Source: Phenylobacterium sp. LH3H17 (GTDB taxonomy: Bacteria > Pseudomonadota > Alphaproteobacteria > Caulobacterales > Caulobacteraceae). Taken from it: a stretch of 64,000 nt of DNA. Below are positions 1 through 64,000 of this stretch, in pieces (the first letter of the stretch is position 1; each line of letters starts with the position of its first letter). The notes under the pieces are model-generated. The model saw nothing but the letters and a program-made list of their open reading frames with translations, was not told the origin of the DNA and did no database searches. Made by a program: the position numbers and the translations under genes. The stretch covers positions 3,477,001-3,541,000 of the forward strand of contig NZ_CP101283.1 of assembly GCF_024298925.1 (NCBI RefSeq). Direction: 5' to 3'.

Positions 1-1
1 G

Positions 2-730
2 GGCGCCCGCGCGCTCTTCCTCGGCGAGGCCCTGGGCCTGACGCCGCACCGCAACGCCGTGGCCGTGCTGGCGCTCGGCCTGGAAGCGTCCTTCGACGTC
101 GCCATCGATCCCGCCGATCCGGCCGCCGGATATCGCCGCTGCCGCGCCGCGCTCATCCCGCCCAACACCCTGCACCACTTGGCGGCCACCACCGGGACCA
201 TGGCCTTCCTCTATGTCGACGCGCGCAGTCCCGACCAGGCGCGGCTGCAAGGCCTGGTCCGCGATGCCGGCCCCCGCGTCGGCTTCGACCTGGACGGCGA
301 AGTCGAGTTGATCGAGAGCCTGGCCAGGCTGGCGCGCGGCGAAGCCGACTGGACCGCCACGCGTCCCGGCCTGGACGCCCTGCTGTCGGAGCGCGGCGCC
401 CGTCCGAAGGACCCCCGCGTGCGCCAAGCCCTTGACCTGCTGCACGCCGATCCCGCCGCCCGGCCGTCGCTGGAGGCCCTGGCCAGGCAGGCCGGCCTCT
501 CGACCTCGCACTTCATCCACCTGTTCAAGGCCGCCACCGGGGTGCCGCTGCGCCGCTACAAGCTGTGGATCGCCATGGGCGCGGCCATCCGCGCCATCGT
601 CGCGGGCGAGAACCTGACCAACGCCGCCCTGGACGCCGGCTTCTCGAGCTCGGCCCACTTCAGCGCGGCGTTCCGCGAGATGTTCGGCATGGAGCCTTCG
701 AGACTGTCAGGCGGCCGGCTCGCCGCGTAA
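2..730 (+). CDS. AraC-family transcriptional regulator, 5' truncated by window edge
   Basis: The reading frame is open from base 2, so the true start lies outside the window. The GTG at 59 is only an internal codon. The visible C-terminal third has two helix-turn-helix units typical of AraC/XylS regulators, with 'SLEALARQAGLSTSHFIHLF' as the first helix pair and 'DAGFSSSAHFSAAFREMFG' as the second, followed by the usual short basic tail. The N-terminal part looks like a small cupin-like ligand domain ending around 'LIPPNTLHHL'. The effector cannot be deduced. The next gene is a cytochrome P460-like protein on the same strand 87 bp away, a possible but unproven target. Confidence 0.85.
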   Translation, partial: GARALFLGEALGLTPHRNAVAVLALGLEASFDVAIDPADPAAGYRRCRAALIPPNTLHHLAATTGTMAFLYVDARSPDQARLQGLVRDAGPRVGFDLDGEVELIESLARLARGEADWTATRPGLDALLSERGARPKDPRVRQALDLLHADPAARPSLEALARQAGLSTSHFIHLFKAATGVPLRRYKLWIAMGAAIRAIVAGENLTNAALDAGFSSSAHFSAAFREMFGMEPSRLSGGRLAA

Positions 731-817
731 CCCCTGAGGAACATTTGCGGCGAACGCTTGAACTGGCGCCGGCGCCGGTGGAAAGGCGATTGTCGACCAC
801 CTTCGCGCGGAGTCTTC

Positions 818-1303
818 GTGAAGCCCAATCTGCTCGCCGGCCTCGCCGCGCTCACCGTCATGACCTGCCTTGGCCAGGCCGCCTCGAGCGCCGTCGAGGA
901 ACCGGCCTATCCCGAGGGCTACCGCCGCTGGACCCACGTATTGAGCGGTGTCTCGAACGCCAATTTCAACCGCTATGAAGGCCTGCACAATATCTACGCC
1001 AACCCGAAGGCCGTCGAGGGCTACAAGTCCTCGGGCGCCTTTCCGGACGGGTCGGTCATCGTCTTCGATCTGTTCGAGGTGGTGGACAAGGGCGGCGCGA
1101 CCGTCGCCACCAGGCGCAAGTTCATCGATGTCATGGTCAAGGACAGCGAGCGCTACGCCGCGACCGGGGGCTGGGGCTACACCGAGTTCCTGGGCGAGAG
1201 CCGCACGGAGCGCGGCTTCACCCAGGATAAGGCCCCAAGCTGCCACGCCTGCCACCTGGCCAAGGCGGGCCACGACGCGGTCTTCACCCGCTTCAAGGAT
1301 TGA
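818..1303 (+). CDS. Cytochrome P460-family secreted haem protein
   Basis: A 161-residue protein. I chose GTG 818 because GGAG lies about 8 bases upstream and the resulting N-terminus (MKPNLLAGLAALTVMTCLG) is a clean Sec signal peptide; the upstream in-frame ATG at 758 adds a charged stretch with no signal. The mature part has the 'YPEGYRRWTHV' start and 'SVIVFDLFEV' core typical of the cytochrome P460 family, and ends with one c-type haem motif CHACH. It should be a periplasmic monohaem protein. Family members oxidise hydroxylamine or bind NO or cytochrome c' ligands, but the substrate here is unknown. It is convergent with the next gene, their stop codons abutting (TGATCA). Confidence 0.8.
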   Translation: MKPNLLAGLAALTVMTCLGQAASSAVEEPAYPEGYRRWTHVLSGVSNANFNRYEGLHNIYANPKAVEGYKSSGAFPDGSVIVFDLFEVVDKGGATVATRRKFIDVMVKDSERYAATGGWGYTEFLGESRTERGFTQDKAPSCHACHLAKAGHDAVFTRFKD

Positions 1304-2020
1304 TCAGCCGATCGGACCCAGGGTCTCGTCGAACAGGCCCCGCATGACGCGCCAGCTCCGATGATCGGCCGCCTCGTCATAGCCGAAGCCCGGAAGGCCC
1401 ATGGCGTCCACCTCCCGATTGGTGAAACTGTGCCCGACCCCGCCCAGCAACAGCATCTGCCAGTCGGCGCCGGCGGCGCTCATCTCGGCCGCGAAGGTCT
1501 CACGGTCGGCGGCGCTGATGATCGGGTCCTCCGACCCCAGGCAGACCATGACCTTGCCCTTGATCGCCCCCTTGGCCGCCGGCGTCGACGTGCCGAGGCC
1601 GGAGTGGAACCCGATGACGCAGGGCACGTCGGCGCCGCTGCGCGCCAGCTCCAGCACCGTGGTCCCGCCAAAGCAGAAGCCGATGGCCGCGGTCCGAGCG
1701 GCGTCCACGTTTGGCTGGGCCCGCAGCACCTCCAGCGCCGTGCGCGCCCGGCCCTGCAGGGTCGGCAGGTCGCCCATCAGGCCGGTGATGGTGGCCATGG
1801 CCTGCTCCCGGCTCTCGATGGGATAGCCGAAGGTGTCCATGGCGAAGGCCACATAGCCCAGCTCGGCCAGCATCTGGGCCCGCTGTCTGGGATGGCCGGT
1901 CATGCCGCCGCCCTCGTGGGCCACCAGCACCCCAGCCGTCGGCTTGCCGCGCGAACCGTCCGCCAGGTAGCCGGTGAAGCTCTTGCCGCCGAACTCGTAG
2001 ACGATCGCCTGCATGTCCAT
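1304..2020 (-). CDS. Dienelactone hydrolase family protein
   Basis: A 238-residue alpha/beta hydrolase. ATG 2020 was chosen because GGAGGG sits just upstream; the longer frame to 2329 runs over the divergent gene. The nucleophile motif is GFCFGG, so the nucleophile is cysteine as in true dienelactone hydrolases. The acid is probably the Asp of 'CLGSEDPII' and the base the His of 'GGVGHSFTN'. Family members hydrolyse cyclic lactone or ester bonds in the cytoplasm; substrate unknown. The gene is divergent from the YciI-like gene at 2144. Confidence 0.85.
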   Translation of the reverse strand: MDMQAIVYEFGGKSFTGYLADGSRGKPTAGVLVAHEGGGMTGHPRQRAQMLAELGYVAFAMDTFGYPIESREQAMATITGLMGDLPTLQGRARTALEVLRAQPNVDAARTAAIGFCFGGTTVLELARSGADVPCVIGFHSGLGTSTPAAKGAIKGKVMVCLGSEDPIISAADRETFAAEMSAAGADWQMLLLGGVGHSFTNREVDAMGLPGFGYDEAADHRSWRVMRGLFDETLGPIG

Positions 2021-2088
2021 GTCATCCCTCCGACGGTCCCGGCCGCCCGAATTGCACCGGACGGCGGCCTCGGCTGTCAAGCTTGGGG

Positions 2089-2120
2089 TTGCATCCCGGA
2101 CCAGGCCCGGTTTCGCTAGC
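2089..2120 (+). promoter_or_regulatory. Candidate housekeeping promoter of the YciI-like gene
   Basis: TTGCAT at 2089-2094 and GCTAGC at 2115-2120, about 25 bases before the start codon. GCTA-type -10 elements recur upstream of several genes here, resembling the Caulobacter housekeeping sigma consensus. The 20-base spacer is longer than usual, so the -35 is doubtful. Confidence 0.3.
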
Positions 2121-2143
2121 CTCGCCCAGACAGGAGCCCCCCG

Positions 2144-2515
2144 ATGCTCTACGCCATCCTCTGCTACAACTCCGAACAGATCGTCGGCTCCTGGACCCAG
2201 GAGCAGGACGACGCCGTCATGGCGCGCCTGCAGGTGGTCCACGAAGCCCTTGACGGCAAGCTCGGCCCCGCGATCCGGCTGAACCCGACCAAGGCCGCCA
2301 CCACACTGATGAAGAACGAGGAGCCGCACTACGTGATCGACGGCCCCTATGCCGAGACCAAGGAGGCCCTGCTGGGCTTCTACATCCTCGACGTCGCCGA
2401 CAAGGAGGAGGCCCTGGACGCCGCGCGCCAGCTAGCGGTCGCCAACCCCGGCGGCGCCTACGAGATCCGGCCGATCATGCTCTACATTCCAGGGATGGCC
2501 CTGCCCGAGACCTGA
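2144..2515 (+). CDS. YciI-like (YCII/DGPF domain) protein
   Basis: A 123-residue single-domain protein with the beta-strand start 'MLYAILCYNSEQI' and the motif 'VIDGPYAETKEALLGFYIL', which is the DGPF-type signature of the YCII-related family. CAGGAG lies 10-15 bases before the ATG. Such proteins have a ferredoxin-like fold. Some act as small muconolactone-isomerase-like enzymes; others are found with ECF sigma factors. No sigma factor is adjacent, so no role is assigned. Confidence 0.8.
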   Translation: MLYAILCYNSEQIVGSWTQEQDDAVMARLQVVHEALDGKLGPAIRLNPTKAATTLMKNEEPHYVIDGPYAETKEALLGFYILDVADKEEALDAARQLAVANPGGAYEIRPIMLYIPGMALPET

Positions 2516-2628
2516 GCGCCCGCGAAAATCGTAAGGGGGCTGTCGGCATCCGGGCCCCTGAAACGTCCTTGGTCTGACGACGCCAAGCATGGCGACGCGA
2601 CCCATCGATGGGACAGGAGAGACGATCT

Positions 2629-3030
2629 ATGACCATGAGCGACACGATGACCCCCAAACTCTGGCGCTGGATCGGCTGGGTGCTGACGGGCCTCTTCACA
2701 GCCTTCATGATCTTCGACACCTCGATCAAGCTGCTGGATCTGGAGATCGTGCGCGAGTCCCTGGTCGGCCTGGGCTATCCGGCCCATCTAGGCCGCGGCA
2801 TCGGGGTCATCGAGCTGGTCTGCCTGGTGTTCTTCCTCGTTCCCCGCACCTCGCTGCTGGGCGCGATCCTGATGATGTCAGTCCTGGGCGGCGGCATCAC
2901 CAGCCAAATGCGCCTGGAGGCGCCGCTGTTCAGCCATGTCCTGTTCGGGGTCTATCTGGGCCTGCTGATGTGGGGCGGCCTGTTCCTGCGCGACTCGCGA
3001 TTGCGCGGCCTCTTCCCGATCCGGCGGTAG
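2629..3030 (+). CDS. DoxX/DUF4267-like small integral membrane protein
   Basis: A 133-residue protein with four predicted membrane helices (around residues 10-30, 45-65, 70-90 and 98-118). I chose the ATG at 2629 because AGGAGA lies 9 bases upstream; an ATG at 2608 is also in frame. The 'RWIGWVLTGLFTAFMIFDTS' start and 'HLGRGIGVIEL' middle resemble DoxX-like proteins. These are poorly understood membrane proteins sometimes linked to sulfur or redox metabolism. It follows the YciI-like gene by 113 bp and may be co-expressed. Confidence 0.7.
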   Translation: MTMSDTMTPKLWRWIGWVLTGLFTAFMIFDTSIKLLDLEIVRESLVGLGYPAHLGRGIGVIELVCLVFFLVPRTSLLGAILMMSVLGGGITSQMRLEAPLFSHVLFGVYLGLLMWGGLFLRDSRLRGLFPIRR

Positions 3031-3097
3031 TCGGCGGGCTCGGTCTGGAACTCCGGGCGATCGCCTGCTAGACGGACCTCCGTCGCCGAAACGACGC

Positions 3098-3182
3098 GCG
3101 GGCGTGGTGGAACTGGTAGACGCGCCGGACTCAAAATCCGGTTCCGAAAGGAGTGTCGGTTCGAGCCCGACCGCCCGCACCA
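3098..3182 (+). tRNA. tRNA-Leu (anticodon CAA), CCA encoded
   Basis: The acceptor stem GCGGGCG (3098-3104) pairs perfectly with CGCCCGC (3172-3178), followed by discriminator A and an encoded CCA. The anticodon stem CCGGA/TCCGG encloses the loop CTCAAAA, giving anticodon CAA, which reads UUG. The variable arm is long, as in class II tRNAs, and the T arm TCGGTTCGAGCCCGA is canonical. The AraC-type gene starts only 22 bp after it. Confidence 0.97.
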
Positions 3183-3204
3183 TCAGCACTGGGTCGACCC
3201 CGAC

Positions 3205-4050
3205 ATGCCCGAAGTCGCCGTCCAGTCCCTGCTGAAGACGCCGACCGTCTCGGTCCGCGACATCTGTTGCCAGGGCCGTTGCAGGCGCCGGAGCGCCGAG
3301 GAGAGCGCGAGCGCCACCGAGCTGGTGTTCCCCTATCGCGGCGTCTATGCGCGGCACGTCGGCGCCGACCAGGCCATCGCCGAGGCCAACCAGGTGCTGT
3401 TCTTCAACGCCGGCGAGGGCTACCGGGTCAGCCATCCGGTCGCGGGCGGGGACGCCTGCCTGTCGTTGGCCATCGACGAACCGCTGCTGCGCGAACTGGC
3501 CCCCAAGGCCCTGCTACGGGACGGGGCGGCCGTGGCGTTCCGCCGCCAGCGCCTTCGCATCGACCCGCGGGCCCAGGAGCTGATCGCCCTGCTGCGGCAC
3601 GGCCTGCGCCAAGGTTCGGCCGAGCCGCTGGAAGCCGAGAGCCTGGCGCTCACCCTCGTGCAGCGCGCCCTGGGTCCGCGCACCACCCACGCTGCCGGGG
3701 CCAGCCCCGGGCGGCAGAAGCTCGCCGATCGGGTCAAGCTGGTGTTGGCCAGCGATCCCGCGCGCCGCTGGACCCTGGCCGACATCGCGGCCGAGGTGGG
3801 CGGGTCTCCGGTCTACCTCACCCAGGTCTTCCAGCAGGTCGAGGGCCTGCCGCTCTATCGCTACCAGATGCGCCTGCGGCTGGCGCGGGCGCTGAACCTG
3901 CTGCCGCAGTACGACGACCTGACAGCGCTGGGCCTCGACCTCGGCTTCTCCAGCCACAGCCATTTCAGCGCCGCGTTCCGGGAGACCTACGGGCGTTCGC
4001 CCTCGGCGTTCCGGCGGGCGGCGCTGCGTCGCGTCACGCCAGGCGGCTAA
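3205..4050 (+). CDS. AraC-family transcriptional regulator
   Basis: A 281-residue full-length regulator. The N-terminal half carries a cupin-like sensing domain starting 'TVSVRDICCQG', with a cysteine-rich segment (CCQGRC near residues 21-26). The C-terminal 100 residues are a double HTH ('TLADIAAEVGGSPVYLTQVF' and 'ALGLDLGFSSHSHFSAAFR'). The cysteine cluster could make it redox or metal responsive, but that is only inference. It lies between tRNA-Leu and an acyl-CoA dehydrogenase whose own promoter seems to lie between them. Confidence 0.88.
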   Translation: MPEVAVQSLLKTPTVSVRDICCQGRCRRRSAEESASATELVFPYRGVYARHVGADQAIAEANQVLFFNAGEGYRVSHPVAGGDACLSLAIDEPLLRELAPKALLRDGAAVAFRRQRLRIDPRAQELIALLRHGLRQGSAEPLEAESLALTLVQRALGPRTTHAAGASPGRQKLADRVKLVLASDPARRWTLADIAAEVGGSPVYLTQVFQQVEGLPLYRYQMRLRLARALNLLPQYDDLTALGLDLGFSSHSHFSAAFRETYGRSPSAFRRAALRRVTPGG

Positions 4051-4074
4051 GGCGGCCTTGCCCTGGCGTGAACC

Positions 4075-4100
4075 TTGTGGCCGCCGCCCTGGGCGCTAGG
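4075..4100 (+). promoter_or_regulatory. Candidate promoter of the acyl-CoA dehydrogenase gene
   Basis: TTGTGG (4075-4080), a 14-base spacer, then GCTAGG (4095-4100), about 50 bases before the ATG at 4152. This matches the TTG-N14-GCTA pattern also seen before prs. Confidence 0.4.
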
Positions 4101-4151
4101 GTGGCCCTTGAACGCGGCCGACCTGGCCGCCGCACGATCAAGGGGACCGAC

Positions 4152-5357
4152 ATGGCGGATTTCGGAGGCGAGCCGAACCTTGAGGCCTTCCGCGCCGAGG
4201 CCCGCGGGTGGCTGGAAGCCAACTTCCCACCCACCCTGGCGGGCAAGGGCGTCCTGGCCTCGGCCGAGATCTCGGCGCCCAATCCCGACCTCGCCGCCTG
4301 GCGCAAGGCCGTCGGCGCCAAGGGCTGGGGAACGCCGACCTGGCCGACCCAGTACGGCGGCGGCGGACTCTCGCCCCAGGAAGCCAAGGTGCTGGCCCAG
4401 GAGATGGCCAAGCTGGGCGCCTTCAATCCGCTGATGTTCGGCATGGGCGTGACCATGATCGGCCCGACCATCATGGACTACGGGACCGAGGCCCAGAAGG
4501 CGAAGCACATCCCGCCCATCGTCCGCGGCGAGGTGCAGTGGTGCGTCGGCTATTCCGAGCCCAACGCCGGCTCCGACCTGGCCTCCCTGCAAATGCGGTG
4601 CGAGGACGCCGGCGATCATTGGGTCATCAACGGCCAAAAGACGTGGACGTCGGGCGCCCAGTACTCCGACTGGTGCGGGGCCCTGGTGCGCACCGACTTC
4701 GCGGCCAAGAAGCATGACGGCATCAGCTTCATGCTGATCGACATGCACCAGCCGGCCATCGACCCGCGACCCATCGCGCTCATCGCCGGGGCCTCGCCGT
4801 TCTGCGAGACCTTCTTCACCGACGCCCGGGCCGAGAAGGACGGCCTGCTCGGCGAGCTCAACCACGGCTGGACAGTCGGCAAGCGGCTGCTGCAGCACGA
4901 GCGCGCCAGCCAGACGGGGGCGTCAGGAGGAGGCCGGGCCACGCCGCTGCAGGACATCGCCAAGCGCTATGTGGGAGTCGACGACCAGGGCCGGCTGGCC
5001 GACAGCGACCTGCGCACCCGGCTGACCCAGCACCTGATGGACGCCAAGATGCACGGCCTGACCCTGGCGCGGATCGTCGCGGAGTCGAAGGGCGCCTCGG
5101 GCGCGAACACCACGGCATCCATCCTGAAGAACTCCGCCACCAATGTGGCCCAGACGCGGGCCGAACTCAGCCTGGAGATCTTCGGGCACCAGGGCCTGGG
5201 CTGGGAGGGCGAGACCTTCAGCCAGGAAGAGATCGAGACCGTGCGCGGCTGGCTGGGCGGCAAGGCCATGTCGATCTATGGCGGCTCGCTCGAGATCCAG
5301 AACAATATCATCTCCAAGCGCATCCTGGGCCTTCCGGACAACACCCAGTCGAGCTGA
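4152..5357 (+). CDS. Acyl-CoA dehydrogenase
   Basis: A 401-residue flavoprotein of the usual acyl-CoA dehydrogenase length. ATG 4152 is preceded by AAGGGGA; the much longer open frame upstream runs through the AraC gene out of phase and is a shadow. The FAD/substrate signature 'CVGYSEPNAGSDLASLQM' lies in the middle and 'NGQKTWTSGAQYSDWC' follows. The C-terminal helix ends with 'IYGGSLEIQNNIISKRILG', the usual FAD-contacting end of the family. It should oxidise an acyl-CoA to the enoyl-CoA with electron transfer to ETF; chain length cannot be read. Confidence 0.92.
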   Translation: MADFGGEPNLEAFRAEARGWLEANFPPTLAGKGVLASAEISAPNPDLAAWRKAVGAKGWGTPTWPTQYGGGGLSPQEAKVLAQEMAKLGAFNPLMFGMGVTMIGPTIMDYGTEAQKAKHIPPIVRGEVQWCVGYSEPNAGSDLASLQMRCEDAGDHWVINGQKTWTSGAQYSDWCGALVRTDFAAKKHDGISFMLIDMHQPAIDPRPIALIAGASPFCETFFTDARAEKDGLLGELNHGWTVGKRLLQHERASQTGASGGGRATPLQDIAKRYVGVDDQGRLADSDLRTRLTQHLMDAKMHGLTLARIVAESKGASGANTTASILKNSATNVAQTRAELSLEIFGHQGLGWEGETFSQEEIETVRGWLGGKAMSIYGGSLEIQNNIISKRILGLPDNTQSS

Positions 5358-5456
5358 GTCGGGCCGCCGCGCGGATATCCGAGAACGCCCGGGCCTCCTG
5401 AGCCCGGACCATTGGCCGCAAGTCGTTTCTAAAGCGGAGGCTCGACGGCGCGCATC

Positions 5457-5475
5457 GTGAATGATAATCGTTCGC
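5457..5475 (+). promoter_or_regulatory. Fur-box-like operator upstream of feoAB
   Basis: The 19 bases starting GTGAATGATAATCG match the classical Fur consensus (GATAATGATAATCATTATC) at 14 of 19 positions by my count. It lies 26 bases before the FeoA start, where a repressor would block transcription of an iron(II) uptake operon. In some alphaproteobacteria Irr or MntR-type regulators use related sites, so the exact protein is uncertain. Confidence 0.65.
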
Positions 5476-5500
5476 AATTGAGGCGCGTAAGGACCTCGCG

Positions 5501-5827
5501 ATGAACGATCTATCGGTGCAGGCGGATTTGGCCGCGAATTCCGCGGCGGGCCTTGTCGTGCGCCTGAGCTCGCTCGAGGTCGGCGCGACCGGGGTCATCG
5601 TCGACGTCCGCGCCGAGAGCGCGCCCCTGGCCCACGGCGTCGACGTTCACGAGCTGCAGCGCCGCCTCCTGGAGTTCGGCTTCGTGGAGGGCGCCCGCAT
5701 CGAGGTGCTGCACGAGGGCGCCATTCGCCACGACCCGATCGCCGTCCGGGTGGACGACACCCGCGTCGCCCTGCGTCGCCGCGACGCCGAGGACGTGTTC
5801 ATCCTGCTCGACACGCCGCAGAAATGA
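5501..5827 (+). CDS. feoA: Ferrous iron transport protein A (FeoA domain)
   Basis: A 108-residue protein with an SH3-like FeoA core ('LSSLEVGATGVIVDVRAES', 'LLEFGFVEGARIEVLHEGAI', 'IAVRVDDTRVALRRRDAEDV'). It is slightly longer than E. coli FeoA owing to an N-terminal extension. FeoA is a small cytoplasmic partner thought to modulate FeoB. Its stop overlaps the feoB start by ATGA, so the two are translationally coupled. It lies behind a Fur-box-like site. Confidence 0.93.
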   Translation: MNDLSVQADLAANSAAGLVVRLSSLEVGATGVIVDVRAESAPLAHGVDVHELQRRLLEFGFVEGARIEVLHEGAIRHDPIAVRVDDTRVALRRRDAEDVFILLDTPQK

Positions 5828-7701
5828 CCCAGACCGCCACGCTCGCGTCCGCCAGGGTCGCCCTGGTCGGCAATCCCAATTCCGGCAAGACGGCGCTGTT
5901 TAACGCGCTCACCGGCGCCCGCCAGAAGGTCGCCAACTACGCCGGGGTCACGGTCGAGCGGAAGGAGGGCGTGGTCACGACGCCCGCCGGCCGCAGCCTG
6001 CACATCCTGGACCTGCCCGGCACCTATTCCCTGCGCGCCCGCAGCCCCGACGAAGTGGTCACCCGCGACGCGGTCCTCGGCCGGCTGGAGGGCGAGGTTC
6101 CGCCCGACGTGGTGGTCTGCGTGGCCGACGCCACCAACCTGCGCCTGGTGTTGCGCCTGGCCCTGGAGCTCAAGGCCGTCGGCCGGCCGATGGTGCTGGC
6201 CCTCAACATGTACGACATCGCCCAGCGCCAGGGCCTGCGGATCGACCTGGAGGGCCTGTCGCGCGAGATCGGCGCCCCCATCGTCACCACCGTGGCCACC
6301 CGCAAGCGCGGCATCGACGACCTGATCGCCCAGGTCGACGCCCTGGCCGCCAGCGGCGCCCTACCCGGCGAGAACACCTGGCGCGAACCCGACGCGGCCG
6401 AGATCCGCCGCGCCCATGCCGAGGCCCAGCGGATTGTGCGCACCTATGTCCGCCCGCCCGAACATCCCGACACCTGGACCGGCCGCGTGGACGCGGTCCT
6501 GCTGCACCCGTTCTGGGGCCTGGCGATCCTGTTCTCGCTGCTGTTCCTGATGTTCCAAGCGGTGTTCACCTGGGCCACCCCGGCCATGGACGGCATCGAG
6601 GCCGCCTTCGGCTGGCTGGGCGGTCTGGTGGGCCAGGTGGTGACCAACGATCTCGCCCGCAGCCTGATCGCCGACGGGGTCATAGCCGGGGTCGGCAGCG
6701 TGCTGGTCTTCCTGCCGCAGATCCTGATCCTGTTCCTGTTCATCCTCCTGCTGGAGGACTTCGGCTACATGGCGCGGGCGGCCTTCCTGATGGACCGGAT
6801 CATGGGCGGTGCAGGACTGCACGGGCGGGCGTTCATCCCTCTGCTCTCCTCCTTCGCCTGCGCCATCCCCGGGATCATGTCGACGCGGGTGATCGATTCC
6901 AAGCACGACCGGCTGACCACCATACTGGTGGCCCCGCTGATGACCTGTTCGGCGCGGATCCCGGTCTACACCCTGATCATCGCCGCCTTCATCCCCAACA
7001 CCCAGGTCTGGGGCTTCATGAGCCTGCAGGGCCTGGTGATGTTCAGCCTCTACGCCGCGGGCATCCTCAGCGCGCTCGCCGTCTCCTTCGTGACCCGCCG
7101 GCTGTTCTGGCGCGGGGCGGTGGAGCCGTTCCTGATGGAGCTGCCCACCTACAAGCTGCCCGACCCCGCCAACGTCCTGCGCAACCTATTCCTCCGCGCC
7201 CAGATCTTCATCGAGCGGGCCGGGCGCATCATCCTGCCGCTGATGATCCTAATCTGGGTGCTCTCGACCTTCCCCTACGCCCCGGCGGGCGCCCCGGGGC
7301 CTGCCATCGACTACAGCTTCGCCGGCATGATCGGCCACGCCATCCAGCCCCTGCTGGCCCCTATCGGCTTCAACTGGCAGATGTCGATCGCGCTCGTACC
7401 GGGCATGGCCGCCCGCGAGGTCGCCGTGGCCGCGCTCGGCACCGTCTATGCGGTGGGCGATGCGGAGAACAACACCGGGACCCTTGCCTCGACGCTCAGG
7501 GGCCACTGGTCGATGGCCACAGGCCTCTCGTTCCTGGCCTGGTACATCTTCGCCCCGCAATGCGCCGCGACCCTGGGCGTGGTGAAGCGCGAGACCAACA
7601 GCTGGCGTTGGCCGATCATCATGTTCGTCTACATGACCACGCTGGCCTATCTGGCGGCCTTCATCGTTTACCGGACGGCGGTCGCCCTGGGCGGGGGATG
7701 A
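5824..7701 (+). CDS. feoB: Ferrous iron transporter B (FeoB)
   Basis: A 625-residue inner-membrane Fe(II) transporter. The N-terminal G domain has G1 GNPNSGKT (residues 16-23), the switch 'YAGVTVERKEG', G3 DLPGTYSL and G4 NMYD. A helical spacer follows, then about eight membrane helices with the Gate motifs 'FIPLLSSFACAIPGIMSTR' and 'VPGMAAREVAVAALGT'. It is shorter than E. coli FeoB (about 770) but within the range of alphaproteobacterial members. No FeoC follows. Iron-dependent control is implied by the upstream Fur-like box. Confidence 0.96.
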   Translation: MTQTATLASARVALVGNPNSGKTALFNALTGARQKVANYAGVTVERKEGVVTTPAGRSLHILDLPGTYSLRARSPDEVVTRDAVLGRLEGEVPPDVVVCVADATNLRLVLRLALELKAVGRPMVLALNMYDIAQRQGLRIDLEGLSREIGAPIVTTVATRKRGIDDLIAQVDALAASGALPGENTWREPDAAEIRRAHAEAQRIVRTYVRPPEHPDTWTGRVDAVLLHPFWGLAILFSLLFLMFQAVFTWATPAMDGIEAAFGWLGGLVGQVVTNDLARSLIADGVIAGVGSVLVFLPQILILFLFILLLEDFGYMARAAFLMDRIMGGAGLHGRAFIPLLSSFACAIPGIMSTRVIDSKHDRLTTILVAPLMTCSARIPVYTLIIAAFIPNTQVWGFMSLQGLVMFSLYAAGILSALAVSFVTRRLFWRGAVEPFLMELPTYKLPDPANVLRNLFLRAQIFIERAGRIILPLMILIWVLSTFPYAPAGAPGPAIDYSFAGMIGHAIQPLLAPIGFNWQMSIALVPGMAAREVAVAALGTVYAVGDAENNTGTLASTLRGHWSMATGLSFLAWYIFAPQCAATLGVVKRETNSWRWPIIMFVYMTTLAYLAAFIVYRTAVALGGG

Positions 7702-7799
7702 AGCTTCACCGTAAACAACTTTTAGGGGAAATTAATTGCGCGCTTTAAGGGATCGCTAAATCTAAACGCCATAGCGTTTCCTGATCGGGGAGCGACAGG

Positions 7800-8120
7800 A
7801 TGCAAGTAACCGCCCATAAGCGCCGCAAGGCCGCAGCCAAGCCGACCATCAAGCCGGCGAGCGACCATCTGCTTGAGCGTATTCGAGAAACCCTGCTGCT
7901 GTTCGGCGGCGAGGCCCACCGTCGCGACGTGATCGCCAACGTGGCGCGCGAGACCGGTTTCGACGTCAAGAACATCCCTCAGGACTTCGAGGCCGCGGTC
8001 ATTCTCTCCTTCGAGGAGACCGTCCGCGATGAGGTCCGCCGCGCCGCGCACGGCTTCTATCTGAAGTTCGGCGAGGGCTCGCACCGCTGGAGCGTCAAGC
8101 TCCCGGAGACGGCGCACTAA
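7800..8120 (+). CDS. Conserved hypothetical protein, 106 residues
   Basis: I do not recognise this family. A basic N-terminus (residues 1-20, rich in K and R) precedes a mixed helical region with 'LLFGGEAHRRDVIANVARET' and ends with 'FYLKFGEGSHRWSVKLPE', which could form a winged-helix or beta hairpin. The arrangement suggests a small nucleic-acid-binding protein, but this is inference. The start is supported by GGGGAGCGACAGG before the ATG. The intergenic region before it (7702-7799) is unusually AT-rich, suggesting its own promoter. Confidence 0.6.
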   Translation: MQVTAHKRRKAAAKPTIKPASDHLLERIRETLLLFGGEAHRRDVIANVARETGFDVKNIPQDFEAAVILSFEETVRDEVRRAAHGFYLKFGEGSHRWSVKLPETAH

Positions 8121-8202
8121 AAGTTTCCGATTCTTCGACCGAGGCCGAAGCAACCTCAGCGACAAACGTTCGATCCTGGCGAGCCCAGCCAGGAGTCGCT
8201 GA

Positions 8203-9168
8203 ATGACGAAGACGATAGTTGCGTGCGCCGCGGTCCTCGGCGCGCTGGCGGTCCCCGCGACCGCGGCGGAAACGATCCGACTGCCGGGCGCAGACCGCGA
8301 GCCCACCCTTGCGATCAGTCACGAACCCGGGCCCGGGCCCAGCGTGCTCTATGTGCACGGCGCGACCTTCCCCCAGGCCTTATCGATCGGGTACCGCCTG
8401 GCGGGCCGTTCCTGGATGGACGACCTGCGCGCCCGCGGCTTTGACGTATGGGCATTCGATCTCGCCGGCTACGGCGACTCGGACCGCCCCGCGGCCATGA
8501 CCGGCGCCGCGCCCGTGGGCCGAATGGCGGAGGCCGTCAGCCAGATCGCCCGCGTCACGCGCTACATCCGCGCGACCTCGAAGAAGGATCGCGTCTCAAT
8601 CCTCGCCCATTCCTGGGGAACCTTGCCGGCCGGCGCATTCGCCGCCGAACACCCCGATAGGATCGAGCGCCTGGTTCTCTTCGGTCCGCCCGCCCTGCGC
8701 AAAGCCGCCCCGCCGGCCGCCGAGCCAACCACGGGCGCATCGCTGGTCAGCGCTGAGGATCAATGGGCAAGCTTCCAGTCAGGCGTGCCCGCAGGCGAGC
8801 CGTCGCCCATCGACAGGGCCCTGTTCGTCCCCTGGGCCGAGGCGTATCTCGCCAGCGACGCCGCCAGCGCCACGCGCAGTCCGCCGGCCGTGCTCGTGCC
8901 GACAGGACCTCAGGCCGACTTGGCGGAGGTCTGGTCCGGCCGATTCCCGTACGATCCGGCCAAGGTCCGGGCCTCGACCCTCGTCGTCTACGGCGAGTGG
9001 GACCCCATCACGCGCGACGCCGATGCGGCCTGGCTGAAGGAGGCGTTGGTCAAGGCCGAAGGCGGGGTGCGGGTCGCCAAACTGCCCCGCGGCGCACACC
9101 GGATGCATCTCGAGGCGAACCGTCAGGTCCTCTTCGACGCAGTCGGCGCCTTTCTGACCGAGGACTAG
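8203..9168 (+). CDS. Secreted alpha/beta hydrolase
   Basis: A 321-residue protein with an N-terminal Sec signal peptide (cleavage likely after 'ALAVPATAA'). The oxyanion segment is 'VLYVHGATFPQ', the nucleophile elbow AHSWGT, the acid probably the Asp of 'VYGEWDPIT' and the base the His of 'RGAHRMHLE'. It should be a periplasmic serine hydrolase (esterase or lipase type), substrate unknown. CAGGAG lies 8-13 bases before the ATG. It converges on the marR gene with a 3-base gap. Confidence 0.85.
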   Translation: MTKTIVACAAVLGALAVPATAAETIRLPGADREPTLAISHEPGPGPSVLYVHGATFPQALSIGYRLAGRSWMDDLRARGFDVWAFDLAGYGDSDRPAAMTGAAPVGRMAEAVSQIARVTRYIRATSKKDRVSILAHSWGTLPAGAFAAEHPDRIERLVLFGPPALRKAAPPAAEPTTGASLVSAEDQWASFQSGVPAGEPSPIDRALFVPWAEAYLASDAASATRSPPAVLVPTGPQADLAEVWSGRFPYDPAKVRASTLVVYGEWDPITRDADAAWLKEALVKAEGGVRVAKLPRGAHRMHLEANRQVLFDAVGAFLTED

Positions 9169-9171
9169 ACG

Positions 9172-9657
9172 CTACGCCTTGCCGCCCGACAGCGCGTCGG
9201 CGGCGCCCTGCAGGCGGCCCAGGAGCCGCTTCAATAGGGCCACCTCATCCGGCGACAGGCCGGCGATCAGCGCCGCCTCGTAGGCGAGCGCAAGCGGCGC
9301 CACCTCCGCATGCAGCTGCGCGCCCTGGGCGGTCAGGGCCAGGACATGGGATCGGCCGTCGGCGTGGTGGTCGCTGCGGGCGATCAGTCGCCGGATGCTC
9401 AGGCCCTGGGCGGCGCGGCTGACCGTCACCTTGTCCATGCCGGTGCGCGCGACGATGGCCCCCTGGGTCAGGCCGCCGTCCTCGGCCAGGACGCAGATCA
9501 GCCGCCACTGCGGGATGTTGAGCCCAAAACGGTCCTCATAGGCGCGCGCGATCAGCTGGCTGACGGCGTTGGAGGCCACCGAGAGCCGATACGGCAGATA
9601 GGCGTCCAGCTTCAGCTCGCCCGCGGGCGGGTCGGAAAGCTGGCGCTGCACGCTCAT
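9172..9657 (-). CDS. MarR-family regulator at the end of the tyrosine catabolic operon
   Basis: A 161-residue MarR-type winged-helix regulator. The recognition region is 'GLTQGAIVARTGMDKVTVSR' with the wing around 'RSDHHADGRSHVLALTAQG'. It is the last gene of the homogentisate operon and overlaps the fumarylacetoacetase gene by four bases (ATGA), so it is co-transcribed. It is the obvious candidate to bind the MarR-type palindrome at 14205-14222 in front of hpd, giving autoregulated substrate-inducible control. In other bacteria homogentisate operons are controlled by IclR (HmgR) or MarR-type proteins; the effector here is unknown. Confidence 0.88.
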   Translation of the reverse strand: MSVQRQLSDPPAGELKLDAYLPYRLSVASNAVSQLIARAYEDRFGLNIPQWRLICVLAEDGGLTQGAIVARTGMDKVTVSRAAQGLSIRRLIARSDHHADGRSHVLALTAQGAQLHAEVAPLALAYEAALIAGLSPDEVALLKRLLGRLQGAADALSGGKA

Positions 9658-10661
9658 GACCCTTGGACCTCCTGCTCGATGGCGCCGAAGATGGTGTGAC
9701 GGCGCGGATCGCGCATCTCAATCCGCACTCGGTCGCCGGGCTTGAGGAACGGCGTCTTGGGCGCGCCGTGTGCAAGGGTTTCGACGGTTCGCAACTCCGC
9801 GAGGCAGGAATAGCCGACGCCACCTTCGGCGACGGGTTTACCTGGGCCGCCGTCGGGACCTCGGTTCGACACCGTGCCGGAGCCGACGATGGTCCCGGCG
9901 CTGAGCGCCCGGGTCTTGGCGGCATGGGCGATCAGGGTCCCGAAGTCGAAGGTCATGTCGACCCCGGCGTCGGCCTCGCCGAGCGGCTTGCCGTTCAGTT
10001 CGACCTCCAGCGCGCCGTGCAGCTTGCCGTCCTTCCAGGCCTCGCCCAGCGCGTCGGGGGTCACGGCCACCGGCGAGAACGCCGAGGCCGGCTTCGACTG
10101 GAAGAAGCCGAAGTTCTTGGAAAGCTCGGCGGGGATCAGGTTGCGCAGGCTTACGTCGTTGACCAGCATGACCAGGCGGACGGCGGCCAGGGCCTCCTCG
10201 CGGCTGGCGCCCAGGGGCACGTCGCCGGTGACCACCGCCACCTCGCCCTCCAGGTCACAGCCCCAGGCCTCGTCGGCCAGCGGGATCGGATCGCGCGGCG
10301 CCAGGAAGTTGTCGGAGCCGCCCTGGTACATCAGCGGATCGGTCCAGAAGCTGTCGGGCATGTCGGCCGCGCGCGCCTTCCGCACCAGGGCCACATGGTT
10401 CACATAGGCCGAGCCGTCGGCCCACTGATAGGCGCGCGGCAGGGGGCTCTCGGCGTCCTTCTCGTGGAACCGGACCCTGGGGATCGAGCCGGTCTCCAGA
10501 CCCTCGGCCAGGCCGCGCAGCAGGGGCTCGCAGCGTTCCCAGTCGTCGAGGGCGGCCTGCAGGGTCGGCGCGACATTGGTCGCCTCGACGCACCAGGCGA
10601 GATCGTTGGAAACCACCACGAGGCGGCCGTCACGACCCCACTTGAGCGATGCGAGCTTCAT
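9654..10661 (-). CDS. Fumarylacetoacetate hydrolase (small FAH-family type)
   Basis: A 335-residue FAH-fold enzyme that should split fumarylacetoacetate into fumarate and acetoacetate, the last step of tyrosine/homogentisate breakdown. Visible landmarks are 'AYVNHVALVRKA', the metal-binding acidic segment 'WGCDLEGEVAVVTGDVP', 'MLVNDVSLRN' and 'GTIVGSGTVSNRG'. It is of the shorter bacterial type rather than the approximately 420-residue animal type. AGGAAA precedes the ATG. It is tightly packed between a 92-residue unknown and marR. Confidence 0.9.
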   Translation of the reverse strand: MKLASLKWGRDGRLVVVSNDLAWCVEATNVAPTLQAALDDWERCEPLLRGLAEGLETGSIPRVRFHEKDAESPLPRAYQWADGSAYVNHVALVRKARAADMPDSFWTDPLMYQGGSDNFLAPRDPIPLADEAWGCDLEGEVAVVTGDVPLGASREEALAAVRLVMLVNDVSLRNLIPAELSKNFGFFQSKPASAFSPVAVTPDALGEAWKDGKLHGALEVELNGKPLGEADAGVDMTFDFGTLIAHAAKTRALSAGTIVGSGTVSNRGPDGGPGKPVAEGGVGYSCLAELRTVETLAHGAPKTPFLKPGDRVRIEMRDPRRHTIFGAIEQEVQGS

Positions 10662-10662
10662 A

Positions 10663-10941
10663 CTAGTTTTCCTCCCGGCGGACGGTGCGTGTCAGGCGCA
10701 CGCCTTGTTCGTAGGCCTCTGGCAAATAGACCACGACCTCGACGCAGATGTCGCCGCCGGCCTCGTCGGCCCACAGGTAATTACGCTCGAAACAGACGTC
10801 GCGGCCGGCCGGGGTGTAGCCTTCATAGGTGTCGCCCCAGGGCGTGCAGGCGGCCATGTCGCGGCGGGGTAGCGAACAGGCGCGTTCCAGCTCCTCCTCA
10901 GCGGCTTCCGTCAGATCGGCCTTGAGATCGGCTTGCGCCAT
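10663..10941 (-). CDS. Small unknown protein inside the homogentisate operon
   Basis: A 92-residue soluble acidic protein, not recognised. It begins with a charged helix (residues 3-20) followed by 'DMAACTPWGDTYEGYTP' and 'YLWADEAGGDICVEVVVYLP', a likely small beta domain with three cysteines. It sits between hmgA and the fumarylacetoacetase gene, exactly where many operons carry maleylacetoacetate isomerase (MaiA). It is far too short and unlike a glutathione transferase to be MaiA. Its stop is one base from the next start, so it is surely co-transcribed. Confidence 0.7.
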   Translation of the reverse strand: MAQADLKADLTEAAEEELERACSLPRRDMAACTPWGDTYEGYTPAGRDVCFERNYLWADEAGGDICVEVVVYLPEAYEQGVRLTRTVRREEN

Positions 10942-10955
10942 CGCCTAGCCCGCCT

Positions 10956-12089
10956 TCAAGCCGGCGTCCGCCAGCTGTTGACGTAGTCCGGGTTCTCCAC
11001 CGTAGAGGCCGCCTCGCCCACGTCCAGGGGATCGCGGGTGTCGATCATCACGGCGTATTCGTCGGTGGCCGCCTTGGGCTGGCTCAGCATGTTCTTCAGC
11101 GCCTTCGGGTGCGGCCCGTGGGTGAAGCCGGAGGGATGGAATGTCATCATCCCGGCCTCGATGTGGTCGCGGCTGAAGAAGTCGCCGGCGTGGTAGAACA
11201 GCACCTCGTCGAAATCGTCGTTGTTGTGGAAGAACGGCACCTTCAGCGCGCCCGGATCGGTCTCGAAGGGCCTGGGCGCGAAGGTGCAGACCACGAACCG
11301 GTCGGACACGAATGTTGTGTGGACGCTGGGCGGCAGATGGTAGCGATGGCTCACCACCGGGCGGATATGGCGCACGTTCAGCCGCACCGGGGCCAGCTCC
11401 CCGTGCCAGCCCACCGCGTCCAGCGGATTGTACGGATAGGTGACCGTGGAGACCTCGCCGCGCTTCTTGACGGCCACCCGGGTCTCGCCGTCCTGCGCCT
11501 GGTGGGCCTTGAAGGCCTCGTTCAGCTCCGGGGTGTCCAGCATGGCCGGATCGAACAGGGCGTGGCCCCCCAGCAGACCCTTGTCGGGCAGGGTGAAGTG
11601 GCTGTTGGTCGCCTGGATCATCAGGATGGCCGTCGGTTCGGCTGGGCTCAGCCGCCACATGGTCCCGCGCGGCATGTAGAGATAGTCCCCGGCCTCATAG
11701 GAGATGTGGCCATAGTCGCAGAACAGGTCGCCGCGCCCCTGGTGGACGAACAGCAACTGGTCGCCGTCGGCGTTGCGGGCGAGGCCCGGCATGGCCTGCC
11801 CCAGCTTCCAGAAGCGCATCTCGGTGGCGGCGTTCTTCAGGATCACCGGGGCGTCCCAGGGCGAACCCTGCGCCTCGTTCAGCCGGGCTAGGTCGAAGGC
11901 GCGGGGACGCAGGGGCCCCTCGAAGTCGCTCCAGCCGGTGGGCGGGCGCGGATGGTGGATGAAGGCGGCCGGGCCGAAGAACCCTTCCTTGGATATCTCG
12001 CGCTCATAGGTGCCGGCGGGCATGTCGGCGTGAGCCTGGCGCGAATGGGCGCCTTGGGCGGCGCGGACGGGGATCCAGTTGCGGGCCAT
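10956..12089 (-). CDS. hmgA: Homogentisate 1,2-dioxygenase
   Basis: A 377-residue cupin-fold Fe(II) dioxygenase that opens the ring of homogentisate to maleylacetoacetate. Recognisable blocks are 'HLPPSVHTTFVSDRFVVCTF', 'FHNNDDFDEVLFYHAGDFFS' (His and Glu iron ligands) and 'HPSGFTHGPHP' (third ligand His). It is about 60 residues shorter than the human and Pseudomonas enzymes, mainly because the N-terminal domain is compact; the active-site half looks complete. It abuts the isoaspartyl peptidase gene without a gap. Confidence 0.9.
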   Translation of the reverse strand: MARNWIPVRAAQGAHSRQAHADMPAGTYEREISKEGFFGPAAFIHHPRPPTGWSDFEGPLRPRAFDLARLNEAQGSPWDAPVILKNAATEMRFWKLGQAMPGLARNADGDQLLFVHQGRGDLFCDYGHISYEAGDYLYMPRGTMWRLSPAEPTAILMIQATNSHFTLPDKGLLGGHALFDPAMLDTPELNEAFKAHQAQDGETRVAVKKRGEVSTVTYPYNPLDAVGWHGELAPVRLNVRHIRPVVSHRYHLPPSVHTTFVSDRFVVCTFAPRPFETDPGALKVPFFHNNDDFDEVLFYHAGDFFSRDHIEAGMMTFHPSGFTHGPHPKALKNMLSQPKAATDEYAVMIDTRDPLDVGEAASTVENPDYVNSWRTPA

Positions 12090-13073
12090 TCAGGGTTCGT
12101 CCTTGTAGATGCTGACCACGAGCGGCCGGTCGGCGGCCAGGCTGGCGCGGTACATGCCCGAGGTGTTGTAGCTCCAGGCCACCTGGCCGTCAGGCGCCAC
12201 GGCGATGATCCCGCCGTCGCCGCCCAGGGCGGTGAGCTTATCCTGGATCACCAAATCGGCCGCGGCCTGCAGCGAAAGACCCTTGTGCTCGACCAGGGCG
12301 GCGATCTCGTGGGCCACGCCCAGGCGGATGAAGTACTCGCCGGTCCCGGTGGCCGAGACGGCGCAGGCGGCGTTGGACGCATAGGTCCCCGCCCCGATCA
12401 CCGGTGAATCGCCCACCCGGCCCCACTGCTTGCCGGTGGTGCCGCCGGTCGACGTGCCCGCCGCCACATTGCCCGAGGTGTCGAGCGCGACCACGCCCAC
12501 CGTGCCGTACTTGCCCTCGTCGTGGGCCAGGGCGTGGACCGGATCGGGCCGATGCTCGCCCACCGGCCGGGGCGGGACCGGCAGGTCGTGGGCCTTGGCG
12601 AAGTTCTCGAGGCTGCGCCAGCGGCGCTCGGTGAAGAAGTAGGACGGGTCGGCCTGCTCCACGCCGACGGCCTTGGAGAAGGCGTCGGCGCCGGCTCCGA
12701 CCAGCAGGACATGGGAGGACCGCTCCATGACCGCGCGGGCCAGCGAGATCGGGTGGCGCGTGCGGGTGACGCCGGCCACCGCCCCGGCCGCCAGGGTGGC
12801 GCCGTCCATGATCGAGGCGTCCAGTTCGTTGGCGCCCCGGGCGGTGAACACCGCGCCGCGGCCGGCGTTGAACAGGGGGTCGTCCTCCAGCAGGCGGATG
12901 GCCGCCTCGACGGCGTCGAGCGCCGAACCGCCGGCTCGCAGGACCGCGCCCCCGGCCTCGGCGACGCGCCCGAGGGCGGCGCGATAGGCCGCTTCCTGCT
13001 CGGGCCTCAGATGCCGGCGCTCAATGACGCCCGCGCCGCCATGGACGGCGATGGCCCAGTTCGGCGTCGACAA
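12090..13073 (-). CDS. Isoaspartyl peptidase/L-asparaginase (Ntn-hydrolase)
   Basis: A 327-residue type-2 asparaginase family precursor. 'WAIAVHGGAGVIERR' opens the protein and the autocleavage site is at 'GKYGTVGVVALD', where the Thr becomes the N-terminal nucleophile of the beta subunit. 'AAGTSTGGTTGKQWGRVGDS' and 'GAGTYASN' are substrate-pocket motifs of the family. It removes beta-aspartyl dipeptides or hydrolyses asparagine. Start is TTG 13073. Its position between hpd and hmgA is odd, since it has no known role in tyrosine breakdown. Confidence 0.92.
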   Translation of the reverse strand: MSTPNWAIAVHGGAGVIERRHLRPEQEAAYRAALGRVAEAGGAVLRAGGSALDAVEAAIRLLEDDPLFNAGRGAVFTARGANELDASIMDGATLAAGAVAGVTRTRHPISLARAVMERSSHVLLVGAGADAFSKAVGVEQADPSYFFTERRWRSLENFAKAHDLPVPPRPVGEHRPDPVHALAHDEGKYGTVGVVALDTSGNVAAGTSTGGTTGKQWGRVGDSPVIGAGTYASNAACAVSATGTGEYFIRLGVAHEIAALVEHKGLSLQAAADLVIQDKLTALGGDGGIIAVAPDGQVAWSYNTSGMYRASLAADRPLVVSIYKDEP

Positions 13074-13076
13074 GCC

Positions 13077-14186
13077 TCAGCCCTCCTTGGCGGGTAGGAC
13101 CCCACGGCGGATTTGGTCCAGCTCGATGGACTCGAACAGCGCCTTGAAGTTGCCCTCGCCGAAGCCCTCGTTGCCCTTGCGCTGGATCATCTCGAAGAAG
13201 ATCGGGCCGATCATGTTCTCGGTGAAGATCTGCAGCAGGATGCCCTGGCCCTCGGTGGGCGCGCCGTCCAGCAGGATCTTGTCGGCGCGCAGGCGGTTGA
13301 CGTTCTCGCCGTGGCCGGGGACCCGGGCGTCGATGCCGTCGAAATAGGTGTCGATGGTGTCCTGGAACTTGACGCCCCGGTCGCGCATGGTCTCGACGGT
13401 CTCGAAGATATCGTCGGTCCCCAGCGCCACGTGCTGGATGCCCTCGCCGCCGTAGTCCTTGAGGAACTCCTCGATCTGGCTGTGGTCGTCCTGGCTCTCG
13501 TTCAGCGGGATGCGGATCTTGCCGCAAGGGCTGGTCATGGCCTTGGAGAACAGGCCGGTCTGCGAGCCCTCGATGTCGAAATAGCGGATCTCGCGGAAAT
13601 TGAAGATCTTCTCGTAGAAGTCGGCCCACCTGGCCATGCCGCCGCGGACCACGTTGTGGGTCAGGTGGTCGAGATAGGTCAGGCCGACGCTATTCCTGGC
13701 CATCTGCTCGGCCGCGCCGTCGATGGGCAGGAAGTCGACGTCATAGATCTCCTGGGCCCCATAGCGGTCGACCAGGTAGAGGTTCGAGCCGCCGATCCCC
13801 TCAATGGCCGGGATGTTCAGCTCCATGGCGCCGACTGGGCCCTGCACCGCCTTGGCGCCGCGCTCGACCGCGAGCTTGAGCGCCTTTGCCGCGTCCTTGA
13901 CGCGAAAGGCCATGGCGTTGGCCGAGGGGCCGTGGACCTCCCGGAACGCCGCAGCCTGGCCCGACGGCTCCATGTTGAGGATGAAGTTGATGTCGCCCTG
14001 GCGGAAGCGCAGTACGTTCTTCGAGCGGTGCTTGGACACCGCCGTGAAACCCATCATCTCGAACAGGCCCTTCAGCCGTTCGGGCTCGGGAGAGGTGAAC
14101 TCCACGAACTCGAAGCCGTCGGTGCCGAGCGGATTCTCGAACAGGTCGCCCGCCTTGGCGACGTCGGACTTCACATGGGTGGTCAT
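13077..14186 (-). CDS. hpd: 4-hydroxyphenylpyruvate dioxygenase
   Basis: A 369-residue two-domain vicinal-oxygen-chelate enzyme converting 4-hydroxyphenylpyruvate to homogentisate. Iron ligands are visible as the His of 'YLDHLTHNV', the His of 'GIQHVALGTDD' and the Glu of 'PIFFEMIQRKGN'. The ATG at 14186 is preferred because GGGAGA lies just upstream; an upstream frame start at 14213 would overlap the operator. It is the first gene of a six-gene minus-strand operon with isoaspartyl peptidase, hmgA, a small unknown, fumarylacetoacetase and marR, and lies directly downstream of a MarR-type palindrome. Confidence 0.95.
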   Translation of the reverse strand: MTTHVKSDVAKAGDLFENPLGTDGFEFVEFTSPEPERLKGLFEMMGFTAVSKHRSKNVLRFRQGDINFILNMEPSGQAAAFREVHGPSANAMAFRVKDAAKALKLAVERGAKAVQGPVGAMELNIPAIEGIGGSNLYLVDRYGAQEIYDVDFLPIDGAAEQMARNSVGLTYLDHLTHNVVRGGMARWADFYEKIFNFREIRYFDIEGSQTGLFSKAMTSPCGKIRIPLNESQDDHSQIEEFLKDYGGEGIQHVALGTDDIFETVETMRDRGVKFQDTIDTYFDGIDARVPGHGENVNRLRADKILLDGAPTEGQGILLQIFTENMIGPIFFEMIQRKGNEGFGEGNFKALFESIELDQIRRGVLPAKEG

Positions 14187-14204
14187 CGCGGGTCTCCCGA
14201 GAGA

Positions 14205-14222
14205 TAGTATCAAGTGAAACTA
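14205..14222. promoter_or_regulatory. MarR-type operator in front of hpd
   Basis: TAGTATCA-AG-TGAAACTA: two 8-base arms that are inverted repeats with one mismatch. It lies 18 bases upstream of the hpd start codon and probably overlaps its -10 region. Length and symmetry are typical of MarR operators, and the operon ends with a marR gene. Confidence 0.65.
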
Positions 14223-14298
14223 GGTGCCTGAAGCCGAGGTAGGAGACAAGCCCTCCCTCGGCTGGTAGCTAACGTTTGAACGCTCCCAACGGATCGAC

Positions 14299-14874
14299 AT
14301 GCTTCGCAAAACCTACGACTGGGTCATGGGCCTGGCCGCCTCGCGCCACGCCCCGGCCAGCCTGGCGGCCGTTTCGTTCGCCGAGAGCTCCTTCTTCCCC
14401 ATCCCGCCCGACGTGATGTTGGCGCCCATGGTGCTGGCCCGGCCCGATCGCGCCTACGTCTACGCCACGATCTGCACCGCGGCCTCGGTCGTGGGCGGGA
14501 TGTTCGGCTACATGATCGGCCATTTCCTGGGCCCGGTGGGCGAGTGGCTGCTGATGATCACCGGCAATTCCGGAGGCCAGGCCGCCTTCGAGGCCTGGTT
14601 CGCGGAGTGGGGCCTTTGGGTGATCCTGATCAAGGGCCTGACCCCGATCCCCTACAAGCTGGTGACGATCTCGGCCGGCCTGGCCGAGTTCTCGTTCTTC
14701 ACCTTCGTCTGGGCCTCCGTCGTGACGCGGGGTGCGCGGTTCTTCCTGGCCGCCACTCTGATCAAGTATTTCGGCCCCGCGGTGCGCGAGGAGGTGGAGA
14801 AGCGGCTGACCCTCTACACCGTGATCGGCCTGGTCGTGCTGGTGGGCGGATTCATCGCGCTCAAGCTTCTCTAG
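14299..14874 (+). CDS. YqaA/DedA-family membrane protein
   Basis: A 191-residue inner-membrane protein with the YqaA-type signature 'SFAESSFFPIPPDVMLAPMV' near the N-terminus and 'KGLTPIPYKLVTISAGLAEF' in the middle. Four to five membrane segments are apparent, the last near residues 168-190. DedA-superfamily proteins act in membrane lipid (undecaprenyl or phospholipid) translocation and envelope homeostasis; the YqaA branch has no firm substrate. It heads a same-strand run with dsbB, coq7, GNAT and DUF1294 genes. Confidence 0.85.
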   Translation: MLRKTYDWVMGLAASRHAPASLAAVSFAESSFFPIPPDVMLAPMVLARPDRAYVYATICTAASVVGGMFGYMIGHFLGPVGEWLLMITGNSGGQAAFEAWFAEWGLWVILIKGLTPIPYKLVTISAGLAEFSFFTFVWASVVTRGARFFLAATLIKYFGPAVREEVEKRLTLYTVIGLVVLVGGFIALKLL

Positions 14875-14908
14875 AGCCGGGCGGCGTTTTAGGATCATAT
14901 CGGCGGCG

Positions 14909-15424
14909 ATGAGCGGTCTCATAACCCCCTTCCTTGAGCGCTGGCGCCTGACGGCGTTCGCTTCGTCGCTGTTGATGCTGGCCATCGCCCACGCCTTCGA
15001 GACCTTCGGCGGCCTCGCCCCCTGCACCCTCTGCCTGCGCGCCCGCGAGGTCTATTGGGTCGCCGCGACCGTGGCTCTTGTGGGCATGCTGGTGGTCCGG
15101 ATGCGGGACGGCGGCCGCTTCAAGGTCGCCTTCAACGCCCTGCTGGCCCTGGTTTTCGCCGCAGGGGTGGGGCTGGCGGTCTATCACGCCGGGGCGGAGT
15201 GGAAGTTCTGGCCGGGCCCGACCGCCTGCGCCAGCACGGGCGGTTCGGTGAGCGCCGGCGACATGGCCGCCCTGCTGAACGGCGCCAAGATCAAGCCGCC
15301 GGCCTGCGACGAGGCGGCCTGGGTGTTCCTGGGCCTGTCCATGGCCGGCTGGAACGCCCTGGTCTCCCTGAAGCTGACCGTCCTCAGCCTGCTGGCCGTC
15401 CGCCACGAACGGAGCAGGCGATGA
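14909..15424 (+). CDS. dsbB: Disulfide bond formation protein DsbB
   Basis: A 171-residue four-helix inner-membrane protein. The first redox pair is CTLC (residues 39-42), just after the first helix. The second periplasmic pair appears as the cysteines of 'GPTACASTGG' and 'KPPACDEAAW'. It re-oxidises DsbA-type proteins by passing electrons to ubiquinone. The family is compact in alphaproteobacteria and this length is usual. Its stop overlaps the start of coq7, a ubiquinone biosynthesis gene, by ATGA. Confidence 0.88.
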   Translation: MSGLITPFLERWRLTAFASSLLMLAIAHAFETFGGLAPCTLCLRAREVYWVAATVALVGMLVVRMRDGGRFKVAFNALLALVFAAGVGLAVYHAGAEWKFWPGPTACASTGGSVSAGDMAALLNGAKIKPPACDEAAWVFLGLSMAGWNALVSLKLTVLSLLAVRHERSRR

Positions 15425-15984
15425 GCGCCAAGCCGATCCCGCCCCGTCCCGGAGCCGGCGCCATGAGCGCTCGGCTGGCCGAGATCCTGCGGGTGGACCA
15501 TGCCGGAGAGCTGGGGGCCGTCCACATCTATCGCGGCCAGCGCGCGGTGCTCTCCCATGCCACGGGCCACGAGCGGATCGCCGGCCAGCTGGAGGAGATG
15601 GAGGGCCACGAGGCGGTCCACCTGGCGCGCTTCGACAAGCTGCTGACCGAACGCGGCGTGCGGCCCACGGTCATGACGCCGCTCTGGCGGGTGGCGGGTT
15701 TCGCGCTCGGCGCCGGCACGGCCCTGTTGGGCGACAAGGCCGCCCACGCCTGCACCGAGGCCGTCGAGAGCGTGATCGAGGAGCACTATGCCGGCCAGAT
15801 CGCCGAGCTGGAGAGCCGCGAGCCGGAGCTGGCCGCCGAGTTATCCCGGTTCCGCGACGAGGAGCTGGCCCATCGCGACCAGGCCCTGGCGGAGGGCGCC
15901 AAGTCGGCGCCCGGCTATACCGTGCTGTCCGCCGTGATCCGCGCCGGCTGCCGCGCCGCCATCAAGATCAGCGAGAAGCTGTGA
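15421..15984 (+). CDS. coq7: Demethoxyubiquinone hydroxylase (Coq7/COQ7-type)
   Basis: A 187-residue di-iron monooxygenase performing the C6 hydroxylation of demethoxyubiquinone. Iron-ligand motifs appear in order: 'RVDHAGELGAVHIYRGQ' (Glu), 'EEMEGHEAVHL' (Glu-x2-His), 'ESVIEEHYAGQ' (Glu) and 'RDEELAHRDQA' (Glu-x2-His). ATG 15421 overlaps dsbB by four bases; the longer frame is a shadow of dsbB. Coq7 substitutes for UbiF in many alphaproteobacteria, and UbiK is encoded at 39366. Confidence 0.94.
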   Translation: MSAKPIPPRPGAGAMSARLAEILRVDHAGELGAVHIYRGQRAVLSHATGHERIAGQLEEMEGHEAVHLARFDKLLTERGVRPTVMTPLWRVAGFALGAGTALLGDKAAHACTEAVESVIEEHYAGQIAELESREPELAAELSRFRDEELAHRDQALAEGAKSAPGYTVLSAVIRAGCRAAIKISEKL

Positions 15985-16616
15985 CCGAAGACGAGATCAT
16001 CGCCCTGCGCCGCGGCTCGGAGACGCCGGTCCGGGCGGCTCCGGCCGATCTCCAAGGCGTGGCCCAAGACCTCTCCGCGGCCTTCGCCGCCGATCCGATG
16101 TTCGACTGGTTCATGCGTGACGACGCCAGGCGTGACGCCGCGCGGCTGGGCCTGTTCAAGCGGCTGGTCGGCATGGCGCTCAGCGACGGCGAGGTGCTGC
16201 GGCCGGCCGGCGGCGGGGCGGCCTCGATCTGGCTGCCGTCGGAGAGCCTGGGCCCCTCCACCCTGATCGACGAGTTGCGGGTCATCCCGACGGTCCTCGC
16301 CGCCACGGGGTTCTCGCGGCTGTCGCGGATGTCGGCCATGCGCGCGGCCATGGACAAGCACCATCCCATGGAGCGGCCGCACGTCTATCTCTGGTTCGTG
16401 GGCGTGCGCCCCGAGGCCCAGGGGCTGGGCGTCGGAAGCCGCCTGCTGAGCGCCGGCCTGCAACGCGTCGATGCGCTGGGCCTGCCGGCCTATCTGGAAA
16501 GCTCCAGTCCCGCCAACGTGCCGCTCTACCGCCGCCACGGTTTCGAGGTGACCCGGGAGGTCCAGCCCCGGCCGGACTCGCCGGTCATGTGGGCCATGTG
16601 GCGCGAGCCCCGGTGA
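15981..16616 (+). CDS. GNAT-family N-acetyltransferase
   Basis: A 211-residue protein with a GNAT fold in its C-terminal half. The acetyl-CoA loop is 'VRPEAQGLGVGSRLLSAGLQ', followed by 'PAYLESSSPANVPLYRRHGF', a typical V-splay and beta-5 segment. The N-terminal half is helical. It starts at GTG 15981 overlapping coq7 (GTGA). Substrate unknown. Confidence 0.87.
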   Translation: MTEDEIIALRRGSETPVRAAPADLQGVAQDLSAAFAADPMFDWFMRDDARRDAARLGLFKRLVGMALSDGEVLRPAGGGAASIWLPSESLGPSTLIDELRVIPTVLAATGFSRLSRMSAMRAAMDKHHPMERPHVYLWFVGVRPEAQGLGVGSRLLSAGLQRVDALGLPAYLESSSPANVPLYRRHGFEVTREVQPRPDSPVMWAMWREPR

Positions 16617-16876
16617 TCCTGCCCTATCTCGCCCTGGTCAACTTCGCGGCCTTCGCGGCCATGGGCTGGGACAAGGCCCGCGCCGAGCGCGGCGATCGGC
16701 GCATCCCCGAGCGCACCCTGCTCACCCTGGCCGCCATCGGCGGAAGCCTCGGCGCGCTCGCCGCCCAGCAGGCCTTCCGTCACAAGACCCGAAAACAGCC
16801 GTTCGGGGGGATTCTGCTGGTCATCCTGGCGGCTCAGGCCGTGATCGCGGCCTTTCTGATCTTGCCAGCCGACTAG
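16613..16876 (+). CDS. DUF1294 small membrane protein
   Basis: An 87-residue protein starting at GTG 16613 in a GTGA overlap with the GNAT gene. It has two or three membrane helices and the family core '[20 protein letters not shown]' followed by '[20 protein letters not shown]'. The function of DUF1294 proteins is unknown; some are fused to cold-shock domains, but this one has none. Confidence 0.8.
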
Positions 16877-16892
16877 GTGAGGCGCGGCGACC

Positions 16893-17453
16893 TCAGGCTT
16901 CGAGCTCGATGTCCCAGTAGAGGTAGTCGAGCCAGCTCTGGTGCAGGTGGTGCGGTGGAAACTTGCGGCCGCGGTCTTGCAGCTCGTGGGCGCTGGGCCG
17001 CCGGGGCTTGTGGAACGGATGCATGTGGGCTTCGTGCGGCGTGCGCCCGCCCTTGTGCAGGTTGCAGCGGGCGCAGGCGGTGACGATGTTTTCCCAGGTC
17101 GTCCGCCCGCCGCGCGAGCGCGGCACCACATGGTCGAAGGTCAGGTCTTCGCCCGCGCGGCAGTACTGGCAGGTGAAGGCGTCGCGCAGGAAAAGGTTGA
17201 AGCGGGTGAAGGCCGGCGGCCGGTCCTGCGGCACATAGTGCTTCAGCGAGACGACGCTGGGGAGGCGCATGGCGAAGGAGGGGGAATGGACCTCGTGGTC
17301 GTAGGTCGAGACCACGTCGACCCGATCGAGGAACACCGCCTTGATCACCTCCTGCCAGGGCCAGAGGGATAGCGGATAGTAGCTGAGGGGCCGGAAGTCG
17401 GCGTTCAGCACGAGACAGGGCCAGCCGGACGGCGGGTGGCTAAGCACCTGCAT
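16893..17453 (-). CDS. HNH endonuclease family protein
   Basis: A 186-residue protein with a C-terminal HNH domain: CQYC (C95, C98), '[14 protein letters not shown]' (D107, H108), N122 in 'ENIV' and a second zinc pair CARC (C127, C130). The N-terminal 80 residues ('[19 protein letters not shown]') are a conserved extension seen in chromosomal HNH proteins of alphaproteobacteria, distinct from phage or restriction HNH. Its role is unknown; I see no methyltransferase or mobile-element neighbour. Confidence 0.9.
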
Positions 17454-17573
17454 GGCTTGACCTCCGTCGGCGCGAACCCGCGCCTATGGCGTACGCGTAG
17501 AGACTGAAGACGGGCCCCCTTTCGCGGTCTGGTCGCCCTCGAATCTCCGGACGGCGATTCTCGTGACCTGCGA

Positions 17574-17579
17574 ATTATA
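17574..17579 (-). promoter_or_regulatory. Candidate -10 element for the HNH gene
   Basis: A perfect TATAAT on the minus strand about 120 bases before the HNH start, in an otherwise GC-rich region. No convincing -35 is seen. The stretch 17454-17674 shows no gene. Confidence 0.3.
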
Positions 17580-17674
17580 GGGCAGTTTTCGAGACAGCTC
17601 CATGACTTGAAGCGCATCACCCCGTCTCACGGCTCGGGAGGATCAGACCGTGGACGGGGCGGGATCGCGGGACA

Positions 17675-17782
17675 CTAGACGCCGACGGCCGCGGTGGCGC
17701 CGGCGAGGCTCAGGCTGATCAGCACGAAGGCGACGGCGACGGTGGCGTCGAAGAGGCGGCCGATGTTCGAAAGAGCAGACAT
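17675..17782 (-). CDS. Tiny hydrophobic peptide A (35 residues)
   Basis: A 36-codon ORF with a good ribosome site (AAGGAA about 8 bases before ATG 17782). The peptide has a short amphipathic head ('MSALSNIGRLFD') and a single hydrophobic helix ending 'LAGATAAVGV'. From the Arg at position 9 to the end it aligns without gaps to peptide B (17988-18101) over 27 residues, with about 10 identities including R-x-FD and ATAAxG. It is probably membrane inserted. Its promoter shares a dyad and spacing with that of peptide B, and a TetR gene lies just beyond. I know of no named family. Confidence 0.7.
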   Translation of the reverse strand: MSALSNIGRLFDATVAVAFVLISLSLAGATAAVGV

Positions 17783-17844
17783 TGTTTCGTTCCTTCTTGA
17801 GTTTGGGCCCCGGCGGTTCCGACGCCCCGTCCATCTGGACAACG

Positions 17845-17865
17845 CTAAGATACCTCATATCTAAG
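17845..17865. promoter_or_regulatory. Dyad operator 1, upstream of peptide A
   Basis: CTAAGATA-CCTCA-TATCTAAG, an inverted repeat with arms matching at 7 of 8 positions and containing AGAT-N7-ATCT. It overlaps the putative -10 of the peptide A promoter. The same AGAT-N7-ATCT dyad is found before peptide B. Confidence 0.6.
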
Positions 17866-17874
17866 CGATGTACA
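17847..17874 (-). promoter_or_regulatory. Candidate promoter of peptide A
   Basis: On the minus strand TGTACA (17869-17874), a 16-base spacer, then TATCTT (17847-17852). The same -10 and spacer length occur before peptide B. The -10 lies within dyad operator 1. Confidence 0.45.
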
Positions 17875-17876
17875 GA

Positions 17877-17892
17877 TACATTTTACAATGTA
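17877..17892. promoter_or_regulatory. Perfect 6-4-6 palindrome upstream of the peptide A promoter
   Basis: TACATT-TTAC-AATGTA, perfect arms, just upstream of the candidate -35 in an AT-rich patch. It could be an extra regulator site. It does not resemble the AGAT/ATCT dyads. Confidence 0.35.
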
Positions 17893-17932
17893 AGCTATTA
17901 GAAAATGCATAGCTCTTGGCGGGCGGGATTGG

Positions 17933-17963
17933 ACAAATAAAAAGGGGGCCCGGAGGCCCCCTT
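17933..17963 (-). terminator. Rho-independent terminator of the peptide B gene
   Basis: Perfect 9-bp stem AAGGGGGCC/GGCCCCCTT with a four-base loop, followed on the minus strand by a T-rich run (TTTATTTG). It separates peptide B from the peptide A promoter, so the two peptides have independent transcripts. Confidence 0.85.
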
Positions 17964-17987
17964 CCCATCATGGATTGGGTTTCGAGG

Positions 17988-18101
17988 TTAGGCGCCGAGG
18001 GCCGCGGTGGCGGCGGCGACACCTAGGCCGAGGACCAGGAGGAACGCGGGGGCGATCCGGTCGAAGAACCGTTCGAAGTGGGTAAGACCAGCGAGAGACA
18101 T
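17988..18101 (-). CDS. Tiny hydrophobic peptide B (37 residues)
   Basis: A 38-codon ORF with ribosome site GAAAGG about 8 bases before ATG 18101. The head 'MSLAGLTHFERFFDRIAP' is amphipathic and the tail 'LGLGVAAATAALGA' completes one hydrophobic helix. It is a paralogue of peptide A. A strong terminator follows and a TetR-type operator array precedes it, so it is very likely a real, tightly controlled gene. Possible roles include a membrane stress peptide, a transporter regulator or a toxin; none can be shown from sequence. Confidence 0.75.
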   Translation of the reverse strand: MSLAGLTHFERFFDRIAPAFLLVLGLGVAAATAALGA

Positions 18102-18160
18102 GACACACACCTTTCAGTTTGAACCCCGGGGGAGCGGGGGCGTTTCTTATTTGAACGATG

Positions 18161-18180
18161 CTAAGATAGCAGCGATCTGA
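18161..18180. promoter_or_regulatory. Dyad operator 2, upstream of peptide B
   Basis: Contains AGAT-AGCAGCG-ATCT, the same AGAT-N7-ATCT layout as dyad 1. On the minus strand both sites share TATCTTAGC. It lies 59 bases from the peptide B start; dyad 1 is 62 bases from the peptide A start. Confidence 0.6.
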
Positions 18181-18190
18181 ACGGCGTCAA
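18163..18190 (-). promoter_or_regulatory. Candidate promoter of peptide B
   Basis: On the minus strand TTGACG (18185-18190), a 16-base spacer, then TATCTT (18163-18168). The -35 lies in the 27-bp palindrome and the -10 in dyad 2, so a bound repressor would block it directly. Confidence 0.55.
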
Positions 18191-18207
18191 GATGATCTTT
18201 ACGCCGT
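18181..18207. promoter_or_regulatory. 27-bp near-perfect palindrome between peptide B and tetR
   Basis: Two 13-base arms around a central G match at 12 of 13 positions, with outer ACGGCGT/ACGCCGT and inner AAGAT/ATCTT. Size and place, ending 26 bases before the tetR ATG, are those of a TetR operator controlling both divergent promoters. Confidence 0.75.
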
Positions 18208-18233
18208 CCAGATTCAGATTTAGAGTGACCGTG

Positions 18234-18863
18234 ATGAGAGAAACTGCTGCCGCCGAAACCCGCCCCTATCACCACGGCGACTTGCGCCGCGCGCTGATCG
18301 ACGCGGCCCGTCGCCTGCTGGAGTCCGAAGGGCCCACGGCGTTGTCCCTCCGCGCGGTCGCCCGGGAGGCGGGGGTCAGTCCGGCCGCGCCCTACCACCA
18401 CTTCAAGGACAAGGGCGAACTTCTGGACGCCGTGGCCCACGAGGGCTGGGACGTGCTGAACGCACAGATGGCCAAGGCCAAGGCCGAGGCGACCACCATC
18501 CAGGACAAGCTGACCAGCCTGGGCGTGTCCTATGTCCGTTTCGCCCAGGCCAATCCGGCGCTCTACCGCGTGATGTACGACTCCTCCCGCGACAAGGAAG
18601 CGCTTCCCGAGCACGCCCATACGGAAAACGACAGCGCCTACTGCCAGGTTCGCGACACCTTCATCGAGGCCGGCGCCGACGTGAACAACGAGATCGACCT
18701 CGAGCTGGCCACCAACGCCGCCTGGTGCGCGGCCCACGGCATGGCCGAGATGATCAGCTTCAAGATGTTCGATCATCTGAAGGTCGCCCTGGGTGGTGAG
18801 GAGGCCTTCATCCGCGCCACCTTCCAGCACCTTGGCATTTTCGCCGCCGCTCCTCGCCGCTAA
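18234..18863 (+). CDS. TetR-family regulator with WHG-type C-terminal domain
   Basis: A 209-residue regulator. The N-terminal HTH reads 'LSLRAVAREAGVSPAAPYHH' followed by 'FKDKGELLDAV'. The C-terminal half contains 'NPALYRVMYDSS' and 'AAWCAAHGMAEM', the latter being the WxxxHG signature of the TetR C-terminal WHG domain. I start it at ATG 18234; GTG codons at 18225 and 18231 are also possible, while ATG 18192 lies inside the operator and is unlikely. It is divergent from peptide B and presumably represses both peptide promoters and itself. The ligand is unknown. Confidence 0.9.
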   Translation: MRETAAAETRPYHHGDLRRALIDAARRLLESEGPTALSLRAVAREAGVSPAAPYHHFKDKGELLDAVAHEGWDVLNAQMAKAKAEATTIQDKLTSLGVSYVRFAQANPALYRVMYDSSRDKEALPEHAHTENDSAYCQVRDTFIEAGADVNNEIDLELATNAAWCAAHGMAEMISFKMFDHLKVALGGEEAFIRATFQHLGIFAAAPRR

Positions 18864-18872
18864 GTCTCACGG

Positions 18873-19712
18873 GTGTTCGCCACCCGCTTCGCCCCCTCCC
18901 CCACCGGCCGGCTGCATCGGGGCCATGCCTTTTCGGCCCTGACCGCCCATGCCGCGGCGCGCCATGTGGGCGGGCGCTTCGTCCTGCGTATCGAGGACAT
19001 CGACGCCACCCGCTGCCGGCCGGAATTCGAGGCCGCGATCCGTGATGATCTCGCCTGGCTGGGCCTCGACTGGGAACAGCCCGTCCGCCGCCAGTCCGAG
19101 CACCTAGCCGACTATCACGCGGCCCTGGATAGCCTGATCGCGCGGGGCCTGACCTATCGCTGCTTCCGCACTCGCAAGGAGATCGCGCAGGATATTGCGG
19201 GCGCCCCCCACGGGGCTATGGAGACCTGGCGTGGCGCGCCCCTGCCGGCCGACGAGGAGGCCGCGCGCCTGGCGGCCGGCGAGAGCTTCGCCTGGCGGCT
19301 GTCGCTCGACGCCGCCGAGCGGGCCCTGGTCGGAGACCTCAGCTTCGTCGAGGAGGGCGAAGGCCCAGAGGGCGAGCATGGGATCATCCCCATCGACCCC
19401 ACCCTGGGCGGGGACGTGGTCCTGGCCCGGAAGGACGTGGGCGTGGCCTATCACCTCGCCGTGGTGGTCGATGACGCCCTGCAGGGGATCAGCCACGTGA
19501 TCCGGGGTCGCGACCTGTTCCAGGCGACCCATGTCCAGCGGCGCCTGCAGGCCTTGCTGAACCTGCCCGCGCCGGTCTATCGGCATCATCGCCTGTTGCT
19601 GGGCGCGGATGGCCGGCGCTACGCCAAGCGCGACCGGGCCGAAACCCTGGCGGAACTGCGGGCCGGCGGCATGACGCCCGAGGCGCTGCGACGGGAGCTG
19701 GGTTTTGACTGA
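18873..19712 (+). CDS. gluQ: Glutamyl-Q tRNA(Asp) synthetase
   Basis: A 279-residue stand-alone catalytic domain resembling glutamyl-tRNA synthetase without the anticodon-binding part. The HIGH-type motif is 'FAPSPTGRLHRGH' (residues 6-18), with 'LRIEDIDATRC' after it, and the KMSKS-like loop is 'RRYAKRDRAETL'. GluQ-RS attaches glutamate to queuosine in the anticodon of tRNA-Asp. The zinc cysteines of some homologues are mostly absent, as in many alphaproteobacteria. The start is GTG 18873, nine bases after tetR. Full glutamyl-tRNA synthetases are much longer, which argues against GltX. Confidence 0.93.
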   Translation: MFATRFAPSPTGRLHRGHAFSALTAHAAARHVGGRFVLRIEDIDATRCRPEFEAAIRDDLAWLGLDWEQPVRRQSEHLADYHAALDSLIARGLTYRCFRTRKEIAQDIAGAPHGAMETWRGAPLPADEEAARLAAGESFAWRLSLDAAERALVGDLSFVEEGEGPEGEHGIIPIDPTLGGDVVLARKDVGVAYHLAVVVDDALQGISHVIRGRDLFQATHVQRRLQALLNLPAPVYRHHRLLLGADGRRYAKRDRAETLAELRAGGMTPEALRRELGFD

Positions 19713-20598
19713 GGCCGCCGCGACACCGGACCGGGGACATCCGAAGGCCCTGGCCGTGCTGGTGCTCGGCGCCGCCGTGATCGGGCTGGCGCCGATCCTG
19801 GTGCGCCTGGCCGACGCGGGCCCGGCGGCAGTGGGCTTCTGGCGCGTCACCTTCGCCCTGCCCCTGCTGTTCCTGATGGCCCAGAAGACCGACGGCGGGG
19901 TCGGCGGCGCGCCGCGCCTGGCCCTGCTGGCCGGTGCGGCCTTCGCGCTGGATCTCAGCTTCTGGCACTACGGGATCGCCTTCACCTCGGTGGCCAACGC
20001 CACCGTGCTCACCAACCTCACGCCCGTGGTGGTGACGGCCGTGGCGTGGCTGGTGTTCAAGCAGCGCCCCAGGAACCTGTTCGTGGCGGCGGTGGCCCTG
20101 GCGGTCGGCGGCGCCTGGCTGATGGCTGTGGGTCGCGGCGCCCAGGCGCCTGGCAGCAACCCGCCGCTAGGGGACGCCTTCTCCCTGCTGACCGCGGTCT
20201 GGTACGCGTTCTATTTCCTGGCGGTCAGCGCCGCGCGCCGCACGGTCGGGGCCACGCGCATCATGTTCTGGTCCGGGATGGCCAGCGCGCCGCTGCTGCT
20301 GCTGGCCGCGGTCCTGCTGGGTGAGCCGCTGCTGCCGGCGACCCTTGGCGGCTGGGCGGCCTGCGTGGGCCTGGGCCTCATGCACGTGGCCGGGCAAGGT
20401 TCCATCGCCTGGGCCCTGGGACGCCTGCCGGCCGCCACGGCCTCGGTGGTGGTGCTGGTCCAGCCGGTGGTGGCCGCCATCCTGGGCTGGATGCTGTTCG
20501 CCGAGGCCCTCGGGCCGGTCCAGGCGCTCGGCGCCGGCATCGCGCTCGCCGGCGTGGTCCTGGCCCAGATGGCCTCGCGGCCTAAGGCGGCGGCCTAG
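19705..20598 (+). CDS. EamA/DMT-family exporter
   Basis: A 297-residue protein with ten predicted membrane helices in two EamA repeats. The first repeat starts around 'AVLVLGAAVIGLAPILVRLA' and includes 'VANATVLTNLTPVV'; the second ends with 'ASVVVLVQPVVAAILGWML'. It probably exports a metabolite or amino acid across the inner membrane. It uses a TTG start overlapping gluQ by eight bases. Its stop forms a CTAG overlap with the convergent selO gene. Confidence 0.9.
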   Translation: MTEAAATPDRGHPKALAVLVLGAAVIGLAPILVRLADAGPAAVGFWRVTFALPLLFLMAQKTDGGVGGAPRLALLAGAAFALDLSFWHYGIAFTSVANATVLTNLTPVVVTAVAWLVFKQRPRNLFVAAVALAVGGAWLMAVGRGAQAPGSNPPLGDAFSLLTAVWYAFYFLAVSAARRTVGATRIMFWSGMASAPLLLLAAVLLGEPLLPATLGGWAACVGLGLMHVAGQGSIAWALGRLPAATASVVVLVQPVVAAILGWMLFAEALGPVQALGAGIALAGVVLAQMASRPKAAA

Positions 20599-22010
20599 CC
20601 CAGCCCGTACGCCTGCCGCGCGACCTCGATGGCGGCCAGCTTGGCGTGGAACGGGGCCCAGTCGTCGCGCGCGTCGATGGCCGCCCAGATCGATTCGATC
20701 TCGTCATAGAGCAGCTCTTCGGGCTCGAGCCTGGTGAAGTAGGCGGCGTCCAAGCGCTCAGGCCGATCCGGCTCGTAGGCCTTCAGCAGGTCGCGGAACG
20801 CCGCGAAGCCCTCGTCCGCATAGATGTCACCCCGCGGGCTCGCCAGGGCCCGGGCCTCGCCGCCGGCGAACCAGTCGAAGAAGAACGGTTCCCATCGCAG
20901 GCGCTCTCCCCCGACCGAGATGGCGCGAAAAGCGGAATTGACCAGACTCACGTCGTCATCTGGCGAACGCCCCTTCAATCCCAGCCGGGCCAGCATCGCC
21001 TCGGCGAGGGCCGCCCGATACACCGGGCCGAAGCCGTTCAGCGCCTCGACCAGGGTCTCCTGGGGGCTCACCAGCGAAAGGCAGCCTGCCAACTGCTGCA
21101 GGTTCCAGAACACCGCCTCCGGCTGGCGGCCGAAAGAATAGAGCCCAGCGGAGTCGAAATATGCGGCGGTGAAGTTGGGGTCGTTCTTCGGCAGGAACCG
21201 GTAGGGGCCGTAGTCGAAACTCTCCCCGGTGATGTTCATGTTGTCGGTGTTGAGCACCCCATGGACGAAGCCCGCGGCCATCCAGCTGGCGGTCAGGGTC
21301 GCCGCGCGGGGGACCACCGCCCCGAGCAGGGCCGCTGCGCGGTCCGGGGCGTTGCCCAGCTCGGGGTAGTAGAGCTCCACCACATGGTCGACGAGGGCGC
21401 CGATGCGCTCGGGCTTCTGGTGGAAGGCGTGGCGCTGGAAGCTGCCGAAGCGCACATGGCTATGGGAGAGCCGCACCAGGACGGAGGAGCGGGTGGGGCT
21501 GGGTTCGTCGCCGCGCATCAGCGGCTCGCCGGTCTCGACCAGCGAGAAGGACTTCGAGGTCGGCACGCCCAGGGCTTCCAGCATGGCCGTGGCCAGCACC
21601 TCGCGCACCCCGCCTTTCAGGGTCAGGCGGCCGTCGCCCTGCCGCGACCAGGGCGTCTGGCCGGAGCCCTTAGTCCCCAGCTCCAGCAGGCGGCCGGTCC
21701 CGACCTCGCGCATCTGAGCGAAGGAGAAGCCGCGGCCGTCGCCGAGGTCGGGGTTGTAAACCCGGAACTGGTGGCCGTGGTAGCGCTGGGCCAGGGGGGT
21801 TTCGAGGTTGCCCGGCAGCGGCTGGAAGCGGCCGAAGTGGGCGATCCATTCGGCGTCGGTCAGGGTGTCCAGGCCGACGGTGGCTGCGGCGCGGTCGTTG
21901 CGGAACCGCAGCAGGGTCGTCGGGAAGTCCGCCGCCGCCACCGGATCTGCGAAGTCGGGACCCAGGGCCTGGATGTGGGGTTCGGGGCGATAGGCCGGGG
22001 AGGTGGGCAT
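20595..22010 (-). CDS. SelO-type protein adenylyltransferase (YdiU family)
   Basis: A 471-residue pseudokinase-fold enzyme that AMPylates proteins. Recognisable blocks are 'RYHGHQFRVYNPDLGDGR', 'ELGTKGSGQTPWSRQGDGR', and the metal-binding 'GVLNTDNMNITGESFDYGPY'. The C-terminus ends AYGLG and carries no Sec or Cys, unlike selenoprotein O. I start at ATG 22010; a GTG two codons upstream is also possible. Bacterial SelO is linked to oxidative stress and glutathionylation; no such neighbour is visible here. Confidence 0.93.
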   Translation of the reverse strand: MPTSPAYRPEPHIQALGPDFADPVAAADFPTTLLRFRNDRAAATVGLDTLTDAEWIAHFGRFQPLPGNLETPLAQRYHGHQFRVYNPDLGDGRGFSFAQMREVGTGRLLELGTKGSGQTPWSRQGDGRLTLKGGVREVLATAMLEALGVPTSKSFSLVETGEPLMRGDEPSPTRSSVLVRLSHSHVRFGSFQRHAFHQKPERIGALVDHVVELYYPELGNAPDRAAALLGAVVPRAATLTASWMAAGFVHGVLNTDNMNITGESFDYGPYRFLPKNDPNFTAAYFDSAGLYSFGRQPEAVFWNLQQLAGCLSLVSPQETLVEALNGFGPVYRAALAEAMLARLGLKGRSPDDDVSLVNSAFRAISVGGERLRWEPFFFDWFAGGEARALASPRGDIYADEGFAAFRDLLKAYEPDRPERLDAAYFTRLEPEELLYDEIESIWAAIDARDDWAPFHAKLAAIEVARQAYGLG

Positions 22011-22102
22011 GGCCACCAGATGACCGCGACCGCACGGGGCGGCAACCCTTTCCTCGTCGCGCTGGGCTGACGGCTCGGCTACGGCTGTGCTACCCGAAGT
22101 GG

Positions 22103-23287
22103 ATGGCGCGCAAGTTCACCCTCGACTTCCTGAGGACCGAGACGGCTTCGGGCGCGATCCTGGCGAGCGCCGCGCTGCTGGCCATCCTGCTGGCCAATTC
22201 CCCGTGGTCGGGGAGCTATTTCGCCTTCATCGAGCATCCGATCACCATTCACATCGGGGCCTTCGACGAGACCAGGCCCGTCCTGAGCTGGATCAAGGAC
22301 GGGTTGATGGCGATCTTCTTCTTCGTCGTCGGGCTGGAGATCAAATACGAACTGCTGCGCGGCGAGCTGTCCAATCCCCGCCGCCTGGCCCTGCCGGTGC
22401 TGGCGGCGCTCGGCGGCATGGTCGCCCCGGCCCTGATCTATCTGGCCCTGAACCAGGGCCCGGGCGGCGCGCCGCAGGGCTGGCCGACCCCCGTCGCCAC
22501 CGACATCGCCTTCGCGCTGGCGGCGCTCGCCGTGGCCGGACCGAGGCTGCCGCCGGCCATCCGGGTGTTCCTGCTGACCATGGCCATCGCCGACGACCTG
22601 GGCGCCGTGGCCCTGATCGCCCTGCTGTTCACCGCCAAGCTCAATCTCTACGCCCTGGGCGGAGCGGCTGCGGCGATCGCCCTGATGGCCCTGATGTCGC
22701 GCTGGAAGACCGCGCCCTACCTATTTTACGCCGCCTGCTTCGCGCTCGCCTGGGCCTTCACCCTGAAGAGCGGGGTGAATACGTCCGTGGCGGGGGTGGC
22801 GGCGGCCATGACCGTCCCCATCGACCCGCGCAAGCCCGGTCACGAGGGGCCGCTGAATTACTTCATGGAGAGCCTGCACCCCTATGTGGCCTTCCTGATC
22901 CTGCCGCTGTTCGCCTTCACCGCGGCGGGGTTTTCTTTCGAGGGGCTGTCGCTTGGCGATCTCTTCGGCCCCGTGTCGCTCGGCATCGCGCTCGGCCTGT
23001 TCGTCGGCAAGCAGATCGGGGTGTTCGGGGTGGGCGCGCTCGCCATCGGCCTGAAGATCGCCCGGCGGCCAACGGGGGCCAAGTGGCTGGAACTCTACGG
23101 GGCCTCGCTGCTGTGCGGGGTGGGCTTCACCATGAGCCTGTTCATCGGCGGCCTGGCCTTCGCCCCGGGCGACCTGGCGGCGCAGACCCAGGTGCGGATC
23201 GGGGTGGTGGCCGGCACGCTGCTGTCGACCGTGGTCGGCATGGCGGTGCTGGGCTTCGCCCAACGACGGCGCGACGCGGAAGGCTAG
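22103..23287 (+). CDS. nhaA: Na+/H+ antiporter NhaA
   Basis: A 394-residue inner-membrane antiporter with about twelve helices. The paired aspartates that bind the ion are D164-D165 in 'AIADDLGAVAL', and 'TDIAFALAALA' is the preceding discontinuous helix. 'FFFVVGLEIKYELLRGEL' and 'GVGFTMSLFIGGLAF' are further family blocks. It exchanges sodium for protons for pH and salt homeostasis. Divergent from selO and ending in a CTAG overlap with bioD. Confidence 0.95.
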   Translation: MARKFTLDFLRTETASGAILASAALLAILLANSPWSGSYFAFIEHPITIHIGAFDETRPVLSWIKDGLMAIFFFVVGLEIKYELLRGELSNPRRLALPVLAALGGMVAPALIYLALNQGPGGAPQGWPTPVATDIAFALAALAVAGPRLPPAIRVFLLTMAIADDLGAVALIALLFTAKLNLYALGGAAAAIALMALMSRWKTAPYLFYAACFALAWAFTLKSGVNTSVAGVAAAMTVPIDPRKPGHEGPLNYFMESLHPYVAFLILPLFAFTAAGFSFEGLSLGDLFGPVSLGIALGLFVGKQIGVFGVGALAIGLKIARRPTGAKWLELYGASLLCGVGFTMSLFIGGLAFAPGDLAAQTQVRIGVVAGTLLSTVVGMAVLGFAQRRRDAEG

Positions 23288-23943
23288 ACCAGCAGATCGC
23301 GGGCCCAGCGGTCTTCGCCGCGACGGGCGGCGACCACGGGCATGTTGGCGAACCGGCCGACCGCCTCGACGGTCTGGTCGAAATCCGGTGCGCTCGGATC
23401 TGCGCTCTGGCTGATCACCACCGCATGGATAGGAATGCCGAAGCCCTGCAGGGCCGCGATGGCGGTCAGGGTGTGGCTGATCGCGCCGAGATATGACCCG
23501 CCCACCAGCACCGCCGGCAGGCCGACCTCGGCGTGCAGATGGGCGCAGAGACCGTCCTCGGCGATGGGCGACATGATCCCGCCCGCACCTTCGAAAATCT
23601 TCAGGTCGGCCTGGGTGTCGGTCAGGAATGGGCGGCAGGCGTCCAGCACCTCCGCATAGGCCAGGCTGCGTCCCTCGGCGCGGGCGGCCATGGGCGGGGA
23701 CAGGGGCGCGCGGAACCGCAGGGGCGAGACGGCGTCCAGCAAGGCCTCGCTGGGCGCCAGGCCGAGAGCGCGCAGCAGGCAGCCCGGATCGCTGTCGGCC
23801 CAGTCCTCGGGATCGAAGCCGCTGACCACGGGCTTCAGCACGCCCACCCGCCGGCCCCTGGCCACGGCGGCGCGGATCAGGGCGCAGGCCACATAGGTCT
23901 TGCCCACGTCGGTGTGGGCCCCGGCGATCGACAGGCCGCGCAT
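23284..23943 (-). CDS. bioD: Dethiobiotin synthetase
   Basis: A 219-residue ATP-dependent enzyme that closes the ureido ring of dethiobiotin from 7,8-diaminopelargonate. The P-loop is GAHTDVGKT (residues 8-16), followed by 'RRVGVLKPVVSGF'; 'IFEGAGGIMSPI' is the second phosphate-binding segment. It follows bioF with three bases between stop and start, so they form an operon divergent from bioA. bioB and bioC are not in the window. Confidence 0.95.
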   Translation of the reverse strand: MRGLSIAGAHTDVGKTYVACALIRAAVARGRRVGVLKPVVSGFDPEDWADSDPGCLLRALGLAPSEALLDAVSPLRFRAPLSPPMAARAEGRSLAYAEVLDACRPFLTDTQADLKIFEGAGGIMSPIAEDGLCAHLHAEVGLPAVLVGGSYLGAISHTLTAIAALQGFGIPIHAVVISQSADPSAPDFDQTVEAVGRFANMPVVAARRGEDRWARDLLV

Positions 23944-23946
23944 GGT

Positions 23947-25098
23947 TCAGGCTCCGATCACGGAGCGGACGGCGGCGGCCAGGCGGTCGACCTCGGCGTC
24001 CGGGTGGCCGGCGGTGAAGGCCAGCCGCAGGCGGGCGGTCCCGGCCGGCACGGTCGGCGGACGGATGGCGATGGCCAGGAAGCCCTGGGCCTCCAGGGCC
24101 GCGGCGGCGGCGAGCGCGGCGTCGGCCGCCCCGATCATGATGGGGACCACGGCGCTGGTGGCTTCCGGCAGGTTGAGCGCCCGGGTGAAGCGCCGCGCCT
24201 TGGCCAGGGGGGCGGCGACCCGCTCCGGCTCGGCGGCGATGACGTCGAGGGCGGCCAGCGCCGCCGCCGCGTTCGCGGGCGGCAGGCCGGTCGTATAGAC
24301 CAGGGTGCGGGCGCGGGTCTTGAGCAGGTCGATAACCGGGGCGCTGGCGCAGACATAGGCGCCGTAGCCGCCGAGGGCCTTGGAGAAGGTGCCCATGGCC
24401 AGGTCGACCTTCGCGCCCGGGAACATGGCCGCGGCGCCGCGGCCATCGCCCACCACGCCCAGGCCGTGGGCGTCGTCGACCATCAGCCAGGCGTCGTGGT
24501 CCTGGGCGAGCGCGCTGATCTCGCCGAGCGGCGCCAAATCCCCGTCCATGGAGAAGACGCCGTCGGTGGCGATCAGGGCGCGCAGGGCGCCGGTCCGATG
24601 CTCGGCAAGCTTGGCGGCGAGGTCGGCCATGTCGTTGTGGCGGAAGGCGACGACCTTGGCCCCGGAAAGCTGCGAGCCGGCCCAGATGCAGGAATGGGCC
24701 AGTTCGTCGACCAGGATCAGGTCGGACGCGCCCATGATGGTGGGGATTATGCCGCTATTGGCCAGGTAGCCCGAGCCGAACACGCAGGCGGCCTCATAGC
24801 CCTTCAGCGCAGCCAGCCGGCCTTCCAGTTCCGAGAGCAGCGGATGGTCGCCGGTGACCAGGCGCGAGGCCCCGGCGCCGACCCCGTGCTCCTCCACCGC
24901 GCGGATGGCGGCGGCCTTTACGGCCGGGTGGTGCGAGAGGTTCAGATAGTCATTGCAGGAGAAGGAGAGCAGCCGTCGTCCGCCTCGCTGGACCCAAAGG
25001 CCGTCGAAACGATGGGTGGGGACCAGGGTGCGCCGCAGGCTGCGGGACTCCAGGCCGGCGAGCTTGTCGTGGGCGAAGGCGGTGAGGCTGTCGGTCAT
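23947..25098 (-). CDS. bioF: 8-amino-7-oxononanoate synthase
   Basis: A 383-residue PLP enzyme condensing pimeloyl-ACP (or -CoA) with alanine. The PLP lysine is in 'GTFSKALGGYGAYV'; 'VDDAHGLGVVGDGRG' holds the cofactor Asp, and 'YLANSGIIPTIMGASDLILV' is typical of the alpha-oxoamine synthase family. Start is ATG 25098; the longer frame is antisense to bioA. It is the first gene of the bioFD operon. Confidence 0.95.
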   Translation of the reverse strand: MTDSLTAFAHDKLAGLESRSLRRTLVPTHRFDGLWVQRGGRRLLSFSCNDYLNLSHHPAVKAAAIRAVEEHGVGAGASRLVTGDHPLLSELEGRLAALKGYEAACVFGSGYLANSGIIPTIMGASDLILVDELAHSCIWAGSQLSGAKVVAFRHNDMADLAAKLAEHRTGALRALIATDGVFSMDGDLAPLGEISALAQDHDAWLMVDDAHGLGVVGDGRGAAAMFPGAKVDLAMGTFSKALGGYGAYVCASAPVIDLLKTRARTLVYTTGLPPANAAAALAALDVIAAEPERVAAPLAKARRFTRALNLPEATSAVVPIMIGAADAALAAAAALEAQGFLAIAIRPPTVPAGTARLRLAFTAGHPDAEVDRLAAAVRSVIGA

Positions 25099-25170
25099 GG
25101 CGCGACGCGGTATGCACGAGGTTGGCCCTGGGCTAAAGCGCGCTGCGTCAGCTTCCAGGGAAACCAATGC

Positions 25171-26433
25171 ATGCCGCAGCCGCCGAACTGGATGACCACG
25201 GGCGCGGACCACGTCTGGCGACCCTATTGCCAGATGAAGACCGCCCCGCCGCCGCTGCCGGTGGCGCGCACGCAGGGCGCCAGGATCATCCTGGAGGACG
25301 GCCGCGAGCTGGTGGACGGCATCGCCTCTTGGTGGACCGCCTGTCATGGCTACAACCATCCGCACATCCGCGCGGCGGTCTCCGCCCAACTGGAGCGCGC
25401 GCCGCACGTGATGTTCGGCGGCCTCGCGCATGAGCCCGCCTACCGGCTGGCGTCGAGGCTGGCGGCCCTGCTGCCTGGGGACCTCGACCACGTGTTCTTC
25501 GCCGAGAGCGGTTCGGTGGCGGTCGAGATCGCCATGAAGATGGCCCTGCAGTTCTGGATCAACCGGGGCGTGGCGGGCCGCACCCGGTTCCTGAGCTTCC
25601 TCGGCGGCTATCACGGCGACACCCTGGCGACCATGACCGTGTGCGACCCCGAGGAGGGGATGCATGGCCTGTTCGCGGGCGTCATGCCGGCGCAGCATAT
25701 CGCCGCCCTGCCGACCGACCCGGCCTCGGAAGCCGCGCTCGACGCGCTGCTGGCGCGGAAGGGTTCCGAGATCGCCGCCATCATCGTCGAGCCGCGCGTC
25801 CAGGGCGCCGGCGGCATGCTGTTCCATGATGACGAGGTGTTGCGCACCCTGCGGCGGCTGGCCGACCAACACGGCGTTCTATTGATTTTCGATGAGATCT
25901 TTGTCGGGTTCGGACGCACCGGCGACCTGTTCGCCTGCTCAGGCTCGGGTGTGGTCCCCGACATCGTCACCCTGTCCAAGGCCCTGACCGGCGGCACCCT
26001 GCCGCTGTCGGCGGCCGTGGCGCGGCGCCCGGTGTTCGAGGCCTTCTGGTCGGACGACCCGGGCGCGGCCCTGATGCACGGGCCGACCTATATGGGCAAT
26101 CCGCTGGCCTGCGCGGCGGCCAACGCCAGCCTCGACCTCTTCGAGACCGGAACCTGGAAGGCCGACGTGGCGCGCATTAACGCATCGCTGGTTCAAGGCC
26201 TGGAGCCGTGCCGGGCCGCCAAGGGCGTGGTCGACGTCCGCACCCTTGGCGCCATCGGGGTGGTCGAGTTCGCCGAGCCCGTCGCGGTCGGCGCGCTCTG
26301 CACCCGGTTCGCCGAGCTGGGCTGCTGGATCCGGCCCATGGGCAAGGTCGTCTACCTGACCCCGCCCTTCGTGACGACGGACGCTGAGCTGGCGCGGCTG
26401 ACGGGGGCCATTCGCGAGGTGGTCGGCGCCTAG
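25171..26433 (+). CDS. bioA: Adenosylmethionine-8-amino-7-oxononanoate aminotransferase
   Basis: A 420-residue class III aminotransferase making 7,8-diaminopelargonate. Motifs: 'HVWRPYCQM' near the N-terminus, 'DGIASWWTACHGYNHP', 'LSFLGGYHGDTLATM', 'LIFDEIFVGFGRTG', and the PLP lysine in 'VTLSKALTGGTLPL'. The 'W-x-P' N-terminus and 'SWWTACHG' distinguish BioA from other omega-aminotransferases. ATG 25171 is preceded by AGGGAAA. A much longer frame upstream is antisense to bioDF. No BioR-type box (TTATnnATAA) is seen in the 72-bp bioA-bioF gap. Confidence 0.95.
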   Translation: MPQPPNWMTTGADHVWRPYCQMKTAPPPLPVARTQGARIILEDGRELVDGIASWWTACHGYNHPHIRAAVSAQLERAPHVMFGGLAHEPAYRLASRLAALLPGDLDHVFFAESGSVAVEIAMKMALQFWINRGVAGRTRFLSFLGGYHGDTLATMTVCDPEEGMHGLFAGVMPAQHIAALPTDPASEAALDALLARKGSEIAAIIVEPRVQGAGGMLFHDDEVLRTLRRLADQHGVLLIFDEIFVGFGRTGDLFACSGSGVVPDIVTLSKALTGGTLPLSAAVARRPVFEAFWSDDPGAALMHGPTYMGNPLACAAANASLDLFETGTWKADVARINASLVQGLEPCRAAKGVVDVRTLGAIGVVEFAEPVAVGALCTRFAELGCWIRPMGKVVYLTPPFVTTDAELARLTGAIREVVGA

Positions 26434-27365
26434 CCCAGCGCCGCCTTCAGCACCGCCACCGTCTCCTTGGTCGCCACGTCCACCGCGGGCGAGACATCGC
26501 CCATGCTGTAGAAGTCGTGGACCATGTCCTTGTACTCGACGTGCTGCGCCTTGACCCCGGCGGCATTGAGCCGCGCGGCGTAGTCGCGGCCCTCGTCCTT
26601 CAGGGGATCGTATCCGGCGGTGACCACAAGAGCGGGCGGGGTTCCGGCGATGTCGGCCTTGGAGCCCAGGCTGGCGCGGTGAGCCTGAGGGTGACCCACG
26701 GCCGCCAGGCACTTGTCGAACCACGCGATGGCCGCCCTGGTCAGGATCGGCCCGTCCAGGTCCTTGCGCGACTGGGTCTCCTCATCCGGCCAGATGCCGG
26801 GATAGAGCAACAGCTGGAAGGCCAGCTTCCGCTTGGGATCGTCCTTCAGGTCGATGGAGATCGAGGCCGCCAGGTTGCCGCCCGCCGAGCAGCCGCCGAC
26901 CGCGATGCGCTCCGGATCGAAGCCGATCTCGGCGGCATGGTCGAAGGCCCACTTGGTGGCCGCCAGGCAGTCGTCATGGCCCGCCGGGAACGGATGCTCG
27001 GGCGCCAGCCGGTAGTCGATGGCCAGGACCCGATAGCCGGAATAGGCCGCCAGCCGCCGGCAATGGCCGTCATGGGTCTCCAGGTCGCCGATGGCGAAGC
27101 CGCCGCCGTGGAAATAGACCAGGCCCGGCGTGGTCTTCCCGGCGCCGGCGGGGGTGTAGAGCCGCGCCCCGATGGGCCCCGCCGCGCCGTCGACCTTGAG
27201 GTCGGTCGCCGTCACGTCCTTGGGTGCGTTCAGGTTCTGGGCCTGGCGCTGCATTCGGTAACCGGCGCGGATCATCTCCGGCGGCAGGGCGTCGAGCGGG
27301 GGCATCTCCTGGCCCGCGGCGGCGGCTTCCTGCTCGGCGATCAAGGCCTTGAAGTGCGGGTCCAT
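26430..27365 (-). CDS. Alpha/beta hydrolase, hormone-sensitive lipase (HSL) type
   Basis: A 311-residue cytoplasmic esterase. The oxyanion motif HGGGFAIGD and the nucleophile elbow GGCSAGGNLA are those of the HSL family. The acid is likely the Asp of 'VTAGYDPLKDEG' and the base the His of 'YKDMVHDFYSM'. It lies just downstream of an acyl-CoA synthetase gene on the same strand (25-base gap), which suggests ester hydrolysis followed by CoA activation of the released acid. Confidence 0.9.
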   Translation of the reverse strand: MDPHFKALIAEQEAAAAGQEMPPLDALPPEMIRAGYRMQRQAQNLNAPKDVTATDLKVDGAAGPIGARLYTPAGAGKTTPGLVYFHGGGFAIGDLETHDGHCRRLAAYSGYRVLAIDYRLAPEHPFPAGHDDCLAATKWAFDHAAEIGFDPERIAVGGCSAGGNLAASISIDLKDDPKRKLAFQLLLYPGIWPDEETQSRKDLDGPILTRAAIAWFDKCLAAVGHPQAHRASLGSKADIAGTPPALVVTAGYDPLKDEGRDYAARLNAAGVKAQHVEYKDMVHDFYSMGDVSPAVDVATKETVAVLKAALG

Positions 27366-27390
27366 CGGATGTGCCTTTTCTTGTGAAACC

Positions 27391-28944
27391 TTAGCCGACC
27401 TTGCGGCCCTGGCCTTGCCAATAGGGGTCGCGGAGCTCGCGGCGCAGGACCTTGCCGGACGGATTGCGCGGCAGGACGGCGACGTAGTCCACGGACTTGG
27501 GCGCCTTGTAGCCGGCGATCTGGGCGCGGCAGTGTTCGATGATCGAGGCGGTGTCGGCAGGGGCGCCCGGCCGCAGGACCACGACGGCCTTGACCGCTTC
27601 GCCCCAGCGCTCGTCGGGCACGCCGATCACCGCGGCGTCGGCCACGTGGGGATGGCCCATCAGGGCGTTCTCCACCTCGGCCGGATAGATGTTCTCACCC
27701 CCCGAGACGATCATGTCCTTCACCCGGTCGTGGATGAACAGGTAGCCGTCGGCGTCGAAATAGCCGGCGTCGCCGCTCTTGAACCAGCCTTGAGGGCAGA
27801 CGGCCTCGGCGGTGGCGTCGGGGCGGTTCCAGTAGCCCTTCATGATGCCACCGGACCGGATCTCGATCTCGCCCACCTCGCCGACGGCGGCGTCGCGGCC
27901 GTCGATCCGGACGCGGATGTCGTAGCCCGGGGTAGGCTTGCCGCAGGCCCGCAGCTTGCCGAGCGCCGGGTCGTGGGCCTCCGGCGGCAGATAGGTCCCC
28001 CCGCCGATGGTCTCGGTCAGGCCATAGAGCTGCATGAAGCCCGCGTTGAACCGCGCCTGGGCGCGGGTCAACACCTCCTCGGAGATCGGCGAGGCCCCGT
28101 AGTAGATGTGCCGCAGGCTGGAGAGATCCGTCGCCGCCTGGGCCGGGTGCTGCAGCACCTTGTTGATGATCGCCGGCGCCATGAAGGCGTGCTTGATCGC
28201 GTGCGTCTCGATCAGCTTGAGCAGCAGGCCGATATCGACCTCGCGCATGATCACCGCCCGGGCGCCCTGGAGAAGGGACAGCATGCCCAGATTGGCGCCG
28301 GCCACATGGAACAGGGGCATGGCCACCAGCACGCCCTCGCCAGGGCTGAACTTACCCCAGACCTGGGTCGCCCCCGCGAAACACGCCTTGTAGTTGGTCT
28401 CGGTGAGCTGCACGCCCTTGGGCAGTCCGGTGGTGCCGGAGGTGTAGAGCTGGATGACGTCGTCATCGGGCAGGGCGGCCAGGGCCGGATCGCTCGCGGG
28501 CTGCGCGCCGATCCAGGCGCGGAAACCGGGCCAGTCCGGATGGCCCGGCTCGAACTGGATCACGTCCGCGAGGTCGGGCAGGTCGAGGCCGGCGATCGTC
28601 TCCGCATAGTCCTCGCCCACCACCAGCAGCTTGCAGCCGGCGTCCCTGAGGATGAAGGCGATCTCCGGGGGAGCCAGGCGCCAGTTGACCGGCGTCAGGC
28701 AGGCGCGGACCTTCAGGCAGCCGAACCAGAGGACGAAAAAGTCAGCATTGCCCTTGGCGAGGGTCCCGACCCGATCGCCGGGCTGGACGCCAGCGGCCAG
28801 AAGAGCCTGGGCGCATTGCGATGAGAGGACGTCGAACTCGGCGAAGCTGATCGCTTCGCCCGCGAACCAAAGGGCCTGGGCTTCAGGCCGAACACGCGCG
28901 TGGTGGCGCGGCACGTCGGCCACGCTTCTGATGTCCAGCGACAT
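27391..28944 (-). CDS. Acyl-CoA synthetase (AMP-forming, FadD-like)
   Basis: A 517-residue ANL-superfamily ligase. The AMP-binding P-loop is 'LYTSGTTGLPKGVQ', the A5 region 'MQLYGLTETIGGG', the hinge motif 'GWFKSGDAGYFDADGYLFIH' with 'DRVKDMIVSGGENIYPAEVE' next, and the catalytic lysine near the end in 'PRNPSGKVLRRELR'. It should activate a fatty or aryl acid with CoA; specificity is not readable. It is downstream of the aldehyde dehydrogenase gene and upstream of the esterase gene. Confidence 0.93.
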   Translation of the reverse strand: MSLDIRSVADVPRHHARVRPEAQALWFAGEAISFAEFDVLSSQCAQALLAAGVQPGDRVGTLAKGNADFFVLWFGCLKVRACLTPVNWRLAPPEIAFILRDAGCKLLVVGEDYAETIAGLDLPDLADVIQFEPGHPDWPGFRAWIGAQPASDPALAALPDDDVIQLYTSGTTGLPKGVQLTETNYKACFAGATQVWGKFSPGEGVLVAMPLFHVAGANLGMLSLLQGARAVIMREVDIGLLLKLIETHAIKHAFMAPAIINKVLQHPAQAATDLSSLRHIYYGASPISEEVLTRAQARFNAGFMQLYGLTETIGGGTYLPPEAHDPALGKLRACGKPTPGYDIRVRIDGRDAAVGEVGEIEIRSGGIMKGYWNRPDATAEAVCPQGWFKSGDAGYFDADGYLFIHDRVKDMIVSGGENIYPAEVENALMGHPHVADAAVIGVPDERWGEAVKAVVVLRPGAPADTASIIEHCRAQIAGYKAPKSVDYVAVLPRNPSGKVLRRELRDPYWQGQGRKVG

Positions 28945-29014
28945 CGATCCTCCCTTGACCGCCCGTGAACCGGACGGCTGTCCCTCCTCCGACGGAGGAG
29001 GGACTTCGTCGTTC

Positions 29015-30454
29015 TTATTCCGCGGCGACCTTCGGCGCGTAGCCGAGCATCGCCTTGGTTTCCAGGAACTCGTGGAAAGCGTAGTCGCCCCACTCGCGCC
29101 CGTTGCCGCTCATCTTATAGCCGCCGAAGGGGGCCATCATGTCGCCGCCGCCGCCGTTGATCGACACCTGGCCGGCGCGGAGCTTGGAGGCCACCTCGCG
29201 AGCCTTGGCGAGATCGGCGCCGTTGACGTAGGCGGCCAGGCCGTACTCGGTGTCGTTGCCGACCTCGATGGCCTGGTCGAGGGTCTCATAGCCCAGGATC
29301 GACAGCACGGGGCCGAAGATCTCTTCCTTGGCGATGGTCATCTCGTTGGTGACGTTGGCGAAGACGGTGGGCTTCACATAGTAGCCCTTGTCCAGGCCTT
29401 CCGGACGGCCGACCCCGCCGATGACCAGGGTCGCGCCCTCGTCGATGCCGGCCTGGATCAGCTTCTGGATCTTGTTGAACTGCACCTCGGAGACCACCGG
29501 CCCGAGCTGAGCGTTGCCGTTCGGGTCGCCGACGGTGACCGTGGAGGCCGCCTCGCGAGCCGCGACGATCGCCTCGTCCATGCGCTTGGACGGGACGAGC
29601 ATACGGGTGGGCGCGTTACAGGATTGACCGGAATTGGTCATCATGGTCGCCACGCCGCGGGCGACGCCCTTGGTCAGCTGGTCGTCGTCCAGGATGATGT
29701 TCGGGCTCTTGCCGCCCAGTTCCTGGGCCACGCGCTTGACGGTCGGGGCGGCGTTCTTGGCCACCTCGATGCCGGCGCGGGTCGAGCCCGTGAACGAGAC
29801 CATGTCGACTTCCGGATGGCTGGAGAGCGGCACGCCCACGCCCAGGCCGTCGCCGTGGACGAGGTTGAACACGCCCGCCGGCACGCCGGCCGCATGCATG
29901 ATCTCGGCGAAGATCTGGCCCGAGAACGGGGCCACTTCCGACGGCTTCAGCACCATGGTGCAGCCCGTGGCGATGGCCGGGGCCACCTTGCAGACGATCT
30001 GGTTCAGCGGCCAGTTCCAGGGGGTGATGAAGCCGCAGACACCGATCGGCTCCTTGACGATCATGGTCGGGCCGCGGTCTTCCTCGAACTTGAAGGTCTT
30101 CAGCACTTCCACGGCGGTGGCCAGGTGGCCCATGCCGATCGGAACCTGAGCCCGCTGGGCCAGGGAGGCCGGAGCGCCCATTTCCTCGGTCACCGCGGTG
30201 GCCAGGTCGCCGAAGCGCTTCTGGTATTCCGCCAGGATGCGGCCCAGCACCTCCAGGCGCTCCTCGCGGCTGGTCTGCGACCAGGCCGGGAAGGCCTTGC
30301 GCGCGGCCATGACGGCCTTGTCCACGTCGGCGGCCGAGCCGAGCGCGATCTTGCCGCAAACCTCTTCGGTGGCCGGATTGATGACGTCGAGCGTCTTCAA
30401 CTCGACGGGCTCAACCCATTTGCCGTCGATATAAAACTTCAGGTACTCGCGCAT
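29015..30454 (-). CDS. NAD(P)-dependent aldehyde dehydrogenase
   Basis: A 479-residue ALDH superfamily enzyme. 'TPWNWPLNQIVCKVAPAIA' and 'VSFTGSTRAGIEVAKNAA' bind cofactor, the general base Glu is in 'VAQELGGKSPNI', and the catalytic Cys in 'NSGQSCNAPTRM'. It oxidises an aldehyde to an acid that the neighbouring acyl-CoA synthetase could activate. The upstream intergenic carries a perfect palindrome (30524-30540), a candidate operator. Confidence 0.94.
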   Translation of the reverse strand: MREYLKFYIDGKWVEPVELKTLDVINPATEEVCGKIALGSAADVDKAVMAARKAFPAWSQTSREERLEVLGRILAEYQKRFGDLATAVTEEMGAPASLAQRAQVPIGMGHLATAVEVLKTFKFEEDRGPTMIVKEPIGVCGFITPWNWPLNQIVCKVAPAIATGCTMVLKPSEVAPFSGQIFAEIMHAAGVPAGVFNLVHGDGLGVGVPLSSHPEVDMVSFTGSTRAGIEVAKNAAPTVKRVAQELGGKSPNIILDDDQLTKGVARGVATMMTNSGQSCNAPTRMLVPSKRMDEAIVAAREAASTVTVGDPNGNAQLGPVVSEVQFNKIQKLIQAGIDEGATLVIGGVGRPEGLDKGYYVKPTVFANVTNEMTIAKEEIFGPVLSILGYETLDQAIEVGNDTEYGLAAYVNGADLAKAREVASKLRAGQVSINGGGGDMMAPFGGYKMSGNGREWGDYAFHEFLETKAMLGYAPKVAAE

Positions 30455-30523
30455 GACGTCCTCCCGGATCGTTCGTTAGGGGGTGGCCGGCAGGTTCCCC
30501 GCCAGGCTTCAAACAAGCATTTT

Positions 30524-30540
30524 AGTGATCGGCGATCACT
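30524..30540. promoter_or_regulatory. Perfect 7-3-7 palindrome upstream of the ALDH gene
   Basis: AGTGATC-GGC-GATCACT, perfect arms, 70 bases before the aldehyde dehydrogenase start and next to the TAAAATGC patch that may hold its promoter. No regulator gene is adjacent, so the binding protein is unknown. Confidence 0.5.
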
Positions 30541-30592
30541 GGGGAAGCCCCAATCCCCGCTTCCGTAAGGGAAGTTTCACTGGCGACCGCTG

Positions 30593-31528
30593 CTAAGCCA
30601 TCTGGTGAACATGCGGCTGTCCCGCAACCGGGCTTCTCACCTTCAGCACATAATCGGCCCTGATCGAGCCGATATAGAGGTCCTTCAGGTCGGGGCCGCC
30701 CCAGGTGACGTTTGTGGGATGGTTCACGACCTGCCCGGTCGGATCGTGGATCATCGTGACCACGGCGCCGGCTGGGGTGATCGCCACCACCTTGTCGGCG
30801 GCCGGCAAGCACACCCACAGGTTGCTCTCGGCGTCCATACCCACGCCATCGGTGTAGCCGAGATCCGCCTGCGCGACCTGCGGCCCGCCCCGCACCTGCA
30901 ACGCGCCCAGCATCGGGCCATGGCGCTCGCCCTTGCCTAGCTTGCCACCGGGCAGGATCGGAAAGCGCATGACGTCGGCGCCGCTGGTCTGGGCGCAGTA
31001 GAGGACGCCGTCGTCGGCCGAGAGCGCCAGGCCGTTGGGGAACTTCAGACCCTCGGCGACGATCTGGCTCGAGCCGTCGGGTCGCAGCACGAAAATGAAG
31101 CCGTCGGCCCGCCCGTCCAAGGCCTGGGGCCAGGTCTCGGCGTGGGTGGAGTTGGCGCACCAGATGTTGCCCGCCCGGTCGACCACCGGATAGTTGGCGC
31201 TCGTCAGCCGCTTGCCGCCGACCTCGGCCACCAGGGTCTCGCGCAGGCCGGTCGCCAGGTCGAACCGCTCCAGCGGTCCCTCTTCCCGGTCGTAGATCCC
31301 GAAATTGGCGATCAGCACCCGGCCCTGCCGGTCCATGTTGATCCCGTTGGGGGCCCCGCCCTTGGGACCCAGCCGCTTGAACGAACCGTCGAGGAAGATC
31401 TCGGCCACCGCGCATTGGTGGTCGGAGGCGAACACCCGGCCGTCGCGGGAGACGACCACGTCCTCGGGCCGGTCGATGCCGACGGCGATCTTGGTGAAGG
31501 CGCTAGGCGGAATGGGCGCGAGCGGCAT
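30593..31528 (-). CDS. SMP-30/gluconolactonase-like beta-propeller protein
   Basis: A 311-residue six-bladed beta-propeller of the SMP-30/LRE family. Start 'IDRPEDVVVSRDGRVFASD', the metal-site residues in 'GAPNGINMDRQGRVLIANFG' and 'FPNGLALSADDGVLYCAQTS', and 'DGVGMDAESNLWVCLP' are diagnostic repeats. Family members hydrolyse lactones with Ca or Zn. It is upstream of the ALDH gene on the same strand, but a 138-base gap with a palindrome separates them. Confidence 0.9.
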   Translation of the reverse strand: MPLAPIPPSAFTKIAVGIDRPEDVVVSRDGRVFASDHQCAVAEIFLDGSFKRLGPKGGAPNGINMDRQGRVLIANFGIYDREEGPLERFDLATGLRETLVAEVGGKRLTSANYPVVDRAGNIWCANSTHAETWPQALDGRADGFIFVLRPDGSSQIVAEGLKFPNGLALSADDGVLYCAQTSGADVMRFPILPGGKLGKGERHGPMLGALQVRGGPQVAQADLGYTDGVGMDAESNLWVCLPAADKVVAITPAGAVVTMIHDPTGQVVNHPTNVTWGGPDLKDLYIGSIRADYVLKVRSPVAGQPHVHQMA

Positions 31529-31644
31529 GGCGTTTCTTCCCGGACTTTCTTTTGACCTTGGCCCGCCGCCTGGGCGTTAGACAAGTGCGCTTGCGGACCC
31601 GTCCCCGCCCCGCTAAAGCCCGATCAACACCCTCGGAGCCCCTC

Positions 31645-31725
31645 ATGACCGCGATCCTGATGATCCTCGCCTTCCTCGTCGTCATCGGCGCCCTGAACTA
31701 TTTCGAGTTCGGCCGGCTCGACTAG
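31645..31725 (+). CDS. 26-residue single-helix membrane peptide
   Basis: A 27-codon ORF: a hydrophobic helix ('MTAILMILAFLVVIGALN') followed by a short polar tail 'YFEFGRLD'. CCTCGGAGCCCCTC precedes the ATG, with GGAG about 7 bases upstream. The composition and the specific tail look selected rather than random. I recall similar very short proteins in alphaproteobacteria but cannot name a family. It lies 27 bases before the pteridine reductase-like gene and may be co-transcribed. Confidence 0.5.
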   Translation: MTAILMILAFLVVIGALNYFEFGRLD

Positions 31726-31752
31726 GTCGCTAGCGGGACGCCGGACTTGCCC

Positions 31753-32481
31753 GTGACCACGCGCGGCGCGGCCCTGGTCACCGGTGGCGCGCGGCGGATC
31801 GGCCGGGCGCTGACCCTGGCCTGCGCCGAGGCCGGGTTCGACGTCGCCATCCATGTCCGGGCCGTCGACGACGACGCCCAGTCCGCCGCCGCCGCCGTGC
31901 GGGCTCGCGGACGCAAAGTCTCCATCCACACCTGCGACCTGCGCCAGGAGGCGGCGACCGCCCCCCTGGTGGCAGAGGCCGAGGCCGAGCTCGGCCCCAT
32001 CACCCTGCTGGTCAACTGCGCCTCGGTGTTCGAGGACGACAGCTTCGCCTCAATGAACCGCGCCTCGTGGGACGCCCATCTGGAGACCAATCTCCGGGCG
32101 CCCATGGTCCTGGCCCAGGCCTTCGCCCGGCGCCTGCCCGCCGACCGCACCGGCCTGATCGTCAATATCCTGGACCAGCGGGTGCTGAGCCCCGGCCCGG
32201 ACTTCTTCAGCTATTCGCTGTCCAAGAGCGCGCTGTGGGCCGCGACCCAGATGCTGGCCAAGGGCCTTGCGCCGCGCATCCGGGTGAACGGCATCGGGCC
32301 CGGGCCGGTCCTGGCCTCGATCCACCAGCAGCCCGAGGACTTCCAGGGCGAGGTCGAGGCCACCCTGCTGCGCCACGCGGTCGATCCGACGGAGATCGGG
32401 CAAGCCCTGCGCTACCTGATTGACGCAACGTCAGTGACCGGCCAGATGATCGCCGTCGACGCCGGTCAGCACCTGACCTGA
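31753..32481 (+). CDS. SDR oxidoreductase, pteridine reductase/FolM-like
   Basis: A 242-residue short-chain dehydrogenase. The cofactor motif is TGGARRIG, the TGx3RxG form found in pteridine reductases and FolM rather than the usual TGxxxGIG. The catalytic Tyr-x3-Lys is in 'FFSYSLSKSALWAAT' and 'RVNGIGPGPVLAS' follows. Together with the dihydroneopterin aldolase gene five bases downstream this points to dihydromonapterin or dihydrofolate reduction. Start at GTG 31753 (TTG 31747 is an alternative). Confidence 0.8.
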   Translation: MTTRGAALVTGGARRIGRALTLACAEAGFDVAIHVRAVDDDAQSAAAAVRARGRKVSIHTCDLRQEAATAPLVAEAEAELGPITLLVNCASVFEDDSFASMNRASWDAHLETNLRAPMVLAQAFARRLPADRTGLIVNILDQRVLSPGPDFFSYSLSKSALWAATQMLAKGLAPRIRVNGIGPGPVLASIHQQPEDFQGEVEATLLRHAVDPTEIGQALRYLIDATSVTGQMIAVDAGQHLT

Positions 32482-32486
32482 AGGAT

Positions 32487-32906
32487 ATGACCTTGGCCCT
32501 TTCGCCACTCCAGGAGACGCCTGCCGAACCCATCGCCGCGCCGCAAGGCCGAACGGTCATGACCAAGATCTTCGTGACCGGCCTGAAGATCGACGCCGAG
32601 ATCGGTGTCTACGCCCACGAGAAGGGCCGCGCCCAGCCGCTGGTGGTGGACGTGGAGCTCGACGTCCCGGCCGCGGGGGTCGAACGCCTGTCGCAGACCG
32701 TCAACTACGAGATGATCGGCGAACACGCCCGGGCCATCGCCGCGGAGGGTCACATCCAGCTGGTCGAGGCCTTCGCCGAACGCCTGGCCCGCGCCTGCCT
32801 CAGCGATCCGCGGGTCATGCGCGCCCGGGTGCGGGTGGAAAAGCCCCTGGCGCTCGCGCCGCACGCCATGGCCGCCGGCGTGGAGATCACCGTCGTCCGG
32901 GGCTGA
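32487..32906 (+). CDS. folB: Dihydroneopterin aldolase
   Basis: A 139-residue FolB-fold enzyme that converts dihydroneopterin to hydroxymethyl-dihydropterin in folate synthesis. Motifs: 'IFVTGLKIDAEIGVYAHEKG', 'LVVDVELDVP', 'NYEMIGEHARAIA', 'IQLVEAFAERLARACL' (substrate Glu) and 'VRVEKPLAL' (catalytic Lys). An N-terminal extension of 24 residues is unusual; ATG 32559 would give a normal-length protein but lacks a clear ribosome site. Adjacent to the pteridine reductase-like gene. Confidence 0.9.
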   Translation: MTLALSPLQETPAEPIAAPQGRTVMTKIFVTGLKIDAEIGVYAHEKGRAQPLVVDVELDVPAAGVERLSQTVNYEMIGEHARAIAAEGHIQLVEAFAERLARACLSDPRVMRARVRVEKPLALAPHAMAAGVEITVVRG

Positions 32907-32910
32907 GGCC

Positions 32911-33381
32911 GTGGCGGCTCGCCACAGCGCCCGCCTCTCCCCAATCCAGGCCGAGACCGTCTGGACCCTCGAGGACGGCTGCGTCGTCGAGCGGCGCGGC
33001 GGCCATCTCCGGCGCTTTCCGATGGCGGAGCTCAAGGGCGTGCGCCGAGGCGAACGCGGCGCGATCCTGCTGTTCGGCCGCCGCCGGCTGACCCTCCCCG
33101 CCCTGAGTTACGAGGGGCTCCGGCCCCAGGACCGGTCGGCCAGCTTCGAGGCCTTCATGACCGCCGTGACCGGCCAGGTCCCGACGCGCCGGCCCCCGGC
33201 GTTCGGCCGCGCGCCGATCTATTGGATCATGGGCCTGATGGCCCTGGGAGCCTTGGCCCTGCTGGCCTTCGCGGCCAGCGGCGGTGCCTGGAGCCTGGGG
33301 GTGGCGCTGGCCGCCCGCCTGGTCTTCGTCCTGATCCTGGCGGCCGCCGTCCTGCCCTGGCTCGACCGTCCCGGCAGATGA
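32911..33381 (+). CDS. Hypothetical two-helix membrane protein
   Basis: A 156-residue protein from GTG 32911, four bases after folB. The N-terminal 95 residues are a soluble, basic, beta-rich domain ('TVWTLEDGCVVERRGGHLRR', 'ILLFGRRRLTLPAL') resembling a small PH-like module. Two membrane helices follow (about 103-124 and 130-150). Not recognised as a named family. Co-transcription with folB is likely. Confidence 0.65.
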   Translation: MAARHSARLSPIQAETVWTLEDGCVVERRGGHLRRFPMAELKGVRRGERGAILLFGRRRLTLPALSYEGLRPQDRSASFEAFMTAVTGQVPTRRPPAFGRAPIYWIMGLMALGALALLAFAASGGAWSLGVALAARLVFVLILAAAVLPWLDRPGR

Positions 33382-33452
33382 CGAAGAATTAAAGTGGCGC
33401 GCCAACGAAACGGGCCCACATATTTCCTCAGACAATCAACGAGGAGACCGAA

Positions 33453-33851
33453 TTGAGCCATACCGAAACCGCCGTCAGCACAACCGAAGACCGCACGCTT
33501 CCGGCTGTGATCTACGGTCTGTACCTGCTGGGCCTGGTGAACGGGCTCACGATTCTGGTCGGACTGGTGCTGGCCTATGCGAACCGCGACAGGGCGGGGC
33601 CGAACATGGCCACGCACCACCGCTTCCTCATCAACACCTTCTGGATCGGACTGGTCGCCGCCGTGGTCCTCGGCGCCATGACGCTGATCGGCGCCGTGCT
33701 GTCGATCGTCCTGATCGGCATTCCGATCCTGCTGTTGGCCGGGCTGCTCTGGTGCGCCCTGGGCGTGTGGTTCTTCGTCCGCTGCGTCGCGGGCCTGATC
33801 CAACTGTCCAACGGCGCCGCCTATCCCCGCCCCGACACCTGGCTGGTCTAA
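33453..33851 (+). CDS. DUF4870-like membrane protein
   Basis: A 132-residue protein from TTG 33453, preceded by a strong GAGGAGA. Three to four membrane helices with the family pattern 'VIYGLYLLGLVNGLTILVGL', 'HHRFLINTFWIG' and 'WFFVRCVAGLIQLSNG'. Function unknown. A hairpin at 33865-33894 follows. Confidence 0.8.
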   Translation: MSHTETAVSTTEDRTLPAVIYGLYLLGLVNGLTILVGLVLAYANRDRAGPNMATHHRFLINTFWIGLVAAVVLGAMTLIGAVLSIVLIGIPILLLAGLLWCALGVWFFVRCVAGLIQLSNGAAYPRPDTWLV

Positions 33852-33860
33852 GGCCTCACG

Positions 33861-33894
33861 AAAACGGCCGCCCCTCCTCGCGGCGGGGCGGCCG
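33861..33894 (-). terminator. Terminator of ilvE (hairpin shared by convergent genes)
   Basis: Perfect 10-bp stem CGGCCGCCCC/GGGGCGGCCG with a ten-base loop. On the minus strand it is followed by TTTT, so it best fits the end of the ilvE transcript. It may also stop the convergent DUF4870 transcript. Confidence 0.75.
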
Positions 33895-33913
33895 AATTCG
33901 TCATATCCAGGTC

Positions 33914-34801
33914 CTAGGCGGGCACGAGCTCGCGACGGACCATCCGGGCATAGTCGTCCATCAGGGCCAGCGAGAGGGCGCCCGGCGTGAAGCTGTACTC
34001 GCCGATCTGGGCCACCGGGGTGACCTCGGCCGCCGTACCGACCACGAAGCATTCCGTGAACTCGGCGAGTTCCTCGGGCCGGATGTGGCGCTCGATGACC
34101 TCGATGCCCTTTTCCTTGGCCATCGCGATCACCGACTGGCGGGTGAGGCCGTTGAGGAAGCAGTCGGGGGTGGGCGTGTGCAGCACGCCGTTCTGGACGA
34201 AGAACACGTTCGAGCCGGTGCTTTCGGCGACATAGCCCCGGTAGTCGAGCATCATGGCGTCGGTGTAGCCGGCCTTCTCCGCAGCGTGCTTGGAGATGGT
34301 GCAGATCATGTAGAGGCCGGCGGCCTTGGCATGCACCGGCTCGGTTTCCGGCGAGGGGCGCTTGTACTTGGCCCAGCACATGCGGATGCCCTTGGCGCGC
34401 TCCTCGGGCTTGAAGTAGCTCGGCCAGTCCCAGACGGCGATCGCCACGTGGATCTTGGTCATCTGGGCCGAGACCCCGATCATCTCCGAACCGCGCCAGG
34501 CGATGGGTCGGACATAGGCGTCGGTCAGGCCGTTCTTGGCGCAGGTGTCCTTGCAGGCCTGATCGATCTCGGCCACCGTGAAGGGGATTTCGAAATCGAG
34601 GATCTCGGCCGACTTGAACAGGCGCTCGGTGTGTTCCGTGAGCTTGTAGATCTCTCCCCCGTACATCCGCTCGCCTTCGAACACCGAGGAGGCGTAATGG
34701 AGGCCATGGGTCAATACGTGCACGTTCGCCTCGCGCCAGGGCACGAACTGGCCATCGAACCAGATCCATCCATCGCGGTCGTCGAAGGGAACGAGTGACA
34801 T
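33914..34801 (-). CDS. ilvE: Branched-chain amino acid aminotransferase
   Basis: A 295-residue fold-type IV PLP aminotransferase. ATG 34801 has AGGAGG ten bases upstream. Landmarks are 'VHVLTHGLHYASSVFEGERM', the PLP lysine in 'VHAKAAGLYMICT', 'GYVAESTGSNVFFV' and 'VVGTAAEVTPVAQIGEYSF'. It catalyses the last step of valine, leucine and isoleucine synthesis. Divergent from the MarR gene at 34882. Confidence 0.93.
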   Translation of the reverse strand: MSLVPFDDRDGWIWFDGQFVPWREANVHVLTHGLHYASSVFEGERMYGGEIYKLTEHTERLFKSAEILDFEIPFTVAEIDQACKDTCAKNGLTDAYVRPIAWRGSEMIGVSAQMTKIHVAIAVWDWPSYFKPEERAKGIRMCWAKYKRPSPETEPVHAKAAGLYMICTISKHAAEKAGYTDAMMLDYRGYVAESTGSNVFFVQNGVLHTPTPDCFLNGLTRQSVIAMAKEKGIEVIERHIRPEELAEFTECFVVGTAAEVTPVAQIGEYSFTPGALSLALMDDYARMVRRELVPA

Positions 34802-34881
34802 GAGGGAAAGGCCTCCTTTCAATCCGGCTTCCTTACAGACTCCCTCGCCGTCCGCGTCAAACAAAATGGGCTTTGAGCTTG

Positions 34882-35361
34882 ATGGCCGCCGCCGATCCTA
34901 GGCTAATCCTGCGGGACGAAGAGCTGGATGCGGGGCTTGAGCTGATGATGCTGGCCGAAGCCGCGTTGTGGGCAGGCGTCGATGCGGGGCTGCAGGCCGA
35001 GGATCTCGGTCTCGGCCGCTCCCACTGGCGCGCGGCCTTCCTGCTGAAGCGACGGCCGGGCGTGGGCGTCCAGGAGCTCGCCCACCTCACCAGCCTCTCC
35101 AAACAGGCCGCCAGCCGCATCCTCAGCGACCTGGAGGCCAAGGGCCTGGCCGAGAAGGTACCCGGCGACCTGGACGGCCGGCGGCGCACGGCCAATCTGA
35201 CCGCGGCGGGTCAGGCCTTCGAGGGGCGGATCGCCGAACGGCTGCGGGGCCAGCTCGCCAGGTCGTACCGCACCGGTGGCCTGGACGGCGTGGCCGGGGC
35301 GCGGCGCATTCTGTCGGCCCTGGCCGGCGGGCGGATGAAGACCAGCGGAGGCGGCGCCTGA
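34882..35361 (+). CDS. MarR-family regulator, PetP-like
   Basis: A 159-residue winged-helix protein. The HTH is 'GVGVQELAHLTSLSKQAASR' and the wing 'PGDLDGRRRTANLTAAG'. It overlaps the response regulator gene by one base (TGATG) and a histidine kinase gene follows. The order MarR, OmpR-type regulator matches the petP-petR pair of Rhodobacter capsulatus, which controls growth and cytochrome production. Start ATG 34882 preferred over TTG 34873. Confidence 0.87.
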   Translation: MAAADPRLILRDEELDAGLELMMLAEAALWAGVDAGLQAEDLGLGRSHWRAAFLLKRRPGVGVQELAHLTSLSKQAASRILSDLEAKGLAEKVPGDLDGRRRTANLTAAGQAFEGRIAERLRGQLARSYRTGGLDGVAGARRILSALAGGRMKTSGGGA

Positions 35362-36068
35362 TGGCCCTGACGGAGACTCCCGATCGCCACCTGCTGGTGG
35401 TCGATGACGACGACCGCATCCGCGACCTTCTGAAGGAGTACCTGGCCCGCAACGGGTTCCGGGTCACCGCGGCGCCCGGCGGCGCGGCGGCGCGGCGGCT
35501 GATGGAGACGCTGGACTTCGACCTGGCGGTGTTCGACGTCATGATGCCTGGCGAGGACGGGTTCTCGCTAACCCGGTGGCTGCGGGAGCGAAAGGGCTCG
35601 GCCGGCCGCACACCGGTGCTGATGCTGACCGCCAAGGGCCTGCCCGAGGACCGGATCGAGGGCCTGAAGCTCGGCGCCGACGACTATCTGGGCAAGCCCT
35701 TCGAGCCCGAGGAGCTGCTGCTGCGCATCGAGTCCATCCTGCGCCGCGCCCAGAGCCGGCCGCAGAACGGCGCCAACGCGCCGATCTCGCTCGGCCGCTG
35801 CCAATTCGACCTGGAACGCGGCGAGCTCAGTTGCGGCGGGGCGCCGATCCGTCTGACCGAGGCCGAGGTCGCCCTGCTCAAGCGCCTGGCCCGCAGCCCG
35901 CACGAGCCGGTGGACCGGCTGGAGCTGGCGCGGGAGACCGTCGATCCCTCCGGCCGGGCGGTGGACGTCCAGGTCACCCGCCTGCGCCGCAAGATCGAGG
36001 CCGACCCGAAGACCCCACGCTACCTGCAGACCGTCCGCGGCGTGGGCTACCTGTTGGCGCCGGACTGA
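35361..36068 (+). CDS. OmpR/PhoB-type response regulator, PetR-like
   Basis: A 235-residue two-domain regulator. The receiver begins 'HLLVVDDDDRIRDLL', with phosphoacceptor D59 in 'AVFDVMMPGEDG' and the Lys in 'DDYLGKPFEPEELL'. The DNA-binding winged helix starts near 'LGRCQFDLERGELSCGG' and ends 'YLQTVRGVGYLL'. Between MarR and kinase genes with one-base overlaps at both ends, so the three are translationally coupled. Confidence 0.93.
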   Translation: MALTETPDRHLLVVDDDDRIRDLLKEYLARNGFRVTAAPGGAAARRLMETLDFDLAVFDVMMPGEDGFSLTRWLRERKGSAGRTPVLMLTAKGLPEDRIEGLKLGADDYLGKPFEPEELLLRIESILRRAQSRPQNGANAPISLGRCQFDLERGELSCGGAPIRLTEAEVALLKRLARSPHEPVDRLELARETVDPSGRAVDVQVTRLRRKIEADPKTPRYLQTVRGVGYLLAPD

Positions 36069-37417
36069 TGAAGCTCCGGCTGTTCACGCCCCGGCACTTC
36101 CAGCGGCTGATCAAGCGCAGCCTGCCGACCACCCTGTTCGGCCGCTCGCTGCTGATCATCGTGCTGCCCGTGGCGCTGATGCAGATCGCGGTCACCTGGG
36201 TGTTCTTTGACGCCCACTGGCAGACCGTGACCAGCCGGCTCTCCGATGGCCTGGCCGGCGACGTGGCCTGGGCGGTGGAGAGCTATCAGGACGACCCCAG
36301 TCCCGCGGCCATGGCGCGGCTGTCGGATCGGGCGGAGAAGTCGCTCAGCCTGTCGCTTGCCCTGCAGCCCGGCCGCGCCCTGCCCGTTGGCCGGCGCGCC
36401 AATCCATTCGCCGTGGTGGACCGATCGCTGGAGCGGGCGCTGGCCCAGCGGCTGGACGCGCCGTTCTGGTTCGACACCACCCGCTACCCGGCCTATGTCG
36501 ACATCCGGGTTCAGGTGAACGAGGGGGTGATCCGCATCCTCGCGCCCCGCGACCGGGCCTTCGCCACCCAGGGCCATATCTTCGTCCTGTGGATGACGGT
36601 GGCGACCCTACTGCTCACCGCCATCGCCATCCTCTTCATCCGCAACCAGACCCGCTCCATCGAACGCCTGGCCTCGGCGGCGGATGACTTCGGCAAGGGG
36701 ATCGACGCCCCGGCCTTCAAGCCGCACGGCGCGCGCGAGGTGCGCCAGGCCGCCCACGCCTTCCTGGCCATGAAGTCGCGCATCCAGCGGCATATCGACC
36801 AGCGCACCGCCCTGCTGGCCTCCGTCAGCCACGACCTGCGCACCCCGCTCACCCGCCTGAAGCTGGAGCTGGCGCTCGCCGAGCCCGGCCCACGCAACGC
36901 CGAGATGAAGCGCGACCTGGCCGAGATGGAGCACATGATCGACGAGTACCTCGCCTTCGCCCGCGGCGAGGGCGGCGAGGCCATGGAGACCATCCGGCTG
37001 AAGGGCCTGATCGACGAGGTGAGCGAGGGCGCCCTGCGCGCCGGGGCCGAGGTGCATGTGGACGCCGACCCGGAGCTCACCGCAAGCGTGCGACCCAACG
37101 CGCTGAAGCGCGCCCTGTCGAACCTGGTGATGAACGCCGCCGTCCATGGCGAGCACATCGAGGTCTCGGCCGCCGCCCGGGTGGCCGGCGGGGTGGAGAT
37201 CACGGTGGACGACGACGGGCCCGGCATCCCGGAGGACCGCTACGAGGACGCCTTCAAGGCCTTCAATCGCCTCGACGAGGCCCGCAACCAGAACGACAAG
37301 GGCGTCGGCCTGGGCCTGGCCATCGCCCGCGACGTGGCGCGCGGCCACGGGGGGGACGTCACCCTGGATCGCTCGCCCATGGGCGGTCTGCGCGCCGTCG
37401 TGAGGCTGCCGGGCTGA
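36068..37417 (+). CDS. Sensor histidine kinase (EnvZ-like)
   Basis: A 449-residue membrane kinase. Membrane helices lie near residues 27-47 and 172-192 with a periplasmic domain of about 120 residues between them, then a HAMP domain ('NQTRSIERLASAADDFGKG'). The phosphorylated His is H255 in 'SVSHDLRTPLTRLKLEL'. N box 'SNLVMNAAVHG', G1 'DDDGPGIPEDRY' and G2 'GVGLGLAIARDVA' are intact. It overlaps the response regulator stop by one base and surely acts on it. The signal is unknown. Confidence 0.93.
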   Translation: MKLRLFTPRHFQRLIKRSLPTTLFGRSLLIIVLPVALMQIAVTWVFFDAHWQTVTSRLSDGLAGDVAWAVESYQDDPSPAAMARLSDRAEKSLSLSLALQPGRALPVGRRANPFAVVDRSLERALAQRLDAPFWFDTTRYPAYVDIRVQVNEGVIRILAPRDRAFATQGHIFVLWMTVATLLLTAIAILFIRNQTRSIERLASAADDFGKGIDAPAFKPHGAREVRQAAHAFLAMKSRIQRHIDQRTALLASVSHDLRTPLTRLKLELALAEPGPRNAEMKRDLAEMEHMIDEYLAFARGEGGEAMETIRLKGLIDEVSEGALRAGAEVHVDADPELTASVRPNALKRALSNLVMNAAVHGEHIEVSAAARVAGGVEITVDDDGPGIPEDRYEDAFKAFNRLDEARNQNDKGVGLGLAIARDVARGHGGDVTLDRSPMGGLRAVVRLPG

Positions 37418-37479
37418 TGTTTCATCGAGGGTTCACAGACGCAAGGCACAGCTACGCCAAACCTTGGGGAGAGAGTCGC

Positions 37480-37908
37480 ATGAAACTTGGTCACCTGTTG
37501 GCGGGCCTGACGCTCGCCGCCGTCGCCGGCGCCGCCCAGGCCGCCGATCCTGTCGAGGGCCATTGGCTGGTCGAGAGCGGCACAGCCAAGATCAAGGTCG
37601 CCCCCTGCGCGGCCGACAAGGCCAGAATGTGCGGAGTGATCACCTGGGTGAAGGCGCCCGCCGGCGCGACGCCCAAGGACACCAACAATCCCGAGACCAG
37701 CCTGCGCGCCCGTCCCCTGGTGGGGCTCTCGATGATCCGCGACTTCAAGCCCGTCGGGGCTGGAAAGTGGAGCGGCGGCAAGATCTACAACCCGTCGAAC
37801 GGCAAGACCTACGCCTCCAAGATGAGCGCCAAACCCGACGGCACGCTGAAGATCGAGGGCTGCATCGCGGTGATCTGCCAGGCCCAGACCTGGAAGCGGG
37901 CGACCTAG
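37480..37908 (+). CDS. DUF2147 secreted protein
   Basis: A 142-residue protein with signal peptide (cleavage after 'AAVAGAAQA'). ATG 37480 has GGGGAGAGAG upstream. The mature part shows 'DPVEGHWLVESGTAKIKVAP', 'MCGVITWVK', 'GLSMIRDFKPVG' and 'WSGGKIYNPSNGKTYASKM', the DUF2147 lipocalin-like pattern, plus two cysteines in 'EGCIAVICQAQTWKR'. Function unknown. Stop overlaps the convergent proC stop through CTAG. Confidence 0.9.
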   Translation: MKLGHLLAGLTLAAVAGAAQAADPVEGHWLVESGTAKIKVAPCAADKARMCGVITWVKAPAGATPKDTNNPETSLRARPLVGLSMIRDFKPVGAGKWSGGKIYNPSNGKTYASKMSAKPDGTLKIEGCIAVICQAQTWKRAT

Positions 37909-38699
37909 CTTCCCAGCTCTTTCGAACGCCTCACGGCGGCGGCCACGGCCTCGCGCAGCAGCGGGGCAAGGCCGTTCTCGCCCATCAGGACGTCCAGGGC
38001 CGCCTGGGTGGTGCCGCCCGGCGAGGTGACCTGGCGGCGTAGCTCCGACGGCTCCTCGCCGCCTTTGGCCATCAGGGCCGCGGCCCCGGCGATCGTGGCC
38101 CGGGCCAGGCGCGCGGCGTCGGCGGGCGGCAAGCCGGCCCGGGCGCCAGCGGCCTCCAGGGCCTCGACGAAGGCGTAGAGATAGGCCGGCGCCGATCCCG
38201 AAACCGCGGTCGCCGCGTGCAGCAACTCCTCGTCCGCCAGATCCACAACCGTCCCGACCGGGGCGAACAGGGCGTGGGCCCGCGCCCTAGCCGAAGCGTC
38301 GGCGGCATAGATGCTGGACGTGCCCTGGCCGATGGCCACGGCCGTGGTGGGCATGACACGGGCGACGGCCCGGCCGCCGAAAGCCTGGAAGATGTCGTCG
38401 GCGCGGACGCCCGCCGCAACGGAGACGATCACCGCCTCGGGGGCCAGGTGCGGCGCGACCGCGCCGGCCGCGTCGCGCCAGGTCTGCGGCTTCACCGCCA
38501 GCAGCACGGTCCTGGCTTCGGCGAGCACCGAACCGGCGGGATTGAGCCGCGCCCCGGCGGCGCCAAGCGCCTGGACGGCGTCGCTCACATGCGGCTCGCA
38601 GATGATCAGGTCGCTGGGCTTGAAGGCCCCGGCCAGGCGCCATCCCTCGATCAGCGCGCCGCCCATGCGGCCCGCGCCCAACAGCAGGATCGGCGTCAT
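37905..38699 (-). CDS. proC: Pyrroline-5-carboxylate reductase
   Basis: A 264-residue NAD(P)H enzyme for the last step of proline synthesis. The Rossmann motif is GAGRMG (residues 8-13). 'VLLAVKPQTWRDAAG', 'VARVMPTTAVAIGQGTSSIY' and the C-terminal catalytic helix 'ELRRQVTSPGGTTQAALDVL' are diagnostic. It follows the YbjN gene by ten bases on the same strand. Confidence 0.94.
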   Translation of the reverse strand: MTPILLLGAGRMGGALIEGWRLAGAFKPSDLIICEPHVSDAVQALGAAGARLNPAGSVLAEARTVLLAVKPQTWRDAAGAVAPHLAPEAVIVSVAAGVRADDIFQAFGGRAVARVMPTTAVAIGQGTSSIYAADASARARAHALFAPVGTVVDLADEELLHAATAVSGSAPAYLYAFVEALEAAGARAGLPPADAARLARATIAGAAALMAKGGEEPSELRRQVTSPGGTTQAALDVLMGENGLAPLLREAVAAAVRRSKELGS

Positions 38700-38709
38700 G
38701 GGCTAGCCC

Positions 38710-39213
38710 TTAGGCCTCGCCGACCGTCTCGAACATGCAGGCGGCGATGGCGTCGGCGGGCGACTTGGCGCCCTTCACCAGGAAGTCGAAGGCCGGGTAG
38801 AAGCGGTCGGCCGCCTCCATGGCCACGTCGATCATCGCCGCGGCCTGGGCCAGCGTCGGGCGTTCGCCGGTCATCAGGGCCATGGCGTGGCGGAAGATGA
38901 TCTCGCCGTCGTCCCAGACCTCGAAGTGGCCCAGCCAGACGCGCTGGTTGACCGTGGAGACCAGTTCGAAGGCCGCGGGTCGCTGCTCGGTCGTCACCTG
39001 CTGGTCGACGGAGAGGCAGAGCTGCAGGCAGTCGGCCTCGGGTCGCCAGGCGAACCAAAGCTCGTAGTCCTTCCAGTCGCCGGCCAGGGTGAAGGCGAGG
39101 TCGCCATCTTCCGTGCGGTCGAACTGCAGGTTTTCGGCCGTCAGAACGTGCTCGACCACATCCAGCGGATCGAGGGCGATCAGGACGTCTTCGTCAGACA
39201 GAGGCGTATCCAT
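38710..39213 (-). CDS. YbjN-domain protein
   Basis: A 167-residue cytoplasmic protein of the YbjN family (type III secretion chaperone-like fold). Typical segments are 'DVVEHVLTAENLQFDRTEDG', 'YELWFAWRPEADCLQLCLSV' and 'VNQRVWLGHFEVWDDGEI'. Alphaproteobacterial members usually sit beside proC, as here. In E. coli YbjN is a general stress-linked protein; the molecular activity is unknown. Confidence 0.88.
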   Translation of the reverse strand: MDTPLSDEDVLIALDPLDVVEHVLTAENLQFDRTEDGDLAFTLAGDWKDYELWFAWRPEADCLQLCLSVDQQVTTEQRPAAFELVSTVNQRVWLGHFEVWDDGEIIFRHAMALMTGERPTLAQAAAMIDVAMEAADRFYPAFDFLVKGAKSPADAIAACMFETVGEA

Positions 39214-39365
39214 AAGACCGGCGGTCCTTTCGCATGGGGCTAAGGGGCCCAGCGGGCCCCCGAATCGCCTGCGATCTCGAAACTAATCTGCTTCGCGAGG
39301 GGTGCGTCACCGGCTTCTTCATCCGGGCGAGCCACATTCGCGTGTTTGCGTAGGCTTGCGCCGAC

Positions 39366-39611
39366 CTAGTCCTTCTTGGCCGGCTTCTTGGCGGCGGGCG
39401 CCTTGAGCGCGGCGATCTCCAACCGCAACACGGCGATCTCGGCCTTGAGGGCCTCGAACTCGTCGCGACGGATCAGGTCGAGCTCGGCGGCGAAACGATC
39501 GGCCTGGGCGCGGAACGCGGCCTTGGCTTCCTCGCCGGCGGTCTGGGCGAGGCCCATGGCGGCGTTGGTCAGCTTGGCGAATTCGTCCAGGAAGGGGTTC
39601 TGGGTCTGCAT
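39366..39611 (-). CDS. ubiK: Ubiquinone biosynthesis accessory factor UbiK-like
   Basis: An 81-residue helical protein of the BMFP/DUF526 family. 'NPFLDEFAKLTNAAMGLAQT' is the amphipathic N-terminal helix, then a coiled coil 'RRDEFEALKAEIAVLRLEIA' and a lysine-rich tail. UbiK assists the Ubi complex in lipid binding for coenzyme Q synthesis. Divergent from lgt. Confidence 0.85.
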   Translation of the reverse strand: MQTQNPFLDEFAKLTNAAMGLAQTAGEEAKAAFRAQADRFAAELDLIRRDEFEALKAEIAVLRLEIAALKAPAAKKPAKKD

Positions 39612-39694
39612 GACCCTCTATATGGCGCGCCGGGGGATGAAAGCGAAGGGGTTCTCGTCTAAACCCGGTTGAAGACCTCACGGAGCACCCCGCC

Positions 39695-40561
39695 TTGCCC
39701 TTCCCGGACTTCGATCCCGTCCTCGTCCAGATCGGGCCCTTCGCCATCCGCTGGTACGCCCTGGCCTATGTGGCGGGCATACTTCTGGGGTGGCGCTATG
39801 TCGCATCCCTGATGAAGCGTCAGGAGCTGTGGGCGCCTCGCGCCGCGCCGGCCACCGGCGGCCAGGTCGACGACCTGATCGTCTGGCTGACGCTCGGCAT
39901 CATCGTCGGCGGGCGGCTGGGCCACGTGCTGTTCTACACCCCCTCCCTGATCTGGGAGGATCCGCTGCAGATTCCCCAGACCTGGAACGGCGGCATGAGC
40001 TTCCACGGCGGGGCGATCGGTGTCGCGGTCGCGGTGCTCGCATTCTCGCGGGTCAACAAGCTCGACACGCTGCGCCTGGGCGACGCGATCGCCGCGGCCA
40101 GCCCCTTCGGCCTGTTCTTCGGACGCATCGCCAACTTCATCAACGGCGAGCTGTGGGGCCGACCGACCGACGTGCCCTGGGCGGTGGTCTTCCCCAACGG
40201 CGGCATCTTCGCCCGCCATCCCAGCCAGCTTTACGAGGCGGCGCTCGAGGGCGTCATCCTGTTCCTGCTGCTGCGCTGGGCGACCCATCACGCCAGGCTG
40301 CTGCGCCGGCGGGGCGTGGTCGCCGGAATCTTCATGGGCGCCTACGCCATCTTCCGCATGGCCCTGGAGAATGTGCGCGAGCCCGACGCCTACCTGCCCA
40401 ACTTCCCCCTCGGCCTGACCATGGGAATGATGCTGAGCACGCCCATGTTCCTGTTCGGCGCCTGGCTGATCTGGCGCGGCATGAAGGAACCGATCCCCGA
40501 CGCTGACCAGAGCGAGGCCCCGGCCGCCCCCGCAGCCGGCGAGCCCGCCAAACTCCGGTGA
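39695..40561 (+). CDS. lgt: Prolipoprotein diacylglyceryl transferase
   Basis: A 288-residue inner-membrane enzyme with seven helices that adds diacylglycerol to the lipobox cysteine. The signature is 'DAIAAASPFGLFFGRIANFI' followed by 'NGELWGRPTD', with the essential Arg in this region, and 'FARHPSQLYEA' later. 'GGMSFHGGAIGV' precedes it. TTG start. It heads an lgt, midA, pgeF operon with four-base GTGA overlaps. It would modify the lipoprotein encoded at 44609. Confidence 0.95.
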   Translation: MPFPDFDPVLVQIGPFAIRWYALAYVAGILLGWRYVASLMKRQELWAPRAAPATGGQVDDLIVWLTLGIIVGGRLGHVLFYTPSLIWEDPLQIPQTWNGGMSFHGGAIGVAVAVLAFSRVNKLDTLRLGDAIAAASPFGLFFGRIANFINGELWGRPTDVPWAVVFPNGGIFARHPSQLYEAALEGVILFLLLRWATHHARLLRRRGVVAGIFMGAYAIFRMALENVREPDAYLPNFPLGLTMGMMLSTPMFLFGAWLIWRGMKEPIPDADQSEAPAAPAAGEPAKLR

Positions 40562-41610
40562 GCCTCCGCGACCGGCTCGTGGCCCAGATCCGCGCCGGCG
40601 GTCCCATGACCGTGGCCCAGTACATGGCCGCCTGCCTCCATGATCCGCAGGACGGCTACTACGCCACCCGACCCGCCCTGGGCGCGCGGGGCGACTTCAT
40701 CACCGCACCCCTGGTCAGCCAGATGTTCGGTGAGCTCATCGGCCTCTGGGCCGTCGAGGCCTGGGAGCGTCTGGGCCGTCCCGATCCCGTGCGGCTGGTG
40801 GAGATGGGTCCCGGCGACGGCTCGCTGATGAGCGACCTGTTGCGGGCCGCCCGGCTGGCGCCCGCCTTCCTGGCCGCCGCCGACATCTGGCTGGTGGAGG
40901 TTTCCGAACCCCTGCGCATGCGCCAGCGCCAGGTGCTGGGCGACCAGGTCTCCTGGGCTCGATCGCTCGAGGAGGTTCCGGGCGGGGCGCCCCTGCTGCT
41001 GGTCGCCAACGAGCTGTTGGACTGCCTGGCCGCCCGCCAGTTCATCCGCACCGAGCGTGGCTGGGCCGAGCGGATGGTGGGGTTGGACGAGGCCGGCGAG
41101 CTTGCCTTCGGTCTGGCCGCCGCGCCGCTGGACCGCGACGCGCCGCTCGGTGCGATCCTGGAGCATTCCCCGGGCCAGGAGGCGCTGGGCTCGGAGCTGG
41201 GCGAACGCATCGCCCGGGACGGCGGGGCGGCCCTGCTGATCGACTACGGTCGCGCGGTCCCGGGATTCGGCGACACCCTGCAGGCCCTGCGCGCCCACCG
41301 GAAGGAGAGCCCCCTTGCCGCCCCCGGCGAGGCCGACCTCACCGTCCATGCCGATTTCCCCGCGGTCCTGGCCGCGGCCCACGCCCAGGACGCCCAGACC
41401 GCCCACATCCTCACCCAGGGCGAACTGCTGGTTCGCCTGGGGATCGGCTCGCGCGCGGAAGCCCTGGCCCAGGCGCGGCCCGACAAGGCGCAGGAGATCG
41501 AGCGCCAGCTCGAGCGGCTGGTCTCTCCCGATCAGATGGGCGAACTGTTCAAGGCCGCCTGCATCCATTCGCAGGGCTTCATCCCGCCGGGCTTCGAGGC
41601 CATGACGTGA
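40558..41610 (+). CDS. SAM-dependent methyltransferase, MidA/NDUFAF7 family
   Basis: A 350-residue protein of the DUF185 family. 'DPQDGYYATRPALGARGDFI' and 'SQMFGELIGLWAVEAWERLG' start it; the SAM-binding motif is 'VEMGPGDGSLMSDLLRAAR' and 'VANELLDCLAARQF' follows. The mitochondrial homologue methylates an Arg in complex I subunit NDUFS2. It starts at GTG 40558 overlapping lgt. Confidence 0.92.
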   Translation: MSLRDRLVAQIRAGGPMTVAQYMAACLHDPQDGYYATRPALGARGDFITAPLVSQMFGELIGLWAVEAWERLGRPDPVRLVEMGPGDGSLMSDLLRAARLAPAFLAAADIWLVEVSEPLRMRQRQVLGDQVSWARSLEEVPGGAPLLLVANELLDCLAARQFIRTERGWAERMVGLDEAGELAFGLAAAPLDRDAPLGAILEHSPGQEALGSELGERIARDGGAALLIDYGRAVPGFGDTLQALRAHRKESPLAAPGEADLTVHADFPAVLAAAHAQDAQTAHILTQGELLVRLGIGSRAEALAQARPDKAQEIERQLERLVSPDQMGELFKAACIHSQGFIPPGFEAMT

Positions 41611-42374
41611 GCGGCCTGCCGGTCATCACATCACCGCTGCTGGAGCTGGAGGGCGTGCGCCACGCCTTCTTCACGCGCCAGGGCGGGGTCTCCGCCGGGA
41701 TCTACGAAAGCCTCAATGTCGGGCGCGGTTCGGCCGACGCGCCGGCCGACGTGGTCGAAAATCGCCGCCGGGCCGCGGCCCACTTCGGCGCGCCGCCGCA
41801 GGCGCTCAGCACCTGCTACCAGATCCACTCGGCCACGGCCCTGGTCGCCGAGGAACCCTGGGGCGACGCCAGGCCCGAGGCCGACGGGGTGGTCACGGCC
41901 AGGCCGGGGGTCGTCTGCGGGGCGCTCGCCGCCGACTGCGCCCCGATCCTGTTCGCCGATCCCGAAGCCCGGATCGTCGCCGCCGCTCACGCCGGCTGGA
42001 AAGGCGCGCTCACCGGCATCGCGGAGGCCACGGCGGCCAAGATGCGCGAGTTGGGCGCTCGGCGAATCGTGGCGGTCATCGGACCCTGTATCGGCCCGGC
42101 CTCCTATGAGGTCGGCCTGGAGTTCCTGGACCGCTTCGTCGCCGACGACGCCGCCAACACCGCCTTCTTCGCGGCCGGCGAGAGCCCCGACAAGCGGATG
42201 TTCGACCTGCCGGGCTTCGTGCTGAACCGGCTGCGCGGCGCCGGCGTCACGACCTGCGAGTGGGTCGGCCGCGACACCTGCGCCGAGGAGGCGCTGTTCT
42301 TCTCCAACCGCCGGGCCTTCAAGCGTGGCGAGCCCGATTTCGGCCGCCTGCTCTCGGCGATCACCCTGACCTAG
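41607..42374 (+). CDS. pgeF: Peptidoglycan editing factor PgeF (multicopper-like laccase domain)
   Basis: A 255-residue YfiH/CNF1-fold protein. Metal-site residues appear in 'CYQIHSATALV', 'GALAADCAPILFAD', 'AAAHAGWKGALTG' and 'GPCIGPASYEVG'. PgeF removes wrongly incorporated serine-containing precursors from peptidoglycan; homologues also have purine nucleoside phosphorylase or laccase activity. GTG start overlapping midA. Ends in a CTAG overlap with the convergent antiporter gene. Confidence 0.92.
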   Translation: MSGLPVITSPLLELEGVRHAFFTRQGGVSAGIYESLNVGRGSADAPADVVENRRRAAAHFGAPPQALSTCYQIHSATALVAEEPWGDARPEADGVVTARPGVVCGALAADCAPILFADPEARIVAAAHAGWKGALTGIAEATAAKMRELGARRIVAVIGPCIGPASYEVGLEFLDRFVADDAANTAFFAAGESPDKRMFDLPGFVLNRLRGAGVTTCEWVGRDTCAEEALFFSNRRAFKRGEPDFGRLLSAITLT

Positions 42375-43447
42375 GGCACCACGGTGGTGAACAGGTAGAC
42401 CGCGAAGATCACCAGGTGGACCACGCCCTGCAGCACCGTGGTGCGGCCCACCCCCAACGACAGGGTGGTGACGATCAGGGTGAGCATCAGCAGCACCGTC
42501 GACTTGGCGTCGAGACCAAGCGACAGCGGCCAGCCCATGAAGAGCGAGACCGCGGCCACCACGGGGATCGTCAGGCCGATGGAGGCGAGCGCCGAGCCCA
42601 GCGCCAGGTTGAGGCTGGTCTGCAGGCGGTCGGCCCGGGCAGCGCGCACCGCCGCCAGGCTCTCGGGCGCCAGGACCAGGGCCGCGATGACCACGCCCAC
42701 CACCGCCTGGGGCGCGCCGGCGTCGAGCACCGCCCGCTCCAGGGTCGGCGCCAGGCTCTTGGCGAGCAGCACCACCGCGCCCAGCGACATGACCAGCAGG
42801 CCCAGGCTGACCCAGGCGGCCGTGGCGGTGGGGGGATCGGCGTGGGCCTCCTCGTCATGGGCCAACGAACCCGAGGGCAGGAAATAGTCGCGATGGCGCA
42901 CGGTCTGGATCAGGACGAAGACCCCGTAGAGCACCAGCGAGACCATCCCAACGAAGGCGAGCTGGCTGCCGGAATAGACCGGACCCGGCGTGGTGGTGGT
43001 GTAGTTCGGCAGGACCATGGTGAGCACGGCCAGGGCCGCCAGGGTCGCCAGGGCGGCGCTGACTCCCGCCTGGCCGAATCGCTGCTCCATGTGCCGGGCG
43101 GCGCCGAGCAACAGGCAGAGGCCGACCAGGCCGTTCAGGATGATCATGATGGCGGCGAACACGGTATCGCGCGCCAGGCCTGCAGCCTCGCCGCCGCCCG
43201 AAAGCATCAGCGAGACGATCAGCGCCACCTCGATCACCGTGACCGCCACGGCCAGGACGAGGGTGCCGTAGGGCTCGCCGATTCGGTGGGCCACGACCTC
43301 GGCATGGTGAACGGCGGCCAGGACGCAGGCGATCAGGCCCGCCGCCAGCAGAAGGTCTACCAGGCCGCCGAAGCCCGCGGCGAGCAGCAGCAACCATCCG
43401 ATGGGTGGGGAAAGCCAGGTCCAGGCCGGCAAGGCAAGTCGGGGCAT
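42371..43447 (-). CDS. Ca2+/H+ or Na+/H+ antiporter, ChaA/CaCA type
   Basis: A 358-residue membrane protein with about eleven helices. The two CaCA repeats are visible by their acidic motifs: '[20 protein letters not shown]' in the first half and '[20 protein letters not shown]' in the second, separated by an acidic, His-rich loop ('[11 protein letters not shown]'). It should exchange a cation for protons. ChaA in E. coli has the same length and layout. Confidence 0.88.
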
Positions 43448-43505
43448 GCCCTACCCTAGCCGACCGCTCTTTGCGGCGCGACCCGGGATCTGAGCGCCTG
43501 GGGTC

Positions 43506-43531
43506 TTGCTCCCAGGTCGCGGCCTGCTACA
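43506..43531 (+). promoter_or_regulatory. Candidate promoter of prs
   Basis: TTGCTC (43506-43511), a 14-base spacer, then GCTACA (43526-43531), about 32 bases before the prs ATG. This fits the GCTA-type housekeeping pattern of Caulobacterales. Confidence 0.45.
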
Positions 43532-43563
43532 AGCCCGCGCATACGAAATTCCTCGGGGGTCCG

Positions 43564-44499
43564 ATGAAGCTGCTGGCCGGCAACTCCAACCGAACGCTCG
43601 CCGAGGCCGTCGCCTCACATCTCGACCTCCCGCTGACCAAGGCCCAGGTCAAGCGCTTCGCCGACAACGAGGTCTGGGTCACGATCGACGAGAACGTGCG
43701 CGGCGAGGATGTCTTCGTCATCCAGTCGACCAGCTACCCGGCCAACGACAACCTTATGGAGTTGCTGATCTGCATCGACGCGCTGAAACGCGCCTCGGCC
43801 AAGCGGATCACGGCGGTCATGCCCTATTTCGGCTACGCCCGGCAGGACCGGAAGACTGGGGGCCGCACCCCGATTTCGGCCAAGCTGGTTTCCAACCTGA
43901 TCACCCGGGCCGGCGCCGACCGGGTCCTGACCATGGATCTGCACTCGGGCCAGATCCAGGGCTTCTTCGACATCCCCACCGACAACCTGCTGTCCGCGCC
44001 GATCCTGGCCGCCGATATCAAGGAACACCATTCCAAGACCGCCGAGCTGATGATCGTCTCGCCCGACGTCGGCGGCGTGGTCCGGGCGCTCGCCGTCGCC
44101 ACCCGGCTGAACGCGGAACTGGCCATCGTCGACAAGCGCCGCTCCGGCCCCGGCAAGAGCGAGGTCGCCAACATCATCGGCGATGTCGACGGTCGCCGCT
44201 GCATCCTGTTCGACGACATGATCGACGGCGGCGGCACCCTCTGCAACGCCGCCCAGGCCCTGGTCGATGGTGGGGCGCTGGAGGTCTCGGCCTATGTCAC
44301 CCACGGGGTGCTGTCGGGCGCGGCGGTCGAGCGGGTGAATTCCTCGATCCTCAAGGAGCTGGTCATGACCGACTCCATCCAGCCGCCCGAACGCGCCACC
44401 GACGGCGGCAAGATCCGCTATGTGAGCTGCGACAGGCTGATCGGCGAGGCCATCCGGCGAATCGCCAACGAGGAATCGGTCTCCAAGCTGTTCGACTAA
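43564..44499 (+). CDS. prs: Ribose-phosphate pyrophosphokinase
   Basis: A 311-residue enzyme making PRPP from ribose-5-phosphate and ATP. ATG 43564 follows GGGGG; the longer upstream frame is a shadow. Motifs: '[20 protein letters not shown]', '[20 protein letters not shown]' (ATP loop), '[20 protein letters not shown]', and the PRPP loop '[20 protein letters not shown]'. Length and motifs are those of class I Prs. Confidence 0.97.
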
Positions 44500-44608
44500 C
44501 TCGCCGCTGCGGCCAAGCTTGGTTAGCGCCCGTTAACGGCGTCAGGTCACATTCTCGCCCGGTCGGCCGTGTTATGTTGGCTCAAGGATACACCGGGGAA
44601 GGCCCAGG

Positions 44609-45640
44609 ATGACTTCCACTTTGCGCGTGGGCCTGACGGTCGCCGCCCTTGCCGCTGCGAGTCTGCTCGCCGCCTGCTCTTCGCAACCCGCGCCGCCTCC
44701 CCCGCCGCCGCCGCCGCCGCCGGTCTCGGCGCTGCCGGCCTCGCTGGTCGAGCGGGCCAGCGCCTATCGCTACTATGTCGATCATGCCACGGCGATCTCG
44801 CCGGCCTTCACCGACGGCGCGGCCGTGGCCGACGCCGTGCGGGTGGGCGTCGCCTATGAGCCCAAGCAACTGATCCAGGGCGCCACGGCCTATGGCGCAG
44901 TCGTCGCCCTGGGCGATCCGGCCTTCGTCGCCGGCGTGCGCAGCTACGGGACTAACCCGGACGCGCGGCGCAACATCGCCTACGAGATCATGAAGGACCC
45001 GGCCTATGTGGTCGCCCTGACCGGCTCGAGTTCGGCCGCCGGCCTGGTCATGGCCGCGCTCGGCGACGACGGGAACAAGTTCTACACGGCCGGCAAGGCG
45101 GTGAAGCAGTCGGCCTACGACGTCCAGAAGCAGCCATGGTCCAAGGCCGAGGTGCCGAATCGCGACGTCCGCCTGCTGCAGGCCAAGTCGCTCTCGACCA
45201 CGCCGCTGGTTGGCGAGGTCGCCCAGACCGTGCGGCTGCAGCAGGCCGCCGCCGGCGTCCAGCCGCTGGGCCTCGTGGCCGCCCCGGCCAGCGCGCCCTA
45301 CACCCCGACGGTGATCCGCAGCCTGGCCATCGCCGCCCTGGCGGTGCTCGGCCACGCCAGCGACGCCAACATGGAAATCATCAACGCCATGATGGTGGAG
45401 CCCAACACCGGCTCGTGCATCAACATGTCCAAGCTGAACCTCTTCCAGTGCCTGGCGGTCTCCAAGCCGCACTACGAGGACGTCTTCTGCCTGGGCCAGC
45501 ACGCCATGATGGACACCGCCCGCTGCGTGATCAAAGCCTCGGGCCAGGTCGAGCCCTTCGAGCCCCGGTTCGTCCCCGTGGCGCGCACGGCGGCGGAGAT
45601 GGCGAAGCAGCCCTACAAGACCTCCACCCAAAAGCGTTAG
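44609..45640 (+). CDS. Hypothetical lipoprotein with a polyproline linker
   Basis: A 343-residue protein with a lipobox LAAC (Cys22) after a short signal peptide. Directly after it comes a linker of ten or so consecutive prolines ('QPAPPPPPPPPPPVS'), then a helical domain with 'SAYRYYVDHATAISPAFTDG' and 'AYEIMKDPAYVVALTGSS', and six cysteines near the C-terminus ('TGSCINMSKLNLFQCLAVS', 'DVFCLGQHAMMDTARC') that probably form disulfides. Probably exposed in the periplasm or on the outer membrane. The family is not recognised; similar ORFs are likely limited to related bacteria. Confidence 0.75.
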   Translation: MTSTLRVGLTVAALAAASLLAACSSQPAPPPPPPPPPPVSALPASLVERASAYRYYVDHATAISPAFTDGAAVADAVRVGVAYEPKQLIQGATAYGAVVALGDPAFVAGVRSYGTNPDARRNIAYEIMKDPAYVVALTGSSSAAGLVMAALGDDGNKFYTAGKAVKQSAYDVQKQPWSKAEVPNRDVRLLQAKSLSTTPLVGEVAQTVRLQQAAAGVQPLGLVAAPASAPYTPTVIRSLAIAALAVLGHASDANMEIINAMMVEPNTGSCINMSKLNLFQCLAVSKPHYEDVFCLGQHAMMDTARCVIKASGQVEPFEPRFVPVARTAAEMAKQPYKTSTQKR

Positions 45641-45721
45641 AAATCCGCACCCCGCACCGTTGCAACGGCCGGGAGTTTTGTGTACTTACGCCCACCTTTC
45701 GGCCCCAACGGGTCGTTCCGT

Positions 45722-45754
45722 CGCCGCGCGGGTTTCGCGCGGCGGCTTCGTTTT
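45722..45754 (+). terminator. Hairpin plus T-run just before rplY
   Basis: Perfect 9-bp stem CGCCGCGCG/CGCGCGGCG with loop GGTTT, then GCTTCGTTTT, ending 15 bases before the rplY ATG. It looks like an intrinsic terminator of the lipoprotein gene, or an attenuator for rplY because it would lie in the rplY leader. Confidence 0.6.
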
Positions 45755-45768
45755 AAGGCGAAGGCGCC

Positions 45769-46392
45769 ATGGCCGAGATCATCCTGAACGTTGAAGTCCG
45801 CGAACGCACCGGTACGGGCGGCGCCCGCGAAACCCGTCGCTCGGGCCTGGTCCCCGGCGTGCTGTACGGCGGCTCCAAGGACCCCGTGGCCATCGCCGTG
45901 AAGTCCAACGAGTTCCGCAAGGCGCTCTATACGGGCAAGCTCCTGGGCCACCTCGTGACCCTGAAGTACGGCAAGGAAAGCCAGCCGGTCATCGCCAAGG
46001 CCGTGGACATGGATCCGGTCACCGACGAGCCGGTGCACTTCGACCTCTATCGGGTCGACGAACACCAGATGATCAAGATCGCGGTCCCGGTTCGCTTCAC
46101 GAACCACGAAGCCTCGCCTGGCCTCAAGAAGGGCGGCACGATCAACGTGGTGCGCCACGAGGTCGAACTGATGTGCCCGGCCGACTCCATCCCGGAAGAG
46201 CTGGTCTTCGACCTGACCGGCCTGGACATCGGCGACACCATCCGCATCTCGGCCTTCGAACTGCCCAAGGGTGTGCAGGCGGCCATCGATCGCGACGTGG
46301 TCGTGGCCACCCTCGCCGGCTCCTCGGCCTCGGCCTCGGCCGACGCCGCGGCTGACGACGAAGCCGCCGCCGCCGCCTCGACCACCGAGTAG
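45769..46392 (+). CDS. rplY: 50S ribosomal protein L25 (CTC form)
   Basis: A 207-residue two-domain L25/CTC protein. The N-terminal 5S-rRNA-binding domain opens 'ILNVEVRERTGTGGARETRR' with 'LVPGVLYGGSKDPVAIAV'; the C-terminal domain has 'VPVRFTNHEASPGLKKGGTI' and an acidic Ala-rich tail. The long form is usual in alphaproteobacteria. AAGGCGAAGG precedes the ATG. It is followed by pth after 32 bases. Confidence 0.95.
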   Translation: MAEIILNVEVRERTGTGGARETRRSGLVPGVLYGGSKDPVAIAVKSNEFRKALYTGKLLGHLVTLKYGKESQPVIAKAVDMDPVTDEPVHFDLYRVDEHQMIKIAVPVRFTNHEASPGLKKGGTINVVRHEVELMCPADSIPEELVFDLTGLDIGDTIRISAFELPKGVQAAIDRDVVVATLAGSSASASADAAADDEAAAAASTTE

Positions 46393-46424
46393 AACAGACG
46401 ATCTCTTCGTCGCGAGGAGATCGA

Positions 46425-47045
46425 ATGCTCATCCTTTCCGGCCAAGGCAATCCGGGAGCCCGCTATGCGGGCAACCGGCACAATATCGGCTTCATGGCCG
46501 TAGACGCGATCGCGCGTCGCTGGCGCTTCGGGCCCGAGCGCTCGAAGTTCGGCTCGTTGATCCGCGAGGGCGAGATCGACGCCGAGGGCGGCCCCGTGCG
46601 CGCCCTGATCCTCAAGCCGCAGACCTTTTACAACGAGAGTGGACGCTCGGTCGGCGAGGCGCTGAAGTTCTACAAGCTGAGCCCCGCCGATCTCGTGCTG
46701 TTCTACGACGAGATCGACCTGGCCCCCGGCCGGTTCCGGATGAAGACCGGCGGTGGGGCGGCGGGCAATAACGGGGTCCGCTCCGTGACCGCCCACGTGG
46801 GCCCCGATTTCCGGCGCGCCCGCCTGGGCGTGGGCCACCCGGGCCAGAGCGAGCTGGTCCAGGGCCATGTGCTGTCCGACTTCCACAAGGTCGACCAGAA
46901 CTGGGTGGCCGACCTGCTGGCCGCCCTCGCCGACGCCGCGCCCCTGCTGGCCGCCGGCGAGGACGAGAAGTACCAGACCGAGGTCATGCGCCTGGCCCCC
47001 GCCGACAAGGCCGACACCCGCCAGGCCCGCAATCGCGAGAGCTGA
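46425..47045 (+). CDS. pth: Peptidyl-tRNA hydrolase
   Basis: A 206-residue enzyme releasing peptides from stalled peptidyl-tRNA. Catalytic His and neighbours appear in 'GNPGARYAGNRHNIGFMAVD'; 'PQTFYNESGRSVGEALKFYK' and 'FYDEIDLAPGRFRMKTGGGA' with 'GNNGVRSV' after it are classical blocks. GAGGAGA lies 5 bases before ATG 46425. Part of an rplY, pth, ychF run. Confidence 0.96.
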   Translation: MLILSGQGNPGARYAGNRHNIGFMAVDAIARRWRFGPERSKFGSLIREGEIDAEGGPVRALILKPQTFYNESGRSVGEALKFYKLSPADLVLFYDEIDLAPGRFRMKTGGGAAGNNGVRSVTAHVGPDFRRARLGVGHPGQSELVQGHVLSDFHKVDQNWVADLLAALADAAPLLAAGEDEKYQTEVMRLAPADKADTRQARNRES

Positions 47046-47055
47046 CCGCTGCCCT

Positions 47056-47082
47056 GTTGGGCCCACCCGCCGGACGTGCTAG
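47056..47082 (+). promoter_or_regulatory. Candidate promoter of ychF
   Basis: TTGGGC (47056-47061), a 15-base spacer and GCTAGG (47077-47082), 31 bases before the ychF start. It resembles the other GCTA-type promoters in the window. Confidence 0.35.
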
Positions 47083-47113
47083 GTCGCGCCCTCGCATAGG
47101 AAACGAAGACTCC

Positions 47114-48211
47114 ATGGCTCTGAAAGTCGCCATCGTCGGCCTGCCGAACGTCGGCAAGTCGACCCTGTTCAACGCGCTCACCCAGACCGCGGCGGCCCAG
47201 GCGGCCAACTACCCGTTCTGCACCATCGAGCCCAATACAGGCGACGTGGCCGTGCCCGAACCGCGCCTGGAGAAGCTGGCGGCGGTCATCCCGTCCAAGG
47301 AGATCATCCCCTCCCGGATCAACTTCGTGGACATCGCGGGCTTGGTGCGCGGCGCCTCCAAGGGCGAGGGCCTCGGCAACCAGTTCCTGGCCAATATCCG
47401 CGACTGCGACGCCGTGGCCTTCGTGGCCCGCTGTTTCATCGACGACGACATCACCCACGTCGAAGGCAAGGTCGATCCCCTCTCCGACCTCGAGACCATC
47501 GAGACCGAGCTGATGTTGGCCGACCTTGAGAGCCTGGAGAAGCGGGTCGCCAACCTCGAAAAGCGGGCTAAGGCCGGCGACAAGGAAAGCGCCCAGACCC
47601 TGCGCCTCGTGCAATTGGCCCTGGCCGAGCTCAACGCCGGTCGGCCCGCCCGCAAGGCCAAGGTCGCCGACGAGGACGACAAGGCCTGGCGGATGCTGCA
47701 GCTCCTGACCTCCAAGCCCGCGCTCTATGTTTCCAATGTCGACGAGGCCTCCGCCGCCGACGGCAACGACATGTCCCGCCTGGTGGCCGAACGCGCGGCG
47801 CGCGACGGCGCCGACCACGTGGCCATCTCCGCCCAGATCGAGAGCGAGATCGCCATGCTCGATCCCTCCGAACGCGCCGAGTTCCTGGAGACCCTCGGCC
47901 TCACCGAGCCCGGCCTCAACAAGCTGATTCGCGAGGCCTATCACCTGCTGGGCCTGCAGACCTATTTCACCGTCGGGCCCAAGGAGGCGCGCGCCTGGAC
48001 CATCCACAAGGGCGACACCGCCCCCCAGGCGGCCGGCGTGATCCACACCGACTTCGAGAAGGGCTTCATCCGCGCCGAGACCATCGCCTATGACGACTAT
48101 GTCCGGCTGAACGGAGAGGCCGGGGCCCGCGACGCCGGCAAGCTGCGTGCCGAGGGCAAGGAATACGTGGTCAACGACGGCGACGTGATGAACTTCCGCT
48201 TCAACGTCTAG
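47114..48211 (+). CDS. ychF: Redox-regulated ATPase YchF (Ola1 family)
   Basis: A 365-residue Obg-related P-loop protein. G1 GLPNVGKST, G2/G3 'NFVDIAGLVRGASKGEGLGN', NVDE in place of NKxD (giving ATP preference), then coiled coil 'ESLEKRVANLEKRAKAGDKE' and the C-terminal TGS domain 'QTYFTVGPKEARAWTIHKGD'. It binds ribosomes and is linked to oxidative stress and translation. Start ATG 47114. Confidence 0.96.
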   Translation: MALKVAIVGLPNVGKSTLFNALTQTAAAQAANYPFCTIEPNTGDVAVPEPRLEKLAAVIPSKEIIPSRINFVDIAGLVRGASKGEGLGNQFLANIRDCDAVAFVARCFIDDDITHVEGKVDPLSDLETIETELMLADLESLEKRVANLEKRAKAGDKESAQTLRLVQLALAELNAGRPARKAKVADEDDKAWRMLQLLTSKPALYVSNVDEASAADGNDMSRLVAERAARDGADHVAISAQIESEIAMLDPSERAEFLETLGLTEPGLNKLIREAYHLLGLQTYFTVGPKEARAWTIHKGDTAPQAAGVIHTDFEKGFIRAETIAYDDYVRLNGEAGARDAGKLRAEGKEYVVNDGDVMNFRFNV

Positions 48212-48219
48212 GCCCGATG

Positions 48220-48356
48220 CTCCCCCTCTGGGGGAGCTGTCACCGCAGGTGACTGAGGGGGACATTGACTCGCTTTCGCGCGCTTCAACCCCCTCTGTCT
48301 CGTCGCGAAGAGGCGACGAGCCACCTCCCCCAAATCGCGCTGCGCGCTGGGGGAGG
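48220..48356. repeat. Complex intergenic palindromic repeat element
   Basis: About 137 bases made of nested inverted repeats: CTCCCCC-TCT-GGGGGAG (48220-48236), GAGGGGG...CCCCCTC across 48255-48296, CGTCGC-GAAGAG-GCGACG, and CCTCCCCC...GGGGGAGG (48324-48356). The wording 'gctgtcaccgcaggtgactgaggggg' type is common in Caulobacterales intergenic regions. It lies between ychF and the dienelactone hydrolase genes and has no ORF. I see only this one copy in the window. Confidence 0.7.
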
Positions 48357-48439
48357 ATTTCTGATGCCGAGGCCTTCCGAACTCTCATTGGGCCCCCCGC
48401 CATTCTCTGCTTAGCTCCCCGACCAAACAGGAGAGACAC

Positions 48440-49108
48440 ATGGGCGAGACCATCACCCTCAAGGGCGCGGACGGGTTCGAGTTTTCCGCCTATCACGAGC
48501 AACCGTTCACGCCGCGCAAGGGCGGGGTGATCGTGATCCAGGAGATCTTCGGCATCGACCGCCACGTGCGCGCCGACGTCGAACGCTGGGCCAAGGCCGG
48601 CTATGAGGCCATCGCGCCTGCCCTCTACGATCGACGCGAGCGCGACTTCGTCTCCGCCCACGATCCGGATGGCATCGCCGCGGGCGTGGCCCATGCGCGG
48701 GCGACACCGCTGGACCAGGCCCTGGGCGACATCGCCGCCTGCCGCGATTTCCTGAGCGCGCGGGGCAAGGTCTGCGTGGTGGGCTATTGCTACGGCGGAT
48801 CGCTCACCTGGCTGGCGGCGGGCAAGGTCGAGGGCCTGGCCGCGGCGTCCAGCTATTACGGCAGCCTGGTGGCCGCCAACGCCGCCCTGAAGCCGCTCTG
48901 CCCGACCATCATCCACCTCGGCCACACCGACCCCGGCATCAAGGCTGACGAGGTCGAGAAGGCCGTGCACGAGCACCATCCCGAGGTGCCGGTCTACATC
49001 TACGAGGGGGCCGGCCACGGCTTCAACAACGAGAGCCCCGAGCGCTACGCCGAGGAGGCCGCCGACCTCGCCCGGGCCCGGACCCGCGAACTGTTCGAGA
49101 GCGCCTGA
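48440..49108 (+). CDS. Dienelactone hydrolase family protein, copy 1
   Basis: A 222-residue alpha/beta hydrolase of classical size. 'VIVIQEIFGIDRHVRADVER' carries the activating Glu; the nucleophile motif is GYCYGG (Cys), the acid Asp lies in 'HLGHTDPGIKADEV', and the base His in 'YEGAGHGFNNES'. AGGAGAGAC precedes the ATG. It is two bases from a paralogous gene on the same strand. Substrate unknown. Confidence 0.92.
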   Translation: MGETITLKGADGFEFSAYHEQPFTPRKGGVIVIQEIFGIDRHVRADVERWAKAGYEAIAPALYDRRERDFVSAHDPDGIAAGVAHARATPLDQALGDIAACRDFLSARGKVCVVGYCYGGSLTWLAAGKVEGLAAASSYYGSLVAANAALKPLCPTIIHLGHTDPGIKADEVEKAVHEHHPEVPVYIYEGAGHGFNNESPERYAEEAADLARARTRELFESA

Positions 49109-49110
49109 GC

Positions 49111-49791
49111 GTGGGCGAGACGATCAGGCTCGCGAGTGGCTTCGACGGCTTCGAGCTTGACGCCTATCGCGTTCGGCCGGGCGACGCCCGGCGCGGCGGG
49201 CTGGTGCTGATCCAGGAGATATTCGGGGTCACCGACCACATCCGCGACCTCGCCGACAGCTTCGCACAGGACGGTTACGAGGTGATCGCGCCCTGCCTCT
49301 ACGACCGCCTGGAACGGGGCTTCGAGGCGGACTACGGCCAGGAGGCCGTGGCCAAGGGGGTGAAGTACTCTCAGGAGACCCCGTGGGACCAGGTGGCCGG
49401 CGACCTGCAGGCGGCGGTGAACGCCCTGCAGCCGCCGGTCTTCGTCACCGGCTTCTGCTGGGGCGGGGCGGCGACCTGGCTGGCGGCCTGCCGCTGCACG
49501 GGGCTGTCGGCAGCCTCGGCCTTCTACGGCCGCCGGATCAGCGAGCTGAAAGACGAGATTCCCAAGGTCCCCATCATCCTGCATTTCGGCAAGACAGACG
49601 CCTCGATCCCGCCGGAGCGGATCGACGAGATCGCCTCGGCCCATCCCGACATCCCGATCCACCTGTACGACGCCGGCCACGGCTTCGCGTCCGATCGGCG
49701 CGCGGACTACGACGCCGACTGCGCCCGGCTGGCCCGCCTGAGGACGCTGGCCCTGTTCGCCAACAACGGCGCCGGCCGCAGCGCGGTCTAG
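49111..49791 (+). CDS. Dienelactone hydrolase family protein, copy 2
   Basis: A 226-residue paralogue of the previous gene, starting GTG 49111 two bases after it. 'LVLIQEIFGVTDHIRDLADS', nucleophile GFCWGG, acid in 'LHFGKTDASIPPERI' and base His in 'YDAGHGFASDRR' line up with copy 1. The tandem pair probably arose by duplication and may act on related substrates. Stop in a CTAG overlap with the convergent membrane protein gene. Confidence 0.92.
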   Translation: MGETIRLASGFDGFELDAYRVRPGDARRGGLVLIQEIFGVTDHIRDLADSFAQDGYEVIAPCLYDRLERGFEADYGQEAVAKGVKYSQETPWDQVAGDLQAAVNALQPPVFVTGFCWGGAATWLAACRCTGLSAASAFYGRRISELKDEIPKVPIILHFGKTDASIPPERIDEIASAHPDIPIHLYDAGHGFASDRRADYDADCARLARLRTLALFANNGAGRSAV

Positions 49792-50264
49792 GAGGCAGGT
49801 TCCTCGATCAGCTTGCGGATCGGCGGCTGCAGCTCCAGCACCCGGACCAGGATAGCCTGGGCCGCCAGTATGCCGATGCCCGCGGCGTAGCCGGAGAACA
49901 CCCCGGCCGGATAGCGGCCGCCATAGGCCACCGCCCCCACCTGCCAGTAGATGAACAGGGCCGCGCCCGCGAGCAGGCCGACCCCGGTGATCACCGAGAC
50001 CGGGCTCTGACCGAAGCCCGCCTGGAAGCTCAACCAGACATAGCGGGCCAGCATCCGTTTCAGCCAGGGCACCAGCAGCGGCAGGACCAGCGAGATGACC
50101 AGGAAGACAGCGGGCCAGATGAGAGTGCGCTGGGCGATCAGGTCCGTCCCGCCCGGCAGGACCTGGAAGGCGTTGACCACCGCCCCCGCATAGATCAGCG
50201 ACGCGGCGGCGAGCGCCACGTCCTGCATACGCTTGAAATCCCGCCAGGGGCGAATGAAGGCCAT
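49788..50264 (-). CDS. Hypothetical four-helix membrane protein
   Basis: A 158-residue inner-membrane protein. Helices are predicted near residues 15-35, 48-68, 91-110 and 119-140. No conserved motif is recognised. Ends with a cytoplasmic tail 'LELQPPIRKLIEEPAS'. Divergent from the aspartyl protease-like gene at 50361. Confidence 0.7.
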   Translation of the reverse strand: MAFIRPWRDFKRMQDVALAAASLIYAGAVVNAFQVLPGGTDLIAQRTLIWPAVFLVISLVLPLLVPWLKRMLARYVWLSFQAGFGQSPVSVITGVGLLAGAALFIYWQVGAVAYGGRYPAGVFSGYAAGIGILAAQAILVRVLELQPPIRKLIEEPAS

Positions 50265-50360
50265 CCCTGAAATCTTAGCGGCTCGTTGGGGCAGGCGTAA
50301 GGCATGTTCCCACCTCGCGCGGCTTGGCTATGCTCGCGAGGCCCTTGAGTCTCGGACCCC

Positions 50361-51149
50361 ATGACGCCCGCCGCCCTCGCCACGGCCGCCACGCTTGTCG
50401 CCCTGGCCCCGGCCGGGGCCCGCGCGGGCGAAACCGCCTGCGTCTATGAGCGCGGGGTCGTCGTGATTCCGGCTTCGGTGGCCGGGATGGCGGGCGACTA
50501 CATCCTCGACACCGGCTCGCCCGACACCCAGCTCCACGAGACCAAGGCCCAGATGGCCGGCATCACCGGGACCGCGGTGCGCGCCCGAGTGCTGGTGGCG
50601 GGCCTGGCCTTGCCCGGCCGGTCCGTGGCCGTGGTGGATCTGGACGCGCGCACGGCGGCCTTCCCGACCCCGATCGCCGGGGTGATCGGCGCCGACCTGC
50701 TGGCGCCCTATGTGGTCGATGTGAGCTTCACCCCCTGCCGGGTGGCGATCCACCGGCCGGGTCGGGCAGGCAGGTTTCGTGCGACAGCGGTGCTGCCGAT
50801 GGGCTCAGGCGTCGCCTCGGCAAGGGCGGCGGTAGCCGACGGCCCGCACGCCTCCGCCGGCGAGATGGTGCTCTCGACCGGCGCCGACGCGCCCCTGCGG
50901 ATGTACCAGAGCGTGGCCGTCGCCGTCGGGACCTCGCAGCCGGACACCCTGCTGCCCTATGGCGAGCGCCGCGCGACCCTGCGGGCCCTGTCGCTGGGCG
51001 GGGCGCTGTTCGAGAACCTGCCGGCCGGCCTGCTGGCCGACGGCGACGGCGCCCGCCTGGGCGTGATCGGCGCGCCGGTGCTGGCCCAATGGCGGGTTCG
51101 GTTCGACTTCCCCCGCCGGCGGGTGCTGCTGGGTCCGCCGGCGCACTAA
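50361..51149 (+). CDS. Secreted aspartyl protease-like (retropepsin fold) protein
   Basis: A 262-residue protein with a signal peptide (cleavage after 'LAPAGARAG' region). The mature start has 'YILDTGSPDTQLHETKAQ', a retropepsin/pepsin D-T-G-S motif (D50), followed by 'AGVIGADLLAPYVVDVSF', a flap/psi-loop-like segment. The second half repeats the layout with 'MVLSTGADAPLRMY' where Asp is replaced by Ser, and ends 'LGVIGAPVLAQWRVRFDFPR'. If active it would need to dimerise, or it may be a non-catalytic member. Confidence 0.75.
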   Translation: MTPAALATAATLVALAPAGARAGETACVYERGVVVIPASVAGMAGDYILDTGSPDTQLHETKAQMAGITGTAVRARVLVAGLALPGRSVAVVDLDARTAAFPTPIAGVIGADLLAPYVVDVSFTPCRVAIHRPGRAGRFRATAVLPMGSGVASARAAVADGPHASAGEMVLSTGADAPLRMYQSVAVAVGTSQPDTLLPYGERRATLRALSLGGALFENLPAGLLADGDGARLGVIGAPVLAQWRVRFDFPRRRVLLGPPAH

Positions 51150-51151
51150 CG

Positions 51152-51177
51152 AAAAAGGCCCCGGAAAACCGGGGCCT
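51152..51177 (-). terminator. Terminator of the petABC operon
   Basis: Perfect 9-bp stem AGGCCCCGG/CCGGGGCCT with loop of four. On the minus strand it is followed by TTTTTCG. It lies 27 bases after the cytochrome c1 stop. Confidence 0.88.
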
Positions 51178-51204
51178 CGATCGTCTCTTCCGGAGGCTTG
51201 GCGC

Positions 51205-52059
51205 CTAGTGGGCGACGTTCTTCCAGACCCGGCGATAGCTCCAGTAGAGCAGGCCGGTGAAGATCAGCAGATAGGCCATGGCGGCCAGGCCGAACTCCTT
51301 GCGTTCCTGCATCTTGGGCTCGGCGGCCCACATCAGGAAGGCGGCCACGTCCTTGGCCTGCTGGTCGACGGTCGACTTGGTGCCGTCGTCGAAGCTCACC
51401 TTGTCCGCCGCCAGGGGCGGAGCCATGGCCAGCACGCCGCCCGGGGGCACCGACTTGTGGTCGCCGCTCCAGGCCGAGGTCAGGTCGCCGGGGAAATACT
51501 TGTTGTAGTGCTGGCCCGTGGCGATGGTCAGGCCCTTGGGCGGCGTGACATAGCCCGAGCCGACCAGCGAATAGATGTAGTGGGCGCCGTGGTGGCGGGC
51601 CTTGGCGATCACCGACAGGTCTGGCGGCAGGGCCCCGCCGTTCGACGCCCGGGCCGCCGGCTCGTTCGGGAACGGGTTCGGGAACCGGTCGGCCGAGGTG
51701 CCGGGACGTTGGACGACGTCGCCGGTCTCGGAGTCGATGTCGTTGATCTGGTACTCGGCGGCGATCGCCTTCACGTACGGGTTGTCGTTCGAGTTCGGGT
51801 ATTTCTCGTCGTAGAACGGGCCGTTCTTGTCGCCGAGGTTGCGGAAGGCCAGCAGGCTCATCGCGTGGCAGGCCGAGCAGACCTCGCGATAGACCTTGTA
51901 GCCGCGTTGCAGCTGGCCCTGGTCGAACTTGCCGAACGGGCCTTCGAAGCTGAACTCGACTTCCTTCAGGGGCGCGGGCGCGGGGCCCGCGGCGAGGGCG
52001 GCGGGAGAAGCCAGCATAGCCAGCCCAAACGCCGCGAGCGCGATACCTTTACGCAGCAT
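51205..52059 (-). CDS. petC: Cytochrome c1 of the bc1 complex
   Basis: A 284-residue membrane-anchored c-type cytochrome. Signal peptide up to 'SPAALAAG', haem motif CSACH (C61-C64-H65), 'ALPPDLSVIAKARHHGAHYI' and the Met ligand region 'GGVLAMAPPL', then a C-terminal anchor helix 'AMAYLLIFTGLLYWSYRRV'. It carries electrons from the Rieske protein to cytochrome c. Third gene of petABC. Confidence 0.96.
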   Translation of the reverse strand: MLRKGIALAAFGLAMLASPAALAAGPAPAPLKEVEFSFEGPFGKFDQGQLQRGYKVYREVCSACHAMSLLAFRNLGDKNGPFYDEKYPNSNDNPYVKAIAAEYQINDIDSETGDVVQRPGTSADRFPNPFPNEPAARASNGGALPPDLSVIAKARHHGAHYIYSLVGSGYVTPPKGLTIATGQHYNKYFPGDLTSAWSGDHKSVPPGGVLAMAPPLAADKVSFDDGTKSTVDQQAKDVAAFLMWAAEPKMQERKEFGLAAMAYLLIFTGLLYWSYRRVWKNVAH

Positions 52060-52066
52060 CTTAGGC

Positions 52067-53386
52067 TCAACCCCTCTTTTCAGGCGAAGCCGCGGCGCCG
52101 GCCGGCGCGTTGGCGGGATGCGAAAGCACAGGTTCGCTGATCGATTCCGGCTGCGGCAGCGGGGTCTCGGTGAGGCCCAGGACCGGCAGGACGATCAGGA
52201 AGTAGGCGAAGTAGTAGAGCGTGGCGATCCGCGACAGCCAGACGAAGCTGTTCAGGTCGGCGTCCAGCAGCATGAAGGTCGAGAGCCCCGGGATCACGTG
52301 GTCGTCGGGAAGCTGGCCGCCGCAATAGCCCAGGACCAGGCAGGTCAGGACGAAGATGATGAAGTACATCCGCGCCGTCGGGCGGTAGCGCATGGAGCGC
52401 ACCTTCGAGGTGTCCAGCCAGGGCAGGACGAACAGCAGGCCGATGGAGCCGAACATCATCAGCACCCCGCCCAGCTTGTCCGGCACGGCCCGCAGGATCG
52501 CGTAGAACGGCAGGTAGTACCATTCGGGCACGATGTGGGCCGGGGTCACCAGCGGGTTGGCCGGGATGTAGTTGTCCGGGTGGCCGAGCGCGTTGGGATT
52601 GTAGAATACGAAGCTGGCGAACATCAGCAGGAACACTGCGATCGCGAAGCCGTCCTTCACCGTGTAGTACGGATGGAAGGGAACGGTGTCCTGTTTGGAC
52701 TTCACGTTCACGCCGGTCGGGTTGTTGTTGCCCGGGACGTGCAGCGCCCAGATGTGCAGGCCGACGACGCCGGCGATCATGAACGGCAGCAGATAGTGCA
52801 GCGAGAAGAAGCGGTTCAGGGTGGGATTATCCACCGCGAAGCCGCCCCACAGCCAGGTGGTGATGGCCTCGCCCACCAGGGGCAGGGCGCCGAACAGGTT
52901 GGTGATCACCACCGCGCCGTGGAAGCTCATCTGGCCCCAGGGCAGGACGTAGCCCAGGAAACCCGTGGCCATCATCAGCAGGTAGATCACGCAGCCGAGG
53001 ATCCACAGCACCTCGCGGGGGGCCTTGTAGGACCCGTAATAGAGGCCGCGGAACATGTGGATGTAGACCGCGATGAAGAACATCGAGGCCCCGTTGGCGT
53101 GCATGTAGCGGATCAGCCAGCCGTAGTTGACGTCGCGCATGATGTGCTCGACCGAGGCGAAGGCGTGGTCCACGTGGGGCACGTAGTGCATCGCCAGGAT
53201 GATGCCGGTCACCAGCTGGATGCCCAGGCAGACCGCCAGGATGCCGCCGAAGGTCCACCAGTAGTTCAGGTTCTTCGGGGTCGGGAAGTCGATGATGCTG
53301 TCGTACGCCAGGCGCACGATCGGCAACCGCGTGTCGAGCCAACGCTCGATGCCGGTCTTCGGTTCGTAGTTCGAATGTCCGCTCAT
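52067..53386 (-). CDS. petB: Cytochrome b of the bc1 complex
   Basis: A 439-residue eight-helix protein holding the two b haems and both quinone sites. '[20 protein letters not shown]' starts the first helix; haem ligands lie in '[20 protein letters not shown]' with '[20 protein letters not shown]' and in '[20 protein letters not shown]'. The Qo motif is '[16 protein letters not shown]'. Full length, unlike split cytochrome b6 systems. Confidence 0.97.
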
Positions 53387-53391
53387 CGGTC

Positions 53392-53946
53392 TCAGCCCAC
53401 CTTGACCTTGGTGTCGGAAAGGAAAGCGTATTCCGGCACTTCCAGGTTCTTCGGCGCGGGGCCCTTACGGATCCGGCCGGACGTGTCGTAGTGCGAACCG
53501 TGGCAGGGGCAGAACCAGCCGCCGTAATCGCCGCCGCCGAAGGTCGGGACGCAACCCAGATGGGTGCAGGTCCCGACCAGCACCAGCCATTGGGCCTTGC
53601 CCGGCTTGTGCCGTTCCTCGTCCGTCTGCGGATCGCGCAGTTGGGCGTTGTCGTCCTTCACCGCCGCGGCGATTTCCGCGCCGGTCCGGTTGCGGACGAA
53701 CAGCGGCTTGCCGCGCCACTTCAGCGTCACCTGCTGTCCCTCGGCGACCTTGGTCAGGTCGAACTCGATGGAGGCGAGCGCCAGGGTGTCGGCTGACGGG
53801 TTCATCTGGTCGATGAACGGCCAGGCCAAGCCCACGACGGCTCCGCCGGCGGCGACGGCCGCGGCGATGTGAATGAAATCGCGCCGGTTCGGGTCTTCGC
53901 CCGCGGCATGAGTATCGGGATTTGCGCCCACGACGGTGTCGGCCAC
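53392..53946 (-). CDS. petA: Rieske iron-sulfur protein of the bc1 complex
   Basis: A 184-residue protein with a twin-arginine signal-anchor ([15 protein letters not shown], residues 21 on). The [2Fe-2S] ligands are in '[12 protein letters not shown]' and '[15 protein letters not shown]'. First gene of petABC, starting at GTG 53946, five bases before petB. The region upstream (53947-54175) holds the promoter of this operon and of trmL, but I cannot pick clear elements. Confidence 0.96.
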
Positions 53947-54175
53947 CTTAAAGCTACCCTTCGATCAGGGGCCGCGAAGCGCGACCCTTCGGACGTTCCT
54001 GGAAAACCCAGGGCGATCCCGCCTTCGACCCTGCCCAGACCTTCTGGTAAGGGGCCCTCGGAACTTCAACGCTGTTGCAAGGCGAAACCACCGGAATGCT
54101 CGACGACCGAGGTCGCAGCCCGCCTTCCGTGATTCGCCCCTTGCCCCGGCAAATCCCGTGGCTGGATCGCTTAGA

Positions 54176-54628
54176 ATGCTGCTGGCGCTTTTTCAACCGG
54201 ACATTCCGCAAAACCTTGGCGCGGCCCTTCGCCTCGGGGCCTGTCTGGGCGTGCCCGTGCACGTGATCGAGCCCTGCGGCTTCCCGCTTTCCGACCGCGC
54301 AATCCGCCGCGCAGCCATGGATTACGGCGATCCGGCCGAGGTGATCCGCCATTCCGGATGGGCCGATTTCGCCGCTCAAGCCCAAGGCCGCGTTGTTCTG
54401 TTCACGACCAAGGGCGCCACGCCCTTGCACGATTTCGTATTCCGGTCCGACGATATCCTGCTGTTCGGCCGCGAGAGCCTGGGCGTGCCCGACGAGGTGC
54501 ATGAGGCCGCCGACGCCCGGGTGATCATTCCGCTCACGGCCGGCCGCCGGTCCTTCAACGTGACGGTGTCTGCGGCGATTGGCCTCTCGGAGGCGTTGCG
54601 CCAGACCGGCCTATTCCCTAAGGCCTAG
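54176..54628 (+). CDS. trmL: tRNA (cytidine/uridine-34-2'-O)-methyltransferase
   Basis: A 150-residue SPOUT methyltransferase that modifies the wobble base of tRNA-Leu isoacceptors, including the CAA species present here at 3098. 'ALFQPDIPQNLGAALRLGAC' is the TrmL start; knot residues appear in 'LLFGRESLGVPDEVHEAADA' and 'IIPLTAGRRSFNVTVSAAIG'. ATG 54176; the longer frame upstream is not needed. hemF follows after five bases. Confidence 0.94.
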   Translation: MLLALFQPDIPQNLGAALRLGACLGVPVHVIEPCGFPLSDRAIRRAAMDYGDPAEVIRHSGWADFAAQAQGRVVLFTTKGATPLHDFVFRSDDILLFGRESLGVPDEVHEAADARVIIPLTAGRRSFNVTVSAAIGLSEALRQTGLFPKA

Positions 54629-54633
54629 CCCTC

Positions 54634-55512
54634 ATGATGACCCTGCCCCCCGAGATCGATGTCCGGCGCGGCCGCGCCAAGGAATGGTTCGAAGCCCTGC
54701 AGGCGCGCATCTGCGCGACCCTGGAGGGGCTGGAAGACGAGGCGCCCGACCATCTCTATCCCGGCGAGCCTGGCCGCTTCGACATGCGTCCCTGGACGCG
54801 GGAGACCGGCGTGGGCGGCGGGATCGGCGGGCACCTGAAGGGGCGGCTGTTCGAGAAGGCCGGAGTCCACACTTCCGCGGCCCTGGCGCGCTTCTCTCCG
54901 GAGATGGCGGCCACCATGCCGGGCGCGGACAAGGACCCGACCTATGTCTCGGCCAGCATCAGCCTGATCATCCATCCGCGTTCACCCCGGACGCCGACGG
55001 TCCACATGAACACCCGCTTCCTTTCGACGGCCGAGAGCTGGTTCGGCGGCGGGGCGGACCTGACGCCCATGGTCGAAGAACAGCGAAGCCAGGACGCCGA
55101 CGACGCGGTCCTGTTCCATGGCGCCCTCAAGGAGGCCTGCGACGCGTTCGATCCCGAATGGTGGCCAAAATACAAGGCCTGGTGCGACGAGTACTTCTAT
55201 CTGCCCCATCGCAAGGAGACGCGCGGCGTGGGCGGGATCTTCTACGACCGGCACAACAGCGGGGACTTCGAACGCGACTTCGCCTTCACCCGCGCCGTGG
55301 GCGAGGCGTTCCTGGACACCTATCCCAAGATCGTCCGCCACCGCATGACCGAGCCCTGGACCGACGCCGACCGGCAGGAGCAGCTCATCCGTCGCGGGCG
55401 CTACGTGGAATTCAACCTGCTCTACGACCGCGGGACCATGTTCGGCCTGAAGGCGGGCGGGAACATCGAGACCATCCTTTCCTCCATGCCGCCTATGGTG
55501 GCGTGGACCTGA
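54634..55512 (+). CDS. hemF: Oxygen-dependent coproporphyrinogen III oxidase
   Basis: A 292-residue enzyme of the usual HemF length. 'HTSAALARFSPEMAATMPGA', 'SISLIIHPRSPRTPTVHMNT', 'WFGGGADLTPM' and 'RRGRYVEFNLLYDRGTMFGL' are the diagnostic blocks. It converts coproporphyrinogen III to protoporphyrinogen IX using O2 in haem synthesis. It follows trmL with a five-base gap. Confidence 0.96.
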   Translation: MMTLPPEIDVRRGRAKEWFEALQARICATLEGLEDEAPDHLYPGEPGRFDMRPWTRETGVGGGIGGHLKGRLFEKAGVHTSAALARFSPEMAATMPGADKDPTYVSASISLIIHPRSPRTPTVHMNTRFLSTAESWFGGGADLTPMVEEQRSQDADDAVLFHGALKEACDAFDPEWWPKYKAWCDEYFYLPHRKETRGVGGIFYDRHNSGDFERDFAFTRAVGEAFLDTYPKIVRHRMTEPWTDADRQEQLIRRGRYVEFNLLYDRGTMFGLKAGGNIETILSSMPPMVAWT

Positions 55513-55565
55513 CGGCGGCGACCCGGACCGTCTCCAACTTCGACATGGGATGATCCGCTGGCGCC

Positions 55566-55591
55566 CTGACGCCGCATCCCGTGTCTATAGT
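55566..55591 (+). promoter_or_regulatory. Candidate promoter of the ChbG/HpnK-like gene
   Basis: CTGACG (55566-55571), a 14-base spacer and TATAGT (55586-55591), 26 bases before the GTG start. Confidence 0.35.
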
Positions 55592-55617
55592 GGGCCGCCA
55601 CCTCAGGGGAACGCGCC

Positions 55618-56451
55618 GTGAGCCTCGCCCACCGCCTCGGATACGGACAGGACGCCAGACTCCTGATCGTCAATTGCGACGACCTGGGTTCAAGCGCCTC
55701 GGCCAATCGGGCGACGGAGCAGGCGCTGAGCGAGGGTCTCGCCACCAGCTCCACTCTGATGGTCCCCTGCCCCTGGGCGCTGGACGGCGTCCGCCGCGCC
55801 AAGGCCGGGGGCATCGGCGTGCACCTGACGCTCACCTGCGAATATCCGGACTATCGCTGGCGCTCGCTGACCGGCGCGGCCTGCCTGCATGACGCGGAGG
55901 GCTACATGCCGGCCACCGCCCAGGCGGTCTGGGAGAAGGCCGACCTCGAAGCCGTCCGCGCCGAATGCCGGGCCCAGATCGACCAGGCCTATGACTGGGG
56001 CGTCGACGTCACCCACCTGGACGCCCACATGGGCACGATGCAGCTGGAGCCGCGCTACGCCGACCTGTTCCTCGAACTGGCCGTCGCCTACGACCTGCCG
56101 GTGCGGATGATCGGCGCCAGCGCCGAGCGGCGGCTGGGACTGTCCGCCCGCGCCAGGGCGGACGAGCTGAGCCTGGTCTTCCCCGACAAGCTGGCGACCA
56201 CCTGGGCCAAGCCGGCCAAACCGACCTTCGAAGCGATCCTGGAGGACCTGCCCCCGGGCGTCACCGAGGTCTATCTCCATCCGGTCGAGGACGGACCCGA
56301 ACTTCGCGCCTACGACCCGCATGCCGCCCAGATCCGCATCGATGACCGGGAATGCCTGCTGGACCTCGCCTTCAAGGCTCGAACCGCGGAGCTGGGGATC
56401 GTGCTGATCGACTTCGCGCCCCTGCGCGACCTGCAACGGGCGCGAGGCTGA
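55618..56451 (+). CDS. ChbG/HpnK (YdjC) family carbohydrate deacetylase
   Basis: A 277-residue protein with the YdjC fold. Metal-binding residues are in 'LLIVNCDDLGSSASANRATE' (Asp-Asp), 'GIGVHLTLTCEYPDYRW' (His) and 'DVTHLDAHMGTMQLEPRY' (His). Family members remove N-acetyl groups from chito-oligosaccharides or act in hopanoid synthesis (HpnK). No hopanoid genes are nearby. AGGGGAA precedes GTG 55618. Confidence 0.9.
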   Translation: MSLAHRLGYGQDARLLIVNCDDLGSSASANRATEQALSEGLATSSTLMVPCPWALDGVRRAKAGGIGVHLTLTCEYPDYRWRSLTGAACLHDAEGYMPATAQAVWEKADLEAVRAECRAQIDQAYDWGVDVTHLDAHMGTMQLEPRYADLFLELAVAYDLPVRMIGASAERRLGLSARARADELSLVFPDKLATTWAKPAKPTFEAILEDLPPGVTEVYLHPVEDGPELRAYDPHAAQIRIDDRECLLDLAFKARTAELGIVLIDFAPLRDLQRARG

Positions 56452-56452
56452 G

Positions 56453-57061
56453 ATGGCCACCATCCGGCCCTATCGGGAGGACGACCTGCCGGCGCTCTAC
56501 GACATCTGCCTGAGGACGGGCGACAGCGGCCAGGACGCCAGCCACCTCTATGACGACCCGAGGATCATCGGCGAGATCTACGCCGCCCCCTACGGCGTCC
56601 TGCAGCCGGACCTGGCCTTCGTGGCGGAGGACGACCAGGGCGTGGCGGCCTATGCCCTGGGAACACCCGACACGCGGGCGTTCGAGGCCCGCCAGGAGGC
56701 CGAATGGTGGCCCCGGCTGCGGACGGTCCATCCCGAGCCGCCGGGCCCGCCCAGCCGCGCCTGGACGCGCGACCATTGGCGCGCCTTCCAGATCCACCAC
56801 CCCTTCACGGTTCCCCAGGCGGTGGTCGAGGCCGCGCCGGCCCATCTGCACATCAACCTGCTGCCGCGCCTGCAGGGCCAGGACGTGGGCCGGGCCCTGA
56901 TCGCCACACTGCTGACAGCCCTGGGCGAGCGCGGAACCCGGCATGTCCACCTGGGCTGCGACACCGCCAACCACCGCGCCCTGCGGTTCTACGACATCTA
57001 CGGTTTCCAGCGGTTCGAAGTGGGCCGGAACACCGTCTGGATGACTCTCGATATCGTCTAG
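56453..57061 (+). CDS. GNAT-family N-acetyltransferase
   Basis: A 202-residue GNAT protein starting one base after the deacetylase gene. 'TIRPYREDDLPALYDICLRT' is the first strand and helix, 'LHINLLPRLQGQDVGRALIA' the acetyl-CoA site, and 'HLGCDTANHRALRFYDIYGF' the C-terminal motif. Human OGA-like acetyltransferases look similar. Coupling with a deacetylase suggests sugar or amino-sugar substrates. Ends in CTAG with the convergent amidotransferase gene. Confidence 0.88.
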   Translation: MATIRPYREDDLPALYDICLRTGDSGQDASHLYDDPRIIGEIYAAPYGVLQPDLAFVAEDDQGVAAYALGTPDTRAFEARQEAEWWPRLRTVHPEPPGPPSRAWTRDHWRAFQIHHPFTVPQAVVEAAPAHLHINLLPRLQGQDVGRALIATLLTALGERGTRHVHLGCDTANHRALRFYDIYGFQRFEVGRNTVWMTLDIV

Positions 57062-57768
57062 CGGCCGGCCGTCGCCTGCTCCAGGAACCGCTGCAGCCAG
57101 GCGCCGACCCGCAGGCGGTCGTCAGGCTGTTCATAGCTCATCACCGCCCGATCGGCCTCGACATCGGTGTAGCGGCTCCCGCGGCGATTCTCGATCAGGG
57201 CCTTGGCATAGGCCGGCTCGAACTCGGGATGGAGCTGGATCGAGACGGCGCGGGCCGCGCCATAATCCAGCACCCCCAGCGGGCAGAAGCCGTTGCCGCC
57301 GAGGACCGTGGCGCCCGGCGGAACCTCCACCACCTGGTCCTGGTGCGAGGCCGGCGCGGCGATGGGTTCGTCGGTGTCCATCCAGGGCCGCGCTTCCGAG
57401 AGCCGATAGCGGTGCAGGCCCACGCCCCAGCCCTTGGGGGACTTGATCACCTTGCCGCCGAAGGCCTGGGCCATAACCTGATGGCCGAAGCAGACCCCGA
57501 CCAACGGGACCTCGCCCTTGGCCGCGCGCAGGAAGTCCATCAGCGGGTCGATCCAGGGCAGCGGGTCATAGACGCCCGCCGACGACCCGGTCACCAGCCA
57601 GGCCTCGCAGGCGTCCGTGGCGTCGGGCAACGCGCCCGCGGCCACGTCGAAGGTCGCATAGTCGTGGGTGTCCTCGCCGAACAGCCGCCGGAACATCGAC
57701 GGGTAGTCCCCGAACCGCTGGCGGACCCCGTCCGGCGGCGCGCCGGTCTCGAGGATTCCCAGCCTCAA
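57058..57768 (-). CDS. Class I glutamine amidotransferase-like protein
   Basis: A 236-residue GMP-synthase-type GATase1 domain protein. The nucleophile Cys is in 'PLVGVCFGHQVMAQAFGG'; the catalytic His-x-Glu is in 'SIQLHPEFEPAYAK'. No synthetase domain is attached, so it may hydrolyse gamma-glutamyl compounds. Start TTG 57768 overlaps the CCA-adding enzyme gene by four bases (TTGA). Confidence 0.87.
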   Translation of the reverse strand: MRLGILETGAPPDGVRQRFGDYPSMFRRLFGEDTHDYATFDVAAGALPDATDACEAWLVTGSSAGVYDPLPWIDPLMDFLRAAKGEVPLVGVCFGHQVMAQAFGGKVIKSPKGWGVGLHRYRLSEARPWMDTDEPIAAPASHQDQVVEVPPGATVLGGNGFCPLGVLDYGAARAVSIQLHPEFEPAYAKALIENRRGSRYTDVEADRAVMSYEQPDDRLRVGAWLQRFLEQATAGR

Positions 57769-59009
57769 TAGGCCATCCCCTGGGCCACGGCCTTGAGCTT
57801 CTCGATGGCCGAGAACTTGTCGTCGATGAAGTCGTGGTCGATCCACCAGTCCTCCACCTCGCGCAGCACCTTGCCGACCATCGGGCCCTTGGGCACGCCG
57901 GACTTGAGCACGTCCTCGCCGGTCAGCGGGAACGGCGGCGGGGTCCAGCTTTCGGCCAAGGCCAGCAGGCCGCGCCACTGGTGGGTGGCCGCCGACCTGG
58001 TCACCCTCGACCACAGAAGCTTGATGCGGTCGCTGAAGGCCTGGACGCCGATCTTGTAGACCGTGCGGCGGCTCTCGCGCGGGCTCATCCAGGACGTGAT
58101 GCGCGGGGTCTGGCCCATGGCCGCCACCAGCCGGTCCCTGACGTCGTTGGAGAGCCGCAGAGCCTCGGCGGCCTGGGCCACGCCGACCTCGTTGTCGGGC
58201 AGCAGGGTGGCCAGGCGCAGCACCGGATCGTTGACGAAGAGCTGGTCGCTCTCGATCTCCACCAGGCCGTTGAAGGCGGTCAGGTCGGTCGCCGAGGGCA
58301 GCAGGACGGTGAGCACGCCGCTCTGCGCCATCAGGGCCATGGCCGGGCGCGGCTCGTCGGCGGCGACCAGCTTCAGCAGCTCCTTTGAGATCCGCTCGGC
58401 CGGCAGCCTGGCGACGCTGTCCCTGGCCGCGGCGACGGCGGCCAGGGCCGCGGCGTCGGGTTCGCCCTTGCCGTACCAGGCCAGGAACCGGAAGAACCGC
58501 AGAATCCGTAAATGGTCCTCGGCGATCCGGGTCTCGGGGTCGCCGACGAAGACGATGCGGCCGGCCTTGGCGTCGGCCACCCCCTGCCCGGTCGGATCGG
58601 TCAGCGCGCCGGTGCGGTCGGCATAGATGGCGTTCAGGGTGAAGTCGCGGCGACCGGCGTCCTCGGCCCAGTCATCGGTGAAGGCCACCACCGCGCGGCG
58701 GCCGTCGGTGGCCACGTCGCGGCGCAGGGTGGTGACCTCGAAGGGATGGCCATCCTTCACCGCGGTGATCGTGCCGTGCTCGACGCCGGTCGGCACGGCC
58801 TTGATGCCGGCGGCCTCCAAGGCCTGTGTCACCTGGTCGGGAGTCAGGGTGGTGGCGATGTCCAGGTCACCGACCGGGGTTCCCAGGATGGCGTTGCGCA
58901 CGCACCCGCCGACGAACCGCGCGCAGCCGGCGCCGCCCCTGGCCTCCAGGGCGTCAAGCACCGGGGCGGCGGTCGTCATCCAGGGCTTCTCGCCGATACT
59001 GTCGCTCAC
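57765..59009 (-). CDS. CCA tRNA nucleotidyltransferase / poly(A) polymerase family
   Basis: A 414-residue class II nucleotidyltransferase. 'CARFVGGCVRNAILGTPVGD' and 'LDIATTLTPDQV' form the GG...DxD catalytic site; 'TLRRDVATDGRRAVVAFTDD' with 'RRDFTLNAIYAD' and 'EDHLRILRFFRFLAWYG' are the following motifs. In alphaproteobacteria this gene adds CCA to tRNAs. Start GTG 59009 overlaps the DUF6111-like gene by GTGA. Confidence 0.92.
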   Translation of the reverse strand: MSDSIGEKPWMTTAAPVLDALEARGGAGCARFVGGCVRNAILGTPVGDLDIATTLTPDQVTQALEAAGIKAVPTGVEHGTITAVKDGHPFEVTTLRRDVATDGRRAVVAFTDDWAEDAGRRDFTLNAIYADRTGALTDPTGQGVADAKAGRIVFVGDPETRIAEDHLRILRFFRFLAWYGKGEPDAAALAAVAAARDSVARLPAERISKELLKLVAADEPRPAMALMAQSGVLTVLLPSATDLTAFNGLVEIESDQLFVNDPVLRLATLLPDNEVGVAQAAEALRLSNDVRDRLVAAMGQTPRITSWMSPRESRRTVYKIGVQAFSDRIKLLWSRVTRSAATHQWRGLLALAESWTPPPFPLTGEDVLKSGVPKGPMVGKVLREVEDWWIDHDFIDDKFSAIEKLKAVAQGMAY

Positions 59010-59272
59010 TTGGACTGCGCTTTCTTCTCGAAATGTCCGGGCGAAACATGGCCGCCCTCGGTGACCTCGGCGGGAACATAGGTCTGGCCGCGGTTGTCGC
59101 CATGGAACACGGCGGTGGCCATCAGCGAAACCCCCAGCAGGACGCCGGCCGCGGCCATCAGCCAGGTCCAGGGCGTCGAGCCCATCTCGCGTCCGGTGCG
59201 TCGGGCGGCCTCGCGCCAGAGGAACCACCCGATGAAGGGCGTCGCCACCAGCAGCAGCCGCCAGAGGACCAT
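59006..59272 (-). CDS. DUF6111-like small membrane protein
   Basis: An 88-residue protein with two helices ('LWRLLLVATPFIGWFLWREA' and 'WLMAAAGVLLGVSLMATAVF'). It sits between the CoA pyrophosphatase and CCA-adding genes; start ATG 59272 is one base after the upstream stop. Function unknown. Confidence 0.7.
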   Translation of the reverse strand: MVLWRLLLVATPFIGWFLWREAARRTGREMGSTPWTWLMAAAGVLLGVSLMATAVFHGDNRGQTYVPAEVTEGGHVSPGHFEKKAQSK

Positions 59273-59273
59273 G

Positions 59274-59915
59274 CTAAGCAACGGCGGCCCCATACAGCCG
59301 GTCGTAGAGCGCCCGAAGCATGCCGGCCGTGGCCCCCCAGATGTACTGGTCCTCGTGCGTCATGGCGTAGAACCGGCGCTTCTGTCCGTCGGGCGCCTCG
59401 CGCTCGTGCTCCTGGTAGTTCACCGGGTCCATGAGGAAGCCGAAGGGGGTCTCGAAGATATCGGCCACCTCGTCGGGATTGGCCACCAGGCTGAACCCCG
59501 TGCGGACGAAACCCACCACCGGGGTCACCAGATAACCGGTGCCGGTCCGGTAGGGCGACGACAGACCGGCCAGGGAGACGAAGTCCGGATGCAGGCCCAC
59601 CTCCTCGTGGGCCTCGCGCAGGGCGGTCTGCCAGACGGTCTCGCCGGGGTCGCAGCGGCCGCCGGGCAGGGCCACCTGGCCGGTATGGCGGCGCATGGTG
59701 TCCGAGCGCCGGGTGAGCAGCACGGAGAAGCCGTGATCCCGCTGGATCAGGCCCACTAGGACGGCGGCGGGGACCAGCTCGACAGGCTCGTTGGGGAAGG
59801 CGTTGGGCGTCAGGTCGAAGTCGGACGTCGCATGGGCGGCGTCGCGGTGCTCCAGCGGGTCCAGGTGGCGTTCGATCCAGGCGCGCAGCTCGCCCGGCGC
59901 GGAGTGGGGGCTCAC
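59274..59915 (-). CDS. NUDIX hydrolase, CoA pyrophosphatase type
   Basis: A 213-residue protein with an N-terminal extension and the NUDIX box (residues about 91-113, GGRCDPGETVWQTALREAHE then EVGL). The preceding 'LLTRRSDTMRRHTGQVALPG' is the UPF0035/CoA motif of NudL and Nudt7 enzymes that split CoA to phosphopantetheine and 3',5'-ADP. It overlaps the DUF1285 gene by four bases. Confidence 0.92.
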   Translation of the reverse strand: MSPHSAPGELRAWIERHLDPLEHRDAAHATSDFDLTPNAFPNEPVELVPAAVLVGLIQRDHGFSVLLTRRSDTMRRHTGQVALPGGRCDPGETVWQTALREAHEEVGLHPDFVSLAGLSSPYRTGTGYLVTPVVGFVRTGFSLVANPDEVADIFETPFGFLMDPVNYQEHEREAPDGQKRRFYAMTHEDQYIWGATAGMLRALYDRLYGAAVA

Positions 59916-60484
59916 AGCCGGTGCGCCCCCGCCGGACCCACGGGGAACCAGGCCCCGTTGGAGGCGACGCCCAGGCGCGGCCCCTCGGGGGTGTCACGCT
60001 CCTGCGCCATCTCGACCAGTTCGTAGAAAACCGGCCGGGCGATCAGGGCCTCCAGGCCGCGACGGACATGCAGATAAGGCCGCGGCTCGCCGGTGGCGGC
60101 GTCCATCTCGACGCGGATCTCGTTTTCCGGCCCGGCCTCGACCTCGTCGCCGACATTGGTCAGGAATTTCAGCGTCTCGCCCTCACGGTCCACGCGGGTG
60201 GCGATGAAGGGCGCGTCCTCGACGGTGATGCGCATCTTCTCAACCGGGGTCACCAGATGGAAGCCGTCGGGATCCTTGCGCAGGACGGTGGAGAACAGCC
60301 GCACCAGGGCCTCTCGCCCGATGGGCGTGCCCTCGTGGAACCACAGGCCGTCCTTCTTGATCACGATGTCAATTTCGCCGCAGTGGGCGGGGTTCCACAG
60401 GTGCACCGGCGGCAGGCCGCGTCCGGGGGCCTGGGCCTTGGCCGCGGCGATCACGCTTTCCAGTCCGGGTTTTTCGTTCGCCAT
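59912..60484 (-). CDS. DUF1285 protein
   Basis: A 190-residue protein of the DUF1285 family: 'PPVHLWNPAHCGEIDIVIKK' start, 'DGLWFHEGTPIGREALVRLF', 'GFHLVTPVEKMRITVEDAPF' and 'RVEMDAATGEPRPYLHVRRG'. Function unknown, but its place in the NUDIX, DUF6111, CCA operon is typical of alphaproteobacteria. It marks the end of the well-conserved chromosomal block. Confidence 0.88.
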   Translation of the reverse strand: MANEKPGLESVIAAAKAQAPGRGLPPVHLWNPAHCGEIDIVIKKDGLWFHEGTPIGREALVRLFSTVLRKDPDGFHLVTPVEKMRITVEDAPFIATRVDREGETLKFLTNVGDEVEAGPENEIRVEMDAATGEPRPYLHVRRGLEALIARPVFYELVEMAQERDTPEGPRLGVASNGAWFPVGPAGAHRL

Positions 60485-60555
60485 CCCCTAAAGGTAGGCG
60501 CGCCCGGCCCCCGCCTCAACAGCGACGCTGGGGAAGCCGTACCTCCACGGCCTCG

Positions 60556-60981
60556 CTAGTCGATGACAGGAGCCTTTGCTCCCGGCTTGCCCGTGAGGAG
60601 GTCGGCGCCCGAATACCACCGGACGTCATGAAACCGGCTGTCCTGAGCAAGCGCTTCGCTCAGGCTCATAAGGGTGTCGAGGTAGACCTTGTTGCGCCTC
60701 CCCAGCATCTTGTCGATGAGCGACGTATCCTCGAATACGAAGATACAGCCCTCTATCAGCGTGACCTGACCCCACATCCGTCGCCGCCCCGCCTGGACGT
60801 CCAACTCCCAGCCGTGCTCGTGAGCATAGATGGGCGGGCTTACCGTGCACCCCAGTCGCTCGAGCATCTCACCGATCGCCGCCGCGACGCTCTTGCCTCC
60901 GAACTGGACGATGTAAGGTCCCTCTTCAATGTGATCTTCGGGGAGGTCGGAGGTGAACTCAGCCCAGGGCAGCACCTTCAC
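60556..60981 (-). CDS. Hypothetical soluble protein, first gene of the accessory region
   Basis: A 141-residue protein. GTG 60981 has GGGAGA 7 bases upstream and gives a sensible start 'MKVLPWAEFTSDLPEDHIEE'; the longer frame to 61038 is less likely. The fold looks alpha/beta with 'YIVQFGGKSVAAAIGEMLER' and 'CIFVFEDTSLIDKMLGRRNK'. It resembles small contact-inhibition immunity-type proteins in size and composition, but this is a guess. No recognised family. Confidence 0.6.
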   Translation of the reverse strand: MKVLPWAEFTSDLPEDHIEEGPYIVQFGGKSVAAAIGEMLERLGCTVSPPIYAHEHGWELDVQAGRRRMWGQVTLIEGCIFVFEDTSLIDKMLGRRNKVYLDTLMSLSEALAQDSRFHDVRWYSGADLLTGKPGAKAPVID

Positions 60982-61318
60982 CGTGGCGTCTCCCGAGCCG
61001 CACCGGCCTCTTGACCGAGTCGTTGCCCATCTCGCCATCTGCGATTCACGAACTCCTCCATGGTTTCGCGCAAGCCACTGCGCGCCGGCTCACGTCCAGC
61101 CATGCCACCCCTCGTCCGTCTTGAATTGTCGAGCCACCCGGCCGCGTGTTGGTGCACGACACAAGTTTAAGGTGTCCCAAGAGAGATCGAACAGGCAGTT
61201 ATATACTTGACGGAACAGACGGCTCGAATCACCCTCCTTCGGGACAGGCCGGCGCTCTAACCAAGGAATAGCTGCCCTCGATGTCGAGGACAGACAGATG
61301 GCCCAAGGGCCGGATATC
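60982..61318. other. Gene-free intergenic stretch carrying a tRNA-like remnant
   Basis: I find no convincing ORF on either strand in these 337 bases. The only structure seen is the tRNA-Asp-like sequence at about 61217-61290 on the minus strand. Base composition drops in GC around 61150-61220 compared with the genes on either side. Confidence 0.6.
61217..61281 (-). pseudogene. Degenerate tRNA-Asp-like sequence
   Basis: The minus strand reads TTGGTTAGAGCGCCGGCCTG then TC, which matches the D-arm to anticodon (GTC) part of a typical bacterial tRNA-Asp, and further on ATTCGAGCC at the T-loop position. But the anticodon stem CCGGC/GAAGG pairs at only three of five positions, the T stem does not pair, and the 3' half lacks several bases, so it cannot fold as a working tRNA. 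A pseudogene or integration scar is likely. The exact ends are approximate. Confidence 0.4.
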
Positions 61319-62092
61319 CTAGATGGTCGCGTTCTCCTGAAGGACGCGCCCGAGGTAGAGCGTCTCAAACGCGTCCACGACGCGGGAGAAATCTTGGATC
61401 AGGTCTTCAAGCGTTGGGACCATCTGCAAACCGGCGAATGGACCTCCCCTCGGGAAGACTAGGGCGAACTTGGCTGGGGTGATCCCAGCCATGAGCCCGT
61501 GCATGGCGTAGGCTTCTATCAGGGCTGTGCCTTGTGCGGGGCGTCCGACGCGGGTCGTGATGTCCTCCAAGCCAATCCCTCCGGTGGCATGGCTAATTTC
61601 GCCAGCGACGGGCAATAGCGTCTGGTGCTTGTCGATGATGTCGAGGTCGTGGACGCCGCGCAGCGCGCCGTTGCCGCCGGTGTACGGCTGAAAGCGCCTC
61701 ACAAGGTCATAAGCCTCCGGCGACGCGCCGGGCATTCGCCTAACGATCATCGCCTCCATTTCAGATTCACTTTTGGCGAAGGGGAAGTAGACCCCCTCGC
61801 CACTATTGCCGTTGAGGCGCACCGCCTCACACGCAAGTAGATCCAGAGAAGCCCGCAGGTTGTGAACAATGTCGCCGATGATGGGCGCCCACTCATAGGG
61901 GACCGCCTCGGCGATGTTGATGGACCACGCCATATACTGCGGGTCGTTTTCATCGATGTAGCAATCCATGTAGATCGGAACGCGGGCCTGATAGGCCGCG
62001 ATTTCGCCCCGCAACGCGGCGACATGGCGCGCGGCGCGGCCTATCTTGAGCCGTGAAGCGAAGAAGGGGCGCGATTGCGCTTGTGGGTACAT
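61319..62092 (-). CDS. Hypothetical protein with a HEPN-like helical segment
   Basis: A 257-residue protein. After an N-terminal helix the segment 'IIGDIVHNLRASLDLLACEA' is typical of orphan proteins found in mobile regions whose H-N-L-R-x-x-L-D motif resembles HEPN-type helical bundles. 'DIIDKHQTLLP' is a second conserved patch. Function unknown. Its start codon on the minus strand overlaps, base for base (CATG), the start of the plus-strand 43-codon ORF at 62091. Confidence 0.65.
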   Translation of the reverse strand: MYPQAQSRPFFASRLKIGRAARHVAALRGEIAAYQARVPIYMDCYIDENDPQYMAWSINIAEAVPYEWAPIIGDIVHNLRASLDLLACEAVRLNGNSGEGVYFPFAKSESEMEAMIVRRMPGASPEAYDLVRRFQPYTGGNGALRGVHDLDIIDKHQTLLPVAGEISHATGGIGLEDITTRVGRPAQGTALIEAYAMHGLMAGITPAKFALVFPRGGPFAGLQMVPTLEDLIQDFSRVVDAFETLYLGRVLQENATI

Positions 62093-62222
62093 GACTGAGA
62101 AGCCCCCTGAAGACGAACCAGGCGCTCAAGAGCGCTTTGACCGTGGGATTGCGAACGCGTTGAAGATGCCGCCGAAGCCGCACAAGCCCGCGCCTCCTAC
62201 CCCAAAGCGAGATACGAAATGA
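62091..62222 (+). CDS. Small proline- and lysine-rich ORF, 43 residues
   Basis: ATG 62091 to TGA 62222: 'MTEKPPEDEPGAQERFDRGI' then 'ANALKMPPKPHKPAPPTPKR'. The pattern of an acidic start, a short helix and a PPKPHKP tail recalls small accessory-gene products in alphaproteobacteria. Ribosome site is weak. It cannot be read at the same time from the same DNA turn as the divergent start at 62092. It could be a short real gene or chance. Confidence 0.4.
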   Translation: MTEKPPEDEPGAQERFDRGIANALKMPPKPHKPAPPTPKRDTK

Positions 62223-62481
62223 CGATGGCGACGATAGCGATGGGTATGGCGATTATCGCCGCAATCGCTGCTGTCCATGCCGCCGCGTTCGCGCTCTTGG
62301 CTATCTGGAGGCTCTCGCGCATTGAGCGGGCGTGGCGGGTGTCTTCCAACTCATCCAGCCAAGCCTCGGCGATCCGTGTCCGCTGAGGGTTAAACGCCCC
62401 TCGCTCTAGTATGCGCCTGACTTGCTGCTCGCCGCGCTCGTCCAGGCTTTTCTTGAACTCATCGACGGCGTGGTCGTCCAT
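62197..62481 (-). CDS. Hypothetical tail-anchored membrane protein
   Basis: A 94-residue protein: a charged helical N-terminus ('DEFKKSLDERGEQQVRRILE'), then 'RHARSMRESLQIAKSANAAA' and a single C-terminal hydrophobic helix 'IAAIIAIPIAIVAIVISYLA'. Unrecognised. Common in accessory regions. It overlaps the 3' end of the 62091 ORF on the other strand. Confidence 0.6.
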   Translation of the reverse strand: MDDHAVDEFKKSLDERGEQQVRRILERGAFNPQRTRIAEAWLDELEDTRHARSMRESLQIAKSANAAAWTAAIAAIIAIPIAIVAIVISYLALG

Positions 62482-62540
62482 TCCGAACCTTTCGAGAGGG
62501 CGGGGCTGAGGCCCTGCCCGCTATGACTCGTGGAGCCCGC

Positions 62541-62708
62541 ATGACGGCCGAGAAGTCAGAACCTGAGTTCGTTGTGCTGGAGGGCCGGCTTTTGGTGGCG
62601 AAGGTGCTGTGGCGCAAAGATCGCTCCATCGCGGCGGACCTGTTCCGCAATCTTGCCGATCACGACGCAGGCCGCGCGATGGAGCGCGAAGTCAGGCTAG
62701 AGTTCTAG
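62541..62708 (+). CDS. Hypothetical 55-residue protein
   Basis: Start ATG 62541 with GTGGAG just upstream; an in-frame ATG lies at 62523. 'SEPEFVVLEGRLLVAKVLWR' and 'IAADLFRNLADHDAGRAMER' suggest a small alpha/beta protein. Unrecognised. Stop in CTAG overlap with the DUF3892 gene. Confidence 0.5.
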   Translation: MTAEKSEPEFVVLEGRLLVAKVLWRKDRSIAADLFRNLADHDAGRAMEREVRLEF

Positions 62709-62932
62709 TCCTCAGCCATCTCGTCGAGATTGTTCCGCCGACTTCCGTCCGGATTGGTCCGGAGGTGGGGCGTCGCATTCTCGCGACGCACCACATGGGC
62801 GTTGGAAATCTGATTGCGGTCCGCCATCCGAATGGCGGCTTCCTTGTCGGTGAAGGTCTTGTTGCCTTCCAACAGCACGGCCTTGACGTTGCCCTTGCTG
62901 TCGTTCTTCGCGTCGATGATCTTCTTAGCCAT
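62705..62932 (-). CDS. DUF3892-like protein
   Basis: A 75-residue protein. 'GNVKAVLLEGNKTFTDKEAA', 'IRMADRNQISNAHVV' and 'PHLRTNPDGSRRNNLDEMAE' match the DUF3892 pattern (IxNxHVV...LRSNPDG...NNLD). Function unknown; common on plasmids, islands and phage-adjacent regions. Confidence 0.8.
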   Translation of the reverse strand: MAKKIIDAKNDSKGNVKAVLLEGNKTFTDKEAAIRMADRNQISNAHVVRRENATPHLRTNPDGSRRNNLDEMAED

Positions 62933-63030
62933 ATAAAGGCTTCCTTATGCGGAAGCCGGAGCGGGTTGACCTTAGTCCCTGACTCGGAGACTATCTTGTT
63001 GCATCTGGCCCGCCCGATCCGGCGGTTTCG

Positions 63031-63065
63031 GAAAAGCCCGGACGGCGTTAGCGCGCCGCCGGGCT
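63031..63065 (-). terminator. Terminator downstream of the transposase gene
   Basis: An inverted repeat AGCCCGG-A-CGGCG/CGCCG-CCGGGCT with one bulged base (63035-63065) followed on the minus strand by TTTTCC. It is 77 bases beyond the transposase stop and would end its transcript. Confidence 0.65.
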
Positions 63066-63141
63066 ACACCCGTTTAGAGCGATTCACGTTCCGTTCCGAG
63101 TCTTAAAGCGACGCTTCGATTGAAGCTTTCGCGCCTTCTGC

Positions 63142-64000
63142 TTACGCGTTCGCGGCTTGACCAGACCGCCGATAGGTCAGGCGCTTGCCCGTGGTGGCCT
63201 TGAGCATCGCATCGGTACGGATGGCGTCGGTATCGAGGCGGCTGTTGTAGCGGAAGTCGAACTCGGCGAGGTAGCGCGCGAGGTGCGCTTCCGAGACGTG
63301 GTGATAGGTGCCGTACACGCCGCGCTTGAGGATCGAGAAGAAGTTCTCGACCGTGTTGGAGTGGATCGGGCCGCGACCGTACTCGCCGCGAGCGTGATCG
63401 ACGGAGCCGTGCGACGCGAACTCGGCGCCCATCTTGGGATACATCGCCGCGCCGTCCGTCATCAGGTTCGACTTGCGGCTGGCGTGCTTCACGACGATGG
63501 GGCGCAGGGTCTTGGACGTCACGTTGGCGACATGGAACGAGCGGGCCTTGCCGTTGCGCTCAACGAGCGTCACGACGGCTTGCTTGCCGCCCAGGTGATC
63601 CCACTTCGCGACGCGCTTGTTCTTGTGCTTGTTCTTCTCTTTGCCGCCCATGTAGGTCTCATCGACTTCCACGGTCTTGCCTTCGCCGCCTAGGGGGCCG
63701 GGGTTGGTCTCAGCCATCGCCGCACGGATGCGGTGGGCCATGAACCAAGCCGTCTTGTAGGTCACGTCCAGCGAGCGGTGGAGCTGGTGGGCGGAAACGC
63801 CTTTCTTGCTCGCAGCCATGAGGCGGAAGGCCAGGAGCCATTTCGCCAGACCAACGTGCGAGCGTTCGAACACCGTCCCGACCGTCACCGTGAACTTGGT
63901 GCGGCAGGACTTGCAGATGTAGGTGCCGGGCTTGGTGGACTTGCCCTGAAGCTCCGTCACCTTCTCACACTCGCCGCAATGCGGGCAGTACGCGCCATCG
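63142..64000 (-). mobile_element. IS1595-family (ISXO2-like) transposase, 5' end outside the window
   Basis: The minus-strand frame is open to the right edge, where bases 63961-64000 encode 'YCPHCGECEKV', the first half of an N-terminal zinc ribbon completed by 'YICKSCRTKF'. The ISXO2-like catalytic core follows: 'VEVDETYMGGKEKNKHKNKR' (Asp), 'SNLMTDGAAMYPKMG' (Asp) and 'HSNTVENFFSILKRGVYGTY' (Asn/Glu region), as in IS1595 elements that use DDN-type residues. About 286 residues are visible. I could not locate the terminal inverted repeats; the left end should lie between 62933 and 63141. Confidence 0.9.

Follow-up and report, generated by a model that had tools for sequence, protein, structure and literature searches.

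A near-perfect palindrome upstream of a Phenylobacterium tetR gene is probably the junction of two abutting operators

A 27-bp palindrome (18181-18207) lies between a gene for a small peptide and a tetR gene. We analysed it within the window, that is, the whole stretch of 64,000 nt. The two arms are complementary at 12 of 13 positions around a centre at G18194, in agreement with the earlier note, which had called the palindrome near-perfect, and the symmetry extends further outward.

18175-18213, no strand: 39-bp near-palindrome with 17/19 arm positions complementary, composed of operator O4, 1 nt and operator O5; the full extent of the 27-bp palindrome

The earlier note had also ranked it among the strongest palindromes in the window, and this was borne out: it ties for first at 27 bp, with two observed, and is the single best at 39 bp. 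Among 40 first-order Markov sequences of 64 kb each, 27-bp palindromes this good occurred at a mean of 0.225 with a maximum of 2, and none was as good as the 39-bp palindrome. The 27 bp alone are thus unusual, yet not beyond chance, because simulated sequences reach 12/13 now and then. Two elements lie at the middle of the palindrome, namely AAGAT-G-ATCTT at 18189-18199 and an ATG (18192) at its centre.

The palindrome was said to fall within an apparent TetR operator region, and five copies of a 19-mer were indeed found here. A repeat search grouped 18175-18193 in one 19-mer family with the copies at 17833, 17859 and 18149, and 18195-18213 is the fifth copy. The five copies lie within 381 bp and follow the 19-bp operator consensus ATCTnnRCnnnGYnnAGAT.

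17833-17851, no strand: operator O1, ATCTGGACAACGCTAAGAT, overlapping the likely peptide A -10
17859-17877, no strand: operator O2, ATCTAAGCGATGTACAGAT, overlapping the likely peptide A -35
18149-18167, no strand: operator O3, ATTTGAACGATGCTAAGAT, overlapping the peptide B -10, with one departure from consensus, ATTT for ATCT
18175-18193, no strand: operator O4, ATCTGAACGGCGTCAAGAT, containing the peptide B -35
18195-18213, no strand: operator O5, ATCTTTACGCCGTCCAGAT, containing the likely tetR -35

O1 and O2 precede peptide A, O3 and O4 precede peptide B, and O5 precedes tetR. All of them except O3, which is off at one position, fit the consensus exactly, and mismatches to the stricter pattern ATCTnnACnnnGTnnAGAT were 1, 1, 2, 0 and 0 across the five sites. 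At up to three mismatches, the window contained 19 matches versus 7.33 expected (sd 2.39, max 17, 100 shuffles).

Conservation was followed in a comparison set of 80 loci, consisting of the window plus 79 related loci with upstream sequence. The fetched loci were the best 80 of 366 relatives encoding a relative of this TetR, and L060, with 4 nt of upstream sequence, was excluded from the locus comparison. Their titles were mostly Phenylobacterium, Caulobacter, Caulobacteraceae or Caulobacterales, and some gave only Alphaproteobacteria, Pseudomonadota or bacterium. For nine loci in which the match began after the Met, the start was reset to the nearest in-frame upstream ATG. As the 80 loci share kinship, locus counts do not represent independent events. 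Up to 700 nt upstream, these loci contained 299 sites with at most two mismatches, 2 to 5 per locus. The 299 sites carry 24.1 bits over 19 columns, a figure raised by the collection method, in which a fixed-spacing pattern was used; the count of half-sites at any spacing alone is free of that. In this count, facing half-sites were separated by 3 nt in 235 of 237 inverted pairs, and back-to-back half-sites by gaps of -2 (2), 0 (20), 1 (35), 2 (8), 4 (6), 6 (1), 7 (79) and 8 (8) nt, while 600 nt of coding sequence from each of these loci contained no pair of either type. The sites therefore show what characterizes TetR-type palindromic operators: inverted half-sites at fixed spacing, beside the regulator gene and conserved among orthologues.

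Spacing between the operators was less constant. Thirty-nine loci have an O4-O5 distance of 20, another 20 have 19 and six have 21; O4 was absent in 11 of the 80, and O5 in four loci that have O4. Three loci with divergent peptides (L138, L139 and L142, from G096, G235 and G131) showed a single O4-like site before tetR and no O5, which sets the tetR side of their operator array apart. By this comparison, the 27-bp palindrome appears as the seam of two abutting 19-bp operators and not as one binding site. AAGAT-G-ATCTT, described in the earlier note as a compressed version of the site, corresponds instead to the right half-site of O4 standing beside the left half-site of O5: the gap within a site is nearly invariant, and the spacing across the palindrome axis varies. 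The case illustrates a pitfall: a promoter's strongest palindrome need not be an operator and may instead mark where two operators abut.

The operators coincide with promoter-like elements on both strands.

18163-18190, minus strand: peptide B promoter, -35 TTGACG (18190-18185), 16-nt spacer, -10 TATCTT (18168-18163)
18198-18226, plus strand: likely tetR promoter, -35 TTTACG (18198-18203), 17-nt spacer, -10 TAGAGT (18221-18226)
17847-17874, minus strand: possible peptide A promoter, TGTACA (17874-17869), 16 nt, TATCTT (17852-17847); read from the sequence and unreported by the scan

The palindrome covers the likely peptide B -35, as had been proposed, with TATCTT 16 nt downstream, and this combination was the only sigma-70-like match in 17450-18400, versus 0.2 expected (scan threshold 9 of 12). 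A promoter match of the peptide B type was present in 72 of the 80 loci (shuffles: mean 0.27, max 2). Six of the eight loci missing it have TATTTA as -10 by eye, and the other two (L080 and L085) have neither O3 nor a peptide B ORF; all 11 O4-less loci retain the match, L070 with TTGAAT. With 8 of 12 consensus bases, the tetR promoter of the window is weak and, falling below the threshold of 9, was unreported by the scan. However weak, its -10 is shared: TAnnnT ends 6-9 nt before the counterpart of ATG 18234 in 80/80 loci and exactly 7 nt before it in 58, versus a mean of 6.3 and a maximum of 14 in shuffles of the 60 upstream bases at gaps of 6-9. As the hexamer lying 17 nt upstream of this -10, 43 loci have TTTACG, 10 have TGTACA, 8 have TTTACA, 11 have ATGGAT or ATGAAA and 8 have a single variant each, and because of these last two groups a tetR -35 within O5 is not universal. 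In the window, 7 bp separate the TTGACG and TTTACG boxes, which lie back to back within the palindrome, and the difference between them accounts for one of the two mismatched arm positions of the 39-bp palindrome.

The same loci also show where the tetR coding sequence begins.

18234-18863, plus strand: tetR coding sequence, ATG 18234, 209 aa, TetR_N + TetR_C_33

An ORF read from ATG 18192 would be too long by 14 codons. At the corresponding position, 42 nt before the tetR start, ATG was present in 29 of the 80 loci, and 43 loci have an in-frame stop within those 42 nt. Single-change codons in the 18192 frame were 56 synonymous versus 256 non-synonymous in 17 sequences (the window and 16 loci chosen for an open frame, with pairs up to 50% different compared with 30% in the coding tests), and these bases are also under operator constraint; codons 12-61 of tetR gave 2271 versus 191. 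Translation from 18192 was rejected on the upstream stops, the restricted occurrence of the ATG and the non-coding substitution pattern, and the sequence comparison places the tetR start at ATG 18234, downstream of 18192 as the earlier note had argued. The same note had the palindrome cover a tetR leader, which is probably not the case, because TAnnnT at 6-9 nt before ATG 18234 suggests a leaderless tetR mRNA whose transcript probably starts at or near that ATG. In Caulobacter crescentus, 375 leaderless mRNAs have been mapped (PMC4117421), so the architecture proposed for tetR is common in a related bacterium; the main text of that paper does not contain the word TetR.

The encoded regulator is firmly a TetR-family protein. 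It scored 55.8 bits against TetR_N (PF00440; Pfam cut-off 24) and 41.7 bits against the C-terminal ligand domain TetR_C_33 (PF13305; cut-off 26.8), and its structure model was all-helical with a pLDDT of 85. The closest solved structure was 3on2, a TetR-family protein from Rhodococcus RHA1, which resembles it in sequence (7.3e-23) and in fold (TM 0.71-0.77) and is described only as of unknown function, with no operator for comparison; the fold search otherwise gave generic TetR matches. FabR was the best NCBIfam match through similarity of the DNA-binding domain, but the score of 47.1 bits lies below the equivalog cut-off of 151, and therefore this TetR is not a FabR member. DesT matched over residues 14-75, a likeness that again corresponds to the DNA-binding domain.

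Two small peptides are encoded on the minus strand.

17988-18101, minus strand: peptide B, 37 aa, with one hydrophobic stretch resembling a membrane helix (by eye and hydrophobic count)
17675-17782, minus strand: peptide A, 35 aa, apparent paralogue of peptide B

The two look like paralogues because the peptide B profile finds peptide A at 2.4e-5. Single changes in the peptide B frame were 1722 synonymous versus 971 non-synonymous, compared with 526 versus 2098 and 398 versus 2250 in the other frames, a pattern indicating that this reading frame is under coding constraint; peptide A gave a small synonymous excess (720 versus 649) without a frame control. A peptide B counterpart was found in 75 of the 80 fetched loci, with too little sequence in L035 and L060 and none shown in L070, L080 and L085, and a second, more distant peptide ORF was present in 43 of 80 (ORF list read by eye). 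We surveyed 299 genomes of the order, with a tetR cut-off of 1e-40. tetR was present in 34 and the peptide B profile matched in 32, each in 5 of 54 genera; all 32 peptide B genomes are among the 34, and by coordinates the peptide match adjoins tetR in every one of them. The remaining two tetR genomes, G096 and G235, have divergent peptide-like ORFs and operators at the locus. The peptide match of G012 reads through a TAG, and in G151 the profile matched while the ORF filter listed no peptide. One peptide-profile match in G022 (C24), with no operator within 2301 bases, was treated as chance. Of 289 genomes sampled from the class, none but that of the window matched tetR.

Peptides A and B had no match at E 1 in Pfam, NCBIfam or PHROGs, and when 38 peptide B rows were searched in Pfam at E 0.1, five families appeared, each with a single member (best E 0.033). 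A literature search, with supplementary tables and most subscription journals outside its reach, found no paper that deals with this operator, with this TetR or with the peptide family. The arrangement of operators, promoters and peptides is kept in Caulobacter and Phenylobacterium relatives, and we found no published description of it. Two further loci are worth recording. In G086, an unlinked peptide copy (L108 1003-1199, C22 near 263505) has its own single operator, the same 5' hairpin and GGTGTGTGTC before the ATG. In G181 (L111), two adjacent peptide B-like genes and a third weak match are surrounded by six operator-like sites, which we read as peptides expanded in tandem.

The predicted 5' UTR of peptide B carries conserved elements of its own.

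18124-18139, minus strand: hairpin with loop CUCCCC in the predicted peptide B 5' UTR, stem covarying among relatives

The hairpin was evaluated in those of the 75 UTRs that do not exceed 62 nt, 42 sequences of which 37 are distinct; the other 33 are longer. Five of the six stem pairs change on both sides, with 31 such cells versus 8.5 in shuffles; slid controls dropped to at most 5, and 92.4% of cells were paired, L087, which breaks part of the stem, included. Directly before the peptide B start codon, UGUGUGU (18103-18109, minus strand) was found in 67 of the 75 UTRs, the exceptions being L057, L061, L065, L075, L082, L084, L087 and L096. Rfam returned nothing at E 1 over 17600-18300, a range that includes both the hairpin and the palindrome.

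To look beyond the locus, the window's own genome was scanned with the IUPAC pattern, one mismatch being allowed; 39 forward and 51 reverse matches were obtained, versus 6 and 5 for a reversed-pattern control. We then used R1, a sequence-only model built from 15 sites and their reverse complements drawn from 157 distinct sites. With 150 of 2623 candidates scored, R1 recovered the five sites on both strands in the own genome plus a partial match at C1:3103413, which outranks O3. In 18 other genomes, with 150 candidates scored in each, off-locus matches were found at G057 C5:219579, G116 C15:63174, G161 C1:1789647 and G086 C22:263680, with G255, G002 and G206 giving partial matches. A long ORF contains the G116 site, and G161 has a similar stretch. 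Among genomes without this tetR, G002 and G206 showed only those weak partial matches and G007 and G216 none; G136, in which tetR is present, had no R1 match at E 1 among the 150 candidates scored. Operator scores were 19.9 for L131 and 16.8 for L132, where the collected sites have a minimum of 15.8 and a 5th percentile of 23.2. A very strong operator (score 30.4) was located in G057 (L134 1580-1598), directly downstream of TTGACA and before an ORF resembling an SDR-type oxidoreductase by eye; it may belong to a wider regulon or to another regulator with the same motif. In the own genome, the one off-locus pattern match that was read, a near-operator (L014 1501-1519; C1:419421-419439) scoring 22.9, marginally under that 5th percentile, lies between divergent ORFs that by eye are oxidoreductase subunit-like and cytochrome c-like.

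Taken with high confidence, the palindrome is the O4/O5 junction, and the adjacent TetR would repress itself and both peptides until a ligand releases it, with tetR transcribed leaderless. One TetR dimer would sit on O4 and another on O5, side by side with centres at 18184 and 18204, a separation of about two helical turns, and together they would mask the back-to-back -35 boxes, the leftward TTGACG of peptide B in O4 and the rightward TTTACG of tetR in O5. A dimer on O3 would cover the peptide B -10, so that with O3, O4 and O5 occupied the promoters of peptide B and tetR could be blocked simultaneously, and occupancy of O1 and O2 would shut the peptide A promoter. The repressor would thereby silence both small membrane peptides and itself, and the ligand would free them together. 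With tetR transcription beginning at or next to ATG 18234, neither transcript would contain the palindrome, which would act as DNA. Observed are the operators, conserved and fixed in their inner spacing, the promoter-like elements, the point where tetR coding begins and the joint occurrence of tetR and the peptides. The binding of TetR to the 19-mers, side-by-side occupancy, the resulting block and repression, the transcript starts, the inducer and the function of the peptides are what we infer from position and conservation.

Three other explanations were weighed against this one. The 27-bp palindrome, with its AAGAT-G-ATCTT core, could itself be a single TetR operator, and its 12/13 symmetry, its rank among the two best of that length in the window and its suitable placement speak for this. 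However, O4 and O5 lie 19, 20 or 21 apart, a variation across the palindrome axis that a protein dependent on the axis would hardly tolerate and a binder of single 19-mers can, and O4 is lost in 11 loci altogether. Moreover, a palindrome of at least 12/13 occurs in only 12 of the 80 loci within the stretch searched, where centres lie between 75 and 25 nt ahead of the match start (as adjusted to ATG), and a lone 19-mer precedes the unlinked peptide copy of G086. The whole palindrome was rejected as the operator on its variable axis spacing, and we regard this explanation as very unlikely. An RNA role is less plausible still, to the point of being scarcely credible. It holds that the palindrome acts as a hairpin in a tetR leader, controlling translation or termination, with a start at 18192 or a long leader, and the arms could indeed fold if transcribed, just as an ORF is open from ATG 18192. 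Nevertheless, the leftward transcript is predicted to begin at about 18156 and the rightward one at about 18234, both excluding the palindrome; the 18192 codon is so often not ATG, or followed by an in-frame stop, and its frame changes in a manner not coding-like, though under operator constraint. A role as RNA was set aside on these predicted transcripts and the empty Rfam search.

It is also improbable, if somewhat less so than either of these, that another regulator mainly binds the operator family and that the neighbouring TetR is incidental. TetR binding is a prediction, a strong site stands before an unrelated gene in G057, and the weaker L014 site of the own genome precedes the oxidoreductase subunit-like ORF. 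On the other hand, the sites adjoin this tetR in 80/80 loci, and tetR and the peptides co-occur in the 34 of 299 genomes with tetR. The R1 search of the own genome, with five sites and one partial match elsewhere, points the same way, more weakly given the 150 of 2623 candidates scored.

Self-repression by TetR from the abutting operators remains the preferred reading, and it can be set beside the TetR/tetA type, in which divergent, autoregulated operators serve a TetR-family protein. TetR-family proteins have been described as repressing divergent neighbours less than 200 bp away (PMC3511530). The present locus is similar in its divergent gene 132 nt from tetR, its palindromic operators over promoters and the autoregulation expected; it differs in that the targets are peptides of about 35 aa and not a pump or enzyme, that there are five operators, and that a second peptide lies about 450 nt away. 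We put forward only tentatively, as a possibility we would not yet favour, a control at two levels over these lineage-restricted, paralogous single-helix membrane peptides: TetR acting through operators that double as promoter hexamers, and, post-transcriptionally, the covarying 5' UTR hairpin together with the nearly invariant UGUGUGUC before the peptide B start, with the back-to-back -35 boxes making transcription of peptide B and tetR mutually exclusive.

The locus has a repressor operator of the ordinary kind, but its setting is unusual, and its peptides have no family match in the libraries used. What was an isolated palindrome becomes a testable regulatory map that places five operators and three promoters, corrects the tetR start and includes two small peptides, the latter occurring in five genera of one family. 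With the operator consensus, both the regulon and the inducer can be sought in Caulobacter, which serves as a genetic model.
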